Assembly: GCA_018817005.1 (NCBI GenBank) | Contig: JAHIUF010000015.1 | Location: forward strand, 1-63,312 | Direction of reading: 5' to 3' | DNA from: Nanobdellota archaeon | GTDB lineage: Archaea; Nanobdellota; Nanobdellia; Woesearchaeales; GCA-2686295 | Length of the DNA stretch: 63,312 nucleotides | Part shown: piece after piece, positions 1-63,312 of the stretch | Layout of the letters: every line of letters begins with the position of its first letter | How positions within the stretch are numbered: the first letter of the stretch is position 1 | The notes under the pieces: generated by a model | Databases searched by the model: none | What the model was told of the DNA's origin: nothing | What the model saw: the letters and a program-made list of their open reading frames with translations, nothing else | Made by a program: the position numbers and the translations under genes

Positions 1-44
1 AAAAAGTAAAAATAGAATAAAAACAACAAATTCTAAAAATTATT
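1..44 (+). repeat. First copy of a 44-bp direct repeat containing a gene 3' end (KKVKIE*); second copy at 144-187
   Basis: aaaaagtaaaaatagaataaaaacaacaaattctaaaaattatt occurs identically at 1-44 and 144-187. Confidence 0.9.
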
Positions 45-143
45 CGTGCTATTTGATAAATATCAACATAGCACTTAAAGGTTTTGCTCAAGGTTTTCTA
101 AAAACATTGTTCGAAACCGGAATGCCAGGACAAGCAGTTGGCA

Positions 144-187
144 AAAAAGTAAAAATAGAATAAAAACAACAAATTCTAAAAATTATT
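144..187 (+). repeat. Second copy of the 44-bp direct repeat
   Basis: Identical to 1-44, offset 143 bp. Confidence 0.9.
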
Positions 188-237
188 AACTTGTTTTAGA
201 AATATTTTAATATCAAGCTTGAAAACTATTTATAATC

Positions 238-879
238 ATGAGTAAAAAAGAATATTCATTAGATACTGTTAACAAAGTATATTCTTACTGGGGTCGTTCA
301 AGACTATTGTATCGTCTTGAAGTGTCCTTCTTCGGATACTTTTTTTTTTTAAGAAAAAAAGCAATAAATCATTTAAGCTTAAATAAAGGCTTCAAAGTAT
401 TAGACATTGGTTGTGGTCCTGGACTAACTTTCAAGCGCATAGAAAAAGAAATTGGCTCTAAAGGTGAACTAATCGGCGTGGACTATGTTAATGAAATGAT
501 TAAACAGTGTAAAAAAATTGTTCGTCGATATAAATGGTCCAATGTAACCTTGATACAAGAGGATGCTTCGAAGTTAAGTTTAAAAAAAAATTCTTTAGAC
601 GCAATAATTGCAATCACATCACTTAGTGCTATGCCAAAGCCATTAGAAGCTTTAAATAATTGTTACAATTCTTTAAAAAAAAACGGTTTAATGGTTATTC
701 TTGATTGTAAGAAATTAAGCAAGCATAAATGGTTAAATCCTCTGCTTAAATTAGTAAGATGGTCTAAAAGTTATAATGAAAATTCTGACTTGTTAAAAAT
801 AATCAATGAAGTTTTCAAAAATGTTAAGATTGAAGAATATCTTTTAGGAAGCACATTCATTGCTATCTGTCGAAAATAG
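238..879 (+). CDS. SAM-dependent class I methyltransferase
   Basis: Motif I VLDIGCGPGLTFKRIEKEIGSKGELIGVDYVNEMI. Confidence 0.85.
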   Translation: MSKKEYSLDTVNKVYSYWGRSRLLYRLEVSFFGYFFFLRKKAINHLSLNKGFKVLDIGCGPGLTFKRIEKEIGSKGELIGVDYVNEMIKQCKKIVRRYKWSNVTLIQEDASKLSLKKNSLDAIIAITSLSAMPKPLEALNNCYNSLKKNGLMVILDCKKLSKHKWLNPLLKLVRWSKSYNENSDLLKIINEVFKNVKIEEYLLGSTFIAICRK

Positions 880-925
880 AAATATTTAAATAGTTATAAT
901 AAGGATGTATTATAGGTGATATTTA

Positions 926-1054
926 ATGAATAATAAAAAAGGATGGCTACAGCATCCAATAGGTGCAGGAATTATTTTTTTCATTGTTGGCATGATACTT
1001 ATGTATTTAATGTGTAAGGGCATAATACCATTAGGTGGAATCAAAATTTGTTAA
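926..1054 (+). CDS. Small single-pass membrane protein (42 aa)
   Basis: MNNKKGWLQHPIGAGIIFFIVGMILMYLMCKGIIPLGGIKIC; upstream GGTGAT SD-like site; below the ORF-track size cutoff. Confidence 0.6.
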   Translation: MNNKKGWLQHPIGAGIIFFIVGMILMYLMCKGIIPLGGIKIC

Positions 1055-1152
1055 AAGAAAAAAATAATCATTTTTTCTTAAATTTTTAATTAATCAATAA
1101 CTTATTATTCTACAACATTATTGACGCTATTCAAATAAACAAAAAAAATTAT

Positions 1153-1345
1153 TCAGTAACCCATAAATGCACCAACTATCAAAAATAATCCTCCTGCGGC
1201 AAACAAGAAATTTATGATTATCTCTGCAAACAAAGGCTATAACACCAACGCTATTAAGCATTGGAATCAAACCAAAAGCAATAGCTAAAAGATCAACAAA
1301 TAACAATATTTTCTAAACAAACCCTGCAAATTCAAAATATACAAA
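1153..1345 (-). pseudogene. Remnant of a membrane-protein gene
   Basis: Reverse strand reads FEFAGFV*KILLFVDLLAIAFGLIPMLNSVGVIA then a frameshift to AEIIINFLFAAGGLFLIVGAFMGY*. Confidence 0.6.
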
Positions 1346-1415
1346 ACTTTCTTTTGTTTGACAACTTTGAAAAGAAGAAAAAGATTTAAATAAGCAGAAG
1401 AATGATAAGACTAAT

Positions 1416-1979
1416 ATGAATTGGTGGGATCAAACAAAAGAAGTTCTGAAATTTAAAGTTAAACCAAGCACAGAAGCAGAGGAAGAACTAGCTTTGAAAA
1501 GAAGTTATGATGAGTACAAAGACCTTGAATCCGCCATAAAAGAGTGTAATAATCTCAGAATGTGGGGATTTATACAAGATGCAAAAACAGTTCTTAAAAA
1601 AGAAGATCAAACTATTAAAAAAAATAGTCATGCTGAAGAAAAAATCAAAAAAAAGCTTGAGAGAATAAAACTTCTTTTAGAAAAAGCAAAATCTTTTGAA
1701 AGATTTATCTTTCGGCTTGAAGAAAATATTCTCGAAAAGTTGAAAAAAGAATCGTCTAAAGAAAAATTATTTGTAGCTGAACAACTAGTTGAAAAAGCAA
1801 AAACAATAAGCGAGTTTTTGGATGGGTCGATAGAATTTATCGATTGTTTTAAAGAAAATACAAAAGAAAATGTGAGTCAAAAAAGTGATTTGTTAAAGAA
1901 AAAACTTGAAAGGATTAAACGCGAAATAGCAGGTTTTATAAAATTAGAAAAAAAAGAGCTTAAAATGCTTCATGAATAA
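1416..1979 (+). CDS. Hypothetical coiled-coil protein
   Basis: Intact ORF, Lys/Glu-rich helical sequence. Confidence 0.7.
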   Translation: MNWWDQTKEVLKFKVKPSTEAEEELALKRSYDEYKDLESAIKECNNLRMWGFIQDAKTVLKKEDQTIKKNSHAEEKIKKKLERIKLLLEKAKSFERFIFRLEENILEKLKKESSKEKLFVAEQLVEKAKTISEFLDGSIEFIDCFKENTKENVSQKSDLLKKKLERIKREIAGFIKLEKKELKMLHE

Positions 1980-2031
1980 ATATCATGATTTCTTTTAGAA
2001 AGATTTAAATAATATAATCATAAAATAACAT

Positions 2032-3300
2032 GTGTCAGAAATGAATAATAAAATATTATCAAAAATATCAATCCTTTATATTGCAATAGTAAGCATTATA
2101 CCATTTGTTAGTGCTGCAAATTCAGCCTTTAATTCTGTTACTAGAATTTTGAATGATTTCGCAAATTTTTTAGTTGTTAATGATTCTTGGGCAACAGCTG
2201 CAGCAATGTACCCTTCAAAACCATGGCTACCAATATTTTTACTGTTCTTCCTTGTAATGGGAATAATTCATGCAGCAGTAACATTCACACCACATCTTAG
2301 TAACCTGTTTAAAACTAAAGGATTAAAACTTGCAGTATCACTACCACTATCACTTTTTGCAATACAATCAGCACTCGCAATAAGCCTTGTTGGAGGATTA
2401 GGACCTACAGTTATGGCAGTAATATTCATAATAGTAATTGTAATGCTAATGCTAATAATTTTTCATTCTTTTAGCGCAGGACATAGCAGTGCTGCAGAGC
2501 AAGCATATAAAGCTAAAGAAACAAAACTAATCGCTGAAAAATCTTTGAACACAACACAAGATGATGTTAAAAAAGCAAAGAATCTAATTAGAAAAGAAAA
2601 CAAGGCAATCAAAGACTTTGACAAATTAGATAAAACCCTACAATCACACGTTAATGAAGAACTCAAAAGCAAACTTGCAAAGATCCTAAAAATACTAAAA
2701 GTAGTACAACAAATAGGTGTAAGAGACTCTGATACAAAGGACAAATATGTCCAGAGAGCCTTAAACATCTTAAAAACACTGCTTCCGACAATAAAAGATG
2801 ATTTTAAAACACTAAACGAAATGAAAAAAATCATCCACAAAGTAAAAAAAATTGACTTGTCAGCATGGGAACACATGATTAAAGATAAGAGCCTTGAAAC
2901 ACATTTAAAACATCTTTCTGAAAGCAGGAAAGGCAGTACTCTTTCAACAACACAAGAAGCAAGTCTAAAGGCAATCACCGGAAGGCTTGAAAGTATGTAC
3001 GAACACAAAAAAGAATTAGAAACGAAGATTACATCAGTTGGAAACAAAGTCCAAAACCACCTACAAGAATTCAATACATTAATCAACGAAACAATAAGCA
3101 GCTTAGAGCACGATAACATAAATGGAGCTCTTGGAAAAGTGCAAGAAGGATTAAATATTGAAAACAAGCAGACATTGGAATTATCCGAGCTTCACAAACT
3201 AAGTGAAGAGATAAAACATCTTGATATGAGCGAATTAAGAATGCTTAGCGACGAAAATCGAATCATCGAAAGAATACTATCAGAACCATCATTCTCGTAG
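2032..3300 (+). CDS. Signal peptide + TM + long helical domain protein (paralogue A)
   Basis: N-terminal signal-like segment ending VSAAN, TM blocks, helical C-terminus; aligns along its length with 3357-4619. Confidence 0.8.
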   Translation: MSEMNNKILSKISILYIAIVSIIPFVSAANSAFNSVTRILNDFANFLVVNDSWATAAAMYPSKPWLPIFLLFFLVMGIIHAAVTFTPHLSNLFKTKGLKLAVSLPLSLFAIQSALAISLVGGLGPTVMAVIFIIVIVMLMLIIFHSFSAGHSSAAEQAYKAKETKLIAEKSLNTTQDDVKKAKNLIRKENKAIKDFDKLDKTLQSHVNEELKSKLAKILKILKVVQQIGVRDSDTKDKYVQRALNILKTLLPTIKDDFKTLNEMKKIIHKVKKIDLSAWEHMIKDKSLETHLKHLSESRKGSTLSTTQEASLKAITGRLESMYEHKKELETKITSVGNKVQNHLQEFNTLINETISSLEHDNINGALGKVQEGLNIENKQTLELSELHKLSEEIKHLDMSELRMLSDENRIIERILSEPSFS

Positions 3301-3371
3301 AAAAATTTAAATAGTAGAATAACAAGAAATACAACTATAAAATAGTCAATACGCTCATGAGGTGTTTTATA

Positions 3372-4619
3372 ATGAATAAAAAACTAAGTTTAGTACTAAT
3401 ATTAATTCTGGTCGGAATAGGCATTGTTCCAGTTGTAAGCGCTGCAACAAATGCATGGTATACTATCGGAAACGTAATGGATGATGTTGTTAACTTTATT
3501 GTCACCGAAGATGTTTATGAAACAGCAAAATTAACTTACTCTGAAAAAGCATGGATTCCAATAACAATTTTGTTTTTCTTATGTATGGGTATAATTCACG
3601 CAACACTATCATTTACACCAAGACTAAAAGACCTTTTCGCAACCAAAGGATTAAAGCTTGCAGTATCACTACCACTATCATTCTTTGCAATACAATCAAG
3701 TATGGCAGTCGGAATTATCGGTGGTGTTGGACCAACATTTATAGGAATAATATTAGTTATAGTCTTCATACTCTTATTCAGCACAATATTAAAGTCATTT
3801 AGTGCCGGACACTCAGAAGCATCAACTATGGCATTTGGTGCTCAAAAAGAGAAATTGAAAGCACAAAGAGAGCTAACAGAAATAAAACAAGATGATAATA
3901 TCTCTGAAAAACTACTAGATAAAGAAAACAGTGCAATAAAAGGGTTGGACAAGCTAGAGAAAGCATTGGAAATTAATGTCACAAGAGACTTAAGAACAAA
4001 ACTAGTAGATGTTTTATCCTTTTTACAGCAAGTAGAAAAAATGGGGCCTAGAGATTCAGATCAATTAAAAAACTACAGTCAAAGAGGACTGAATGTTCTG
4101 AAATCAATTCTTCCAACTGTAAAAAATGATTGTAGAGTTGTCAGAGAACTCAATGATCTTACTGATAGTATTAAAAGAATTGATCTTTCTGTTTGGAAAG
4201 AAGAAAAAAGTGTAACTAATTTAGAAAATAGACTTAAGAGTTTAATAAGAGCACGAACTAGTGCAGCAGCTGTAACTCCTCAACAGACTGCCGCCGCACA
4301 AGCAATGACTAAAAGGATAATGAGCATTAGTAAGACCAAAGAGCATTTAGAAGAAGAATTACTAAAAATTGAATCTATTGTTAAAAGACAACTTTCAAGC
4401 TTTAACAGACTTATTGAAGATGCAGTTAATTCTCTTGAACATGGAAATATTAATGATGCAATAGCTAAAATCCAAGAAGGTCTCAACATTGAAAATAAAG
4501 AAACAAACGAATTACAAGCTATGAGAAAACTAATTAGTGAAGTTAATAATTTGAATCGTTTCGAGATATTGAACTTACGAAGTGAACACATGGTTGTTGA
4601 TAGAATGTTAAATCCATAA
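3372..4619 (+). CDS. Signal peptide + TM + long helical domain protein (paralogue B)
   Basis: Shared blocks MGIIHAt.tFTP.l..LF.TKGLKLAVSLPLS.FAIQS and NINxAxxKxQEGLNIENK; start MNKKLSLVL preferred. Confidence 0.8.
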   Translation: MNKKLSLVLILILVGIGIVPVVSAATNAWYTIGNVMDDVVNFIVTEDVYETAKLTYSEKAWIPITILFFLCMGIIHATLSFTPRLKDLFATKGLKLAVSLPLSFFAIQSSMAVGIIGGVGPTFIGIILVIVFILLFSTILKSFSAGHSEASTMAFGAQKEKLKAQRELTEIKQDDNISEKLLDKENSAIKGLDKLEKALEINVTRDLRTKLVDVLSFLQQVEKMGPRDSDQLKNYSQRGLNVLKSILPTVKNDCRVVRELNDLTDSIKRIDLSVWKEEKSVTNLENRLKSLIRARTSAAAVTPQQTAAAQAMTKRIMSISKTKEHLEEELLKIESIVKRQLSSFNRLIEDAVNSLEHGNINDAIAKIQEGLNIENKETNELQAMRKLISEVNNLNRFEILNLRSEHMVVDRMLNP

Positions 4620-4641
4620 ATAAAAGTTAAAAAAAATATTT

Positions 4642-5718
4642 TTATTTTTTTCTTCCTGCATTAATGAATACTTGATAGTTTGTTTTATTACTTCTATAAG
4701 CACTCATGTTTGAGAAAAATTCTAAAGGATTATCTGTCAAGTAATCATAAAAATTTGAGTCAAACAAGAAAAAGTTTGAGTCTCTTATCTTGTTTTTTAC
4801 TTTAACCATCCCTTTGTAAACTGCTTTTAATGCGTCTGCACTGCATTCTACCATCTTGTTTAGTTTCTCTGTATTTGCAGCTTCAAGCTCTCGTGCGTTT
4901 TGTTCTTTTATACTTTCAATTGTTTCTTGGCTTATTGTTTTTTCCAGTCCTTTGTATGTGTATTTGATGTCTTCTTCTGATTTTTTATCTGGCAAGTCTA
5001 TGTTTTCAACAAGTTTTTTGTTTGCATCCTTGTCTCCTTGCTGGTTTTCATATTGAGTTATGAGCTTTGCAAGCTTTTGTCTTTTAAAGTAGCCTATTAC
5101 TTCATTGACAGGTTCCATCAACAATTCGTAAGAATTAGCTGTTTTTGTTGATGGTTTTACTGTTTTTGCTTCTGCTTTTCTGTAGGCTTTTGTTTCTTTT
5201 ACTTGTGCATATACTTCTTCTGCTGAGAGTTTTCTTATTTGTCCCATAACTTCATACACTATGACTTCTTTTCCAGATGGATATTTTTCTTTTGCAATAA
5301 CTGCAATGTCACTTGTGCCATCATATTTTTTGTCGAGCAGTTTTATTGCTTCTTCAAGAATTTCTGGTTTTTTGACTTTTTTGATTTTAGAAACATATTT
5401 TCCTTTTTGTACTTCATCAACAATTGTTTTGAATTCCTGAAGATTTGAGTCTAAGGTTTTATAATTTACCTGTATTTTTCCTTGTTCTTCCTTTACTTCA
5501 TCAACATTTTTTGTTAATCCATCAACGTTCTTGGTCAGTCCATCGATTGTTTGGTTTGTATTATTGAATTTTAAGTTAAAATCTTCTTGTACTTTTTCTA
5601 AATCTGCTGCTTGAGAAGTATATTTTGATCTGATTTCATCAATTGCTTGTGTAAATCTTTTGTTCGAAATTGGTATATATTGTTTAATCCAGTTTGTGAC
5701 TTTTTGTATGGTATTCAT
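4642..5718 (-). CDS. Coiled-coil protein with C-terminal FFLFDxxFY motif
   Basis: Internal repeat DGLTKNVDGLTKNVDEVKEE; C-terminus NFFLFDSNFYDYLTDNPLEFFSNMSAYRSNKTNYQVF. Confidence 0.75.
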   Translation of the reverse strand: MNTIQKVTNWIKQYIPISNKRFTQAIDEIRSKYTSQAADLEKVQEDFNLKFNNTNQTIDGLTKNVDGLTKNVDEVKEEQGKIQVNYKTLDSNLQEFKTIVDEVQKGKYVSKIKKVKKPEILEEAIKLLDKKYDGTSDIAVIAKEKYPSGKEVIVYEVMGQIRKLSAEEVYAQVKETKAYRKAEAKTVKPSTKTANSYELLMEPVNEVIGYFKRQKLAKLITQYENQQGDKDANKKLVENIDLPDKKSEEDIKYTYKGLEKTISQETIESIKEQNARELEAANTEKLNKMVECSADALKAVYKGMVKVKNKIRDSNFFLFDSNFYDYLTDNPLEFFSNMSAYRSNKTNYQVFINAGRKK

Positions 5719-5803
5719 AGTAAAACACCTCTTTTGTTACTGTATAGTGATTAAAGTTTATAAAGTTTTCGGTTTTATGATAAAAAATCTCCGAAAAAAA
5801 CCC

Positions 5804-6601
5804 TCAAGACCTAAATCGCCCCTCATATTTTTTCTTTCGCTTCTCATCCTTCTTATCACGAGAAAAAACCAAATAATAATCTCTACGGCTCTCAAAATAA
5901 TATGAAAAGTTAAAAAAAACATCAAAAGAAGAAAACATGCAATTATAAAAATAAGGATCAAAAAGAAAGAAAGAGGACTCTTGAAACTTATCAGAAACGC
6001 CTTTGAAAAGGCCTCCAACAGAATCCAAGAACAATCGCGTATCAGACTTGTCCGCAAAAGAGTCATAAACAAGTCTCTGAGGCTTATTAATTTGAAAGTA
6101 TGTTTTCTTCAAATCACAGTTATTAAACCTGTAAACAAGACTAGAAATAGCCTGAGGAGATGCATTAATAGAGTAATCCTTCTTTCTTGTCAAATAAAAC
6201 GATTTAAAAGTGTGAGACAACAATTTTTTCTTATTCAAAAGCTCCAAACTATTAGAATAAGCAGATGCAATTTTCATAGTCTTTAAAAGAGCATAAGAAG
6301 TTTCTTTAGCCTGCTTCAGATTAACCGAAACAATGTGTTTATTCTTATCAAAAGCCACTTGCTCCAACATAGAATCATAATTAGATAAATTATCTTTAAA
6401 AATAAAAGAAAACTGTTTCTCATCAAATTTTACATAAGGCTTTTCCATAACATAAAGCAATCTTGCAAGCCTCTGACCTGAAAGATTCAAAACACTCTGA
6501 TCTTTAGACAAAGTATGGAATAAAGCAGTCAAACCCCTTTCTATGCCAAAAACCAAATCATCCAAAGATTGTTGTTCTACCTTTCTAAAAATAAATATCA
6601 C
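5804..6601 (-). CDS. Hypothetical protein with C-terminal FFLFDxxFY motif
   Basis: C-terminus SFFLFDPYFYNCMFSSFDVFFNFSYYFESRRDYYLVF matches the neighbouring protein. Confidence 0.7.
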   Translation of the reverse strand: MIFIFRKVEQQSLDDLVFGIERGLTALFHTLSKDQSVLNLSGQRLARLLYVMEKPYVKFDEKQFSFIFKDNLSNYDSMLEQVAFDKNKHIVSVNLKQAKETSYALLKTMKIASAYSNSLELLNKKKLLSHTFKSFYLTRKKDYSINASPQAISSLVYRFNNCDLKKTYFQINKPQRLVYDSFADKSDTRLFLDSVGGLFKGVSDKFQESSFFLFDPYFYNCMFSSFDVFFNFSYYFESRRDYYLVFSRDKKDEKRKKKYEGRFRS

Positions 6602-6661
6602 CCATTAAAACAACGGAAATAGAAAAGTATTTATAAATATTAATCTAAATGATAAAAGTAA

Positions 6662-8098
6662 ATGATTAATCCCAACATAAGAAACAAAATAGTACATATT
6701 CTTGAACCAGAGTTTAACAAACAAACACAAAGAGGATTAAATAAATTTGCAGATGAGACAAATCAAAAATTTGAAAGAATAAAAAATCATTGGAGAAGAC
6801 CAATAACAAAAGCCTTATTATTCGCATTTGCTTTCAGTATCGGCAGTTCATCAGTATATGGAATGTCAAAAGAAACCAGAAACAATTGCAACGAACTGGT
6901 TAACGTCGCACACAAAATACAAAACGAATCAAATGTTTTTTTTGATTTACAAAGAAATTTACAAACAAATCCAACAACACAAAACAGCTTAAAACTTCAA
7001 GAATGCAAAAATAGATTAGCTGAATATTTAAAAGAGGCAAATCAACTAAAAAATGATATTTTTGATTCAATAAGAGCTGATGCTGTAGAACACATATTAA
7101 CAAACAATTTCTCACAAATAAAAGAAGATGCTGCACTTGTTAACTTGTATGCAAAACAAGATGGAGATGAAAAAATAATTGAAGAAGCAAGAAAATTAGA
7201 AACAGAACTGAAAGAATCAATAGAACAAGGAATCATCGTCAATAAAATTATAGAAGAAGCTAAACAACATGCTAAATTTGGTCGCGCCAAAGAAGCAAGG
7301 ATTGAAATGCAAAAAGCATTTAATATTCTTAAAAAACACGAATTTTTATTTAAAAAAGTTATCCATGGGTATTCAGAGGTATATTATATTCTTCTTGAAG
7401 ACGTTGATACCGCAGCAAGATTCGGTCGTTATGATGAAGCAAAAGCTGACGCAGAAGAATACTTAAAAGCCATAAAATCAATGGGTGTTCCAAAGGAAGC
7501 GAAAGAAGAACTTGAACAAATTTTAAAACAAGGACTTTCAATTATCGTCCAACACATACTTAATGATGCAGAGAGTAATGCAATCACACACAATAAGTTT
7601 GATGAAGCATATGTCTTGATTCTCAAAGCAAAAAGAGATTTCGAAGATATAAAGGCTGATTCCATAATTAGTATAACTGAAAAAAAAGTAGCCGAAAGCA
7701 TGTGTAAAGAAGCCATGAATAAGAGTAAGATTCATAAAAAATTTGAGGAGGGACTAAAACTTATTCAAACCGCAAAGGAAAGATATCCTGATCAAAAAGA
7801 AGTTATTCAGCATTACAGTTATAAATTTGGAATAGTTATTCTTTCAGAAGTAAAGGACCTTACAATAAAAAAGCATTTTAATCAAGCATTAGATATGCTT
7901 GAATATTATGAGAAACATCATTTCAAAGGTCCTATGAAAAGCATGAGAAAAACCATGGCCAATTACATTATGGAACTTGCTAAGATGTCTAGTAGTCCAA
8001 GGGAAGCTCAAAATCTTATTAAAATTGCCAAGGACATCGAGGAGGGACGATCTTTAGGTAATAATCTGTGGAACTGGTTAAAAGTTAATTTCTCATAA
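6662..8098 (+). CDS. Membrane-anchored helical-repeat (TPR-like) protein
   Basis: N-terminal TM (ALLFAFAFSIGSSSVYG) followed by repeated helical pairs with alanine/glycine spacing. Confidence 0.65.
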   Translation: MINPNIRNKIVHILEPEFNKQTQRGLNKFADETNQKFERIKNHWRRPITKALLFAFAFSIGSSSVYGMSKETRNNCNELVNVAHKIQNESNVFFDLQRNLQTNPTTQNSLKLQECKNRLAEYLKEANQLKNDIFDSIRADAVEHILTNNFSQIKEDAALVNLYAKQDGDEKIIEEARKLETELKESIEQGIIVNKIIEEAKQHAKFGRAKEARIEMQKAFNILKKHEFLFKKVIHGYSEVYYILLEDVDTAARFGRYDEAKADAEEYLKAIKSMGVPKEAKEELEQILKQGLSIIVQHILNDAESNAITHNKFDEAYVLILKAKRDFEDIKADSIISITEKKVAESMCKEAMNKSKIHKKFEEGLKLIQTAKERYPDQKEVIQHYSYKFGIVILSEVKDLTIKKHFNQALDMLEYYEKHHFKGPMKSMRKTMANYIMELAKMSSSPREAQNLIKIAKDIEEGRSLGNNLWNWLKVNFS

Positions 8099-8188
8099 AA
8101 AACCACTTCTGAATAATTCAATTTTTGCTTAAAAGTTTTAGATATTAAAAAAACAAATTTATTGTTTAACCAATATATTGCTAAACCA

Positions 8189-8226
8189 ATTAATTGTATA
8201 AACAACATATAGTTTATACAATTAAT
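8189..8226. repeat. Perfect 15-bp inverted repeat with 8-bp spacer
   Basis: attaattgtataaac-aacatata-gtttatacaattaat. Confidence 0.9.
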
Positions 8227-8290
8227 AAAACAAAAAAAGTGGTTTTAAAAGATTTAATTTTTGATTAAAATTTTTAAAAAAAATAAAAAC

Positions 8291-9097
8291 CTACAATTGA
8301 TCCAAAGGACTCTTTACTTTGCGTTTTTCAGCATTAGAAACATGGGTATAAATCTGTGTTGTCTGAAGATTAGCGTGACCTAAAAGATCCTGAATAACCC
8401 TGATATCAGTGCCATTTTCAAGAAGATGAGTTGCAAAACTATGTCTTAAAGTATGAGGTGTAACCACCTTTGAAATACCCGCACGCTTCGCCGCAAGAGA
8501 CACAATTTTTTGCACATTTCTCGTCGATAAATTGCCATTTCTACCATTAAATAATAAATCCTCTGAACGATTTTTTAAATATTTATAAATGTCTTTTACA
8601 ACCAAATCAGACAAAATAACTAATCTATCTTTAGCACCTTTTCCACCACGAACCCATGCACTTTTTGACTCCAACTCAAGATCAGAAACCCTAAGACCTA
8701 CCAGCTCTGAAACACGCATTCCTGATGAATAAAGAAGCTTAATTATAAGCACAGTTTTTTTTGAACCAGCACCACATATTAGCCTCTTTATTTCCTCTCT
8801 TGTAAGTACAACCGGTAATTTCTGAGCGATTTTTGGAGTTTTAATATTAACAATATTCATCTTTAGAATCTCATCATAATAAAACTTTAAAGCAGATTTC
8901 ACTAATGCAAGTGTTGCGTTAGAAACTTTCTTCTCAGATAAAAGATAAGATAAAAAAGACTTGATGTCATCCTCAGAAACTAAGTCTGCAGGTTTAGAAC
9001 AAAAGTTTATGAACTGCTTATTATAATAAAGATAAGATTCAACAGTTCTTGGGCTAAAACCTCTTAGTTTTAACTCAACATCAAGCTTTTTAAGCAT
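8291..9097 (-). CDS. xerA: XerA/XerCD-like tyrosine recombinase
   Basis: Catalytic box HTLRHSFATHLLENGTDIRVIQDLLGHANLQTTQIYTHV, GMRVSELVGL. Confidence 0.92.
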   Translation of the reverse strand: MLKKLDVELKLRGFSPRTVESYLYYNKQFINFCSKPADLVSEDDIKSFLSYLLSEKKVSNATLALVKSALKFYYDEILKMNIVNIKTPKIAQKLPVVLTREEIKRLICGAGSKKTVLIIKLLYSSGMRVSELVGLRVSDLELESKSAWVRGGKGAKDRLVILSDLVVKDIYKYLKNRSEDLLFNGRNGNLSTRNVQKIVSLAAKRAGISKVVTPHTLRHSFATHLLENGTDIRVIQDLLGHANLQTTQIYTHVSNAEKRKVKSPLDQL

Positions 9098-9107
9098 CTT
9101 ACCTCAC

Positions 9108-9356
9108 TTACTCTAAAAAATGATGCGAAAAGAAATGATGCCTTGCAATTTTATATGCTTGAAGCAACAACAACAAACCTGCAATTGCTAAAAGCGCATT
9201 TGCAATTATGTTTGGAACTGTTATTTCATAAGAAAGCATTCCAAACTCATTTAATAGGTTTGATCCGCCAAGTACAAGACAGACAAGTCCTACTAAAACT
9301 TCTTTTCCTACTGTTGAGCCACCTGATTTACGGGCTTTACTTTTCTTTTCAGACAT
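9108..9356 (-). CDS. Small two-TM membrane protein in operon with xerA
   Basis: MSEKKSKARKSGG..., two hydrophobic segments; strong SD (aaaggtgat) before ATG 9356; 10 bp upstream of xerA. Confidence 0.75.
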   Translation of the reverse strand: MSEKKSKARKSGGSTVGKEVLVGLVCLVLGGSNLLNEFGMLSYEITVPNIIANALLAIAGLLLLLQAYKIARHHFFSHHFLE

Positions 9357-9390
9357 TTTATCACCTTTTTGCATTTATTTTAACCGTGAA

Positions 9391-9420
9391 AAGTTCGTAT
9401 AATATACATTATACGAACTT
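9391..9420. promoter_or_regulatory. loxP/dif-like palindrome at the promoter of the xerA operon
   Basis: aagttcgtataat-atac-attatacgaactt; can be read as 11-bp arms around an 8-bp spacer. Confidence 0.8.
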
Positions 9421-9557
9421 CACCTATTTAAAACTTTTGTTTATCGACGAGAAAACACTTAGAAGAGGTTATTTCAATAAAAAAGACGGGGTTTTAAAGA
9501 AAGAAAGAGGATATTTGAGAAAAAAATATCTTTAAATGAAAAATAATATTACCATCA

Positions 9558-10085
9558 GTGATTATAATGAGATTTTGGAAAATATCTAAACAAAAGGATT
9601 CAACATCAAAAACAATTGAAGATTTAGTAATAGAAACAACACTTAATCAAATAAAGATGTATAACAACCCTAATTACAAATCCTCAACAAAATATGATTA
9701 TATGAACATGCTCCACAATTACTGTGTAGGTCATCTAACAACAGAAGAAATATCTTTAACAATAAAGATAAATACACTTGCAGACAATATATCTTCAGCA
9801 ATTATTCAAGGTCGTAATAAATCCAAAAAGATAATGAGATTAGGAGATCTAAGCCTTATTGCAGGCATATTTACATTTCCAATAAACCCCTATATAGCTA
9901 TTGGGTTAGCAGTCACCTCTGCAGCCATTTATTATACTTCAAAAGTCACACACAGAAGAATTGTTAATAAACACTCTATGACGATTCCTGAAGAAATAAT
10001 GGATGATGAAAAGTTTTATGAAACTATTGACTCGATGAAACCAACCCTTCAAAAAATTCTTTTTGAGTCAAAAATGTATAATTAA
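9558..10085 (+). CDS. Hypothetical membrane protein
   Basis: Intact ORF with hydrophobic segments; probable start MRFWK at 9567. Confidence 0.6.
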   Translation: MIIMRFWKISKQKDSTSKTIEDLVIETTLNQIKMYNNPNYKSSTKYDYMNMLHNYCVGHLTTEEISLTIKINTLADNISSAIIQGRNKSKKIMRLGDLSLIAGIFTFPINPYIAIGLAVTSAAIYYTSKVTHRRIVNKHSMTIPEEIMDDEKFYETIDSMKPTLQKILFESKMYN

Positions 10086-10115
10086 AATTTTTAAGCAAAA
10101 ATTAAAATTTTTAAT

Positions 10116-10520
10116 TCAATTTCTTTTTATTAGATGTTTTAAACCATAGAAGTAATCACTAAAAAGCTCATATAATATTTCTAACTCTCCCTCGCCAATC
10201 TCTGTTAAAAAATAGTTTTTCTTTCGCCCATCACGTTTGTACTTAACGAGTTTTTTGTTTCTAAGTTTTTTTAGAGCTGGATAAATGGTGCCGGGTGTTA
10301 AAATAACACCCTTTCTAGCACCCACCTTTTTCGCCAAGTCCTCACCACACAACCTCTTTTGTTTGAGTTCATGTAGTATGAGAAAGCTTAAGAAACCTTT
10401 GAGTTGAAGATACTCCGATTCTCTGCGTGTTTTTGTCTTCAGTTTTTTGTCACTGCTTGTTTGGTTCCTACTTTGTTTCTGTAATTTTTTGTTAGTCACT
10501 GTATCTGGCTTTCCCATCAA
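10116..10520 (-). CDS. PadR-family winged-helix transcriptional regulator
   Basis: GVILTPGTIYPALKKLRNKKLVKYKRDGRKKNYFLTEIGEGELEILYELF. Confidence 0.85.
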   Translation of the reverse strand: MMGKPDTVTNKKLQKQSRNQTSSDKKLKTKTRRESEYLQLKGFLSFLILHELKQKRLCGEDLAKKVGARKGVILTPGTIYPALKKLRNKKLVKYKRDGRKKNYFLTEIGEGELEILYELFSDYFYGLKHLIKRN

Positions 10521-10554
10521 GTTAAATCTAGTTTCATCGTTTAAAAACTTATTG

Positions 10555-10666
10555 GTTATAAAATATATAGTTTGTAAAATATATAGGTTAAACTATTGAT
10601 TGGATAAACTATTTATTGTTAGTACAATATATTGTAATAACAATTTATAGTATATACTATATTAAT
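10555..10666. repeat. Seven consecutive degenerate 16-bp tandem repeats upstream of padR
   Basis: GTTATAAAATATATAG/TTTGTAAAATATATAG/GTTAAACTATTGATTG/GATAAACTATTTATTG/TTAGTACAATATATTG/TAATAACAATTTATAG/TATATACTATATTAAT. Confidence 0.75.
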
Positions 10667-10750
10667 TAAAAAAAACTAAAAAAATAAATTTAAAACTAAT
10701 TTATTATTTTTATCCATAAAACTTAAAGAAAAAGTGAGCTTATATGATGC

Positions 10751-11287
10751 TTATATGGCTTCTTTTGAAACCAATCGTTGAGTTGCAGAACCATTAAGCT
10801 TCAAAATATTTTTTCGAGCCTGCAAATCTTTAAAGTTATACTCTAAAGAGAGATATTCATTATCAAAACTTCTTCTAACAACAGGTATCTTCTTAAAAAT
10901 TAGAGAATTTACATATCTTTCTACAAGTGCCTTTGTTAAACCTAATTTACGTGCGATCTCATCTACTGTTATTCCCTCATCCACAGAGTAGATTACAACA
11001 AAAACCTCCTCTTCTCTAGGAGAAAGGCTTATATTGTCAAAAGAATCATTATAAAAGTGAGGATTAACCTGCATTTGAAGATCATCAACTTTTTCCGAAA
11101 GCTTATCTACCTTTGCTTCCAATCTTAAAAGATACTCATAGTTTCCCTGTATCTCATTAGTATTCTGATTTATCGAGTCAAGATGCATATCTAAATCATC
11201 TTTTATTGCTTTAAAAACTGACTTTAAAGTATTCTTTATGTCAAAGATTTCTTTAGCAATATCTCTAACCTTTTTTACGCCTATAAT
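10751..11287 (-). CDS. HTH-domain protein, probable non-ATG start (ORF track gives ATG at 11188)
   Basis: VFVVIYSVDEGITVDEIARKLGLTKALVERYVNSL; frame open upstream to an SD-like ggggtgatt followed by ATT ATA. Confidence 0.6.
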   Translation of the reverse strand: MIGVKKVRDIAKEIFDIKNTLKSVFKAIKDDLDMHLDSINQNTNEIQGNYEYLLRLEAKVDKLSEKVDDLQMQVNPHFYNDSFDNISLSPREEEVFVVIYSVDEGITVDEIARKLGLTKALVERYVNSLIFKKIPVVRRSFDNEYLSLEYNFKDLQARKNILKLNGSATQRLVSKEAI

Positions 11288-11413
11288 GCTTAATCACCCC
11301 AATACAAAGTGAGAAAATGATAGTTTTTAAATATTATTATGCTCTAAATTATTATATTACAGGTTCCAATATTTATATGGATAAATATTCTTTTTTTTGA
11401 GAAAATAGTTGGT

Positions 11414-11980
11414 TTAGTTTTTTATTCGTGAGGCTGAACCTAAAATAAATTCTTCAACATTCTCACTTGATTTCAAAAGTTCATCATATTTTTCAGCAAT
11501 TCCCATCATTAAACTTGAAAATTTCTCTGAATCATCTTTAATCTTAACTTTTGAAAGCATATTTTTCGTTTCAGAATCTAACTCATTCACATTTTTTTCT
11601 TTGATAATCTTTGCTGTTGTTTTCAAATAATTACTAAAAGATTTCATTTCTTCATGCAGTTCATTTAGGGAAGGCCAGTCTTGGACATAATTTGTTAATC
11701 CTTCAAAAGTATTTTCTGCGTTAAAGGCCAAACCTCTTTGACAACCAGCGAATAAATAACCCATTTCATCTATTCTGTGATTATATTTTTCTACCAACTC
11801 AGAATATTTTTGACATATCGTCATGGATCTTTCTAAAAAATAAGGGTTGATTTTGCCAAAAAAGTTTACTAAAAGGCCTGATTTGTTCTCTAAAGATTCT
11901 AATCTTGTGTAAGGTATATTTATATACATTAATTCTTCATTAAGTCTTTCTATTAAAGACATATCTTTAGTTTCATTCAT
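11414..11980 (-). CDS. Hypothetical helical protein
   Basis: Intact ORF, same direction and close spacing to two upstream ORFs. Confidence 0.65.
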   Translation of the reverse strand: MNETKDMSLIERLNEELMYINIPYTRLESLENKSGLLVNFFGKINPYFLERSMTICQKYSELVEKYNHRIDEMGYLFAGCQRGLAFNAENTFEGLTNYVQDWPSLNELHEEMKSFSNYLKTTAKIIKEKNVNELDSETKNMLSKVKIKDDSEKFSSLMMGIAEKYDELLKSSENVEEFILGSASRIKN

Positions 11981-11989
11981 GGTTTATAA

Positions 11990-12409
11990 TTAATTTCTTT
12001 GTATATAAGCTTGTCGCATTATATCAAAGCTTTTATTTGATAAGTCTAGGTATTTGGTGGCATCTGCCATTTTATCAAAAAATTTTGAACTATTTGACAC
12101 TTGAATTGTTGATTTGTGTAGATCTTGCACTTTTCCTTCCAGATAGTTTCGTGAAAGTTCATTTAATTGGGCTATCTCTTTCTCTATTTCTAATCTTGCC
12201 TGTGAAAGATAGTTTTTTGCTTCATCAAGATAACCACTTGTTTTTTCCACATCATCATAGTTTATTGAAAATTTCAGGTTTTTGTTTAAATCATTCTTTT
12301 TTTCTGTGACTTCTTTTATCTGAAATTCTAGCATTCTCCATGTTTCTTGTAGTGCTTTTACAGATACTGTGAAGAGTGAATAATCAAGTGAGTCTTTTGG
12401 TTTTTTCAT
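11990..12409 (-). CDS. Hypothetical coiled-coil protein
   Basis: Start overlaps the end of 12406-12726. Confidence 0.65.
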   Translation of the reverse strand: MKKPKDSLDYSLFTVSVKALQETWRMLEFQIKEVTEKKNDLNKNLKFSINYDDVEKTSGYLDEAKNYLSQARLEIEKEIAQLNELSRNYLEGKVQDLHKSTIQVSNSSKFFDKMADATKYLDLSNKSFDIMRQAYIQRN

Positions 12410-12726
12410 TGTATATTTTTTTGTTGATTGTATAAGGTTTTTGCATAATTATTTGTTTGGTGTATTGCATTATCTACTTTTGTTTCTGCAAACAATATTG
12501 AGTTTAAATCATGAAGTGTTTTTGTAAATTCTTCTGCAAACTTTTTAACATCATTCATTGTTTTAGTTGCAAAGTCTATTTCATCAGCACTATATAATGG
12601 ATTTAATGGCTTCTCGAAAAATAATCTTGGTATTATAGGTCTTGTCATTGCCCCAATAACTGCCGTCGAAGCTAAGGCAAATATCTTATTGTATTCGATT
12701 ATTTTGTTTTTAATCATAGTTTTCAC
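12406..12726 (-). CDS. Hypothetical protein with hydrophobic N-terminus
   Basis: First gene of a three-gene cluster. Confidence 0.6.
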   Translation of the reverse strand: MKTMIKNKIIEYNKIFALASTAVIGAMTRPIIPRLFFEKPLNPLYSADEIDFATKTMNDVKKFAEEFTKTLHDLNSILFAETKVDNAIHQTNNYAKTLYNQQKNIQ

Positions 12727-12842
12727 CTCTATTTTATCTTATTAATTTTAATAAGTATTTAAATCTTTCGCTTTTTTACCACTGTAAAGTAACTATTTTT
12801 TGTTTGAAAGATTTATAAACAACAAAAAAACACGATGAAATA

Positions 12843-13454
12843 ATGAGTAAAAAAGAATTGGCAGTAAGGCTTTCAAAACTAAAAACCTTTGAAAACCCAA
12901 ACGTTATGATGGAACAATACCCAACAGACTCCGAAATAGCTGCCGAAGTATTATGGTTTGCAATGCTTAAAGGAGACATTGAAGGAAAAATCATTGCTGA
13001 CTTTGGAGCAGGAACAGGAACACTTGGTATTGGAAGTCTACTTTTAGGAACAAAAAAAGTGTTTTTTATAGAAAAAGACGAAAAAGCAGTCCAAATATTA
13101 CAAGAAAACCTGGATTTTGAAGAGATTTCAGAAGAAAAATATGTACTCATAAAGAAAGATTTAGAATTTTTTCAAGAAAAAACTGATGTTGTTATTCAAA
13201 ACCCGCCATTTGGAACAAAAGAAAAACACGCTGATTCTGACTTCTTAAAAAAAGCTATGCTTACAGCACCAGTTATCTACACGTTTCACAAGACTGAAAC
13301 TGAAAAGTTCATACAAGAAAAAGCCAACTCAAATAGTTTCATTTGCACAAACAAGTTTGAATTCAACTTTCCAATAAAAAAAATCATGGAGCATCATAAA
13401 AAAAGAATTGAACACATAAAAGTCACTTGTTTTAGATTTGAAAAAGACAACTAA
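12843..13454 (+). CDS. METTL5-like N6-adenine methyltransferase
   Basis: ADFGAGTGTLGIGSLLLG and VVIQNPPFGTKEKHADSDFL (NPPF catalytic motif). Confidence 0.88.
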   Translation: MSKKELAVRLSKLKTFENPNVMMEQYPTDSEIAAEVLWFAMLKGDIEGKIIADFGAGTGTLGIGSLLLGTKKVFFIEKDEKAVQILQENLDFEEISEEKYVLIKKDLEFFQEKTDVVIQNPPFGTKEKHADSDFLKKAMLTAPVIYTFHKTETEKFIQEKANSNSFICTNKFEFNFPIKKIMEHHKKRIEHIKVTCFRFEKDN

Positions 13455-13484
13455 TAAAAAGAACAAGATGTTAAAAGAACAAGA

Positions 13485-14438
13485 ATGATTACAATAATAC
13501 TCTGGATAATTATGCTAATTGTTAGTATCATAATTCTTGTTAAAAGTGCAGATTTCTTCACAACAGCTGCTGAGAAAATTGGTTTGTTCTTCAAGATGAG
13601 TCCATTTATAATTGGTGTAACCATTGTAAGTATTGGAACCTCACTTCCAGAACTCGCATCATCAATACTTGCAGTTATCCATAAATCATCAGAAATCGTT
13701 GTTGGAAATGTTGTTGGTTCAAATATCGCAAATATATTACTAGTCTTTGGTGCATCAGTAATCATTACAAAACTAATGAAAAACAGCTTTGAAGAGATTA
13801 ACTTTAACATGCCACTACTAATCGCCTCAACAATACTTATTCTCATAATGAGCTTAGATGGTACATTTAGCTTTATTGAAGGATTAGTCTGCATTTTTGG
13901 ATACATCATATACCTCGGTCACATTTTTTATAAAAAAGAAAAAGTACAAATAGAATTAGATGAAAAAGTAAGAACTAGATGTGATAAAAAAAAACTCTGC
14001 AAAAATATCTTAGTTTTATTGATAACAACCGTAGCAATTTATTTTAGTGCTAAATACACAGTTGTTTCAATAATAAAACTCTCAGAAATACTATCTTTTG
14101 GAACAGAAGTCATCGCTGCAACAGTTGTTGCTCTTGGAACATCACTTCCAGAACTTTCAGTCACCATAATTGCTACAAAAAAAGGTAAATCAGCAATGGC
14201 AATTGGGAATGTTTTAGGATCAAATATTTTTAACAGTTTTATTGTAATAGGAATTTCCGCTCTTATATCAAACCTTAAAGTTACTACGACCATGATGACT
14301 TTTGGAGTGCCTTTCATGTTTTTAACAACATTACTTTTCTTTTTCATTATGAGGGACAAGAAAGTTTCTAGATGGAAAGGCTGGATGTTTATACTATTAT
14401 ACTTATTTTTTATAGTCAAATTATTTGGCCTTCTTTAA
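13485..14438 (+). CDS. CaCA-family Na+/Ca2+ exchanger-like antiporter
   Basis: Two repeats: GTSLPELASSILAVIHKSSEIVVGNVVGSNIANILL and GTSLPELSVTIIATKKGKSAMAIGNVLGSNIFNSF. Confidence 0.93.
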   Translation: MITIILWIIMLIVSIIILVKSADFFTTAAEKIGLFFKMSPFIIGVTIVSIGTSLPELASSILAVIHKSSEIVVGNVVGSNIANILLVFGASVIITKLMKNSFEEINFNMPLLIASTILILIMSLDGTFSFIEGLVCIFGYIIYLGHIFYKKEKVQIELDEKVRTRCDKKKLCKNILVLLITTVAIYFSAKYTVVSIIKLSEILSFGTEVIAATVVALGTSLPELSVTIIATKKGKSAMAIGNVLGSNIFNSFIVIGISALISNLKVTTTMMTFGVPFMFLTTLLFFFIMRDKKVSRWKGWMFILLYLFFIVKLFGLL

Positions 14439-14488
14439 CACCTTTTTTAATAGTTAAATTTATAAATAAAGGTCTTTTCCAGATTGAC

Positions 14489-14767
14489 ATGGAAATAAAA
14501 TTTCTAGAGGACACAAAGTATCGAGTTGTATTTGAACTTAAAGGTACTGATCATACATTTGTAAATGCCTTAAAAGAAGAACTTTGGAACGATGCAGATA
14601 TAAAAATTGCAGCATATAACATTGAACATCCTCTTATTGGCATACCTAAAATAATTGTCGAAACTGGTAACAGTAAGAAAGATGCAAAAAAAGCAATAAT
14701 GAATGCTTGTGATAGAATTAAAAAAGAAAACACTCAATTTCTCACAAAATTTAAGAAAGCTAAGTAA
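14489..14767 (+). CDS. rpoL: DNA-directed RNA polymerase subunit L (Rpo11)
   Basis: KGTDHTFVNALKEELWNDADIKIAAYNIEHPLIGIPKIIVET. Confidence 0.9.
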   Translation: MEIKFLEDTKYRVVFELKGTDHTFVNALKEELWNDADIKIAAYNIEHPLIGIPKIIVETGNSKKDAKKAIMNACDRIKKENTQFLTKFKKAK

Positions 14768-14799
14768 GATTTAAATAAAGAGGATGTTTATTCTTCGAT

Positions 14800-15348
14800 A
14801 TGGATGAAAAGGATAAAAAACTTATTTTGGATTTTGCCAGAGAATCTATAAAGACTTGGTTTTTTCAAGACGAACCCAATATAAATGAGGTTATTCATTT
14901 AAATGAGGAAAGAGGTTTGTTCGTAACACTTCATAAACGTGGAAATCTTCGAGGTTGTATTGGTTTTCCGTACCCAATTATGCCTCTTTATAAGGCAGTT
15001 ATTGAAGCTGCAAGAAGCGCTGCTTTTCATGATGCTAGATTTCCACCGTTAGAAAAAAGCGAACTTAGAGATTTAAAAATAGAAGTTTCAATTCTTAGTG
15101 TGCCTGAATTGATTATGGTAAATAGTCCTAAAGATTATTTTCGAGAAATAATAATTGGTGTTGATGGTCTTATTATAAAAGGCCTTTTTGGTTCTGGTTT
15201 ATTACTTCCACAGGTTGCAACTGAAAATAATTTTACTGTTGGTCAATTCTTGAATTGTTTATGTCAAAAAGCAGGTCTTCCTTTTAATGCTTGGCAGGAT
15301 TCTGAAAACAAAATTTACAAATTTCAAGCAGAAATAATCACTGAATAA
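14800..15348 (+). CDS. AMMECR1-domain protein
   Basis: GNLRGCIGFPYPIMPLYKAVIEAARSAAFHDARFPPL. Confidence 0.92.
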   Translation: MDEKDKKLILDFARESIKTWFFQDEPNINEVIHLNEERGLFVTLHKRGNLRGCIGFPYPIMPLYKAVIEAARSAAFHDARFPPLEKSELRDLKIEVSILSVPELIMVNSPKDYFREIIIGVDGLIIKGLFGSGLLLPQVATENNFTVGQFLNCLCQKAGLPFNAWQDSENKIYKFQAEIITE

Positions 15349-15388
15349 TAGTAACATTTATTAAGTTGTTCGTATTTCTTATTAATTA

Positions 15389-15988
15389 ATGAAAGAAGAA
15401 AACATTCTGCTTGAAGACAAAATACAAAAGCAAATCGCAGAGACAGGAATAATAAGTAAAGAGATAATTCGCTTCTATAACTACAGCGAACGAACATTCT
15501 TAAAAAAAATTCATTTATTCATAGATGAAGCATATAAAAGATTAGAAAAAGGAATTGATGCACATATTGAACCAAAAATTTTAAGAACAATAATCAAAAA
15601 ATCATTCAAAATAGGAAAATATCTAGAAGATGGAGTAAAAATGTATGTGGGTGGAATGTTTTTCAAAGAAGACCAAGAAACAATAGGAAAAATAATACAT
15701 AAAGAATCCTGGCAAATAACCGCAACAAACAGCGTACTAGAAACTGCCTATGCAGGAGTACTGGCATTAGGAGCAATAACTACTGGAACGATAGGACTTT
15801 TAGCACCAATAGCAATATATGGTGCAATACAAATTGCGAAAAGCGGAGTTTCAATAGCTCAGAAAAAAGCATTTGCATCCATAAGCATAGCAGGACTAAC
15901 ACTGAATTCCACAACCTACATTAAAAGATTTCAAAAACATTTCAAAGAAACATATTCTGAACCAACACAATTCTACCACCGATTATAA
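15389..15988 (+). CDS. Hypothetical membrane-associated protein
   Basis: Intact ORF with Gly/Ala-rich hydrophobic segment. Confidence 0.6.
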   Translation: MKEENILLEDKIQKQIAETGIISKEIIRFYNYSERTFLKKIHLFIDEAYKRLEKGIDAHIEPKILRTIIKKSFKIGKYLEDGVKMYVGGMFFKEDQETIGKIIHKESWQITATNSVLETAYAGVLALGAITTGTIGLLAPIAIYGAIQIAKSGVSIAQKKAFASISIAGLTLNSTTYIKRFQKHFKETYSEPTQFYHRL

Positions 15989-16047
15989 CATCGCGATAGG
16001 ACTTGAAAACAAAATATTTAAAGCAAGCTTTCATTCTTAAAGTTAAC

Positions 16048-17094
16048 ATGAGTTATTTTGAAAAAGAAGTCATTAAATTAAAAAAAGAAATAAACAAAGA
16101 ACTAAAAACACTGATTAATAAAAAACTAGACAATACTTCTTTTGAAAAAATTATAAAACAATTTGTTCTCTCCGGTGGAAAAAGACTTCGACCAATAATT
16201 TTACTTCAAGCATATAAAGGTGTTGATGGAAAAAAGAACATCATCTCAGAAGCGCTAAGTGTTGAATTGTTCCATAACTCAACACTAATACATGATGATT
16301 TAATGGATGAAGACGAACAAAGAAGAGGTATGCCAACAGTTCAAAAAGAGTTAAAAGATTATTTCCTAAAAAAGCATTGTGAAAAGGAATATGCAGGTGT
16401 TTTGTTCAATAAAAAATCATCAAAAAATGCTGTTGCTAATACAATAATTGCTGGAAATATTCTTCTAATAATAGGATCTGAATGCTTAACCGAATCAAAA
16501 ATCGAGCCTAAAAAAATCACAGAAGCAATCAATGTTTATAACAAAGCATATTATCTTGTTAACAAAGGACAAGTAATGGATGTTGCTTTTGAAAATAAAA
16601 AAAAAGTTTCAGAAAAAGAATATCTGGACATGGCGACAAAAAAAACTGCCGAACTTATAAAAGCATCAATTGAAATTGGAGCGATACTTGGTGGAGCTAA
16701 CAAAAGACAAATCAAAAAGTTAAAAGATTACGCTGAAAACATAGCGATCGCATTTCAAATCCATGATGACTTAATGGACGTGGATTTAGAAATGAACAAA
16801 GGTAGAGCAGTGGGGTCGGATATCATACAAGGGAAAAAAACACTTCCGATAATAAAGGCTTTGAAAAAAGACAAAAAAATAATACAAATATTAAACAAAT
16901 CTGTTAAGACAAAAAAAGATTTATCACAAGCAATAACAATATTAAATAAAACAGGTGCAATAGACTACTGTAAAAAACTCTGCAAAAAAAAAACTATGGC
17001 TGGAGTAAAAAGTCTTTTAGAAGCAAAGCTTGAAAAAAGCTCTGAAGAATTCTTTTTAAAACTAGCAGAAAATTTGCTTACAAGAAAAAATTAA
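16048..17094 (+). CDS. Polyprenyl (GGPP-type) synthase
   Basis: LSGGKRLRPIILLQA, LIHDDLMDEDEQRRGMPTVQ, AFQIHDDLMDVDLE. Confidence 0.93.
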   Translation: MSYFEKEVIKLKKEINKELKTLINKKLDNTSFEKIIKQFVLSGGKRLRPIILLQAYKGVDGKKNIISEALSVELFHNSTLIHDDLMDEDEQRRGMPTVQKELKDYFLKKHCEKEYAGVLFNKKSSKNAVANTIIAGNILLIIGSECLTESKIEPKKITEAINVYNKAYYLVNKGQVMDVAFENKKKVSEKEYLDMATKKTAELIKASIEIGAILGGANKRQIKKLKDYAENIAIAFQIHDDLMDVDLEMNKGRAVGSDIIQGKKTLPIIKALKKDKKIIQILNKSVKTKKDLSQAITILNKTGAIDYCKKLCKKKTMAGVKSLLEAKLEKSSEEFFLKLAENLLTRKN

Positions 17095-17516
17095 TTATCC
17101 ATCAATTCAATTAGTTCTTTTTGTTTTGCTTCAATTTCATCTAGTAAAGATTCTGCTTGTTTCATCTTATGATATTCATTTTTAATTTCAGGAGATTCTA
17201 ATGCAAGCAAAATACTAAATAATTCTTTGTTTTCAATTCGTTCGCCATCAATCTTGAACTTTCTTGAAGGACCTTGATACAAAAGATTCCATTCATCAGC
17301 GCCTTTTTCTTTTATATAACAAGTTGTGTGAAAATCTGGCTGTATTGCAAAAACATCATGATAATTTCTGTCTTTTGATTCACACACAATGCCTTCGATT
17401 GCTGAATGTTTTTCTGGAAAAAAAGCTTCATATGTTCTATTTTCAATCAACACTTCTGTTGAAACACCGTCATATTGAGGATTATTCATTTGTTCATCAC
17501 CAATAATGGTAATCAC
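17091..17516 (-). CDS. Hypothetical protein sharing its N-terminus with 17671-18333
   Basis: EQMNNPQYDGVSTEVLIENRTYEAFFPEKH shared; likely start at MNNPQ. Confidence 0.65.
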   Translation of the reverse strand: MITIIGDEQMNNPQYDGVSTEVLIENRTYEAFFPEKHSAIEGIVCESKDRNYHDVFAIQPDFHTTCYIKEKGADEWNLLYQGPSRKFKIDGERIENKELFSILLALESPEIKNEYHKMKQAESLLDEIEAKQKELIELMDN

Positions 17517-17670
17517 ATTTTTATTTTAAATGTTTGGGTGATTGTATCTTCTTATTTATATTTTTAGCAAAAGATTGATGTAGAATGATAAAACTAACTA
17601 ATAAGACTTATTAAGAAATAGAGTTAACATACGCAGCGTATTTATTTACCGCATTTTTTTAAGAGAAGTT

Positions 17671-18333
17671 TTATTTTTTGTTATTTATTCTTTCAATAAT
17701 ATTTGTTGTTGAGAATCCTTTTTCTAAAGGAATTAATATGACTTTTCCACCGTATTTTTCTACAATTTTTCTTTCAGGCATTGGTTTGTTAGAATAATCC
17801 TCTCCTTTTGCTTGAATTGTTGGTTTTATTTTTTTTATCAAATCCGAAGGGTTGTTTTCATTAAAAAAAACAATATAATCAACACATGTAAGCGCAGCCA
17901 ACATTTCTGCCCTTTCATTCTCATTAATTATTGGTCTATTAATACCTTTTAATTTTCTAATAGAATTATCAGTATTAAATCCTATTATTAAAAAATCTCC
18001 TAACATTTTGCATTTTTCAAGTAATCTTACATGTCCTACATGCAATATGTCAAAACAACCATTGGTAAAAACTACAGTTTTACCTTTTTTCTTAAATGAT
18101 TTGGATATCTTGCTTATTTCATCTTTTGTTTTTATCTTTGAGTTTTCTTTTTTAAAAATATTAATTAATTCTTCATTTGTTACAACAGCTGTTCCAGATT
18201 TACTAACTACTATGCCTGCGGCATGTTTTTCTGGAAAAAAAGCTTCATATGTTCTATTTTCAATCAACACTTCTGTTGAAACACCATCATATTGAGGATT
18301 ATTCATTTGTTCAACACCAATAATAGGAATCAT
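17671..18333 (-). CDS. RfaE2/HldE-C-like nucleotidyltransferase with duplicated N-terminal leader
   Basis: VVFTNGCFDILHVGHVRLLEKCKMLGDFLIIGFNTD ... QAKGEDYSNKPMPERKIVEKYGGKVILIPLEKGFSTTNII. Confidence 0.88.
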   Translation of the reverse strand: MIPIIGVEQMNNPQYDGVSTEVLIENRTYEAFFPEKHAAGIVVSKSGTAVVTNEELINIFKKENSKIKTKDEISKISKSFKKKGKTVVFTNGCFDILHVGHVRLLEKCKMLGDFLIIGFNTDNSIRKLKGINRPIINENERAEMLAALTCVDYIVFFNENNPSDLIKKIKPTIQAKGEDYSNKPMPERKIVEKYGGKVILIPLEKGFSTTNIIERINNKK

Positions 18334-18379
18334 ATTTTTATTTTAAATGTATTTATTTTGTAAAAGAAATTCAAAAGAT

Positions 18380-19102
18380 TTATCGTCCAAATCTTCTTTC
18401 ACGATCAGCAAATTCTTCAAGCACTTTTAAAAAATCTTCTTTTTCAAATTCAGGCCAACATTTTTCTAAAAAAAACCATTCTGAATAATTACTTTGCCAT
18501 ATTAGAAAGTTTGATGTACGCTTATCACCGCCAGTTCTAATTATCAAATCTGGTTCATCAATGATGTATAAATAATTTTGAAATATTTCTTCATTTATCG
18601 TTTCAACATCTACTTTTCCGTTTTTTAAGTCTTTTCCAAGTCTAATCACAGCATCTATTACTTCTTCTCTTCCACCATATGCAATTGCGAAGTTAACTAT
18701 GTATTTCTTGTTGTTTTTCGTTTTTTCCATTACTTTTTCTAATACTTCACGCACATCGTTTGGAAGAAGATGAATCCGACCGATGATATTCACCCTAAGA
18801 CCTTCTTTCATCACTTCATCGTCATTTAGAATCCTTAAAAATTCTTTTTTGAATATATTCATTATATAATCGAATTCTTCTTTTGGTCGGTTCAGATTCT
18901 GCATTGAAAAAGAGTAAAGAGTTATTTCTTTTACACCTAAATCCCTACACCACTTCAAAAGCTCTTCAACTTTTTTTGCACCCCATTCATGACCTTTCCA
19001 AGGTTTCATCATTAAGCGTTTTGCAAATCGTCTATTACCATCAAGAATTATACCTACGTGTTTTGGAATGGTGTTTTTTGTTGGTTTGAAATTTTGAGAC
19101 AT
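18380..19102 (-). CDS. uppS: cis-Prenyltransferase (undecaprenyl diphosphate synthase family)
   Basis: HVGIILDGNRRFAKRLMMKPWKGHEWGAKKVEELLKWC ... PDLIIRTGGDKRTSNFLIWQSNYSEWFF. Confidence 0.93.
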   Translation of the reverse strand: MSQNFKPTKNTIPKHVGIILDGNRRFAKRLMMKPWKGHEWGAKKVEELLKWCRDLGVKEITLYSFSMQNLNRPKEEFDYIMNIFKKEFLRILNDDEVMKEGLRVNIIGRIHLLPNDVREVLEKVMEKTKNNKKYIVNFAIAYGGREEVIDAVIRLGKDLKNGKVDVETINEEIFQNYLYIIDEPDLIIRTGGDKRTSNFLIWQSNYSEWFFLEKCWPEFEKEDFLKVLEEFADRERRFGR

Positions 19103-19156
19103 TTATATGGTAAAAATAGAATTATTTTTAAAGGTTACTATAAATAATATTTTATC

Positions 19157-19819
19157 ATGAACAAACTACCAACATTTCCTGAAGTAGTGGAAGAAAAGAA
19201 AAGAAGTCCACTCAGATATATTCTTGCAGTATTCTTGATTTTTTTATTGATTGTAATGATTATTCCATATTATAATATAAAACTTGACCCCAGACCTGAA
19301 AACATACCATCTGTTGAGGATGTTTTTTTCTTTGAAGGCACACTTTCAAACAAGACGTATCACATCTCCACAGTACAAGATTTCAAAGAATTTGTTGATC
19401 CTACAAATCCAGTCATCAAAAGAACTGCAAATCTTATTGCTACAAAGACTTGTTCTGGAGAAAGAGTTTGTCAAGCGAAAGCCATGTATTATTTTGTGAG
19501 AGACAATATTGAATATGTGCCTGACCCTGTAAATTTTGAATATGTTGAACCCGCTGTTGAAGTATTGTTTTCTAAAGGTGCTGATTGTGAATCAGGGACT
19601 TTTCTGCTCGCATCTTTGCTTGAATCAATTGGTGTGGATACAGAATTAGTGTTTGTTCCTAAACACGCTTTTTTAAGGGCAAAAATTCCTGATGCTTTAA
19701 AAAGCTATAAAATTGAAGGTTGGGTGTACTTGGATTGGACTTGTAAGAATTGTGAGTTTGGAGAAATTCCTTTAGGTAATTCTTTTGAGAAAAGAACTTT
19801 TCTTGATGTTGGTCGATGA
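19157..19819 (+). CDS. Membrane-anchored transglutaminase-like protein
   Basis: N-terminal TM, AMYYFVRDNIEYV ... KGADCESGTFLLASLLESIGVDTELVFVPKHAFL. Confidence 0.82.
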   Translation: MNKLPTFPEVVEEKKRSPLRYILAVFLIFLLIVMIIPYYNIKLDPRPENIPSVEDVFFFEGTLSNKTYHISTVQDFKEFVDPTNPVIKRTANLIATKTCSGERVCQAKAMYYFVRDNIEYVPDPVNFEYVEPAVEVLFSKGADCESGTFLLASLLESIGVDTELVFVPKHAFLRAKIPDALKSYKIEGWVYLDWTCKNCEFGEIPLGNSFEKRTFLDVGR

Positions 19820-19825
19820 TTTGAT

Positions 19826-20365
19826 TTATCTGCATTCAGGACATTTTTTCATGCCATCAATTTCTAAAAGACTATCTGAAAAGTTACCGCATGACTCACA
19901 AAGACCTGACTCTTCCCTAAGAGGTTTTGTATCTTCTTCCCGAAGTCGTATTTTTTCAACTAGTAACTCAAAAAGTTGAGGCTCTATTTTTAAGATATCT
20001 TTCATAGTTAAAAATCCAACAAATTTATCGTCATCAACAACCGGGAGATGCCTAATATCATTGTTTCTCATCATAAGCATGGCATCGTATATGTCTTTAT
20101 CGGGTGTTACTGTGAAAAGATTTGTAACCATTATTTCTCGCGCTAACACTTCCTTGGGATTTCTGTTTTTAGCCACTACTTTGTAAACCATATCTTGTTC
20201 AGTTATTATTCCATGAACAACTTTTCCATCTTTTACTAGTATGCTGCCAACTGAGAATTTTTTCATCATCTTTGCGCATTCCTCGGCGGTATAGTGTTCT
20301 TGTACACAGATAGGTTTAGTGGTCATGGCATCAAAAACCCTTATGCCTGTTTTTACATTACTCAT
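19826..20365 (-). CDS. CBS-pair protein with C-terminal Zn ribbon
   Basis: Two CBS repeats; C-terminus CESCGNFSDSLLEIDGMKKCPEC. Confidence 0.88.
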   Translation of the reverse strand: MSNVKTGIRVFDAMTTKPICVQEHYTAEECAKMMKKFSVGSILVKDGKVVHGIITEQDMVYKVVAKNRNPKEVLAREIMVTNLFTVTPDKDIYDAMLMMRNNDIRHLPVVDDDKFVGFLTMKDILKIEPQLFELLVEKIRLREEDTKPLREESGLCESCGNFSDSLLEIDGMKKCPECR

Positions 20366-20412
20366 TTTAATTAGAAAAAGTTATCTCTGTTTAAAAAGAT
20401 TACTGTTATCTG

Positions 20413-20456
20413 GAATGTGACAATAGTTATTGGATTGCTTTTCACATTCTATTGTC
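20413..20456. repeat. Two interleaved inverted repeats upstream of the CBS gene
   Basis: GAATGTGA(20413)/TCACATTC(20442) and GACAATAG(20419)/CTATTGTC(20449). Confidence 0.75.
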
Positions 20457-20513
20457 TAAAGGAAATTATTATCAGTCTAATTTTTAATTACCTTTAGTAA
20501 TCGACCGATTGTT

Positions 20514-22343
20514 TTAGTAATTTATAAGTATCTCGACGTCTTTTCCGAAGATGTTTTTTAAGTCTTCAAAAATTGGCTCTTTTATAAATGCTTTTTCAGG
20601 TATTTCAATTGCGGCAAGAGCTTTTTCTAACTCTTCAAGATTTGATTTACTTATAGATCCTAACGAACCTTTTTCTGTTATTTCTGCTTTTGATATATCT
20701 TTATCATCATTGTCAATGTCATGGATTATATATGCTTCTTTTCCAAGCAGTATTACTTCTCCATATTTTTTTCCGTGCTTGACACGAATCTTTGTTCTTT
20801 CGAGTTCTCGTCCTCTTTTTCTTTGAATGTATTCTACGAGGAACTTGATGAGTTCTCTTCCTTCTTTCATAACCTTGTGTATTTCTGTTTTTGTAAGTTT
20901 TTTTGCATCATAGTCTTTTTTGGCTTTTGAAATGGTTTTTAACACTCTTAAAAACTTTTCAGGTATTAGGCCTTTGTTTATAACTTCTGATCCAAATACT
21001 GTTATTATGTCTGTATCCTTTACTCGTTCTATTCCTTCAAGCCTTAAAATATCTCTAATAATGGTTACGACACTTTCATATGTGTGTAGGACTGATTCTT
21101 CTTCTTTTAAGGTTTCTATTTGTTCAAATAGTTTATTTAGTCTTTTCAGGTATTTTTCTGCATCTGATAATAAGACATCCAGTTCTTTTCCTGAAAGTTC
21201 TTTTTTTGTTCCGTGTTCCATGTCTTTTCTTACTTTTATATTTCTTTTTAATATATCAACATATTCTTTTTCCAAAAGTTTGTCTTTTTCAACGAACACC
21301 TCTGTTAATACATCCGGTGTTTCTTTAGGTGTTGGTGGTGGAACTCCATACATCATAAGGGCTGCTTGTGATGGGGTTAGTATTGCATAAAACAAATCTT
21401 CCATACCTATATCTTTAATTTTTAGTTTTACTCGCTCTATCATTTGTTCGCCGGTTGATTTAAACATCTCAATTGCTTCTGGACTTGGTTTGACACGACC
21501 CATGTGAAGTAATTGTTTCCAGGGCATAAATATTCCTCTGTCATAAAATGGTACTCCATCTCTTAGGAAAGTAAAGATTATTGGGTTTGCTTCTTTGATG
21601 TTCTCCCAGAAATCTGTAAGAATATATACTTGCACATTTAATTTGTTCTCGATTCCGGTCATCTTTCCTGCATCGATACCCATTCCTATTATTATGGCTC
21701 TGAGTTTATCTTTTAATTCTGCGCGAGTCATCTTTTTTACGTCTGTGTCGTCGATAACAATGAATACATCTATGTCTGATTCTGGTGTTGCTCTTCCTTG
21801 GACAAGTGATCCTGCAAGAACATATGAAACAATATATTTTTCGAATTTCTTTAGAACCATTGTTTTGTGTATTTCTGCAATTTTTATTGCTGCAAGCATT
21901 CCTTTATCAAAAACAGGGGCAGACATAGCTATCATTTGTAAGAGATCATATTTTGCATCATAGCAAGATTGCCATAGTTCTGTTAATATTATTGTTTCAA
22001 CATTAAGATTTTTGTCAATGTCTTCAGCCATTTTTGCGATGATTGTTGTGAGCTTTTCTTTTAGCTCTTCTTTGGACATTTTCTGGCTGTCTGAATCATC
22101 TATTAGAACTAATGTGTTTATTTTTTCTTTATTCTTGTCATCTTTTTCTGGGGGCAAAAGTGCGATGCCCATGATGTAATTATCAAATTTTTCTAAAAGT
22201 TTTTTTTGGAATTGATCTAGCTTTTCTTTTATCGCTTCAAGCTTCTTTTTTGTTTCGTCAGGAATATCTATTTGTAATTGATCTATTTGTTGATTTGGAG
22301 TATCTGATTTTTTCTCTGATTTTTTCTTAGCCAAATATATCAC
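20514..22343 (-). CDS. Nucleotidyltransferase-domain protein with internal domain duplication
   Basis: AGSLVQGRATPESDIDVFIVIDD (GSxxxG...DxD); degenerate first copy FDNYIMGIALLPP...NTLVLIDDSD. Confidence 0.8.
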   Translation of the reverse strand: MIYLAKKKSEKKSDTPNQQIDQLQIDIPDETKKKLEAIKEKLDQFQKKLLEKFDNYIMGIALLPPEKDDKNKEKINTLVLIDDSDSQKMSKEELKEKLTTIIAKMAEDIDKNLNVETIILTELWQSCYDAKYDLLQMIAMSAPVFDKGMLAAIKIAEIHKTMVLKKFEKYIVSYVLAGSLVQGRATPESDIDVFIVIDDTDVKKMTRAELKDKLRAIIIGMGIDAGKMTGIENKLNVQVYILTDFWENIKEANPIIFTFLRDGVPFYDRGIFMPWKQLLHMGRVKPSPEAIEMFKSTGEQMIERVKLKIKDIGMEDLFYAILTPSQAALMMYGVPPPTPKETPDVLTEVFVEKDKLLEKEYVDILKRNIKVRKDMEHGTKKELSGKELDVLLSDAEKYLKRLNKLFEQIETLKEEESVLHTYESVVTIIRDILRLEGIERVKDTDIITVFGSEVINKGLIPEKFLRVLKTISKAKKDYDAKKLTKTEIHKVMKEGRELIKFLVEYIQRKRGRELERTKIRVKHGKKYGEVILLGKEAYIIHDIDNDDKDISKAEITEKGSLGSISKSNLEELEKALAAIEIPEKAFIKEPIFEDLKNIFGKDVEILINY

Positions 22344-22466
22344 CTTTATTCTTTTTTTTACAATGAGTAGATTGTATAGTTTTTATTATAAATTCGATGT
22401 TTATAAATATTACGCTATTATTCTCTGAAATCGAAAGGTTTATTAAGTTGTTATGCCTCATAAATA

Positions 22467-23168
22467 GTGGTGGTAATTATGGATGAAAAAAAAGAAAAAC
22501 CAGAGGATGATTGGGATTATGATAATATTGACAAGACTATTGAATCAAGAAAAACAGATATGGATGGAATTATTGGTTCTGTTAAAGCCATGGATAGTCA
22601 TTTAAATTACAAGATTGCGGAAATTCTTAAGAAGTATAGTGGCGAAGGAACTATCAAATATACTATTCTAGAAGAAGGTCATAAAGATTATAATGAAAAA
22701 GCTAAGAAAGAGGTTGAAGATCTTGTTGATAAGGTTTATGATGTTAATTCTGATATTCATCCACTTAAAGATGTTTTAAGCGGTGATATGTTAAAAAATA
22801 ATTATTTTAACAAGAAAATGATTGATGGCATCTACACACCTCACAAGAATAAAATTAAGCAATCTGTGGGTAAAAAGGATTTTATGGCTATTGCTGAAGA
22901 TGAACAAACAGCGAATTTTAAGAAACTCAACAATGAACTTTTTCAGCATTCGATAGAAGACATAAACCCGGACAAACATGGTGATGGTTGGATGAAATAT
23001 CTTATTAAAGAACATAATCTTGATGAAGAAAAGATACATAAAGATTCTATGAGAAGAAATATTCAAAATTATGCGTTTGGTCACATAACTAGGCAATTTA
23101 ATAAAGATAAGTTATATTCAGAACATCATAAATATTTAAACGATAAAAAGACTAAAGAAGAAAAGTAA
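22467..23168 (+). CDS. Hypothetical helical protein (paralogue of 23360-24028)
   Basis: Common order of blocks (IxxIxSxKAxxxxxxxxI, NPLHxIV/HPLKDVL, KKxF, NPDxxxxYL, FxxxH). Confidence 0.65.
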   Translation: MVVIMDEKKEKPEDDWDYDNIDKTIESRKTDMDGIIGSVKAMDSHLNYKIAEILKKYSGEGTIKYTILEEGHKDYNEKAKKEVEDLVDKVYDVNSDIHPLKDVLSGDMLKNNYFNKKMIDGIYTPHKNKIKQSVGKKDFMAIAEDEQTANFKKLNNELFQHSIEDINPDKHGDGWMKYLIKEHNLDEEKIHKDSMRRNIQNYAFGHITRQFNKDKLYSEHHKYLNDKKTKEEK

Positions 23169-23312
23169 TTTTTCTTTATTTTTTAATTTATTTCTAATTT
23201 TTGATTGAATCTATTGTCATTCTGCTTAGAATTAAGGGTACCTCTTTTGGTTTTTTGTATTGTAAACCACAGGTAGTATTTAAATATTTTTATTTTAATC
23301 ACTTAATAGTAG

Positions 23313-23335
23313 TTAAAAAACGAAAGATTTATATA
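23313..23335 (+). promoter_or_regulatory. BRE/TATA promoter element
   Basis: TTAAAAAACGAAAGATTTATATA, ~25 nt before ATG 23360; identical 23-mer at 42535-42557. Confidence 0.75.
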
Positions 23336-23359
23336 CTTGAAAGAATCATAACAAGTAAA

Positions 23360-24028
23360 ATGACTGAACAAACCCTAACAAACATAATCGATGGAAAGAT
23401 TGAAACACTGAAAAATGATGCTGAAAACACAATCGGCATGATTAAAGCATGGCAAGGAAACATCTTCTATGAAATAACAAAGATGCTGAAAGAAAAAAAA
23501 GGAAAAGTAGATTACTCAGCACTACAAGAAGAAGAAATAAAAAACGCAGCAGAAGCAATAATAGAAAGCGCATACAGTCTTGAAAATGCAAACAACCCAT
23601 TGCATGGAATTGTTAATAAAACAGACAACGCATTCATAGACTCGATGATTACAAACACATTCTTACCGGACAAAAGCAAATTATTAAGCGCACTAGGAAA
23701 AAAAGGATTTGTAAATGTTTATGATCTCACGATAAGTGAAAAAACAGATTCACTAAAAGAACAATCTATAAGCACGATTTTATCAGGACTTAAGATTGAT
23801 GCAAACCCGGATATTTACACGAACTACTTAATGCAAACATACAACGTAATGCCAAACGAAGTAAACGTGCCAACAATGAAAGCAGGAGTGAAAAACTTTA
23901 TGGAATATCACTTGTATGGAAAGCTAAACAAAGACGTGATAAAAAAGAATGCTGCGCCAGAAAAACCTACAAGCAACTTGACATTGCCAGGAACTTCAGG
24001 ATACGAAGAAATATTGCGACGATTATAA
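23360..24028 (+). CDS. Hypothetical helical protein (paralogue of 22467-23168)
   Basis: MTEQTLTNIIDGKIETLKNDAENTIGMIKAW...; ATG positioned after TATA. Confidence 0.65.
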   Translation: MTEQTLTNIIDGKIETLKNDAENTIGMIKAWQGNIFYEITKMLKEKKGKVDYSALQEEEIKNAAEAIIESAYSLENANNPLHGIVNKTDNAFIDSMITNTFLPDKSKLLSALGKKGFVNVYDLTISEKTDSLKEQSISTILSGLKIDANPDIYTNYLMQTYNVMPNEVNVPTMKAGVKNFMEYHLYGKLNKDVIKKNAAPEKPTSNLTLPGTSGYEEILRRL

Positions 24029-24079
24029 AAACAAAAAAAATAGTTTTTTATTTTTTTCTTTAATTTTCTTTTTCTATTC

Positions 24080-26251
24080 TTAACCAAAAATAGGTAACAA
24101 ATCAGAACGATGAGTTACTGAGTAATTCTCATAAGAAGTAAGAGTGCTTAAATCTTTAAAGTCAGACCATTGATCAACATCAGGAACAACCAAATTCAAA
24201 GTTATAACACCAGATTCTAAATTCTCAAGAGAAATATTAACAAAACCACTAGTTGATTCATCAAAAAGAATACCACCGGTAAAAACAGTTGAATTAAAAA
24301 CAATCTCCTCAATAGTTTGACATTCTTGACCCGCAAATAGACCAGCATCATAACACATTTCCTTTTCTGGAAAAACTATTTCTTGACGTGAATAATTATC
24401 ACCAACACCTAAAAGACTGTAAGCCTCAATCTTGTATAATCCACTAACAAGCTCCACGGGAACTCTATCAGAATTAAAACCTAAAACGTTGTACACACTA
24501 ACAAACTCATCATCACTAATGCTTGTTCTCTGCCTTGTAAAAATAATGATAACTGATTCATCATCATCTAAGTACATACTCTGATTTCTAAAAACCCATT
24601 CAAATTCACCCATTGAAATCGGCTCTTTTTTAAGCTCCTTTTTTTGAATCTTCATGTTCAACTCAGAAACTGGTTCAAGAGATAATTGAATCTCTTTTGA
24701 AACACCAACACTTGTTGTTAAAAGCTCCGGAGTTACAAAATAATCTTCTTTCATGCCAGTAACAAGACCATCCATACAAATAGGAAGCTTAGAAACAACT
24801 TTTGCTTCACCATCAGATATTTTTGACTCACCAATAAAAGCCGATTCATCAACACAATCAAAAGAAACCAAAACGTGTTCTAAAGGCAGATTTGATTTCT
24901 TGTCAATCGTTTTGATAGTTATATCTCCTGAAGTCCAATGAAGAGGATTTCCAAATAATGAATCTTCTTCAACGAGTTCAAAAGAAAGATTCAGAGCATC
25001 AGTTGTTATTGGTGCATTATTACGAATATTTACCTCAAAAGCGAATTGTAAAGTGAAACCCTTACCTCCAAAAGCATATTTATCCTCCAAAGTAACAAGC
25101 ATAGGATAAGAAACATCATATGTAAAATCATAAGTTTGCAAAGCCAAAGGAATGATGAAAGTGCTAAAATGAGAATCAGGCATGATAACACCACCATTAC
25201 TAGGAGAGATATCTAAGTAGATAGGCCACCATGGAAGGTATTGAAAATTAATCTTCACTTTAGAAAGTTCATCAGAATCATAATAAATCGAACGACCAAA
25301 CTGTGTAAAAATAGACTGAGAAAACTCATCATCAGAAATATAGCGCATATGTTCTTTTGAACCGAGAATCTGATTGTAAGGAACATATTCTGCTAAAAGA
25401 TTCTGCAAAGCGTCTTTAACTTCTGAATAAATCCAAATTTGTGGCGCTGCAAATTCATAAACAGTAAACCCTGTTGATGGTGGCAAAGGTGAATCATCAC
25501 CCATAGAATTAGTATCAATAATCATGGTTGTAAAATCCTCAAAAGTTCTCGAACCATTATCTAATTCTAATTGCTGCAAAATTTGCATCCCTATTAAGTA
25601 AAGCCTTTTAAAATCCACATCTAAAGTTGTTTGAAAAGAATTCATATCAACAACTTCTCCCTGTGAAATAATTCTTAAAGGCAAAGTCGAACTAATCTTA
25701 ACATCAGTTTCTGAAAAAATAATGTTGGACTCTAAATCACCCAAAACCTCAACACTATATAAATCATTAAAAGGTTTGAAATTATTAAGACATGAGTCAA
25801 TATTTTCATCAAGATAAATCGCGAGCTGAGATTCTATCGATGAAGAAATTTGCCCTTCTAGAACCGGAATGTTTGTTTCAAAAAAACAATCAGTACAGCT
25901 CATGCTACTTTTTAAATGATACCAATAAGGAACATATTCACCCGAGCCAGGAAAAACCTCTAAAGCAGATGACGAAGTTGGCATACCAGGAATTGCATAA
26001 AAACCCTGATTTTCAGGAGCGATGTACCCTCCATGAAACCCAATTTTTTTAAGACCTTCTTTTGCAATTTCAGAAATACAAGTTTCAACATAATTTTTCA
26101 AGGGAACAAACTCTGTCTGAACACTGGTTGTTTCATCTATTGGAGGTAAATTTTTCATACTTATACTTCGCATCATAAGAAGCAATCCAACTAAAACAAT
26201 CATAACTAGTCCTGCAATCACAAATAATGTTATTTGAGCTTTTTTATTCAT
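24080..26251 (-). CDS. Large surface protein with pilin-like (class III) N-terminus
   Basis: MNKKAQITLFVIAGLVMIVLVGLLLMMRS leader; long extracellular beta-rich sequence. Confidence 0.75.
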   Translation of the reverse strand: MNKKAQITLFVIAGLVMIVLVGLLLMMRSISMKNLPPIDETTSVQTEFVPLKNYVETCISEIAKEGLKKIGFHGGYIAPENQGFYAIPGMPTSSSALEVFPGSGEYVPYWYHLKSSMSCTDCFFETNIPVLEGQISSSIESQLAIYLDENIDSCLNNFKPFNDLYSVEVLGDLESNIIFSETDVKISSTLPLRIISQGEVVDMNSFQTTLDVDFKRLYLIGMQILQQLELDNGSRTFEDFTTMIIDTNSMGDDSPLPPSTGFTVYEFAAPQIWIYSEVKDALQNLLAEYVPYNQILGSKEHMRYISDDEFSQSIFTQFGRSIYYDSDELSKVKINFQYLPWWPIYLDISPSNGGVIMPDSHFSTFIIPLALQTYDFTYDVSYPMLVTLEDKYAFGGKGFTLQFAFEVNIRNNAPITTDALNLSFELVEEDSLFGNPLHWTSGDITIKTIDKKSNLPLEHVLVSFDCVDESAFIGESKISDGEAKVVSKLPICMDGLVTGMKEDYFVTPELLTTSVGVSKEIQLSLEPVSELNMKIQKKELKKEPISMGEFEWVFRNQSMYLDDDESVIIIFTRQRTSISDDEFVSVYNVLGFNSDRVPVELVSGLYKIEAYSLLGVGDNYSRQEIVFPEKEMCYDAGLFAGQECQTIEEIVFNSTVFTGGILFDESTSGFVNISLENLESGVITLNLVVPDVDQWSDFKDLSTLTSYENYSVTHRSDLLPIFG

Positions 26252-26255
26252 ATTA

Positions 26256-29200
26256 TTAACCTTCCACAACAATAGTTTGACAAAGTCTATTTCCATTTTC
26301 TAATTCTATTCTATCGAAATAATTATACAAGTCATTATTCAAAAATTCTATGCACACCTTATTATAAACTTGTGTGCTATTATATCTAAGCATACCCGAT
26401 CCGCTGAAAGTAACTTTCTCGCCTTGAAGAAGAGTTACAGCACCGTTTTCAAATCCTCGAACCTCTGAAGTCAAATCCTTTCTAGGGGTGAAAAGCAGCA
26501 CTTTAAACTTTAAACCATCCTTTTTAGCATTGTAAACACCACCAGATATAAAATAATCATAATAACTATAACCACTATCAGTTGCCATTCGCTGGCTTCT
26601 CGTAGCAGTAATATAAGAAGCGCTTGTATAAGATAATGTTCCTTCTTTAATCATAGTAAAAGATGATTGGTCGGCGTTCTTGTCATACTTACCTTGACAA
26701 ATCTGTGTTTCAGGGAAAGCAACCTTGTCAATCGCTTTGTTAGCCTCATTTAAAAGATTAGTAAGCCATGGCATAAAATGAGAATCCTCACCCCTTTTAA
26801 GACCAAATAAATCTTTCATCAAACCCATAGTTTTTCCAATGCCAAGCATACTCTGCCAAGCACCAAAACCAGTCCAAAGAAGCTCGTAATTAGCATCAGT
26901 CTTAAGATTTGCCATGCCTTTATCCATGTCTTGCTTTAATTTTTTATCTTGCTTCTCAAGAGTTTTTATATCTTTATTTAGTTTTTTCAATCTTTCTTTT
27001 GCTTGCTCCTCAGTATACAATTCCGGCTCACCATCCTCATAAATCCAAATTGTGTTATCTCCTTCAGCAATTTGAGATTCAATATCAACTATTTTACCTG
27101 ATTTGGTTGATATGTCTGTGTCTCTATCTGCCTTACCATTATAATAAGCATCTTGCGCATCAGCATAAGCTATCATAGAAGTAGAAAGGTCAGGATATTC
27201 TTTAGCAAAGTCTCTTATCAATTTACTTTGAGTTCTTGTTGCTTCTTCATAACCATTTTCTCTCACAACTTTTGCTTTTTCAAAATTAGGTTTTCCATTC
27301 TTAAAAAGACCTAAATCAGCATACCAGCCATATTCATCTTCTTTATCAACATTTATAACAACACTAGAGGGAGTCCCTGAGCCAGTTGATGAATCTGTAC
27401 TATCTGCACCAGTTGTACCTGAAGCAATTTCAAGAGAAGTGGAATCAAAAAACAATGTTTGTGCTAACTCGTCACCAGAAGTGCCTGCAGGAATCTGTGG
27501 AGGAATTATTTCTCCTGTATCAAGATTAGTACTGGGTCTAGAAGCTAAGTAATCAGCGATAATTATTGACTTGGATATGTCATTAAATTCTTTATTAATT
27601 TCTGAAGCAGTTCCTTTATACTCTGCTCCTCCGCTGCCATCATCATAGAATATGTAAACATCGTTAGAATATATATTTCCATCATTAGTTGTTCCTCGAC
27701 CTGTAGCGCCAACTTCTGCTGAGAAGCTTAAGCCTTTCATTCCTGATGCATCGTTGAATGTGCACATTCCGTCTTTGCAGGTTCCGATTACTGCTCCTGC
27801 ATCATTTTTTATGTCTTGTTGGAAATCTACGAGGTCTGGTTGTGTTGACATACCTTGCCAGTATTGAGTTCTTGGATCGATTGCAGTGATTACTTGTTCA
27901 CAATAATTATCTATTCCAGGATCTACCAGTCCTCTTGGGTCTATCATATCACCTATTATGCTCCAAACCCTAGTTATGGATGTTATTCCTGCAAGTGCGT
28001 TGCATGTTCCTTTTACTGCATGTTCTATTGGTGTTATTCCTGGTAGTAATTTACAGCCAACTGAAACTCCCGCTGTTGTTAAAAATGTTACTGGGTCGCT
28101 AAAGATTCCTTTTATCGTGTTTCCAAGGTCTCTTATGAGAGAATAAAAAGGAATAATACTAAATATGCCGCCCAAAGTATGCACACATTCTGCGTAGTGC
28201 TTGTCTGCTTTACATTGGCTTGGTGATGAACCCATATAACCTGTTCCTTCACTTAAGCATCTTGCATAGTTGCATTCTATTGCCATGCTTGTTTGTCTGT
28301 GCACAATTATTGCTGGTAAGCAAAAACTAGCAATTGCCATTGCCTTACTGTTATAGGGATTAAATGCTTGTTTGACATCATTATAACCCGCAAGTTTTGC
28401 TGCAAAATCCACGCCAGGAATTTGTCCCATTAAATTAGAAAGCCACATTTGCCAATCAGCTGTACAGGTAAAAGCTTCACATATTGGAAGAACAAATTTT
28501 TGAACTGCAACATTATCTCCTAAAACACCTGTTGCACTGCTTACTTGCCCTAAAGAGAATGGCACATATGATAATGATGGAACAGCTGCAAGTCCTGCTG
28601 TCGCTGTTTCAGCAACGCCTGTTGCTTCTGATAATCCTTTTATTCCAGTAACAATTTGACACCCAAAATATATTTTTCCAAAAGTATCCTGTAGTTTTGA
28701 TATCCAGTCTCTGTCTTTTTGTATGTTTACTTCTGCTTTCACTATTTCTTCTCTTATTCTTTGACTCATTGATTTGATTGCGTCAAAATCTATTTCTATG
28801 AAGAAGTCTTGTGTTTCATAAATCGTGTTTACAAAGTCTCCTCTTTTAGTAAGTATGTTTACACTGCAGTTATATTTGGCTTTTGTCAGATTTTCGTATC
28901 TGTGACCGGCCATTTGAGCCATTTCTGCTGTCAAATAAATCTTGTCTTGTGAAAAGTATAAAATGTTTGGATCTTTAATATCCGAGTCATCACCAAGTAT
29001 TCCTTTACATTCAAATGAGTTTTCTTCAACATCAATTATTTCTGAACTTTCTTTTCCTGGTTGTGGTTTTAAATCAAGGTTCACAAATATTTTTCTTGGA
29101 AATACAAGATTGTCTTTGTTTACTTTTTTTGGACTTTGCTGTATACTTTCTATGACCCAATTATCTGGTGTTATGTCTTCATCTGCTCCGTAGATTTGTA

Positions 29201-30239
29201 TTGTTTCAGTTATTTTTTCTTCGTTTCCTGCAAAGTCTTTGAGTGTGAATTTGAGCTCTGCAACGTATGGTTCTGTACCGTCCACATTTGTTGAGAATTC
29301 ACATCGCCAGTTATCACCATTTTTCAAACATTCTTTTTCTGTTTTTCCCCCTCCAACTCCTGAAAAGTTTACTTCTACTTTAGGTGTTGAAGTATCATCA
29401 TAAACATCTACGATTACTGACATCGTATCGCCGACTTTTATAACTTCAAAGCCTGTTGAACCAGACATGATTGTAATGCTTAATTTCTCTGGAGGTTCTG
29501 AGTCGCATATAAGATTATTTTCAATCATTCCTTCTGTTATTGCATTTCCAGCATCGTCTTGACTTGGAATACGGTTCATTCCTGCGAGTGATACTTTTAT
29601 TTCTTCTCCTGATTCACAAGTTACACGTATTGTTTTTACACATTCTAAGCCTTCACAATCATCAACTGTATATACAACTCTGCTTTTGCTCATTTGAAAG
29701 AATATCAGACCTTTCTCAAAAGTCGCTTTTGAATCTAATAATTTGATTTTTAAATCAGTTATTTTTCTTGATGGAATGTAGCAAACATCGCCTTTGCAGG
29801 TGTTTGTTCCTATGAATTCAACTGTTGGTTTTGTATTGTCTATTTCAAAGTTGTTTTCTATAGTATTTTCAGTCATAGTTCCAGTATTATCTTCTAGTTT
29901 GAAAGTGATGTGTGCAGTTCCTTTATTTAGCCACAACATAATATTTTCTGCGAAACATGTGTATTCTTTACTTGTTTCGTTATAATCGCAGTTCTCTATA
30001 GGTACAGGATAATTTTTGTAAAACCTGTATTTGGGGTTATAGTTTATATCTGATAAATCAACAATTATCCTTGTTAGGTTTTCTCCTGTTACTTTAAACC
30101 CCATTGTACTAACAACAGGATTGTATGATACTGCGCTTATTGGCTCTCCGTATGTATAGAAGACGACGTTTTCTACTTGTAGTCCAAAAACAAGGTTTAT
30201 TGACAAAAGTGTTATTAGCAGGAGCCAAATTCTTCTCAA
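26256..30239 (-). CDS. Very large secreted surface protein (1327 aa)
   Basis: Signal peptide MRRIWLLLITLLSINLVFG; Ig-like N-terminal region; many Cys; operon with 24080-26251. Confidence 0.75.
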   Translation of the reverse strand: MRRIWLLLITLLSINLVFGLQVENVVFYTYGEPISAVSYNPVVSTMGFKVTGENLTRIIVDLSDINYNPKYRFYKNYPVPIENCDYNETSKEYTCFAENIMLWLNKGTAHITFKLEDNTGTMTENTIENNFEIDNTKPTVEFIGTNTCKGDVCYIPSRKITDLKIKLLDSKATFEKGLIFFQMSKSRVVYTVDDCEGLECVKTIRVTCESGEEIKVSLAGMNRIPSQDDAGNAITEGMIENNLICDSEPPEKLSITIMSGSTGFEVIKVGDTMSVIVDVYDDTSTPKVEVNFSGVGGGKTEKECLKNGDNWRCEFSTNVDGTEPYVAELKFTLKDFAGNEEKITETIQIYGADEDITPDNWVIESIQQSPKKVNKDNLVFPRKIFVNLDLKPQPGKESSEIIDVEENSFECKGILGDDSDIKDPNILYFSQDKIYLTAEMAQMAGHRYENLTKAKYNCSVNILTKRGDFVNTIYETQDFFIEIDFDAIKSMSQRIREEIVKAEVNIQKDRDWISKLQDTFGKIYFGCQIVTGIKGLSEATGVAETATAGLAAVPSLSYVPFSLGQVSSATGVLGDNVAVQKFVLPICEAFTCTADWQMWLSNLMGQIPGVDFAAKLAGYNDVKQAFNPYNSKAMAIASFCLPAIIVHRQTSMAIECNYARCLSEGTGYMGSSPSQCKADKHYAECVHTLGGIFSIIPFYSLIRDLGNTIKGIFSDPVTFLTTAGVSVGCKLLPGITPIEHAVKGTCNALAGITSITRVWSIIGDMIDPRGLVDPGIDNYCEQVITAIDPRTQYWQGMSTQPDLVDFQQDIKNDAGAVIGTCKDGMCTFNDASGMKGLSFSAEVGATGRGTTNDGNIYSNDVYIFYDDGSGGAEYKGTASEINKEFNDISKSIIIADYLASRPSTNLDTGEIIPPQIPAGTSGDELAQTLFFDSTSLEIASGTTGADSTDSSTGSGTPSSVVINVDKEDEYGWYADLGLFKNGKPNFEKAKVVRENGYEEATRTQSKLIRDFAKEYPDLSTSMIAYADAQDAYYNGKADRDTDISTKSGKIVDIESQIAEGDNTIWIYEDGEPELYTEEQAKERLKKLNKDIKTLEKQDKKLKQDMDKGMANLKTDANYELLWTGFGAWQSMLGIGKTMGLMKDLFGLKRGEDSHFMPWLTNLLNEANKAIDKVAFPETQICQGKYDKNADQSSFTMIKEGTLSYTSASYITATRSQRMATDSGYSYYDYFISGGVYNAKKDGLKFKVLLFTPRKDLTSEVRGFENGAVTLLQGEKVTFSGSGMLRYNSTQVYNKVCIEFLNNDLYNYFDRIELENGNRLCQTIVVEG

Positions 30240-30300
30240 TTTACATATCCCTCTTTTTATTTATTGTGCTACACTCTTATAAATAGTTTTCTATTAGTTT

Positions 30301-30390
30301 GGCTCTGTAGAAACCCTATTTTGGTTTCGTCGAGCGATTATTTCACAAACATAGTATATAGTGTCAAAAGCAGAGGGTTTCTACAGAGCC
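30301..30390. mobile_element. 90-bp MITE-like element
   Basis: 17-bp perfect TIRs GGCTCTGTAGAAACCCT...AGGGTTTCTACAGAGCC flanked by 9-bp direct repeats TATTAGTTT (30292-30300, 30391-30399). Confidence 0.85.
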
Positions 30391-30397
30391 TATTAGT

Positions 30398-30583
30398 TTA
30401 TAAACTCTTATTCAGCATTACTTTGTCGTATATGCTTTTTGCGTGTTCACACGGCTCTTTATCCCAACTACAATTATGTATGCAGCAGCCAAGGTGGACC
30501 ATTCCTCCATGTTGTGCACATAGAACTAGTGAGTCGGAACTTTCGGCAACTCTTTCTTCGCATAGCTTGCATGAGATTGGCAT
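30398..30583 (-). CDS. Small Cys/His-rich putative Zn-binding protein
   Basis: MPISCKLCEERVAESSDSLVLCAQHGGMVHLGCCIHNCSWDKEPCEH. Confidence 0.7.
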   Translation of the reverse strand: MPISCKLCEERVAESSDSLVLCAQHGGMVHLGCCIHNCSWDKEPCEHAKSIYDKVMLNKSL

Positions 30584-30721
30584 TTTCTTGATTTTTAACA
30601 AGCAAAGACCATATAAAAACATTCTTAACTACTTAAAAATAGTGATTTTAGTAAACATTTTTAAATTAACTAATATTTTCCAATTACAACATTTAATAAA
30701 AAAACAATAAAAGGTGAAAAA

Positions 30722-31612
30722 ATGGCGTTAAACAAAGACCAACTAAACACACAAGCACAACAATTTAGGAACAATCTTCACAATGGAAATAAGATAGAAG
30801 TGCATCAACTCGCAACAGTCAGAGCAAATCTTGCAATGGTTAAAGGATATAATAATCATGGTGAATATCTAAAAGTTATTGAACACGCAGGAAAAGCACT
30901 GGAAGCAATCATAAATTACAATAAACAAACACCTACACAAGATGCCATTGGATTAACTTATTCTAAAATAAAAAACATCTTTGAACCAATAAAACAAGTA
31001 TTAGGTAAATATGGTAAAAAAGGAGAAATAGAATCTTTAATAAAAGAATTTGTAAAAGAACATGATACTTATAAAAAAAGAAGTTCTGGTGCTAGAGAAG
31101 ACGATTTAGAAGAAGAATTAAATTTAAACCTAGATGAACAACAAACATTTCAAACTGACAAGAATCAACCACTAATAACACAAGCATATGACATCATAAA
31201 AAATGATGAAAATAATTCATATACAATTAACTTTTTACAAAAAAAAGGTTTGATGGAAGCACTACCATTATTAATTAATTTTGATCCGTATTCATTAATA
31301 GAAAAAACAAGGGAACGAAGCGACTCATTAAAAAACAATCCTATCAGAATACCAGAAGCAAAAAAAATTGAAACTTATCTAACAGAGATTATAACAAACG
31401 AATACTCCTCACCTAGAAGCAAAAATCAAGAGTTAATAAATAAAACCAAAGAAGAACTAGATTTGTTAGAAAAGAGAGCAGAATCCGCAATAAAAGACTC
31501 CTATGCATTCGCAGGATGGTTTTTAGGAGTTGTTGCAGGCATTGGTGAAACATTCAACCAAGAAGATTTTACAAGTTACATTGGAAAGATAGTTTCTGAT
31601 ATGCAAAAATAA
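30722..31612 (+). CDS. Hypothetical helical protein
   Basis: Intact ORF after aaaggtg SD. Confidence 0.7.
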   Translation: MALNKDQLNTQAQQFRNNLHNGNKIEVHQLATVRANLAMVKGYNNHGEYLKVIEHAGKALEAIINYNKQTPTQDAIGLTYSKIKNIFEPIKQVLGKYGKKGEIESLIKEFVKEHDTYKKRSSGAREDDLEEELNLNLDEQQTFQTDKNQPLITQAYDIIKNDENNSYTINFLQKKGLMEALPLLINFDPYSLIEKTRERSDSLKNNPIRIPEAKKIETYLTEIITNEYSSPRSKNQELINKTKEELDLLEKRAESAIKDSYAFAGWFLGVVAGIGETFNQEDFTSYIGKIVSDMQK

Positions 31613-31617
31613 GTTTT

Positions 31618-33726
31618 TTAACTTATTTTTCCTTTTATTTTTTTATCTACTAGAACTTTTTCTTCGCCTGCAAACAAAACTTTGTCTTCGAAAAAGACAC
31701 CACTTTCCTTTGAAACCAAAGACACTTCCAAGAATTCTTTAAAAGAAATTATTGTTTCACAAGGCTTTGAACCATCAATTGTAACTGTTGTTCCGGGTTC
31801 TGATTTTTCAACAAATAAAACACCAACACTTCCTTTTCCCTCATCACTTGCTGCAAGAAGCATTCCTTCAGATGTTTCACCTCGAAGCTTTGCAGGCTCA
31901 AGATTTGATACAATAACTATTTTTTTACCTAAGAGTTTCTCTGAACTATAATATGATCTGAGACCTGCAACTAGTTGTCGTTGTTCAGACCCTAAATCAA
32001 TTTTCATAACATAAAGTTTATCTGCGTTTGGATGATCTTTTACTTCCAATATCTTTGCAACTTTTAAATTAAGCTTTAAGAACTTGTCTTCTTCCATTTT
32101 TACACCGCCTTTTTCCTCTGAAATTATCGAGTCAATTTTTTTGTATATTATCTCAGCATCGTTTATCTTGTGTTTTTTCAAATCAAAATTTAAATCGTTA
32201 AATGAGAGGTTTGAAAGATTAAGTTGTTTCTCAATTGTGCCTGCAAAAATGGGCATTATTGGTTTTAACAAAATAACGATGTTCTTCACGAGGTTTATAC
32301 ATAATGATAATACTTCATGAGCTTTTTTTGAATCTTTTTTTATTAGCACCCAAGGCTCTTTTTCCTGAAAATACCTGTTACCTTCGGAACTTATTTGAAG
32401 AATGTTTTGTACGGCTTTTCGAAGCTCATATTTTTCAAATAATTCCGTTGTTTCAGAGAACAATTTTTCTAATTTTTTTGTAAACTTATCGTCTTTAAAA
32501 GTAATTATTTCTGAATCAAAGTTTCTGTTTAAAAAAGAAAGTGTCCGATACACAAAATTTGCAATATTTGAAACAATTTCATTATTAACTCTCGCAACGA
32601 AATCATCGAGATCCAAATCAATATCAGTCATGGTTTTTGAAAGGCTTCCTGCATAGTAAAATCTTAAAAATTCGGGGTCTGCAAGTTTTAAAAATTCTCT
32701 TGCCGTAAGAAAAGTTCCCCTGGATTTTGACATTTTCTCTTTGTTTACAGTTAAAAAACCATGAACCAAAATGTTTTCAGGAAGTGTTAGGTCTGCTTCC
32801 ATTAGCATTGCAGGCCAGAATAGCATGTGAAAATAAATTATATCTTTTCCAATAACATGAATTATCTTAGACTTATTCCAATATTGTTCTCCTTTCTTCA
32901 CATCACCGCCAAGATAGTTTGTAAGGCTTGATATATAACAAATTGGCGCATCAAGCCAAACATAGTAATACTTATCAGTTCCAGGAATTTGAAACCCAAA
33001 ATATGGTTTGTCCCTTGAGATACACCAATCTTCAAGTCCTTCTTCAATCCAAGTTAATATTTGGTTTCGTACTTCTTTTTGCAGATTTTTATTTTCCAAA
33101 AGCCATTTTTTAATTTTGTCTGATAAAACACTTAGCTTGAAGAAAAAATGAGTTGATTTTTTTCTTATAGGAGTTCCTTTACAAATAGTGCAGTAAGGTT
33201 TAATGAGATCTATTGTTTTATATGCAGAGTTGCACTTCTCACAAACATCACCATACTGGTCTTCTGCTCCACATTTTGGACATTCCCCTTTGACATATCT
33301 ATCTGGCAAGAATCGTTTGCAATTTTCACAATAGGTTAGTTCCATTTCTTTTTCATAGATTAACCCTTTTTTCTTTAGTCGTTCAAATACTAGGTTTGAA
33401 AAGTACTGATTTTCTTTCGAATTCGTGCTGTAATAAGAATCAAATTTTATATGAAAAGCTGCAAAGTCTTCCTGATGTTCTTTTTGAAATTTTGCAATCA
33501 ACTCTGTTGGTTTTATGCCTAGTTGAGTTGATTTTATTTGGATTGGTGCTCCATGAGTATCATCTGCACAACAATAAATCACATTTTTTCCTGCAAGTTT
33601 TAGAGCTCTAACTATTATGTCCGTTTGTATATATTCTACCAAGTGTCCTATGTGTATGCTGCCATTCGCGTAAGGAAGGGCGCTTGTTACAACAATCTTT
33701 TCTTCTTTCATCTTTTCTTCTTTCAT
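31618..33726 (-). CDS. metG: Methionyl-tRNA synthetase with C-terminal tRNA-binding domain
   Basis: SALPYANGSIHIGHL, Zn knuckles CENCKRFL/CPKCGAEDQYGDVCEKC, KMSKSRG, C-terminal EMAP/Trbp-like domain. Confidence 0.97.
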   Translation of the reverse strand: MKEEKMKEEKIVVTSALPYANGSIHIGHLVEYIQTDIIVRALKLAGKNVIYCCADDTHGAPIQIKSTQLGIKPTELIAKFQKEHQEDFAAFHIKFDSYYSTNSKENQYFSNLVFERLKKKGLIYEKEMELTYCENCKRFLPDRYVKGECPKCGAEDQYGDVCEKCNSAYKTIDLIKPYCTICKGTPIRKKSTHFFFKLSVLSDKIKKWLLENKNLQKEVRNQILTWIEEGLEDWCISRDKPYFGFQIPGTDKYYYVWLDAPICYISSLTNYLGGDVKKGEQYWNKSKIIHVIGKDIIYFHMLFWPAMLMEADLTLPENILVHGFLTVNKEKMSKSRGTFLTAREFLKLADPEFLRFYYAGSLSKTMTDIDLDLDDFVARVNNEIVSNIANFVYRTLSFLNRNFDSEIITFKDDKFTKKLEKLFSETTELFEKYELRKAVQNILQISSEGNRYFQEKEPWVLIKKDSKKAHEVLSLCINLVKNIVILLKPIMPIFAGTIEKQLNLSNLSFNDLNFDLKKHKINDAEIIYKKIDSIISEEKGGVKMEEDKFLKLNLKVAKILEVKDHPNADKLYVMKIDLGSEQRQLVAGLRSYYSSEKLLGKKIVIVSNLEPAKLRGETSEGMLLAASDEGKGSVGVLFVEKSEPGTTVTIDGSKPCETIISFKEFLEVSLVSKESGVFFEDKVLFAGEEKVLVDKKIKGKIS

Positions 33727-33752
33727 AATATCTGTTGAGAGAAATAGAGTAT

Positions 33753-34466
33753 TTAAAGGTTTTCGTTGTCAGTTTTTGAAAGCTTAAGTTTCTTTAGTAA
33801 GTCTTGACATATTTCTCTTTGATTAAACTCACCCTTTTCTTCTATAAATTTTTTTGTTTTTGGAATAAACACTGCAAAAATCGTGTTGCTTACTAAATGT
33901 ATTAGTGTAAATGGTAATGCGGTTAGGAATAAAAATAGTCCTCCTGGAAAAATCATCAATGATCCTAAGTTAACTGTGATTTCAAAGATAACTGTTGCAA
34001 TAATCACAATAATAATCGCTTTTATTCTGCCTGATTTTCCTTTTAAAAAACCTCCAAGGAATCCTGCTATGCCAAATCCTATTGCTTGAAATATCGTCCA
34101 TGGTCCTTGACCTCCCATCACCAAAAAATTACTTGCAAAAAGAGTGCCCGCACCGGTTATAAACCCTTTTTTCTTTCCAAAAAGCCAACCTGATAAAATT
34201 GCAAAGAAAGTTATTGGTTCTGCGCTTGGAACGACTTGCATTACTGAGCGAAGCCCTGCACCACCCAAAATAAAACCAATTACTATTAACCATTCACGAA
34301 GTTTTATTATTGTCAATTGTTTTTCTAGTGCATGAATCGCAATTCTTTTTTTTATTCCGGATTTGCTTTTTACCTTGTCTTTCTGTTTTATTTTTTGATT
34401 TATCTTTGTTTTTTGCTGATTCTTTTGACTCTTCTTTTTTTGTTTTAAAATAGTTTTTTGGCTCAT
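33753..34466 (-). CDS. ECF-type transporter S component-like membrane protein
   Basis: Multi-TM FFAILSGWLFGKKKGFITGAGTLFASNFLVMGGQGPWTIFQAIGFGIAGFLGG; start overlaps stop of upstream gene. Confidence 0.7.
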   Translation of the reverse strand: MSQKTILKQKKKSQKNQQKTKINQKIKQKDKVKSKSGIKKRIAIHALEKQLTIIKLREWLIVIGFILGGAGLRSVMQVVPSAEPITFFAILSGWLFGKKKGFITGAGTLFASNFLVMGGQGPWTIFQAIGFGIAGFLGGFLKGKSGRIKAIIIVIIATVIFEITVNLGSLMIFPGGLFLFLTALPFTLIHLVSNTIFAVFIPKTKKFIEEKGEFNQREICQDLLKKLKLSKTDNENL

Positions 34467-35749
34467 TTTTTCCTCAACAATAAAACAACCACGATGACTA
34501 AAATCATATTGAAAATTATGAGTCCTGAGAAAGTCCAAAAGTTCATTGTTGCTTTTGAATAATTGTTTGTTGGAACATTTTTTGTTAAAACAATTTCTTT
34601 TGTCGCAAATGCTGTTTGAAGGAGGGTTTGTTGTTCTGAGCTCTGCACGGTCTTAAAGTTTTCTTCTAGACATTCAACAATTATTTGTTTTGTTATCTCT
34701 TCTGTTTTTTCATCATAGTTCACTTTTAGCAATATATCAAAAACCCCTTTCTCTATTGGCAGAATTTTTTCTCTTATTCGTTCTTTTTCTCCTTCTTCAA
34801 GTTCTAGTTCTTCATAAAAATTGATTCCTAAATTTTCATTAACTATTTCTAGTGTTACATCTTCGTCTTTTTTTCCAATATTTTTTATATCTATATACAA
34901 CTCTGATTCTTCATTACAATTTATTGTGTTTGATAAATCCAAATTTATCAGTAATTCATGTTTTTCTTTTTCTATTTCTAGTTTGTAAGAAAGAGTTTTT
35001 CTATGAATGAATTCTTCATCATCTTTTCCAAAAATGATTATTTCAAGTTCATAGTTTCCTTCCTCAACATCAAATGGTATTTCAAATTCAAAAGTTAATT
35101 CTTCTTTGTCATCACTATTCAAATCCAACTCTTCTGAACCTGTCAAATCATCTCCTGCATCTATTTCTTTTATTGTTATTTCTATTTCTAAATTATCTAT
35201 ATCTATTTCTTTGTCAGTGTTTTTTATCTCTAATTTAATTATAAATTCATCTAAAGGTTTTAGCTCTAGTTTAGAAGTCTTATCTTCATTTATGTAAAAA
35301 TCAACATCAACAGCAATTATTTCTGGACAAATAAGTTCAAAAGGGGAATAAGGCGGTTTTGTTATTGGTTGAAAGGTTTGGTCAAATGCAGTTAATGATA
35401 ATCCTATTACATGTCCATCTGTTGATATGTCATAATCACTCGCGCCAACTTGTGAGCTTAAGAAAGTATTATCTGAAGAATCATTGTGCCAGAAAGACCA
35501 ATATTGACTATTTGTTGAACCAAATCCTGCTACTGATTTTAAAAAATATCCAAAGCCAAAGTTTTGCCAGTTAAGTTCAATACTGGTTTTCTCTAACGCA
35601 TCATAAGCTGTTTGTTCATCTTGAATATTAACACACTCTCTGTGTATTGTCGTGTTTGGCAGCAGAACAATTATTCCGACATTCGCTCCGAGCAATAGCT
35701 TGGATAACAATATTGTCCACAGCACTAAACATAATAAATATTTTTTCAC
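34463..35749 (-). CDS. Secreted, C-terminally anchored protein with DUF4430/transcobalamin-like domain
   Basis: Signal peptide, TAYDALEKTSIELNWQNFGFGYFLKSVAGFGSTNSQYWSFWHND, C-terminal TM. Confidence 0.75.
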   Translation of the reverse strand: MKKYLLCLVLWTILLSKLLLGANVGIIVLLPNTTIHRECVNIQDEQTAYDALEKTSIELNWQNFGFGYFLKSVAGFGSTNSQYWSFWHNDSSDNTFLSSQVGASDYDISTDGHVIGLSLTAFDQTFQPITKPPYSPFELICPEIIAVDVDFYINEDKTSKLELKPLDEFIIKLEIKNTDKEIDIDNLEIEITIKEIDAGDDLTGSEELDLNSDDKEELTFEFEIPFDVEEGNYELEIIIFGKDDEEFIHRKTLSYKLEIEKEKHELLINLDLSNTINCNEESELYIDIKNIGKKDEDVTLEIVNENLGINFYEELELEEGEKERIREKILPIEKGVFDILLKVNYDEKTEEITKQIIVECLEENFKTVQSSEQQTLLQTAFATKEIVLTKNVPTNNYSKATMNFWTFSGLIIFNMILVIVVVLLLRKK

Positions 35750-35770
35750 AATTCACCCCAAAAAAGTTTC

Positions 35771-35789
35771 GTTGGATATAATGTCCAAC
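35771..35789. promoter_or_regulatory. Palindromic candidate operator in divergent promoter
   Basis: GTTGGA-tataatg-TCCAAC between the 35749(-) and 35830(+) genes. Confidence 0.65.
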
Positions 35790-35829
35790 AGAAAAGTATT
35801 TATACTATTTAAAACTTTCTATAAATCAA

Positions 35830-36405
35830 ATGGTTGGAAACAAAACTAATTACAATGAACAAGACGTTATAAGAGCATTCTTATTAATAACAGAAACACC
35901 TGTTGCAAGAATCAACCTTGTCAACGAGTTGGAACTTGGTGAAGGAACAATAAAAACAATACTACAACTAATCAAACAAAAAGAGCTAATAAAATCAACC
36001 AATAAAGGACATATACTAACAAAAAAAGGCTCTTTAAAGAAGAAAAAAATTCTTGAAGAAATAGATGGACCAAAAATGCTTGGATTAAAAGAATACAAAG
36101 GAATGAAAAATTGCGGACTTCTTGTGAGAAATTCTAAAACAACAAAGATAACACTCGATCTCCGAGACGAAGCAATAAGAACAGGCGCCTATAGCGCAAT
36201 AATATTCAAATATGAAAGCGAACTGAAAATTCCATTCTTAGAATGGAACTACAAAAAAGAAAACCTGAAAGATTATGAACAGCTAATACGGAGTTTTAAT
36301 TTAAAAAAAGGAGATTTATTGATTGTAACATTCGCAAAAGAAAAAAGAATCTGTGAAAACGCAAGTCTTTCAGTGATGAAAAGAATAAAAAAAATCAGAA
36401 TTTAA
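35830..36405 (+). CDS. Archaeal HTH regulator (DUF4443-like)
   Basis: N-terminal HTH, MLGLKEYKGMKNCGLLVRNS...GAYSAIIFKYESELKIPFLEWN. Confidence 0.7.
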   Translation: MVGNKTNYNEQDVIRAFLLITETPVARINLVNELELGEGTIKTILQLIKQKELIKSTNKGHILTKKGSLKKKKILEEIDGPKMLGLKEYKGMKNCGLLVRNSKTTKITLDLRDEAIRTGAYSAIIFKYESELKIPFLEWNYKKENLKDYEQLIRSFNLKKGDLLIVTFAKEKRICENASLSVMKRIKKIRI

Positions 36406-36409
36406 TTTT

Positions 36410-36814
36410 TTATTTCTTTTTCTTAGGAGTAGCCATTTTTTTTGTGATAGGAATTTTTTCACCACAAGATTCGCATTCAAAAATAATTGCTTTTACACCC
36501 TGAAAACTCTTTCTTTTATAAGGTGCTTGTGTTTCTCCAGAGAATTTGCATTTTGGACAAACATACTCTATATTGCAAGTTAGCGTGTCTTCATATTCTT
36601 CTTTTTCAACAGTGTATCCGCATTCAGGACAGACATACTCTAATGCTCTAATTTTGGCCCTGCCTGTTTTTTTATCTTTAGGTTTGCTCATTAGAGCCTT
36701 TTTACATTTTGGACATTCTTCTCTAAAAACCCAAGCAACAATTTTACCATTATCAACTGCTCGTCTAGTAAAATAAACGAGTTCTTCCATACTTTCTGGT
36801 TGTTTTAAACTCAT
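36410..36814 (-). CDS. Zn-ribbon protein with three CxxC pairs
   Basis: CPKCKKAL, CPECGYTV, CPKCKFSG, CESCGEKI. Confidence 0.75.
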   Translation of the reverse strand: MSLKQPESMEELVYFTRRAVDNGKIVAWVFREECPKCKKALMSKPKDKKTGRAKIRALEYVCPECGYTVEKEEYEDTLTCNIEYVCPKCKFSGETQAPYKRKSFQGVKAIIFECESCGEKIPITKKMATPKKKK

Positions 36815-37398
36815 AATACCACCTCAAAAATTGATATAATTCCCGATATGACAAACTCAACAGCTAAAGCTGCAAGTATCAGACCCATGATTCTTGAAAG
36901 AATTTCTGCCCCTTGATGACCAATAATTTTGTGTAAATAATTTGAGTATCTCATCAAAAGCCAAAAAATAAATAGATTAATTATTGCCGCAACTAAAGGA
37001 ATCCAAAATCCATAAAGTGAAACTAATATTATTGAAGAAGTAAGAACACCAGCCCCTGCAATTAAAGGAGTTGCCATAGGAACAGTGATATCATGCTCAT
37101 AAGTTTTGTTGGTTCGAAATTTTAAATCAAGAACATAAGAAATACCTATTATTAATAAAATAATTCCTCCGGCGATTTTAAAGCTTCCAACAGATATACC
37201 GAAGAATTCTAATAATGCCTTACCTAAGAATATGAATACAATAATCAACATCCCAGCAACTAAAGTTGCTCTATTCGCAGACTCTCTAACTTTCTTCAAA
37301 GAAAAATCTTTTGTCAAAGATAAAAATATAGGAATACCTCCAAAAGGATCCATAATTATTAGAAGCATTAAAAAGGATTTAAGGAACTCAGTTATCAA
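36811..37398 (-). CDS. MarC-family integral membrane protein
   Basis: MDPFGGIPIFLSLTKDFS ... GIILLIIGISYVLDLKF ... MATPLIAGAGVLTSSIIL. Confidence 0.88.
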   Translation of the reverse strand: MITEFLKSFLMLLIIMDPFGGIPIFLSLTKDFSLKKVRESANRATLVAGMLIIVFIFLGKALLEFFGISVGSFKIAGGIILLIIGISYVLDLKFRTNKTYEHDITVPMATPLIAGAGVLTSSIILVSLYGFWIPLVAAIINLFIFWLLMRYSNYLHKIIGHQGAEILSRIMGLILAALAVEFVISGIISIFEVVL

Positions 37399-38170
37399 GT
37401 CTTTTCACCTCAATACTAATTGCAGAGTCTAACACCCTTATCTCTTTAGGGCATAAAACGTATTCAAAACAATTGTTTTCACAGTACTTTATTAATTTTT
37501 TCTTTTCAGAATCATCATGAAACTTAACAAAAACATTTATGCCTTTCTTTTTTTTGTGGGTAATCTCAAAATCAGATAATTCTTTTTTTATACGATTATT
37601 TATTGTATTGAACAGTTTTAGCTTATACTTTAAGATTGAAAGTTTTTCTGATAAAGCTAAAAAATCCAGTTCAAAAGAGAATTCATTGAAAAAATCAGTG
37701 TTGATATTTGTTGCGATAAAGCCACCTTCTTGCAAATTAACAGGTTTCCAACGACCAAAACTACCAATGATTATATCGCCGAATTTTGCCTGTTTTGTGC
37801 CGATGCTTCCAGCAGCATCATTTATCAAAAAAATATTATTTTTCTTGCAGACCTTATAAATTTTTTTCATATTCTGAAGGAATGCATAACCACTCATAGA
37901 ATTTATTAGAAGAACTGAATCTTTGAAATTATTAAGTGATTTTGGGTTCACAACTCCAAAATCTGTTTTCAACCTTGTTAATTCAAATTTTAGTTTCTTT
38001 GCAAATTGAGGATAAGTAATCCACCCACCCTGATCTTGAATTAATAGTTTTTTATAACCAAGACTCTTTGCATATTTTAAAGAAGCATTTATCGAAGCAT
38101 TACCTCTTTTTGTAAATGCAACTTTGTTTTTGCTAGTAAGTTTTTTAAGGTATTCATTACAACGAATCAT
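37388..38170 (-). CDS. DegT/DnrJ-like PLP-dependent aminotransferase-fold protein
   Basis: FLINDAAGSIGTKQAKFGDIIIGSFGRWKPVNLQEGGFIATN. Confidence 0.75.
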   Translation of the reverse strand: MIRCNEYLKKLTSKNKVAFTKRGNASINASLKYAKSLGYKKLLIQDQGGWITYPQFAKKLKFELTRLKTDFGVVNPKSLNNFKDSVLLINSMSGYAFLQNMKKIYKVCKKNNIFLINDAAGSIGTKQAKFGDIIIGSFGRWKPVNLQEGGFIATNINTDFFNEFSFELDFLALSEKLSILKYKLKLFNTINNRIKKELSDFEITHKKKKGINVFVKFHDDSEKKKLIKYCENNCFEYVLCPKEIRVLDSAISIEVKRLDN

Positions 38171-38244
38171 ATAAAAAAAGCAAATATTGATTGTTTATTA
38201 ATGTTTGTTTTAGAAAAACTCATTTAAAAGAAACAAAATGCTCA

Positions 38245-38718
38245 TCAAAAAAAATTTTTTGCAGAATATAACTTACTCTCAGGCCTATGTCTTACTGCTT
38301 TTAAAGAGGAAGAGTCAACACGAGATAAGTAATTCTCCAGATTAGAACCAACAACATCCTTAACATGATTAATAAATAATTCTCGACCATTAGAAATAGG
38401 GTCTTGACAAACATCAATATCATTAATGTAAATCTCACCGCCCTTGTTAGACAAATATTCCAATACCATTTCAGCATCAGAAAAATGAGAAAAACTCTTG
38501 AAAACAACTTCATTTTTTTTAAAGCGGTGATTATAAACAACTGCATAACAGGTTGAATAAGAACCATTGAAATACTTACGCTCGTGGAGAGCAAGTTTTA
38601 ACTGAACATGTGAAGCTAAGAAAACATTAACACTATAAAACTTTGAACCCTCATCAAGTTCTAAAAACTTAGGATGTGATGAAAAAGAAATCCTTTGTCG
38701 CTTGTTTTTAAAAGTCAT
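38245..38718 (-). CDS. Hypothetical protein
   Basis: Intact ORF. Confidence 0.55.
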   Translation of the reverse strand: MTFKNKRQRISFSSHPKFLELDEGSKFYSVNVFLASHVQLKLALHERKYFNGSYSTCYAVVYNHRFKKNEVVFKSFSHFSDAEMVLEYLSNKGGEIYINDIDVCQDPISNGRELFINHVKDVVGSNLENYLSRVDSSSLKAVRHRPESKLYSAKNFF

Positions 38719-38854
38719 ATTAGTTTCTAACCACCACCATAATATATAGGATAAACTAATATATAAATGTTTCAGTTCTCATGAGTTAAAAATGAATTAA
38801 TGAGAATGAGAATAACAAAAGTTTTAAAAGAAAACCAATATTTTTCAAAGCTAC

Positions 38855-38965
38855 GCCTCCGTGGCTTAGTGGCTATAGCGGTCGCCTAGTAATAACAAAA
38901 AAGAAAAAAAATCTTTTTTGGAATCAGACAGCGACAGGTCGTGAGTTCAACTCTCACCGGAGGCT
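38855..38965 (+). tRNA. tRNA-Thr, apparent anticodon AGT, 38-nt intron (about 38892-38929)
   Basis: GCCTCCG...CGGAGGC acceptor, GTCGC/GCGAC anticodon stem, GTGAG-TTCAACT-CTCAC T arm, U73; intron has an AAAAAAGA/TCTTTTTT hairpin. Confidence 0.85.
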
Positions 38966-39002
38966 TACTTATTTCTAAGCACTGTTAAAAAAATAAAAAA
39001 AA

Positions 39003-39836
39003 TTAATTGAGTTGTAATCGATATCTTTGGTTTAATCCTCGCTCTAAATCTTGAAGCTTTTCAATTAAAACTTTGGCAGAATCAGGATTTAAATCTTCAA
39101 GACTTTGTTTGGCTCGAGAATATATTGAATTCGCTTTTTCCAAAGCAAGAGGTTCTTTAGCAACTCTCATGGTTAAATTATAAGCAATTACGAGTTCACC
39201 AGAAACTTTTTCAATACTCTTTGCTTGGTTTCCAATTCTTATCAATTCATTTCTTGAATTAAATATTGCTTGTGTTGTTTTAGACTCGATTGCTTTTAGA
39301 CCGTTTTCATAAACAGTTTGTGCTTCTTCTAGTAATTTTTGAGGAAGATATATTTTGCTTAAGTTAATGCTTTGTTCGTGAAAATAGTTTATCCCTCTTG
39401 CTAAACGTTCACCATTTTGAATTTCCCATTCTAAATCTCTCACACATTCATATACTCTGTCAAAAGAAGTTGATTTAAGTGTTATGTCTGCAAGAAAATA
39501 ATCATCTTGAGTTTCAAGGTTCATAATGGATCCTCTTGGATAATACTCATCTAAAACTTTGGTTTCAATTTGTTCTAGTTCCAATTCAAGTTTATTTCTT
39601 AAGGTCACAACTTTCTCAATATCAGTGTATGTTTTTGCAAAATCTTGAACTTCTAATTTTTTATAATCATCTTTACAATCCTCAAAGCGTTTCCAAACGC
39701 TTTCAATTTTAGACTCTATGTCTGATCTTTTTTCTTTTTTTTCATTCAAAAATTCAATATTAAATTTTGCACAACTTGTAAGAACAACAACTGCACCCAT
39801 TAAAATAATTGTTTTTAGTGTTTTGTTTTTTTTCAT
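39003..39836 (-). CDS. Putative lipoprotein with coiled-coil
   Basis: LMGAVVVLTSCAKF lipobox-like N-terminus. Confidence 0.65.
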   Translation of the reverse strand: MKKNKTLKTIILMGAVVVLTSCAKFNIEFLNEKKEKRSDIESKIESVWKRFEDCKDDYKKLEVQDFAKTYTDIEKVVTLRNKLELELEQIETKVLDEYYPRGSIMNLETQDDYFLADITLKSTSFDRVYECVRDLEWEIQNGERLARGINYFHEQSINLSKIYLPQKLLEEAQTVYENGLKAIESKTTQAIFNSRNELIRIGNQAKSIEKVSGELVIAYNLTMRVAKEPLALEKANSIYSRAKQSLEDLNPDSAKVLIEKLQDLERGLNQRYRLQLN

Positions 39837-39954
39837 TTTTAATTAACCTCTTTTATTTCTACTATAAAGTAGTTATTTTAAATATATAAATTCTTTGGTC
39901 AATATTTTTATCAAAAGCAAAGATTTAAATATAATGATTGCAATAAATAAAAAT

Positions 39955-40923
39955 ATGAAGCTTGATGTACTCGATAAGAAGATTTTATACGAATTAGAAA
40001 AGGACTCCTCACAAGCAACATCAATCATTGCAAAGAAGCTAAAACGATCTAAAGAAGTAATAAACTTCAGAATACACCGACTAGAACAAAATAAAGTTCT
40101 TCTAGGATATAGTGCAATAGTTGACATGGCAAAATTAGGTTACTTCACTTTCAGAATATATATTAGATGGCAAAATATGACTCAAGAACAAAAAGAGCAA
40201 TTCTACGATGAAATTAAAACAAAAGAGAACATCTGGACCACAACCGTTTTACATGGAAAATGGGATTTTGCATTCTTCGTGGGAGTAAAATTAGATCATT
40301 ACATAGAATCATTTCATAAAGTTTGGAATAAAATATTATTAACTTACAAACAAAAAATTGCTGAAAGTAAAATTGCAATATACTCACCAGTACATAATTT
40401 TAACAAACATTTCTTCATAGATTTTCCAATGAAAACAGAAACGATTGAAAGAGTCTATGGTAGTGGAAAATTGGTTGAATTTGATGCGTTAGACGAAACA
40501 ATCTTAAACATCTACGCCAGTAATGTAAGAACACCCTACACTAAAATTGCAGAACGACTTAATGTTACTTCTGAAACAATCAGACTAAGAATAAAACAAT
40601 TAGAAAAGAAAAAAGTTATTGTTGGTTACAAGATAAACATTAACCTTCCAAAAATCGAATTCCAAGGATATAGAGTGGATTTTCTATTAAAATCAGTCGA
40701 AAGAAACACTGAACTATTTGAATACTTAAAACAACACAAATATTTCTATCAAGTAAATAAATCAATTGGAGGAGCTGATTTTGAAACTGAAATAGTCGTT
40801 AAAAGTCTGAACCATTTGCTTGAAATACTAGAAGAAGTAGTAAGAAAATTTAGTGATGTAATAAGAGCATACGAATATTTTGGATACTCAGAATTCCCAA
40901 CACTATCAATGGTTCCGGATTAA
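39955..40923 (+). CDS. Lrp/AsnC-family regulator with two HTH units
   Basis: LDVLDKKILYELEKDSSQATSIIAKKLKRSKEVINFRIHRLEQ and DALDETILNIYASNVRTPYTKIAERLNVTSETIRLRIKQLEKK. Confidence 0.85.
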   Translation: MKLDVLDKKILYELEKDSSQATSIIAKKLKRSKEVINFRIHRLEQNKVLLGYSAIVDMAKLGYFTFRIYIRWQNMTQEQKEQFYDEIKTKENIWTTTVLHGKWDFAFFVGVKLDHYIESFHKVWNKILLTYKQKIAESKIAIYSPVHNFNKHFFIDFPMKTETIERVYGSGKLVEFDALDETILNIYASNVRTPYTKIAERLNVTSETIRLRIKQLEKKKVIVGYKININLPKIEFQGYRVDFLLKSVERNTELFEYLKQHKYFYQVNKSIGGADFETEIVVKSLNHLLEILEEVVRKFSDVIRAYEYFGYSEFPTLSMVPD

Positions 40924-40982
40924 AAACAAAAAACCAAGGAAGCAAAAAACTTTAAATACAGTTAATAAATTCTTAATCTCAC

Positions 40983-41066
40983 GCCTCTGTGGCTTAGTGG
41001 TATAGCGCGTGCTTGGTAAACATTCCAGACAGCACGAGGTCGCGAGTTCAATTCTCGCCAGAGGCT
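40983..41066 (+). tRNA. tRNA-Thr(GGT) with 12-nt intron (about 41119-41130 is not used; intron lies at 41019-41030)
   Basis: GCCTCTG...CAGAGGC, CGTGC-TTGGTA|AACATTCCAGAC|A-GCACG, GCGAG-TTCAATT-CTCGC, U73; upstream TATA tttaaata. Confidence 0.93.
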
Positions 41067-41164
41067 TATATGTTTTGGTAGATGTTTGTTCTTATTTAGA
41101 GGTTTAAAAGTGAGTCTAAGAACGTATGTTAAAGGCTTACCTTTATATTTCCCCTAAAAAGTGA

Positions 41165-41350
41165 TTAGTTTTTTGTCGTTGGGTGGTCTCCTATTTTTCT
41201 GTTGTGCTTATATGCTTTTAGTACTCCTATAAATCCTAATTCTTTAAATTTGTCGTTTATTCCTGCAGATAATTCGTCCCATTCGATTGTGTTGGGTTTA
41301 TAGCTTGTTTGTTTGTCTTTTTTAAGTTTTTCTATATTTATTATATTCAT
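41165..41350 (-). CDS. Hypothetical element protein
   Basis: MNIINIEKLKKDKQ...; preceded by hairpin-SD leader. Confidence 0.55.
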   Translation of the reverse strand: MNIINIEKLKKDKQTSYKPNTIEWDELSAGINDKFKELGFIGVLKAYKHNRKIGDHPTTKN

Positions 41351-41366
41351 TTTATTTTTCTCCTTT

Positions 41367-41384
41367 GTTAAATCTTTGTTTAAC
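41367..41384 (-). promoter_or_regulatory. Leader hairpin copy A
   Basis: GTTAAA-caaaga-TTTAAC followed by aaaggag. Confidence 0.65.
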
Positions 41385-41428
41385 ATCTTTTTTTTATTCT
41401 AATTTTTTTAACTTTATTTTTCTCCTTT

Positions 41429-41451
41429 GTTAAAATCTTTGTTGTTTTAAC
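41429..41451 (-). promoter_or_regulatory. Leader hairpin copy B
   Basis: GTTAAAA-caacaaaga-TTTTAAC followed by aaaggag. Confidence 0.65.
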
Positions 41452-41719
41452 AAATTTTTATTTGTTTTTCTTCTTCTTGTTTTTCTTCTTCTTGTATTTC
41501 TTCTGGTTTCGTTACTTGTCTTGCAATAAATTCTAGTGTTGTTTTCATTTCATAAAATTCGGCTTTTATTTTACTTAGTTCAATTATTGAGTCTCTGTAA
41601 ACTTCAACAAGTCGGTTTAATTCTGTTCCTGCTTTTATGAGTTTATTTATTGTTTTTACAAATTGTTTAAAGGCTGTTTTATCTTCTACTTCTTGGTAGT
41701 CGTTAATTTTTGTTATCAT
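41447..41719 (-). CDS. Hypothetical coiled-coil element protein
   Basis: Start overlaps end of 41716-41907. Confidence 0.6.
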   Translation of the reverse strand: MITKINDYQEVEDKTAFKQFVKTINKLIKAGTELNRLVEVYRDSIIELSKIKAEFYEMKTTLEFIARQVTKPEEIQEEEKQEEEKQIKIC

Positions 41720-41907
41720 TTGCTTTTATGGATTATTTTTCTTAAGTATTCAAAATCTTCTTCTGCTTCTGTGATGAATCTGCATAGTAAAATAATTAAT
41801 TTTTTATCTTCGCTAATTTTTTTGTAAAGGTTTTTTGTTTCTTGTATGTGTTTTTCTGTGTTTGTTAGTGCTTTTAGTTGTTGTTGTTTATTTTTGTTAT
41901 TTTTCAT
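41716..41907 (-). CDS. Hypothetical element protein
   Basis: MKNNKNKQQQLKALTNTEKHIQETKNLYKKI; preceded by hairpin-SD leader. Confidence 0.6.
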   Translation of the reverse strand: MKNNKNKQQQLKALTNTEKHIQETKNLYKKISEDKKLIILLCRFITEAEEDFEYLRKIIHKSK

Positions 41908-41923
41908 TTTGTTTTTCTCCTTT

Positions 41924-41941
41924 GTTAAATCTTTGTTTAAC
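41924..41941 (-). promoter_or_regulatory. Leader hairpin copy C
   Basis: Identical to copy A. Confidence 0.65.
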
Positions 41942-42008
41942 ATCTTTTTTTTATTTCAAATTTTAATATTATTTTTTTTTATCACCTTTTTTCTTTGTAT
42001 CTTTTCTG

Positions 42009-42057
42009 AAGTTCCTGACTTGGTTAGCTCATTTTTTGGCTAACCAATCATGAACTT
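42009..42057. repeat. Nested inverted repeat
   Basis: AAGTTC...GAACTT enclosing GGTTAGC...GCTAACC. Confidence 0.7.
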
Positions 42058-42534
42058 TTTAAAAATCCTTTTTTTCGGCAGTTGCAAACTGCTTTACTAT
42101 CTTTTTCAAAGAAATGACTGGTTTTGCTCTTTCAAATTGTTTTTTATCAATCGGTATTTTTGAATAAGAAGCAAGGCTTCATCATCTCAAAAATAAAAAG
42201 CTTTATCTTGTCGGAATCAGCTTGTCTGGTTCTGAAAGAATAAAACTTTTAGATACACTTTAGAAAAAACAATCTTTTCAAGAATTATCCATTTTCATGT
42301 TATTTTTTTTCCCTTTAAAATTTGAAATTAATTTTTTTGTTTTTTGCTGTTTTTCTTTATTTTTTTGGTTCTTTGCTGTTTTTTGTTTTTTGCTGTTTTT
42401 CCTTATTTTTTTGTTTTTTTTCTTTTTTTTGTCGTCTTTATTTTATGATTTATTAGTTTTTTATTATATATGTTGTGTTACCATAATCTTTATATACTTT
42501 GAAAGTTATACTTTTATTTAAGTTAGAATTTTCT

Positions 42535-42557
42535 TTAAAAAACGAAAGATTTATATA
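42535..42557 (+). promoter_or_regulatory. BRE/TATA promoter for the plus-strand element operon
   Basis: TTAAAAAACGAAAGATTTATATA. Confidence 0.7.
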
Positions 42558-42676
42558 GTCCTTTCCATATTAGAATGTGTAGATAATCGTTTATCGTGGA
42601 TGGTTTTTGTAGTTTTTACATATGATTAACGATTTGAGGTATAAGAAAATGTTGTTTTGTGTTTTGGGTGTTGCAA

Positions 42677-42841
42677 GTGAGTGATTGGATTACTATAACT
42701 TTTCCTAATTATTTTAGGGCTTTGTTTGATGATATTAAAGCTGAGAGAAAGGATTTAGTTTCTGAAAGGTTAATAACTCAAGAAGCTGTTAGGTTTTTTT
42801 GGCGTGTTAATTGTGAATCTAAGAAGTCTAAAAGAAGATGA
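42677..42841 (+). CDS. Small hypothetical element protein
   Basis: (V/M)SDWITITFPNYFRALFDDIKAERKDLVSERLITQEAVRFFWRVN; GTG start possible. Confidence 0.5.
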   Translation: MSDWITITFPNYFRALFDDIKAERKDLVSERLITQEAVRFFWRVNCESKKSKRR

Positions 42842-42945
42842 GTTTTTTTGTTTTTTTTAAATCTTTTTTTTCTAATTCTATTTTTAAATCTAATTTTTTT
42901 AAATCTTTTTTTTCTTTTTTAGTTTTTTTGTCCTCGTTGGTGTTT

Positions 42946-43038
42946 GTGCATTGTTTAAAATTTAAGCCACTCGATAGTGGCTTACTATTAAACAAGAGTC
43001 ACCGGTGTTCGAATCGCGAAGCGATTGACTTAATGCAC
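42946..43038. other. Multi-hairpin structured region, candidate double-strand origin
   Basis: GTGCATT/AATGCAC outer pair; AAGCCACT-CGAT-AGTGGCTT; AATCGC-gaa-GCGATT; loop region reads CTCGATA. Confidence 0.6.
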
Positions 43039-43063
43039 CATGAAATTAGAGGGGGTGTTTTAA

Positions 43064-43279
43064 ATGGCTGTTAAGAGAAAGATTGGTAATGTTTTTATTA
43101 TCGCTTATGATTTGTTTGGTAAAAAGGTTTTTTCTTCAAAAATAACTTCTTTTAATTTTAATTGCTTGAGGTATCTAGCAATTCGTGATAAAATATCTAT
43201 TGATAAAGTTTTATCTCGTCTTATTTTATTTAATAAGAAGTTTGAAACTAAATCTAAAGTTTCTGAGGTTTCTAAATGA
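43064..43279 (+). CDS. Small hypothetical element protein
   Basis: SD gaggggg; overlaps Rep start. Confidence 0.6.
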   Translation: MAVKRKIGNVFIIAYDLFGKKVFSSKITSFNFNCLRYLAIRDKISIDKVLSRLILFNKKFETKSKVSEVSK

Positions 43280-44577
43280 CTTTTCAAAAATCTGTTTATA
43301 AGCATTTCTTAGAAAATATTAGTTTGGTAAGTTTTGGTTTTGAAGTTTCAAATTATAATTATGTTTACAAAACTCCTTTTACTGAATCTCCTTATAGTAA
43401 TACTTTAAATGGTAATATTAATAATATTAATAATAATATTAGTGAAACTCCTTTACTTGTTCAAATAGGAATAACTCTTCCAGAGGTTAATCATTTAAAT
43501 TTTTTGTCTGCTTTAAGGAGTTTTGGTTATTTTAAAACTGATTATACTTTTAATAAATCCGTTGGTTGTTTTAAAGGTGAGTTGGGTGCTTCTGGCTTGG
43601 TTGTAGATTATGGTTGTCACGCTGTCGATTTGCCTGATAGGTGTGGGCAGTTGTTTTGTCCTAAGTGTTCTAAGTTGTATCGTTATAAGACTAAAAAGAG
43701 GGTTGTTGAAAAGGTTTTGTCTATGAGAAATCCTCGTTTTCTTACTTTTAGTGGTTCTAATGTTTCTGAGTTATCTAAAGAGTATTTTCAGAATAATTCT
43801 AAGATTTGGAATCGTTTTAAAACTGATGTAAATAAAGATTTCGGGTGTGTTTTTCAAGATTATGTGAATGTTATTGAAGTAAAGTTTCATGCTAAGGGTT
43901 CTAATAAGTATGATAAAAATGGTTCTGTGATTGGTGTTTATGATTCTAATAGTTGGAATATTCATAACCATATAATTTATGATGGTAAATACTTAGATTT
44001 CCATACTGCAAGAAACTACTTGTTAAAGGCTTCTAAAGGTCGTTATAAAGCTATTTGGTTTGAAAAGGCTAATAATGTTCAAGATAAGGTTAAGAGTGCT
44101 GGTTACATTTCTAAGTATCTTTTAAAGGCTTCTGGTTTTGGTGGTGATGTTCAGGCTATGGCTCAGTTTTATTTTCATACTAAAAATATGAGAATGGTCA
44201 CTTTTGGTCGTTCTAAAGATGTTTATGTTCCGTCTTTAGAAGAAGCTTTGCAGTTTCCTCAGACTCGTTCTTTATTCACTTGTCCATTATGTAATAAAAA
44301 AGTTAGTTCTGTAACTTTAAGTTTTGTTCGTGTTAAGGATAGAGATAATAATTATAAGGATTATGATTCACCAATATACATTGGTGTTATTGAAGATTCT
44401 TCTCAGCGTTTATTGAATGGTTCTGATGAAGTTTTACGTTTTATTGAATCTCAAAAGGGTGTTATGAATAATGCTTTAGAGATAGAAAAATTGTTTGGTG
44501 TAGATGTTATTAACGATTTAAAATCTAAAGGGTTTATTTATGAGTCTAAGATTAATTATTTAGAGGTTTTAAAGTGA
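43276..44577 (+). CDS. HUH-type rolling-circle replication initiator (Rep_1-like)
   Basis: Motif 1 RFLTFSG, HUH-like WNIHNHIIYDGK, tyrosine motif AGYISKYLLKA, Zn pairs FCPKC and FTCPLCNKK. Confidence 0.82.
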   Translation: MTFQKSVYKHFLENISLVSFGFEVSNYNYVYKTPFTESPYSNTLNGNINNINNNISETPLLVQIGITLPEVNHLNFLSALRSFGYFKTDYTFNKSVGCFKGELGASGLVVDYGCHAVDLPDRCGQLFCPKCSKLYRYKTKKRVVEKVLSMRNPRFLTFSGSNVSELSKEYFQNNSKIWNRFKTDVNKDFGCVFQDYVNVIEVKFHAKGSNKYDKNGSVIGVYDSNSWNIHNHIIYDGKYLDFHTARNYLLKASKGRYKAIWFEKANNVQDKVKSAGYISKYLLKASGFGGDVQAMAQFYFHTKNMRMVTFGRSKDVYVPSLEEALQFPQTRSLFTCPLCNKKVSSVTLSFVRVKDRDNNYKDYDSPIYIGVIEDSSQRLLNGSDEVLRFIESQKGVMNNALEIEKLFGVDVINDLKSKGFIYESKINYLEVLK

Positions 44578-44867
44578 AATCTATTTCTAAACAATTTCAA
44601 AAGAATGGTTTAAATCTTAAATTACTTGAAAGAGTTGGTAGTGTTGTGTTATTTAAGCTTTTTAATGATGAGGGGTGCGTATATGGTTATGAAGTTCATA
44701 AACTACGCTTAAAATCATATCCCTATGGTAAATTTAACGAATCTGGGGTTATGATTAGAGTAACTAAACTTTGTTTAGCAAGTAATGAAGAATTTGGTCG
44801 TTTTGCTTGGTCTTATGATAATTTTATTTCTGCAAGTAGTAAATTTAATGAATTATTAGAGGTTTAA
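44574..44867 (+). CDS. Hypothetical element protein
   Basis: GTG start overlapping Rep stop. Confidence 0.6.
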   Translation: MKSISKQFQKNGLNLKLLERVGSVVLFKLFNDEGCVYGYEVHKLRLKSYPYGKFNESGVMIRVTKLCLASNEEFGRFAWSYDNFISASSKFNELLEV

Positions 44868-44869
44868 AG

Positions 44870-45067
44870 TTGGTTCTTAATTACTATGTCGCTTTTAAAG
44901 TTTCGTTATTAGATAGAGAGTTAATAAATGAGTTTGTTGGTGATAAACCTATATCTGAAGTTATTAGAAATATTGTTATGCAAAGAGTAAAACAAGGTTC
45001 TCATATTCAGGATTATTTAGAAAGTATTAATAAACAATTATTTGAAATTAAAGCTAAATTGGTTTAA
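44870..45067 (+). CDS. Small hypothetical protein, possible ribbon-helix-helix
   Basis: YYVAFKVSLLDRELINEFVGDKPISEVIRNIVMQRVKQ. Confidence 0.5.
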   Translation: MVLNYYVAFKVSLLDRELINEFVGDKPISEVIRNIVMQRVKQGSHIQDYLESINKQLFEIKAKLV

Positions 45068-45112
45068 CATTGTTTTACTTTATTTATAAAGGGTGGTTAC
45101 CTATTTTACTGT

Positions 45113-45211
45113 ATGAATTTAGATTTTAATACTATGTTGTTGTTAGCTATACTCTTTATTCTACTCTTTTTTGGTAGTCAATTCTTAAATTTTCTGAGGC
45201 GTTTCATATGA
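45113..45211 (+). CDS. 32-aa single-TM protein
   Basis: MNLDFNTMLLLAILFILLFFGSQFLNFLRRFI; stop overlaps next ATG (ATGA); missed by ORF cutoff. Confidence 0.6.
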   Translation: MNLDFNTMLLLAILFILLFFGSQFLNFLRRFI

Positions 45212-46044
45212 ATAAAAATTATTTAATTATTTTAGGTGTTATCGCTTTAATATTTTTGGGTTTATCAAATGGTTTTTTAAGTAATTCTTTAACTTTTTTA
45301 AAAGAATTTTCTGATAGAGATTCAGCTAATCAATATTTAGATAGTATTAAATCTCAAGGTTATATTAATACGGCTGTTCGTTGTAGTTATGGTTCTGATA
45401 ACAAGGTGAGTAGTTGCAAAGTTTATGGTGAAATATCCTCTGATTCTAATGAAATTTCTAAATCTAATGTTTTAACTGCTTTTGTTGTTTCTAATAGTGT
45501 TTGTGTTGAGAAAAAGTATAGTAGTTCAGAGTGGCGTTTAGATATTATTGAGAAGTCTTTAAATACCAATGTTGATGGTTGTTTTAAGGGTATTAATGTT
45601 GATGGCTGGATTTGGAAATCTAAGAGTTCTTGTGTTGAATGTTTAGTTCGTGTAAATAATAATTTGAATCCTTATACTCGTTATGTTGTAGATTATTCTT
45701 CTGTTGAGCCTGTTTGTGTTGCTGATAGTAATGGTTATTATACTCTTAAAGATTGTTTGGATATTGTTAAACCTGATTTAAAGGTTTGTGGTGGCGTTGA
45801 GAGTGAATGTGTTTATCCTAATGGTGTTAGTAATGCTTTTAGGGTTTGTGAAGATGGTGGTTTAAAAGAGGGTTATTGTGCTGATGGACAATATTGTTAT
45901 GAATCTTCTGATGTCGTTGCTTCTTGCAAGGGTGAGGGTGGTTCTGATGAAGTTCCTGATAGTGTTAAATTTGCAGTTTCTGGTTTTTTAATAGCTGGGA
46001 TTCTTTTAGTTGTTTGGTATCTTTTTAAGAGGGGTAAATTATAA
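45208..46044 (+). CDS. Cys-rich ectodomain protein with N- and C-terminal TM segments
   Basis: N-terminal YLIILGVIALIFLGL, many Cys, C-terminal FAVSGFLIAGILLVVWYLFKRGKL. Confidence 0.75.
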   Translation: MNKNYLIILGVIALIFLGLSNGFLSNSLTFLKEFSDRDSANQYLDSIKSQGYINTAVRCSYGSDNKVSSCKVYGEISSDSNEISKSNVLTAFVVSNSVCVEKKYSSSEWRLDIIEKSLNTNVDGCFKGINVDGWIWKSKSSCVECLVRVNNNLNPYTRYVVDYSSVEPVCVADSNGYYTLKDCLDIVKPDLKVCGGVESECVYPNGVSNAFRVCEDGGLKEGYCADGQYCYESSDVVASCKGEGGSDEVPDSVKFAVSGFLIAGILLVVWYLFKRGKL

Positions 46045-46045
46045 A

Positions 46046-46375
46046 ATGTATTTTGTTCAGATTATGAAAAAGTTTTTACCTTATATTGTTTTATTGTTTT
46101 TGGTGTTGTTGTTGTTTAATTATGTTGCTAACAATTTTTTTCAAAGTTATGATGAAAAAGTTGAGGATAAGGCTTATTTTAAATTATTTGGTATGCGTGT
46201 TTTTCCTAAATTTTTTGTTGAGTATGGTGATGTTAAATCTTATCGTGGTGATTATGAGGATTTATGTAAATGGTATATGCTTAAATGTAGTTGGAATTAT
46301 GAGAATAAGCCTTTAGATAATTGGGCTTTAAATAAAGATGGTTGTCGTCAAGAGGGTGACTGGATTGTTTGTTAA
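46046..46375 (+). CDS. Single-TM protein with small ectodomain
   Basis: LPYIVLLFLVLLLFNYVANNF then soluble Cys-containing tail. Confidence 0.65.
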   Translation: MYFVQIMKKFLPYIVLLFLVLLLFNYVANNFFQSYDEKVEDKAYFKLFGMRVFPKFFVEYGDVKSYRGDYEDLCKWYMLKCSWNYENKPLDNWALNKDGCRQEGDWIVC

Positions 46376-46406
46376 TGTTCATACTTTTTTCATGCGAAGA
46401 AAGGCT

Positions 46407-46465
46407 GGTTTTTACAGGATTTTGAAAAACTTTTACCCCCTTTCGTTTTTTCACCTGTAAAAACC
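46407..46465. repeat. Long two-tier hairpin in the element
   Basis: GGTTTTTACAGG...CCTGTAAAAACC enclosing TGAAAAAC...GTTTTTTCA. Confidence 0.85.
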
Positions 46466-46484
46466 TTATTTAATTTTTGTTAAA

Positions 46485-46733
46485 ATGGTTATTAAGATTT
46501 GTAAGAGTAAGAATAATAAGAATTATTTTTTATATCAGAATAAGCCTTTTTTTATTAATGAATCACCTCGTAATTTAACTCATAATCCTAAGGGTTATGA
46601 TTATTTTATAAGTAATTGTTCTTCTTATGGTGTTTGGTTTAAAAGTGGTTATATTGATGGTTTTGAGGTTTATTTATTTGGTGAATTATTTGGTGTAATT
46701 AATTCTGATGGTGATATTGAAGTTTCTGAATAA
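46485..46733 (+). CDS. Hypothetical element protein
   Basis: Intact ORF MVIKICKSKNNKNYFLYQNK. Confidence 0.55.
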   Translation: MVIKICKSKNNKNYFLYQNKPFFINESPRNLTHNPKGYDYFISNCSSYGVWFKSGYIDGFEVYLFGELFGVINSDGDIEVSE

Positions 46734-46782
46734 TTTTTTTAGTAGAAATTTGGTTTAATTAATTTTTTTTATTAATTAGATT

Positions 46783-48039
46783 TTAATTTCTTTTCAATTT
46801 TTGAAATTGTTTTAATTTGTTTTTTTTTAAAATTGTTTTTTCTTCGTCTGTAAGATTTATTTTTCTTAATTTCATTATTGTTTCTAATTTTTGTTTAATA
46901 TTTAAGAAATCTATGTGGGTAGTTTGTTGTCTTCTGAATAGGTTGTTAAATATTTCGTTTTTTATTTTTTGTTGTTTAATTTCTTCTTTTAAGAGATTGC
47001 TTTCTTTAATTAATTGGTTTATTTGTTCTTGTTGTTTTTCTGCTTGAAAAGTGATTATTTTTTGTTTTGGTTTGTGTCTGTCGATTGCTAAAAAGTTAAT
47101 ATACTTGTCTATTTCTTTACTGCTTGGTTTATGTCCTAATCGGCTGTTGATTTCATCTCTGCTCCATCCTTTGTTTAGTAAATCACAAGCCATTGATGAA
47201 CGTAAATCTTTCCATGTTAATACTTGTCCGTTTGGTCTGCATTTCGTTTGTGTAATTTTTATTGTTCTTTTAAGTATTTTAAAGGCGTTTCGATAATCAA
47301 ATTTGAAGATTTGTTCTTCTTCATCATCTATTTTATTTAGAATAGCGTTTAATAGTTTTGCTGTTTCTGAGTAGTTTGTGATTTCACTTCTGGCTGTTCG
47401 GCTTCTTTTGAGTGTTTCTCGTCTTAGGTTTATTCTGTATTCATAATCATTATTTGTTTTATTTGTTTCTTTATTGCAATCTTTTTTTTTGAGTTGCAGT
47501 ATAGCTGTAATATTTTCTCCAATATCGAAGGCTAACCATATTAAGAGTTTATGTTCTGGTTTTGTGGTGGTTTCGATTATATTTCTGACTTCTTCTTCAG
47601 TGATATATCTTACTTCTTCTGTGTTTTTGTGGTGTCCATATTGCATTACTTCTTTGACTATTTTTTGTTTGCCTAACATTTCGAAAGGTTTGCTTTTAAA
47701 GATTTTATTGTAGAAACTATTTTTATCTTTATATGGTGTTCCTTTTTCGGTTTTTATCGTTCCATCTTCTAATCCGTTATAGACTTTTTCAAAGTCTTTT
47801 TTTGTAATGTTTTTTAATGGTTTATTTTGAAACCATTTATTTACTGTGTTTAGTAGTGTTATGTAAGTATAGAGTGTTTTGTAACAGCCTTTATCTAATT
47901 CGTTTAGATCATTATTTCTTTTTAATTTATATTCTTCATATTCAAAGAATTTTTTAAAGAATTCTCTGTTTTCGTTGCAAATATTTTTGTTTTGTAGAAA
48001 ATTTTTGATTCTTTTTTCATAGCTTATTTTTTCTTTCAT
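46783..48039 (-). CDS. Tyrosine integrase
   Basis: C-terminal LTWKDLRSSMACDLLNKGWSRDEINSRLGHKPSSKEIDKYINF; adjacent to the att repeat. Confidence 0.82.
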   Translation of the reverse strand: MKEKISYEKRIKNFLQNKNICNENREFFKKFFEYEEYKLKRNNDLNELDKGCYKTLYTYITLLNTVNKWFQNKPLKNITKKDFEKVYNGLEDGTIKTEKGTPYKDKNSFYNKIFKSKPFEMLGKQKIVKEVMQYGHHKNTEEVRYITEEEVRNIIETTTKPEHKLLIWLAFDIGENITAILQLKKKDCNKETNKTNNDYEYRINLRRETLKRSRTARSEITNYSETAKLLNAILNKIDDEEEQIFKFDYRNAFKILKRTIKITQTKCRPNGQVLTWKDLRSSMACDLLNKGWSRDEINSRLGHKPSSKEIDKYINFLAIDRHKPKQKIITFQAEKQQEQINQLIKESNLLKEEIKQQKIKNEIFNNLFRRQQTTHIDFLNIKQKLETIMKLRKINLTDEEKTILKKNKLKQFQKLKRN

Positions 48040-48097
48040 ATAAGCTTGATAAATTCTGATTTATTTAAATGTTTTGGTAACATCTACTATATTGAGT

Positions 48098-48114
48098 ATT
48101 CTCGCCAGAGGCTT
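48098..48114. repeat. attR: copy of the tRNA-Thr 3' end
   Basis: attctcgccagaggctt identical to 41051-41067. Confidence 0.88.
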
Positions 48115-48164
48115 GCAAAGCAAGACGAGAAGGCGAGGCCCAAAAACAAAAAAGTTTTTGACTG

Positions 48165-48179
48165 TCTCGCCAGAAGCTT
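48165..48179. repeat. Second partial tRNA-Thr 3'-end copy
   Basis: tctcgccagaagctt (one mismatch). Confidence 0.65.
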
Positions 48180-48279
48180 ACCGCTCTTTTGGTTGGTTTT
48201 TAAAGATATATTTAGAAATCATCGAATCAGACTCAGAAATTCTTATTACCGGTTGGATATTTTTAAGTTAATAATATAT

Positions 48280-51027
48280 TTATTCCACTTGTATTTCTAA
48301 TCCTTTCAGTCTTTTTTGTTCTTTGAATTCGCTTTTTATTAGTGCTTTTATTATCTCTGCAACTATTATTACTAAGCTACTAATTAGTGTTATAGTTATC
48401 CATTCAATTGCTGACAACGGAACTGTGTTAAAGATTTTTTGTCCAATTTCACTATATATTACCAGTATTGTTAATACTAGTGATGTGCCTACTGCTATGA
48501 ATATGTATTTGTTTGAAAAGAATTTCTTGTTAAATATGGTTGTGTGTAGTGACCTTGCATTGAATGTGTGCAATAATTCAAACATTATAAGAGTTACAAA
48601 GGCCACTGTCCGAGCTTTTTCTATGCCCCCGTCACCAATGTTTAATTCCCATAAAAATAATGCTAATGTTCCTAAAAATAACAACGGAACTAATACAAAT
48701 ATTTTTAATAAAATATAATGGGACAATATTTTTTCATCTGGATTTCTGGGTTTTTGTTTCATCACTTTTATATGCGTTGATTCAACACTTAATGCTAACG
48801 CTGGAAATGTGCTTGTTACTAAATTAATGAATAATATCATTAAAGCTGTTAAAGGTGTTATTAATCCAATCAGAACTGTTGATATTATGAGAATTACTTC
48901 TGTCATGTTTCCTGTTAATAAATAATATATGAATCGTCTGATATTGCTATAAATTGTTCTTCCTTCTTTTATTGCATTGACTATTGTTGAGAAATGGTCA
49001 TCTGTTAGCACCATGTTTGATGCCTCTCTGGCCACTTCTGTACCTGATTTACCCATACTTACACCTATATCTGCTTTTTTTAATGCAGGAGCATCGTTTA
49101 CGCCATCACCGGTCATTGCAACAATTTCTCCTTTTCTTTGAAGAGAACTAACTATTCTTAACTTATGGTCTGGTGTTGTTCTTGAAAATATTACTACTTT
49201 AGAAATGATTTTATCCAATTCTTCATCACTTATCTTATCAAGTTCCCAGCCTTCGAGAACTAAATCCTCACTTGTTTGTATTAAACCAAGTTTCTTCCCA
49301 ACACTTTTTGCTGTGTGCTTATGATCTCCAGTAATCATTATTACTCTGACATTGGCGCTTTGACATTCTTCAACTGCTTGGTATGCTTCTTCACGTATAG
49401 GGTCATCAATCCCAACTAATCCTTCAAATATAAATTTTGAATTGAGGTCTTCGTGGATATTATCTATTTGCTTAGTTGCAATTCCTAGAACTCTGTAAGT
49501 TTGGTTACCATAATGATGAACTTGAGATAAAATTTTGTTAACTATATCCTGATTTAATCTGATTATTTCATTATTTTTTATTCTTATATAAGTGCATTTT
49601 TCAAGAACTTTTTCAACCGCTCCTTTCAAATAAGCAGTTTTATTATCGTGATCCGCATTTATAGTTATCATGAATTTTTCGAACGGGTCAAAAGGCATTT
49701 CAAATAGTTGTTTATTTTCTTTTCTTATTGAAAGATCATCAAAACCTGCACTTTTAGCTAATGCTAATATAGCTCCTTCAGTTGGTTCGCCAGATAAGAC
49801 CCATTCTTCATCTTTGATTAAAAGTTGCGCATCATTACATAAAATGCATGCTTTAAAAAATTCTTGATATTTAGTAAATTCATGTTTATTGAAAACTTCT
49901 TGTTTATTTGAAAATGTGCTTGTTGGATTATATTTATGTCCTTTTACTTCAACTTCCAGACCATCAGAAAAGAAAATCTTTTCCACAAGCATTTTGTTCT
50001 CTGTAAGTGTTCCTGTTTTATCTGTGCAAATTATTGTTGTTGTTCCCAAGGTTTCAACAGCACTTAAATCTTTTACTATGGCATTTTTTTTGGCCATTCG
50101 TTTAACACCATTAGATAATGCCATTGTTAATGCTAAGGGAAAACTTTCAGGTATTCCTGAAACTGCTACAGCTCCAACTAATATTAATGATTCAAATAGT
50201 CCAAAGTTTTTACTAAGTAAAACAAAAAAAAGAAATATACACGCAACAATAACTGCATAAGCAATTCTTTTACTCATATCATCTATTTGTTTTTGCAAAG
50301 GACTTCTTTGAAAACCTATTTTTTTTAATGATACAGATATTTTTCCAATTTCAGATTCTAAACCTGTTGCAATAACTATTCCATGACCATGACCATTAGT
50401 GATGCTTGTTCCGGCGAATAACATGTTTTGTTGGTCGCTTATTGGAACGTCCTGTTCTTCAATTTTATCTGTTCGTTTATATTTTTGAATTGATTCGCCT
50501 GTGAGAATTGATTCATTAACGGATAATCCTTTGCTTTCAATAACTCTAATGTCTGCAGGAACAATCATTCCTCGTTTTAGAATGATTATATCCCCTATAA
50601 CTAATTCTTCATGATTAATTTGTGTTTTTCTCCCGTTACGAATAACTTCAACATATTTGACAGTCAATTTAGATAATGCTTCTAATGATTTTCCTGCATG
50701 ATATTCTTGTATAAAACCAAATAACCCAGTTAATAATATTATGACTGCAATTACTATGAACTCAATTAAATGATTTGAAAAAAGTGATATTAAAGCACTT
50801 CCTAATAAGATATATATTAAAAGTGAGTTGAAGTTTCTGAATAATAACTTAAGAACTTTATTTTTTTCTTCTTGAGCAATCGTATTTAGGCCATTAATTT
50901 TGAGCCTATCTTTTGCTTCTTGTTCTTTCAAACCATTAATTGAAGATTTTAATTCTAATAATGTTTCATCTACAGATATTTGATGCCAATAATTTTTATT
51001 GTTATCTTTTAAATTATTCTCGTTCAT
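48280..51027 (-). CDS. P-type (P2-like) cation ATPase
   Basis: CTDKTGTLTENKM, TGESIQKY, MTGDGVNDAPALKKADIGVSMG. Confidence 0.95.
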   Translation of the reverse strand: MNENNLKDNNKNYWHQISVDETLLELKSSINGLKEQEAKDRLKINGLNTIAQEEKNKVLKLLFRNFNSLLIYILLGSALISLFSNHLIEFIVIAVIILLTGLFGFIQEYHAGKSLEALSKLTVKYVEVIRNGRKTQINHEELVIGDIIILKRGMIVPADIRVIESKGLSVNESILTGESIQKYKRTDKIEEQDVPISDQQNMLFAGTSITNGHGHGIVIATGLESEIGKISVSLKKIGFQRSPLQKQIDDMSKRIAYAVIVACIFLFFVLLSKNFGLFESLILVGAVAVSGIPESFPLALTMALSNGVKRMAKKNAIVKDLSAVETLGTTTIICTDKTGTLTENKMLVEKIFFSDGLEVEVKGHKYNPTSTFSNKQEVFNKHEFTKYQEFFKACILCNDAQLLIKDEEWVLSGEPTEGAILALAKSAGFDDLSIRKENKQLFEMPFDPFEKFMITINADHDNKTAYLKGAVEKVLEKCTYIRIKNNEIIRLNQDIVNKILSQVHHYGNQTYRVLGIATKQIDNIHEDLNSKFIFEGLVGIDDPIREEAYQAVEECQSANVRVIMITGDHKHTAKSVGKKLGLIQTSEDLVLEGWELDKISDEELDKIISKVVIFSRTTPDHKLRIVSSLQRKGEIVAMTGDGVNDAPALKKADIGVSMGKSGTEVAREASNMVLTDDHFSTIVNAIKEGRTIYSNIRRFIYYLLTGNMTEVILIISTVLIGLITPLTALMILFINLVTSTFPALALSVESTHIKVMKQKPRNPDEKILSHYILLKIFVLVPLLFLGTLALFLWELNIGDGGIEKARTVAFVTLIMFELLHTFNARSLHTTIFNKKFFSNKYIFIAVGTSLVLTILVIYSEIGQKIFNTVPLSAIEWITITLISSLVIIVAEIIKALIKSEFKEQKRLKGLEIQVE

Positions 51028-51137
51028 TTTTAATCAAGCTTTTTCAGAGCTTTTTAATGATTTTGTTACTTTAGATGCACTTATGTTATATTAATCTATC
51101 AGTATATTATTATTTTACTTCTTTTGTTATGTTATTT

Positions 51138-52856
51138 TTAATACTTCTCATGCCTTGGATGTTCGTGCCCTATCTTTTTCCTATTTTTTAAATGTTCAAT
51201 ATGATTAATTTTCTCTTTCAAGAATTTATTAAATTCTAATTTATGTTCTTCAATCATTGTACCCATGTGGTGCCCACCTAAAAAGTGAGGCATTAAAACA
51301 TAAGTTGCGCCTTCATCATACAATCTAACTGCATCATCAATCTGATGCGAGACAACTGCAATTATAGCTTTTTTATTTTCTTCCTTTACCCTATTAATCA
51401 ATAATAGATTAGTGTCAATTATAGGGATTGTTGATATAACCATTTTTGCTTTTGAAAAATTAAGTTCATTAAGTAATTCCGAATCATCAGCATCCCCATA
51501 TCTGCAATCATATCCCTCTTTTGATAATTTAGTAATAACTTCAGGGTCATAATCAATAATCAGAAATTTCTTTTTTATTTTTTTAAGTGATTCTAATATA
51601 TCAAATCCAATTCTATTATAACCAATAAGAATGATTTCGTGATCATTATCCTTATGATATTTATGTTCATCAACTTTTTTGCCTTTTCTTTCAAATATTG
51701 TTAAATATTTTGATAACATGGAATAAAGTTTATTTGAATATAAAATCATATAGGTTGAACCCGCAAAAGTTATCAAACCAACCGCAGTTACTAAAGAGAG
51801 CAGTTCATTTGTTACATGACCTACTGAGACACCCATAGCAACAACAATTAAAGAAAACTCACTTATTTGTGCGACTGTAAGACCTGCCAAAAAACTATTT
51901 CTTTTTGTGTAACCTAATAATCCCATTAAAATCATTACTATTAATGGATTACCAATTAGCACGAAAAAAGAAAATATCAAAATCAATCCTATATTTTGGT
52001 ATATGTTAGAAAAAACCATTTGAGATCCTAACATAATAAAGAACAGAATTAGGAAAAAATCTCTTAATGGTTTTAGTTTTGAACTTATTTCATAATGATA
52101 AGGTGATAATGATAAGGTCATTCCTGCAAGTAATGCACCTACTTCAATGGAAAAATTTAGATAATAAAAAATAGTTGCAATGGCAAAACACCAACTAATA
52201 GAGAATAATAGTAAGAATTCCTGTGATTTTGCAATAATTTTAGTTAGTGGTGGAATTACATATATTGTTAATACAAACAATACTAAAATCCCCCCAATAC
52301 CTTTCAGAACAGATTCTACAGCTAAAGAAGTTAAATTATTCCCATTATTAAGAGAAGATATAACTAATAAAATTCCAATTGCTATAAAATCTTGAACAAT
52401 TAAAAAACCAATAGATATTCTTCCATAAAGAGATTCTAAGTCTTTTTTGTCAGATAATAACTTCATAATAATAATTGTGCTACTGAATGCAAGAGCAATT
52501 GCAACATATAATGAAGCAATTGTAGATAATCCTAATAATTTTGAGATTAAGAATCCAATTGTGGTGGTAAAAATAACTTGACCTAGACCAGTAATTAGTG
52601 AAATCTTTCCTACGTCTTTTATGACTTTTGGATTCAAATTTAGTCCTACGAAGAATAATAATAATGCTATTCCTATCTGTGAGAATGCTGTTAAAGTATT
52701 TGTAGAATTAATCATATTAAAAACAAAAGGACCTACAATGACTCCGCTCAAAATATATCCAATAACTGCTGGTTGTTTAAGAAGCCGCATAAAACCAGTA
52801 ATTAACACAGTCACGATGAGTATCTTACTTAATTCAATAAATATTTCTGGATTCAT
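51138..52856 (-). CDS. CPA2/KefB-type antiporter with TrkA-N domain
   Basis: Multi-TM transporter plus Rossmann IILIGYNRIGFDILESLKKI...LIIDYDPEVITKL. Confidence 0.92.
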   Translation of the reverse strand: MNPEIFIELSKILIVTVLITGFMRLLKQPAVIGYILSGVIVGPFVFNMINSTNTLTAFSQIGIALLLFFVGLNLNPKVIKDVGKISLITGLGQVIFTTTIGFLISKLLGLSTIASLYVAIALAFSSTIIIMKLLSDKKDLESLYGRISIGFLIVQDFIAIGILLVISSLNNGNNLTSLAVESVLKGIGGILVLFVLTIYVIPPLTKIIAKSQEFLLLFSISWCFAIATIFYYLNFSIEVGALLAGMTLSLSPYHYEISSKLKPLRDFFLILFFIMLGSQMVFSNIYQNIGLILIFSFFVLIGNPLIVMILMGLLGYTKRNSFLAGLTVAQISEFSLIVVAMGVSVGHVTNELLSLVTAVGLITFAGSTYMILYSNKLYSMLSKYLTIFERKGKKVDEHKYHKDNDHEIILIGYNRIGFDILESLKKIKKKFLIIDYDPEVITKLSKEGYDCRYGDADDSELLNELNFSKAKMVISTIPIIDTNLLLINRVKEENKKAIIAVVSHQIDDAVRLYDEGATYVLMPHFLGGHHMGTMIEEHKLEFNKFLKEKINHIEHLKNRKKIGHEHPRHEKY

Positions 52857-52874
52857 AATCCACCTAATAATCTC

Positions 52875-53372
52875 CTAATAATCTTTTAGTAAATTTATGA
52901 TGCTGCTTGGAGTTACAACACCTATAACTCGCTCATTATCATCTATGATAGGGATGTGGTGAAAACCTTCTTGACAAATTAATTCTATAAGTTCATTTAT
53001 GGGTGTATCTAATGTTGCAGTTGATTTGTGTTCATTCATTAGTTCTCTTGCTGACTTATAATTAAATTCTCGCCTGTAACCTGTATTAAGAGTTTTTACT
53101 AATGGTTCTTGCTTAACTTGTTCTAGAAATAGTTTATTAATATCTTCATCGCTTATTTCTCCTAAGAATTTTTTATCTCTACTAATCACAATACATTCAT
53201 TAATACTTTCTTTTTTTAATTTTTTTAGTATGATTTTAACATTATCATCAGGATACAAAAACACTGGTTTCATCATAGCATCTTTCGCAAACAACCTTTT
53301 AACTTTAATCTCATCAGAGAATATGGCTATTTGTTTTTCTCTTAATAAAGCAAGGTTATTTTCAAATGTCAT
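52875..53372 (-). CDS. CBS-pair protein
   Basis: DAMMKPVFLYPDDNVKIILKKLKKESINECIVI ... IPIIDDNERVIGVVTPSSI. Confidence 0.85.
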   Translation of the reverse strand: MTFENNLALLREKQIAIFSDEIKVKRLFAKDAMMKPVFLYPDDNVKIILKKLKKESINECIVISRDKKFLGEISDEDINKLFLEQVKQEPLVKTLNTGYRREFNYKSARELMNEHKSTATLDTPINELIELICQEGFHHIPIIDDNERVIGVVTPSSIINLLKDY

Positions 53373-53385
53373 TTTTTATTAAATC

Positions 53386-53655
53386 TCATAGTTTTTCCAT
53401 TACTCTATTATATACTTCGAGTAATTCTTTTATCTCTATAACTTTTAGAGAATAAAATCTTTCTTTTCCTTCATCGTGAAACTCAAGGATACCTAAATCA
53501 TGAAGTAATTTCAAGTGTTTTGAAGCTGAAGACTCTGTAATGTGCAATTCATCCGCTATTAAATGTACTGGATGTTTAGGTTTTATTGCCAGAATGTGAA
53601 GTATATCTCTTCTTACTCTGGATCTTATTGCTCTCGCAAGTTTTTCATCTGGCAT
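53386..53655 (-). CDS. ArsR-family winged-helix regulator
   Basis: RRDILHILAIKPKHPVHLIADELHITESSASKHLKLLHDLGILEFHDEGKERFYSL. Confidence 0.88.
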   Translation of the reverse strand: MPDEKLARAIRSRVRRDILHILAIKPKHPVHLIADELHITESSASKHLKLLHDLGILEFHDEGKERFYSLKVIEIKELLEVYNRVMEKL

Positions 53656-53686
53656 GATTTTATTTAGAAAATTACAAGTATTTAAA

Positions 53687-53722
53687 TATTTCTATGTTTC
53701 GCAACACGGAAACATAGAAATA
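53687..53722. promoter_or_regulatory. 14-bp perfect inverted repeat, candidate ArsR operator
   Basis: TATTTCTATGTTTC-gcaacacg-GAAACATAGAAATA next to a TATA-like sequence upstream of the ArsR gene. Confidence 0.8.
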
Positions 53723-53776
53723 AACAAATCAAACACGTAATTATTATTAATTTGTCGTTGATAAAATTCACTGTTC

Positions 53777-54274
53777 TTATTCATCAATCCTGTTTATTAT
53801 ATTGAAATCAAAGTTTGTTATGATATTATCGCTTGAAACTAGGAACGAGTCCATGCTTTCAAGCATCTCAGCCCATTTTGCTCTCATTTCTCTTAAGAAA
53901 AGTTCATAAGACTTGTAGTTTTTATGAAAAGTCATTATTATTTTGGTTTTGTCCTCAAATCCTTCTCCTGGAGCTGAAAAGAGCACTCGTTTATCATATT
54001 TTAAGAATTTGTTGAACTCTTCGAGCTCTTTTACGTTTGTATAATCTTTCCATTTTAGGGTTATAAAAATCACAAATTCTATGTCTAGTTTGGCTAGATT
54101 TGGTATTATTGTGTATCCTTCTATTACTCCTTCTTTTTCAAGTTTTTTTCTCAGTCTGCTAATGGTTGGTTGTGTTGCATTAAGTTTTTTGCTTAGTTCC
54201 CTGTCGCTTTGTTTACTGTTTACCGTAATTTCTTTTAAGAATTCTTTTGTTAACTGATTCATTCTATATGCCAA
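53777..54274 (-). CDS. Lrp/AsnC-family regulator
   Basis: NSKQSDRELSKKLNATQPTISRLRKKLEKEGVIEGYTIIPNLAKL. Confidence 0.85.
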   Translation of the reverse strand: MAYRMNQLTKEFLKEITVNSKQSDRELSKKLNATQPTISRLRKKLEKEGVIEGYTIIPNLAKLDIEFVIFITLKWKDYTNVKELEEFNKFLKYDKRVLFSAPGEGFEDKTKIIMTFHKNYKSYELFLREMRAKWAEMLESMDSFLVSSDNIITNFDFNIINRIDE

Positions 54275-54490
54275 TTATGTTTCATATTTAAATATTTTCT
54301 TAGTTTTATTTATTGTTTAGACATATATGTTTTTCATTTGAAATATTATTTATTCAATTACTTTGTGAATGATACATTTTAGTTTTTTCTTTTTAAATAA
54401 TATTTATATAAATCTATTTCACAATATAAATACTTGCAAGAAGAATGGGTCATACTTTGACCTATTTTAAAGAACAAAAGAGGAGTTTAA

Positions 54491-57220
54491 ATGTCTGAAA
54501 CTGATGAAAAGTGGTATTCTAAATCATTAGATAGAATATATGATAGTTTAAACACCTCAAAAGAAGGATTAACAGACAAAGAAGCTTTATCAAGAGTGGA
54601 TAAATTTGGGTATAACGAGCTTGATACTGGAAAAAAAGATACAATCTTAAATATTTTTTTAAGACAGTTTAAATCTTTTATAATCTGGATTTTATTTACA
54701 GCCGCAATCATCTCTTTATTTATAGGTCACATTATAGAATTCACTGTTATTATTATTATTATATTTCTAATAGTGCTCTTAAGTTTTTTCATGGAATATA
54801 GGGCTTCAAAAGATATGGATGCACTTATTAAATTAACACCAAAAAAATCTTTTGTTATAAGAAATAAAGAAGAAAAAGAGATTTCATCAAAAGAATTAAC
54901 TATTGGTGATATAATTGTTTTAAGAAGAGGAGGAGTTGTAGGTGCAGATGCAGTCTTAATTGAATCTAATAGCTTGAAATTAGATGAATCAACTCTTACA
55001 GGTGAATCTGTGTCTGTTAATAAGTTTCCTGGTCAATTAACTGGAACTGTTGATTTGGCTAATCGAACAAACATGGTTTTCTCAGGAACTAACATTACAG
55101 ATGGATTTGGACTTGCAGTGGTTGTTCATATTGGTATGCAAACAGAAATAGGAAATATTTCTTCTATGATAAAAAGTATTAAGGATGAAACAACACCTTT
55201 GCAAAAAAGAATTGACAAACTCACTAAACAAATATCTATAGCAGTAATTTTTATTGCGGTTGCTGTTTTCTTTATTGGTGTGTGGAAAGGCTCTAATCCT
55301 GCTACTATGTTCATTTTTTCTATGGCTGTGATTGTTTCAGGAATACCTGAAAGTCTACCAACAGTTGTTGCAGTGACTCTAGCAAAAGGAGTTAAACGAA
55401 TGGCGGATAAAAACGCCATAGTTAAGAGACTGCCATCTGTTGAAACCTTGGGAACAACAACAGTAATATGCACAGATAAAACAGGGACGTTAACTCAGAA
55501 CAAAATGTTTGCAGAGAACATATTCACTTCTGATTTAGAATTAAGCATTACTGGAAAAGGATACGAACCAACTGGTTTATTTTTGAAGGAAAATGTTCAA
55601 ATAGATCCTAATAAACATGAAACTTTATCAAAACTTTTAGAGATAGGAATTCTTTGTAACAATAGTGATGTTAAGAAAAAAGGGACTGAATGGGTTATGG
55701 ATGGTGAGCCAACTGAAGGAGCTTTGATTGTTCTTGGCCATAAAGCAGGTTTGATAAAATCAGATTTACATAAGAGCATGCTTAGAATAAAAGAACATCC
55801 TTTTGATTCAGAACGAAAATGCATGAGTACAATACATTCGCATAAAGATGGTAATTTTGTTTATTCCAAAGGTGCGCCTGAGTTACTTATTCAAAAAGCG
55901 AAATACTACTTGAACAATGGTAAAATACTCAAACTAGATAAATCAACAGAGAATAAATTCATAAAGAAGAATAAGGAATATGCTTCAAAAGGCTTAAGAG
56001 TGTTAGGATTAGCATTTAAAAAACACGAAGGTTCTTCTGAGTTAAAAAATGTTGAGTCAGGATTAATATTTGTTGGATTAGTTTCTATAAGGGATCCGCC
56101 TGAACCAAGTGCTAAAAAATCAATTAAATTGTGTAAAGAAGCAGGTATAAAAGTTGTTATGATAACAGGCGATAATGAACTCACCGCCAAGGCCATAGGT
56201 TCAGAACTAGGAATTTATAATGATGGGGATACAATATTAACAGGTAAACAATTACAACGAATGAGTGATTTGGATTTAGAAAAAATTGTTAATAATGTGA
56301 CTGTTTACGCAAGAGTCACTCCAGCACATAAGCTAAGGATTGTTAAAACATTGCAACGAGCAGGTCATATAGTGGCTATGACTGGTGATGGAGTTAACGA
56401 TGCTCCTGCATTGAAGAGTGCTGATATAGGTATTGCAATGGGTGTTTGTGGAACTGAGGTTGCAAAGGAGTCTGCAGAGTTAATATTAAAAGATGACAAC
56501 TTTACAACCATAGTGAATGCTGTTGAAGAAGGAAGAACCATTTATGAAAATATTAGGAAATTCATATCTTATTTGCTTGTTGGAAACCTTTCAGAGATAC
56601 TAATTGTTTTAATTGCAGTAATTGTAGGTTTGAATTTACCATTGACTGCACTTATGATTCTTTTCATAAATTTGGTCACTAGCGAGTTTCCAGCCTTAGG
56701 ATTGAGCTTTGAGAAACCTTCAGAAAGGATTATGAAGCAGAATCCGAGAGATCCAAAAGAAGGCATATTAAGTAATTATATAATATTTAAAATCGCTCAG
56801 ATTGCTCCTTTGATAATATTGGGCACAGTTATACTTTATCAGTGGGAATTAGTTTTTGGCGCAAAAGACATCTTTAAAGCTCAAACAATAGCTTTTGCAA
56901 CAATAATATTTTTCGAACTATTTCACACACTTAATGTTCGTTCATGGGATGAATCAATATTCACAAAAAATTTTTTCTCTAATAAATATTTATTAGGAGG
57001 TGTAATACTATCAAGCTTATTAACAATAATAGTAATTTATTGGGCTCCATTACAAAGAATATTTGGAACTGTGGCTTTGAATGTTCAAGATTGGATATTA
57101 ATATTACTTGTTTCATTAAGCGTTATAGGTTATGTTGAAATTCAAAAAACACTAGTTCAAGTTGAGTTAAAAGAACGGGAAAAAATGGAGATTCATCCCA
57201 CCAGGCACACAGTTGATTGA
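54491..57220 (+). CDS. P-type (P2-like) cation ATPase
   Basis: CTDKTGTLTQNKM, TGESVSVNK, MTGDGVNDAPALKSADIGIAMG; diverged paralogue of 48280-51027. Confidence 0.95.
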   Translation: MSETDEKWYSKSLDRIYDSLNTSKEGLTDKEALSRVDKFGYNELDTGKKDTILNIFLRQFKSFIIWILFTAAIISLFIGHIIEFTVIIIIIFLIVLLSFFMEYRASKDMDALIKLTPKKSFVIRNKEEKEISSKELTIGDIIVLRRGGVVGADAVLIESNSLKLDESTLTGESVSVNKFPGQLTGTVDLANRTNMVFSGTNITDGFGLAVVVHIGMQTEIGNISSMIKSIKDETTPLQKRIDKLTKQISIAVIFIAVAVFFIGVWKGSNPATMFIFSMAVIVSGIPESLPTVVAVTLAKGVKRMADKNAIVKRLPSVETLGTTTVICTDKTGTLTQNKMFAENIFTSDLELSITGKGYEPTGLFLKENVQIDPNKHETLSKLLEIGILCNNSDVKKKGTEWVMDGEPTEGALIVLGHKAGLIKSDLHKSMLRIKEHPFDSERKCMSTIHSHKDGNFVYSKGAPELLIQKAKYYLNNGKILKLDKSTENKFIKKNKEYASKGLRVLGLAFKKHEGSSELKNVESGLIFVGLVSIRDPPEPSAKKSIKLCKEAGIKVVMITGDNELTAKAIGSELGIYNDGDTILTGKQLQRMSDLDLEKIVNNVTVYARVTPAHKLRIVKTLQRAGHIVAMTGDGVNDAPALKSADIGIAMGVCGTEVAKESAELILKDDNFTTIVNAVEEGRTIYENIRKFISYLLVGNLSEILIVLIAVIVGLNLPLTALMILFINLVTSEFPALGLSFEKPSERIMKQNPRDPKEGILSNYIIFKIAQIAPLIILGTVILYQWELVFGAKDIFKAQTIAFATIIFFELFHTLNVRSWDESIFTKNFFSNKYLLGGVILSSLLTIIVIYWAPLQRIFGTVALNVQDWILILLVSLSVIGYVEIQKTLVQVELKEREKMEIHPTRHTVD

Positions 57221-57331
57221 TATTTCATTAATTTCTCAAATACAAATCACATTGTTATTATACTTTAAATAGCTGTTATATCTTAAGCATATAAAAAAAA
57301 TGTGTTAGACATCTTACTAGTTGTAATGCAT

Positions 57332-57343
57332 CCGCCAGAGGCT
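57332..57343. repeat. Possible tRNA-Thr 3'-end remnant
   Basis: cgccagaggctt identical to 12 bp of the tRNA-Thr(GGT) end. Confidence 0.5.
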
Positions 57344-57446
57344 TCTTTGTTTTTTCTTTGTATGCTTGAGCGTTAGCAAAACATACTTTTCTCATCAATG
57401 CTGAAAAGGATTGGAGTTTTTGTACTGCAAGTTCACATTAAAAATA

Positions 57447-58241
57447 CTATTCCAAGTAATCTTGTAATGTATCATGTAATTCTTCCATGTCTTGAATTAG
57501 ATATACATTTGGTTTTTCTAGAAGTTTTTCTGGTATTCTTTTTATCTGGAAAAAAATAAATGGCTTTGTTTCTGGAATATTGGAAATAATGTTTTTTTCT
57601 AAAGAAAAGTTGTATTCATGAAATACAAATCCTGCATAGACATCAATATTTTTTGGTTTCCGAATATCTACTTCTATGTCTGCAATCTCACTTATGCGTT
57701 CATAATAACTTTCTGGTTTCCAGTCTCCAATAAATACTTTTTTGAATTTTGGCAAGTCGAACTCATATGTTGGTTTTCCCATCGATTTGAGCATATTGGT
57801 TTCTCTTATAGATTGTGGTCCCAGACCTATTCTTATCATTGCGTCTAGTCCATAGTGTGGATGGCCTGAGTATTCAAAAACTTTTTCAGGGTCAACGTCA
57901 ACGTCTTTTATTGCATCAATTCCATGAATAAATACAGGACTTTCGGCACCCCATTCTTTTCCGACTATTATCGGTTTTTCAGTTGTGGAGAATAGTTCGT
58001 ATTCTGCTGCTTTTTCTGATGTTACTCCGCCTGTTTTGTATCCTTTTTTTGTTGCTAGAGCATATGCTTGTGCAAGCACACCGACATTTGTAACGCCAGA
58101 CACAATTATTATTTCTCTATCTGGAAAATCATTTTCTACTTTGTCAAAGGCTTCTTCTAAGTATTGTAATGCCTTATTCTTATTGTATTTTGTTGGTGGA
58201 CAATATCCAGCGACACCAATTCTCACAGGCTTCATTTGCAA
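57447..58241 (-). CDS. Hypothetical Rossmann/SLOG-like protein
   Basis: RIGVAGYCPP...IIIVSGVTNVGVLAQAYALATKKGYKTGGVTSEKA. Confidence 0.5.
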   Translation of the reverse strand: MQMKPVRIGVAGYCPPTKYNKNKALQYLEEAFDKVENDFPDREIIIVSGVTNVGVLAQAYALATKKGYKTGGVTSEKAAEYELFSTTEKPIIVGKEWGAESPVFIHGIDAIKDVDVDPEKVFEYSGHPHYGLDAMIRIGLGPQSIRETNMLKSMGKPTYEFDLPKFKKVFIGDWKPESYYERISEIADIEVDIRKPKNIDVYAGFVFHEYNFSLEKNIISNIPETKPFIFFQIKRIPEKLLEKPNVYLIQDMEELHDTLQDYLE

Positions 58242-58387
58242 AAGTATTTATTTGGAATTTATAAAGTTTGTCATTTTTACAACTACTAAGTTGTTACAAT
58301 AATTAATTTATTTTTATAAAACTAGTTTAGATGAAACTAGCTTCTTTTATTGTTTTTTGAGCTAACTCCAATAAAAATTAGAAACTG

Positions 58388-58412
58388 AGTTTAATGTTTT
58401 CTACATTAAACT
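58388..58412. terminator. Hairpin downstream of the ZIP gene
   Basis: AGTTTAATGT-tttct-ACATTAAACT. Confidence 0.55.
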
Positions 58413-58416
58413 GTTT

Positions 58417-59166
58417 TCAAAGAAAAACTAAACTCAATGCCATCATAGCCATACCCAAAAAAATTCCTGCAATGGTTATGTGATTATTTTTTTGCTTATA
58501 AGCATAAGGTAATAATTCATCAAAACTTATGAACACCATTATACCAGCAGTAGCTGCAAGAATAACATTTAACAACGTATTGGTTAAAAAATTCCTTAAA
58601 AAAAGAAAAGCAATAATTGCACCTAAAGGCTCTGCTAAACCTGAAAGAAAAGAATACCAAAAAGCTTTAATCTTGCTATTGGTCGCATAGTATATGGGCA
58701 TTGCGATAGCAATACCTTCAGGAATATTGTGCAAAGCAATTCCTAAAGCAACTATTATTCCTAATTTAAAGTTCACCATTGAAGAAAAAAAGACAGTAAT
58801 TCCTTCTGGAAAATTATGTATTGCGATTCCTAGTGCAACTATAAGTCCACATCTTTTAAGACCATGTTTATCTTTTAGATTTAGACTACAAGCATTTTCC
58901 GCTTCATAAGAATGAGGTATAAACACATCTATAACATAAATCAGTAGAATTCCTGCAAAAAATGATATAATTGCATAAAGATATCCTATATTAGAAATAC
59001 TTTCATTTAGTAACTCTGTAAGCGAAATAAAAATCATAACTCCTGCCGCAAAACCCATCGCTATACTAAGAAAGCAATCATTTCGTTTTTTGATAAAAAA
59101 AATTATCAAACTACCTAAAACTGTTGATAATCCGGCAAGAGTGGTTAGTATTAAAGCATTAATCAT
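58417..59166 (-). CDS. ZIP-family metal transporter
   Basis: ALGIAIHNFPEGITVFF and ALGIALHNIPEGIAIAMPIYYATNSK. Confidence 0.95.
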   Translation of the reverse strand: MINALILTTLAGLSTVLGSLIIFFIKKRNDCFLSIAMGFAAGVMIFISLTELLNESISNIGYLYAIISFFAGILLIYVIDVFIPHSYEAENACSLNLKDKHGLKRCGLIVALGIAIHNFPEGITVFFSSMVNFKLGIIVALGIALHNIPEGIAIAMPIYYATNSKIKAFWYSFLSGLAEPLGAIIAFLFLRNFLTNTLLNVILAATAGIMVFISFDELLPYAYKQKNNHITIAGIFLGMAMMALSLVFL

Positions 59167-59168
59167 TT

Positions 59169-59579
59169 TTATATTTGAGATATTTTTTTTCTATAAGGAG
59201 ACATTTGAGGGTTATTTAAAAACAAGTTTAATTTTTTTATTACTTTGTCTGAAAACGCATGTTCTAAAATGTGTGCTTCTTTATGTATATCTGCAACATC
59301 TAATTCTAAAATATTTCTAAGAAAAACTTCTATGATTCGATGATTATGTATGAGTTTTTTTGCATAAGTTAATCCTTTTTTTGTAAAAAAAATTTTAGAA
59401 TAAGGTTCACTCTTCAAATAATTCAAATTCGTTAATTTTTTAATCATTGAAGAAACACTTGGTTTAGATATTTTTAATTCAGAGGCAATTTCTACCGACC
59501 TGATTCCTTTCAATTTATCTTGTTGTTTTTCGTAGAAACGATAAATTGTTATCAAATAATTCTCCATTGAAATATCCAT
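59169..59579 (-). CDS. DtxR/MntR-family metalloregulator
   Basis: MENYLITIYRFYEKQ...VRSVEIASELKISKPSVSSMIKKLTNLNYL; HAHILEHAFSDKVIKKL-like C-terminal metal region (sequence EAHILEHAFSD). Confidence 0.88.
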   Translation of the reverse strand: MDISMENYLITIYRFYEKQQDKLKGIRSVEIASELKISKPSVSSMIKKLTNLNYLKSEPYSKIFFTKKGLTYAKKLIHNHRIIEVFLRNILELDVADIHKEAHILEHAFSDKVIKKLNLFLNNPQMSPYRKKISQI

Positions 59580-59622
59580 TTTAATTCAGTTAAAGACAAC
59601 TCCTATTTAAATTTTTTGAAAA

Positions 59623-59638
59623 GTTAGGCTTGTCTAAC
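59623..59638. promoter_or_regulatory. Candidate DtxR/MntR operator
   Basis: GTTAG-gcttgt-CTAAC upstream of the DtxR gene. Confidence 0.6.
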
Positions 59639-59689
59639 ACACGTTACTTTCCAATAATTTTATATACTATCACTTTCAAAAAAACAATT

Positions 59690-61168
59690 ATGAAAGAAGC
59701 ATTAAAACTAATACAAGAAATCCAAAAAGAGGTTTTTCTCTTGCACGGAGTCATTGCACTTCTTGATTGGGATGAAAAAACGTATATGCCAAAAAAAGGC
59801 ATTGGTTCCAGATCAGAACAAGTTTCCATAATCAACTCGCTGGCTCATAAAAAAATTGTTTCAAACGAATTGTTTAAGACTTTGAAAAAATTATCAAAGA
59901 AAAAACTTTCAAAAAAAGATTCAATTATAGTAAAAAGACTTCTAAAAGATGTAATCGACGCAAGAAAACTTCCACAAAAATTTGTGGAAGAGCTTTCAAA
60001 AGAATCAATAATTACATCAGGTATTTGGCAAAAAGCAAGAAAAGAAAATGATTTCGAAATATTTAAACTCGCATTAAAAAAAATGATTAATCTTAAGCGA
60101 AAACAAGCAAAATACATTAATCCAAAAGCAGAAGCATACGATGTTTTGATTGATAATCATGAAGAAGGAATGACTGCAAAAAAACTCACAGAAATATTTA
60201 CACCTTTAAAAAAAGAACTTATCAAAATTTTAAAAGATATAAAAAAAACAAAACAGTATAAAGCACAAAAACATCATCACATAAAAATTTCTGAAGAAGA
60301 GCAAAAAAATCTTGTTAAATTATTTGTAGAAAAAATGAGTGTTTCTTGGGATGTATTATCACTAGACGCCTCAGCCCATCCTTTCACAACAAGAATCTCA
60401 GAATATGATGTTAGAATAACAACTCGTTTTCCAGATTTGATGGATGCATTTTTTTCAACAGTTCATGAGGCAGGGCACGCATTATACGAATTGAACCTAC
60501 CAAAAGAATATGCACCAACCGTAATATATGAAGCGCCATCAATGGGAATTCATGAATCACAATCCAGATTTTGGGAAAACATGATTTGCAGAAACAAAGT
60601 TTTCTGGAAGGGATACTTTAAAACATTCAATAAAACAGCAAAGCAAAAAGTAACATCTGAAGAATTCTATAACTGGATAAACCTTGTCAGACCATCTTAT
60701 ATCAGGGTTGATGCTGATGAAGTAACCTACTGTCTTCACATAATATTGCGATTCGAAATAGAAAGAGATCTTATTAATGGAAAATTATCAGTTGATAATG
60801 CAAGAGATGAGTGGAATAAAAAATTCAAAGAAATGTTTGGAATCACACCAAAATCCGACAATCAAGGAATATTGCAAGATATACATTGGTCAATGGGTGC
60901 TTTCGGCTACTTTCCATCATATGCTATTGGAACAATTTACTCAAGTCAAATAAGAGCAAAGCTAAAACAAGAAATTAAGGATTTTGATTCATTAGTTGAA
61001 AGACAAGAATTCAAGAAGATAATACTCTGGCTTGAAAAAAATATTCATTCAAAAGGAAGAACTATGCTTGCAGATGAAATAATAAAAAAATCCACTGGAA
61101 AAGGACTTGACCCAGAATCTTACATTAAATATTTAAAAGATAAATATTCAAAAATATATGGGTTTTAG
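59690..61168 (+). CDS. M32 (Taq) metallocarboxypeptidase
   Basis: VHEAGHALYELNLP, HESQSRFWENMI, YPTYAIGT-like YFPSYAIGTIYSSQ. Confidence 0.93.
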   Translation: MKEALKLIQEIQKEVFLLHGVIALLDWDEKTYMPKKGIGSRSEQVSIINSLAHKKIVSNELFKTLKKLSKKKLSKKDSIIVKRLLKDVIDARKLPQKFVEELSKESIITSGIWQKARKENDFEIFKLALKKMINLKRKQAKYINPKAEAYDVLIDNHEEGMTAKKLTEIFTPLKKELIKILKDIKKTKQYKAQKHHHIKISEEEQKNLVKLFVEKMSVSWDVLSLDASAHPFTTRISEYDVRITTRFPDLMDAFFSTVHEAGHALYELNLPKEYAPTVIYEAPSMGIHESQSRFWENMICRNKVFWKGYFKTFNKTAKQKVTSEEFYNWINLVRPSYIRVDADEVTYCLHIILRFEIERDLINGKLSVDNARDEWNKKFKEMFGITPKSDNQGILQDIHWSMGAFGYFPSYAIGTIYSSQIRAKLKQEIKDFDSLVERQEFKKIILWLEKNIHSKGRTMLADEIIKKSTGKGLDPESYIKYLKDKYSKIYGF

Positions 61169-62253
61169 GAAAAAGCAGTAAGCATTTTTTGTTTTTTACC
61201 ATCGACTTCTATGAATGGTTTTGCTCTGTTAATCCAAACACCAAAATTTTGAAGTTCTGAATACCTCTTTATTTTTCTGTTCGACTCAAGAATTCTTTTT
61301 GCAGAAATTGGACCAATGCCTGGAACTCTGATAAGATCATTAAAAGAAGCTTGATTTATATCTATTGGTTTATCAAAAAAATTCATTGCAAGTGATAGTT
61401 TTGGATCTTTGTTAGGAAGCATTCCATCATTCATTATCAACTCGAATTCTTCTAGTTTGAATTTATAATCTCTCATCAAAAAGTCTACGTTATAAAGATG
61501 ATTTTGTCTTGAAAAAGGTTCTTGTTTCTCATGTTCTAAGGGCGTTCCCTTTACTGGTCTGAAGGAAGAATAATAAACTCTTTTAAGAGAAAGCTTATCA
61601 TACTCCCATCTGGCCATTCGAAGAATCTCTTTGTCAGTTGCAAGATTATTAATCATCATTTGAGTTGTTTGTCCTGAACTAAGTTCAAGCCTTGATATCC
61701 ACGCCTGTCTTTTTAATATATCAATCTTATAATCTTTACAACTAGAAAGCTCTGATAAGATATTTTTGTTTGGTGCTTCAATATTGATGCTCATTCTAGT
61801 TGAAAACTTAGAAGCTTGTTTTATAAGTTCATAAGATGTTCCCGGTAAAACCTTAAAGTGAATATATCCATTAAAACCTTTTTTTTGTCTGATAATCTTT
61901 ACAGCCTCAATCATTCGCTTTGTTGCAGTATCTGGATCTTTTGACACCCCTGAACTCAAAAATAATCCATCCACAGAGAGATTTTTGTTCAAAAAATCAA
62001 ATACCTTCGCGAGTTCATCAGGTTCGTATCTGATTGCTTTCTTCTTACAGCCAGAAGCATTAGCACAATACTTACAATCAAATGAGCAAGTGTTATCCAT
62101 TAAGGTTTTAAATATTCGACAGGTTTTATGTTCTGCTTTTGCGTGATATATGCCTCCAAGTCCTGATTGAACTTTAACTTCACACATCTTTGGACCACAA
62201 CTATCATATTCTCCGGCAGAACCAAGAATTTTTGCTTTTTCAAATAAATCCAT
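61165..62253 (-). CDS. Radical SAM protein with HhH (putative DNA modification/repair family)
   Basis: CSFDCKYCANASGC cluster motif; C-terminal IRVPGIGPISAKRIL. Confidence 0.88.
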   Translation of the reverse strand: MDLFEKAKILGSAGEYDSCGPKMCEVKVQSGLGGIYHAKAEHKTCRIFKTLMDNTCSFDCKYCANASGCKKKAIRYEPDELAKVFDFLNKNLSVDGLFLSSGVSKDPDTATKRMIEAVKIIRQKKGFNGYIHFKVLPGTSYELIKQASKFSTRMSINIEAPNKNILSELSSCKDYKIDILKRQAWISRLELSSGQTTQMMINNLATDKEILRMARWEYDKLSLKRVYYSSFRPVKGTPLEHEKQEPFSRQNHLYNVDFLMRDYKFKLEEFELIMNDGMLPNKDPKLSLAMNFFDKPIDINQASFNDLIRVPGIGPISAKRILESNRKIKRYSELQNFGVWINRAKPFIEVDGKKQKMLTAFS

Positions 62254-62310
62254 AGATTTATTTTATAAAAACAATTTATATATCCTGCGTGCGCATGTCC
62301 AGTGTTATTT

Positions 62311-63312
62311 CTATTTTATAATCTGCAAGTGTGGGTATGCAATTTCTACTTTCTTTGTTTTAGAAATTTTGTATAAGAATCCTGAGTTAATTTCTGATTT
62401 CATCATTTTTAAATTTCTGTAGTGCGCAAGATATCTAACATTAAGACCTACTGATGAATTCCTTAATTCTACACGAACAATAGGCTCTCTTTTCATATCT
62501 TTAAAGGCGTATTTTTTCGCACCTTCAATTCTTTTGGTTTCTTCTGTTACTTCACCTATTCTTTTAGCTATTACCTCTTTATCTTTTTCTGCTTCTGTTT
62601 CTTTATGTTGAAATTTAAGGATATCAAGAGTTTCTAATAAATGAGCTTTTTTTTCAGAATGATCGTATTTAGTTGCACCTATATATTTATTTACAACTTG
62701 AAAAGCCACGTCTTTTAAAATCATTATTGCTTCCTGCCAGTTACTTTCGTAAGTTATATCTACTGATAATTCGTCCCATAAGTACTCTCCGTTTTTAGTG
62801 TAATTAGTAACTGAACCAGTTAAGACCATCTCATTTGGTATGGTTATTATTTTTCCGCTGGGTTCATCTGTATTATCCAAAAGTCCATCCATAACTGTGT
62901 ACATCATTTGTATTTCAACAACATCGCCTCTTACATCACTTACTTTTATCCTGTCACCAATAGAATATGCCTTATTAAACATTAATGAAAGCCAACCTAC
63001 AAAATTTAATATTGGTTTTTGCAGTGCAAAAGTTATTCCAAAACCCACAAGCCCAACAGATGTAAGCCAAACCCCTAAATCTCCCACCATTACTGAAAGA
63101 ATTGCCATCAGTGCAAGTATCCAAATAGCATATTTCACTATTGACCTGGCAGTAACATATTCATTTTCTCTTCCAATCAATCGAGAATATTTTTCAATTG
63201 CAGAGCTTATTATTGATATTAATAATTTTGCAAGAATAATTATTAAGATTATCGTGATAAATTTTGGTATAACTGCAATTACAGATGAATTTACAAGCTC
63301 ATAGTTTTGTTG
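62311..63312 (-). CDS. MscS-family mechanosensitive channel, truncated by window end
   Basis: LVGFGITFALQKPILNFVGWLSLMFNKAYSIGDRIKVSDVRGDVVEIQMMYTVM; frame stays open to 63312. Confidence 0.88.
   Translation of the reverse strand, partial: QQNYELVNSSVIAVIPKFITIILIIILAKLLISIISSAIEKYSRLIGRENEYVTARSIVKYAIWILALMAILSVMVGDLGVWLTSVGLVGFGITFALQKPILNFVGWLSLMFNKAYSIGDRIKVSDVRGDVVEIQMMYTVMDGLLDNTDEPSGKIITIPNEMVLTGSVTNYTKNGEYLWDELSVDITYESNWQEAIMILKDVAFQVVNKYIGATKYDHSEKKAHLLETLDILKFQHKETEAEKDKEVIAKRIGEVTEETKRIEGAKKYAFKDMKREPIVRVELRNSSVGLNVRYLAHYRNLKMMKSEINSGFLYKISKTKKVEIAYPHLQIIK

Follow-up and report, generated by a model that had tools for sequence, protein, structure and literature searches.

Initiators and origins of described rolling-circle replicons

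In rolling-circle replicons, placement of the dso upstream of rep is a common layout (PMC5703833). It is found in the pC194/pUB110 type, whose initiators belong to Rep_1 (PF01446) and nick TTATCTTG^ATA outside a hairpin loop. Work on related plasmids states that hairpins can be missing from pC194-family dsos (PMC5037232). The nucleophile of pC194 Rep is Tyr214, and Glu210 serves as the terminating base (PMC5703833). The phiX174 gpA protein employs two active-site tyrosines in a YxxKY site (YVAKYVNK), and the phage (+) origin, CAACTTG^ATA, is unstructured. In f1/M13, the intergenic region upstream of rep contains several hairpins that form in ssDNA. A different geometry is found in pT181 and pMV158, which present the scissile bond in a hairpin loop (PMC5703833, PMC5714925) and encode Reps of the Rep_trans and Rep_2 families.

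Archaeal dsos vary: according to the summary in PMC9569500, pGT5 has GGGTTTATCTTG/ATA and haloarchaea have TCTCGGC. SNJ2, an archaeal virus and integrative betapleolipovirus, has been shown experimentally to need a hairpin adjoining rep for its replication (PMC13107129). The literature searched contained no rolling-circle origin described for a member of the Woesearchaeales (DPANN).

The integrated element and its Rep protein

The window, a contig of 63,312 nucleotides, belongs to an archaeal genome of 1.66 Mb. It contains an element of 7,047 bp, bounded by attL and attR at a tRNA-Thr(GGT) gene (40983-41066), that carries a tyrosine integrase, an HUH Rep and several small ORFs (Table 1). Chromosomal DNA homologous to that of a congener, G007, restarts at about 48135 and includes an ATPase gene at 48277. 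In G007 the ATPase neighbour lies 1.4 kb from tRNA-Thr(GGT) and the element is absent. The att repeats, the integrase and the element-free congener make the element look like an excisable replicon, and a strand bias in base composition points to a possible ssDNA intermediate. A degenerate third copy of the tRNA-Thr 3' end is found at 48163-48179, 65 bp past attR, and was perhaps left behind by a previous insertion, or is what remains of a tRNA that has decayed.

Table 1. Features of the integrated element, in window coordinates.
Feature	Position	Strand	Basis or remark
attL core, 3' end of tRNA-Thr(GGT)	41051..41067	+	17-nt exact direct repeat
Second strongly structured non-coding region, candidate sso	42000..42095	+	long hairpin 42009-42058; DNA -20.4, z -6.61
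60-aa ORF	42659..42841	+	ORF call; no family
Three-way-junction structure	42946..43038	+	DNA z -5.96, RNA z -5.05; 0/56 shuffled elements
P2' hairpin TAAGCCACT-CGAT-AGTGGCTTA	42963..42984	+	9-bp stem (42963-42971 with 42976-42984), 4-nt loop CGAT
CTCGATA, candidate nick site CTCG^ATA	42970..42976	+	one mismatch to CTTGATA; G/A bond 42973/42974 mid-loop
P4 hairpin AATCGC-GAA-GCGATT	43012..43026	+	contains GCGAAGC mini-hairpin motif; from sequence
71-aa ORF (ORF71)	43064..43279	+	SD-like GGGGGTG; overlaps rep start (ATGA); no family
HUH Rep, 433 aa	43276..44577	+	Rep_1 E 0.008; motif alignment; MCM-like C-terminus
278-aa protein	45208..46044	+	hydrophobic N- and C-terminal segments; no confident family
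Third intergenic hairpin GGTTTTTACAGG/CCTGTAAAAACC	46385..46475	+	12-bp stem; DNA z -3.79
Tyrosine integrase, 418 aa	46783..48039	-	PF00589 E 1e-6; XerA-like E 8e-10, below cut-off
attR core	48098..48114	+	exact copy of tRNA-Thr 3' end

The + strand of the element (41067-48098) is T-rich and C-poor regardless of gene direction (T 47%, A 26%, G 17%, C 10%). Third codon positions are 63% T and 4% C in rep, and 58% A and 3% G in the minus-strand integrase when its coding strand is read. In three host genes examined for comparison, C is not depleted on the + strand to a similar degree. This bias suggests long single-stranded exposure of the + strand, as in a ssDNA life stage, and if that strand is often single-stranded, a leading-strand nick would be expected on it. 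The layout of hairpins near rep is similar to that of f1/M13, but neither a Zot-like ATPase nor coat genes were recognised in the element, and the 278-aa protein has no relatives among viral contigs.

By its sequence motifs, Rep is a Rep_1-like protein with two putative active-site tyrosines, Y277 and Y281, as in phiX174 gpA. It scores 16 bits against Rep_1, under the Pfam gathering threshold of 33.2, and so falls outside formal membership of the family. In common with pC194/pUB110 proteins it has a Zn motif (CGQLFCPKC), an FLT motif (FLTFSGS), a metal-binding Glu (E201, opposite pC194 Glu142), an HUH motif (H230-N-H232, in WN-H-N-H) and a (K)Y motif (Y277/Y281, in GYISKYLLK). These motifs align with pC194, pGTD7 and phiX174, and in this alignment the gene has the HUH motif and catalytic tyrosine of a rolling-circle initiator. 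Where pC194 has Glu210 and Tyr214, the window Rep has Tyr277 and Tyr281, so that the site reads YxxKY (YISKYLLK) like that of gpA.

The C-terminus of Rep (residues about 400-433) matches the C-terminal winged helices of archaeal MCM proteins. The score against Pfam MCM_WH_arc is E 0.1, the likeness to archaeal RPA32 is weak, and of two low-confidence AlphaFold models (pLDDT 32 and 37) one draws the final 50 residues as helices followed by a beta hairpin. The tail may serve for docking to the replisome of the host, and would suggest a way in which so small an element could enlist host replication proteins. The Rep of SNJ2 also ends in a winged helix, though a MarR-like one, and it is a Rep-Arvir protein, Rep_trans-like and not HUH (PMC13107129).

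The search for relatives of Rep covered phages, plasmids, contigs from viruses and from GTDB, and several hundred genomes belonging to the same phylum, class and order. One true homologue was found (L027/L046), at 6346-7080 (-) of a 7138-bp contig from a Candidatus Woesearchaeota MAG (DAHXMN010000034.1). It has YVLKY, like the two-tyrosine site of the window Rep, and an MCM-like winged-helix end as well. The contig ends inside the gene, before the HUH motif is reached, leaving the upstream DNA absent; none of the searches produced a homologous element with DNA upstream of rep, and hence no covariation. This second element is GC-rich and virus- or plasmid-like, with a P-loop protein (GQRMGKD), membrane proteins and nearly all genes on one strand, and it has no relatives among viral contigs. 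Three other candidates were rejected: L036 is an operon of a ribosomal protein and RNA polymerase, and L002 and L026 are spurious or weak.

The branched structure upstream of the ORF71-rep operon

The computed ensemble of the 93-nt segment at 42946-43038 is a three-way junction. Stem P1 pairs GTGCATT (42946-42952) with AATGCAC (43032-43038). Stem P2 (42952-42958 with 42988-42994) is continued by the hairpin P2', which has pair probabilities of 0.86-1.0 and is the element's longest perfect stem among loops of 3-8 nt. Stem P3 (42997-43001 with 43026-43030) is capped by P4, which competes with other pairings and has a pair probability of about 0.6. The complementarities listed in the earlier note were thus all recovered, including a first hairpin with CTCGATA around its loop. 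The same note had put the region some 240 bp before the rep start, in agreement with the 238 bp that separate the end of the structure from the ATG at 43276; CTCGATA itself lies 306 bp from this ATG, with ORF71 intervening.

The structure is real and highly non-random. As DNA, the segment folds with -21.1 kcal/mol and as RNA with -30.5, and in neither case is any of 200 shuffles (local ones for DNA) equally stable. The best 100-nt window of the element has -21.8 kcal/mol, a value that none of the dinucleotide-shuffled elements reaches (n = 56; mean minimum -11.7, lowest -14.9). All 34 listed stem pairs are Watson-Crick (13 G-C and 21 A-T, with zero G-T), bases 42952 and 43026 each being counted in two alternative pairs of this list. 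The calculated ensemble adds a single peripheral G-T pair, 42996/43031, with a probability of 0.46.

This pairing bears on whether the structure acts as DNA or as RNA. It lies 26 nt upstream of the start of ORF71, which has a strong SD, and BRE/TATA-like sequences noted by eye at ~42489 and ~42547 would place it within the transcript. Together with its folding as RNA (z -5.05), these features are what would be expected of an RNA leader that controls how the ORF71-rep operon is translated or transcribed. An RNA helix would tolerate G-T, however, so stems that have stayed Watson-Crick throughout despite C-to-T pressure are more readily explained by selection on the DNA. The main stems have no G-U, Rfam gives no match to a family over 42946-43038 up to E 5, and T-tracts at 42843-42930 may end transcripts before the structure is reached. 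We regard an RNA leader as quite unlikely. No intrinsic terminator is called.

A tRNA-like reading of the segment (7-bp acceptor, GTTCGAATC) was also rejected: by hand, the bases 5' of AATGCAC form no T-arm, and neither ARAGORN nor Rfam reports a tRNA at 42946-43038. The pattern GCCACTCGATAGTGGC has 10 matches in viral contigs, all in unrelated, GC-richer sequence and attributable to chance. GGTGTT occurs in iteron-like fashion at 42939, 43004 and 43054, too weakly for use.

The inverted repeats might instead be operators for autoregulation by ORF71 or Rep, in which case folding of a single strand would be unneeded. A 22-bp near-palindrome does lie directly upstream of the operon, and in pUB110 the dso and the rep promoter next to it are both coated by RepU (PMC5703833). 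Operators would nevertheless leave the nested outer stems that close the junction (7 bp and 7-8 bp) unexplained, and ORF71 belongs to no recognised DNA-binding family. We regard this explanation as very unlikely.

An origin acting as DNA is favoured by several features. The structured block immediately precedes the ORF71-rep operon, and the element around it has an integrase and att repeats; none of its 13 G-C pairs has drifted to G-T despite C-to-T pressure; and it contains the GCGAAGC mini-hairpin. This mini-hairpin is very stable in single-stranded DNA. Stable hairpins of 7-10 nt constitute a general class in single-stranded DNA (PMC10527192). With roughly even confidence, 42946-43038 may be assigned as a replication-control region of the 7.05-kb integrative element, which would replicate by rolling circle, and most likely as its leading-strand origin. 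SNJ2, also an archaeal integrative element with a hairpin origin by rep, is a precedent and not a homologue: its Rep is of a different family and its hairpin lies downstream of rep (PMC13107129).

What the sequence shows is the structure, the element, the motifs of Rep and the strand bias; we infer that the structure is an origin, that Rep binds there and where the nick falls. In such a scheme, the integrase would cut the element out at its att sites in tRNA-Thr sequence, and Rep would act on the + strand, which would become single-stranded and fold at 42946-43038. The 9-bp hairpin would extrude, and Rep would bind the branched region and nick CTCG^ATA in the loop through Y281 (or Y277). The two tyrosines could then alternate for re-initiation, as in phiX174 gpA.

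The candidate nick site and the other structured regions

The element has a single CTCGATA on its + strand. The match to CTTGATA is imperfect and was picked after the fact. In its favour, a one-mismatch CTTGATA with its G-A bond in the loop arises in only about 1.4% of hairpin tips in shuffled elements. An exact CTTGATA at 48045 is a weak candidate for an alternative nick site, given that 0.85 occurrences are expected by chance. Since archaeal dso sequences vary, CTCGATA is compatible with a nick site.

The geometry differs from that of the pC194/phiX174 type, to whose nick sites the earlier note had likened CTCGATA. In control folds, the nick sites of pC194, pGT5 and phiX174 are unpaired or outside a hairpin, as is the CTTGATA motif of pGTD7, whereas CTCGATA, which stands in place of CTTGATA, sits across a loop closed by a 9-bp stem. 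The nick site of a further control, the haloarchaeal plasmid pZMX101, could not be located. The element lacks TCTTGATA, and with it the TCTTG^ATA nick sequence of the pC194 type, as well as CAACTTGATA of the phiX174 origin. The loop presentation of the candidate nick fits pT181 and pMV158 origins better than those of pC194 and phiX174, although their Rep families differ from the window Rep and no bind-repeat array was found here. The earlier nick-site reading is accordingly kept in part. It is supported by a downstream HUH Rep with complete pC194/phiX174-type motifs, an excisable-looking replicon and the + strand bias, while the analogy to the pC194/phiX174 dso is not supported, given the mismatch and control nick sites that are not loop-presented.

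Nicking by Rep in the P2' loop is plausible but not established, and somewhat doubtful. That all parts hold together is unlikely, namely a DPANN element whose two-tyrosine, phiX174-like HUH Rep has a host-like MCM/RPA32-type winged helix as a tail for docking to the replisome and nicks CTCG^ATA where a branched hairpin presents it in its loop. Were Rep to nick in this loop, the pC194/phiX174 catalytic type would be joined to hairpin-presented origins, and the short oligo would be open to direct testing.

The element has other such structures, and 42000-42095 is at least as structured. For this reason 42946-43038 could be an sso or something else. It might, for instance, be an sso or packaging-type signal on the displaced + strand, with Rep nicking elsewhere. 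The structural peaks of pC194, pGT5, phiX174 and pGTD7 lie away from the nick site or motif. Those of pC194, pGT5 and pGTD7, which may be ssos, speak for such a signal. The GCGAAGC mini-hairpin, unusually stable in single-stranded DNA (PMC10527192, on 7-10-nt hairpins), and a strand bias that indicates a long-lived single-stranded + strand point the same way. Against it, 42000-42095 is an equally good candidate for that role, and the P2' loop has a nick-like motif. An sso or packaging signal at 42946-43038 is a doubtful alternative to the leading-strand origin.

A third hairpin, intergenic like the others, follows at 46385-46475 (z -3.79). Elsewhere in the element, a 117-nt repeat (41305-41421 and 41862-41978, 74% identical) surrounds the starts of small minus-strand genes, which have a common N-terminus, MLNKDLTKEKNKM.
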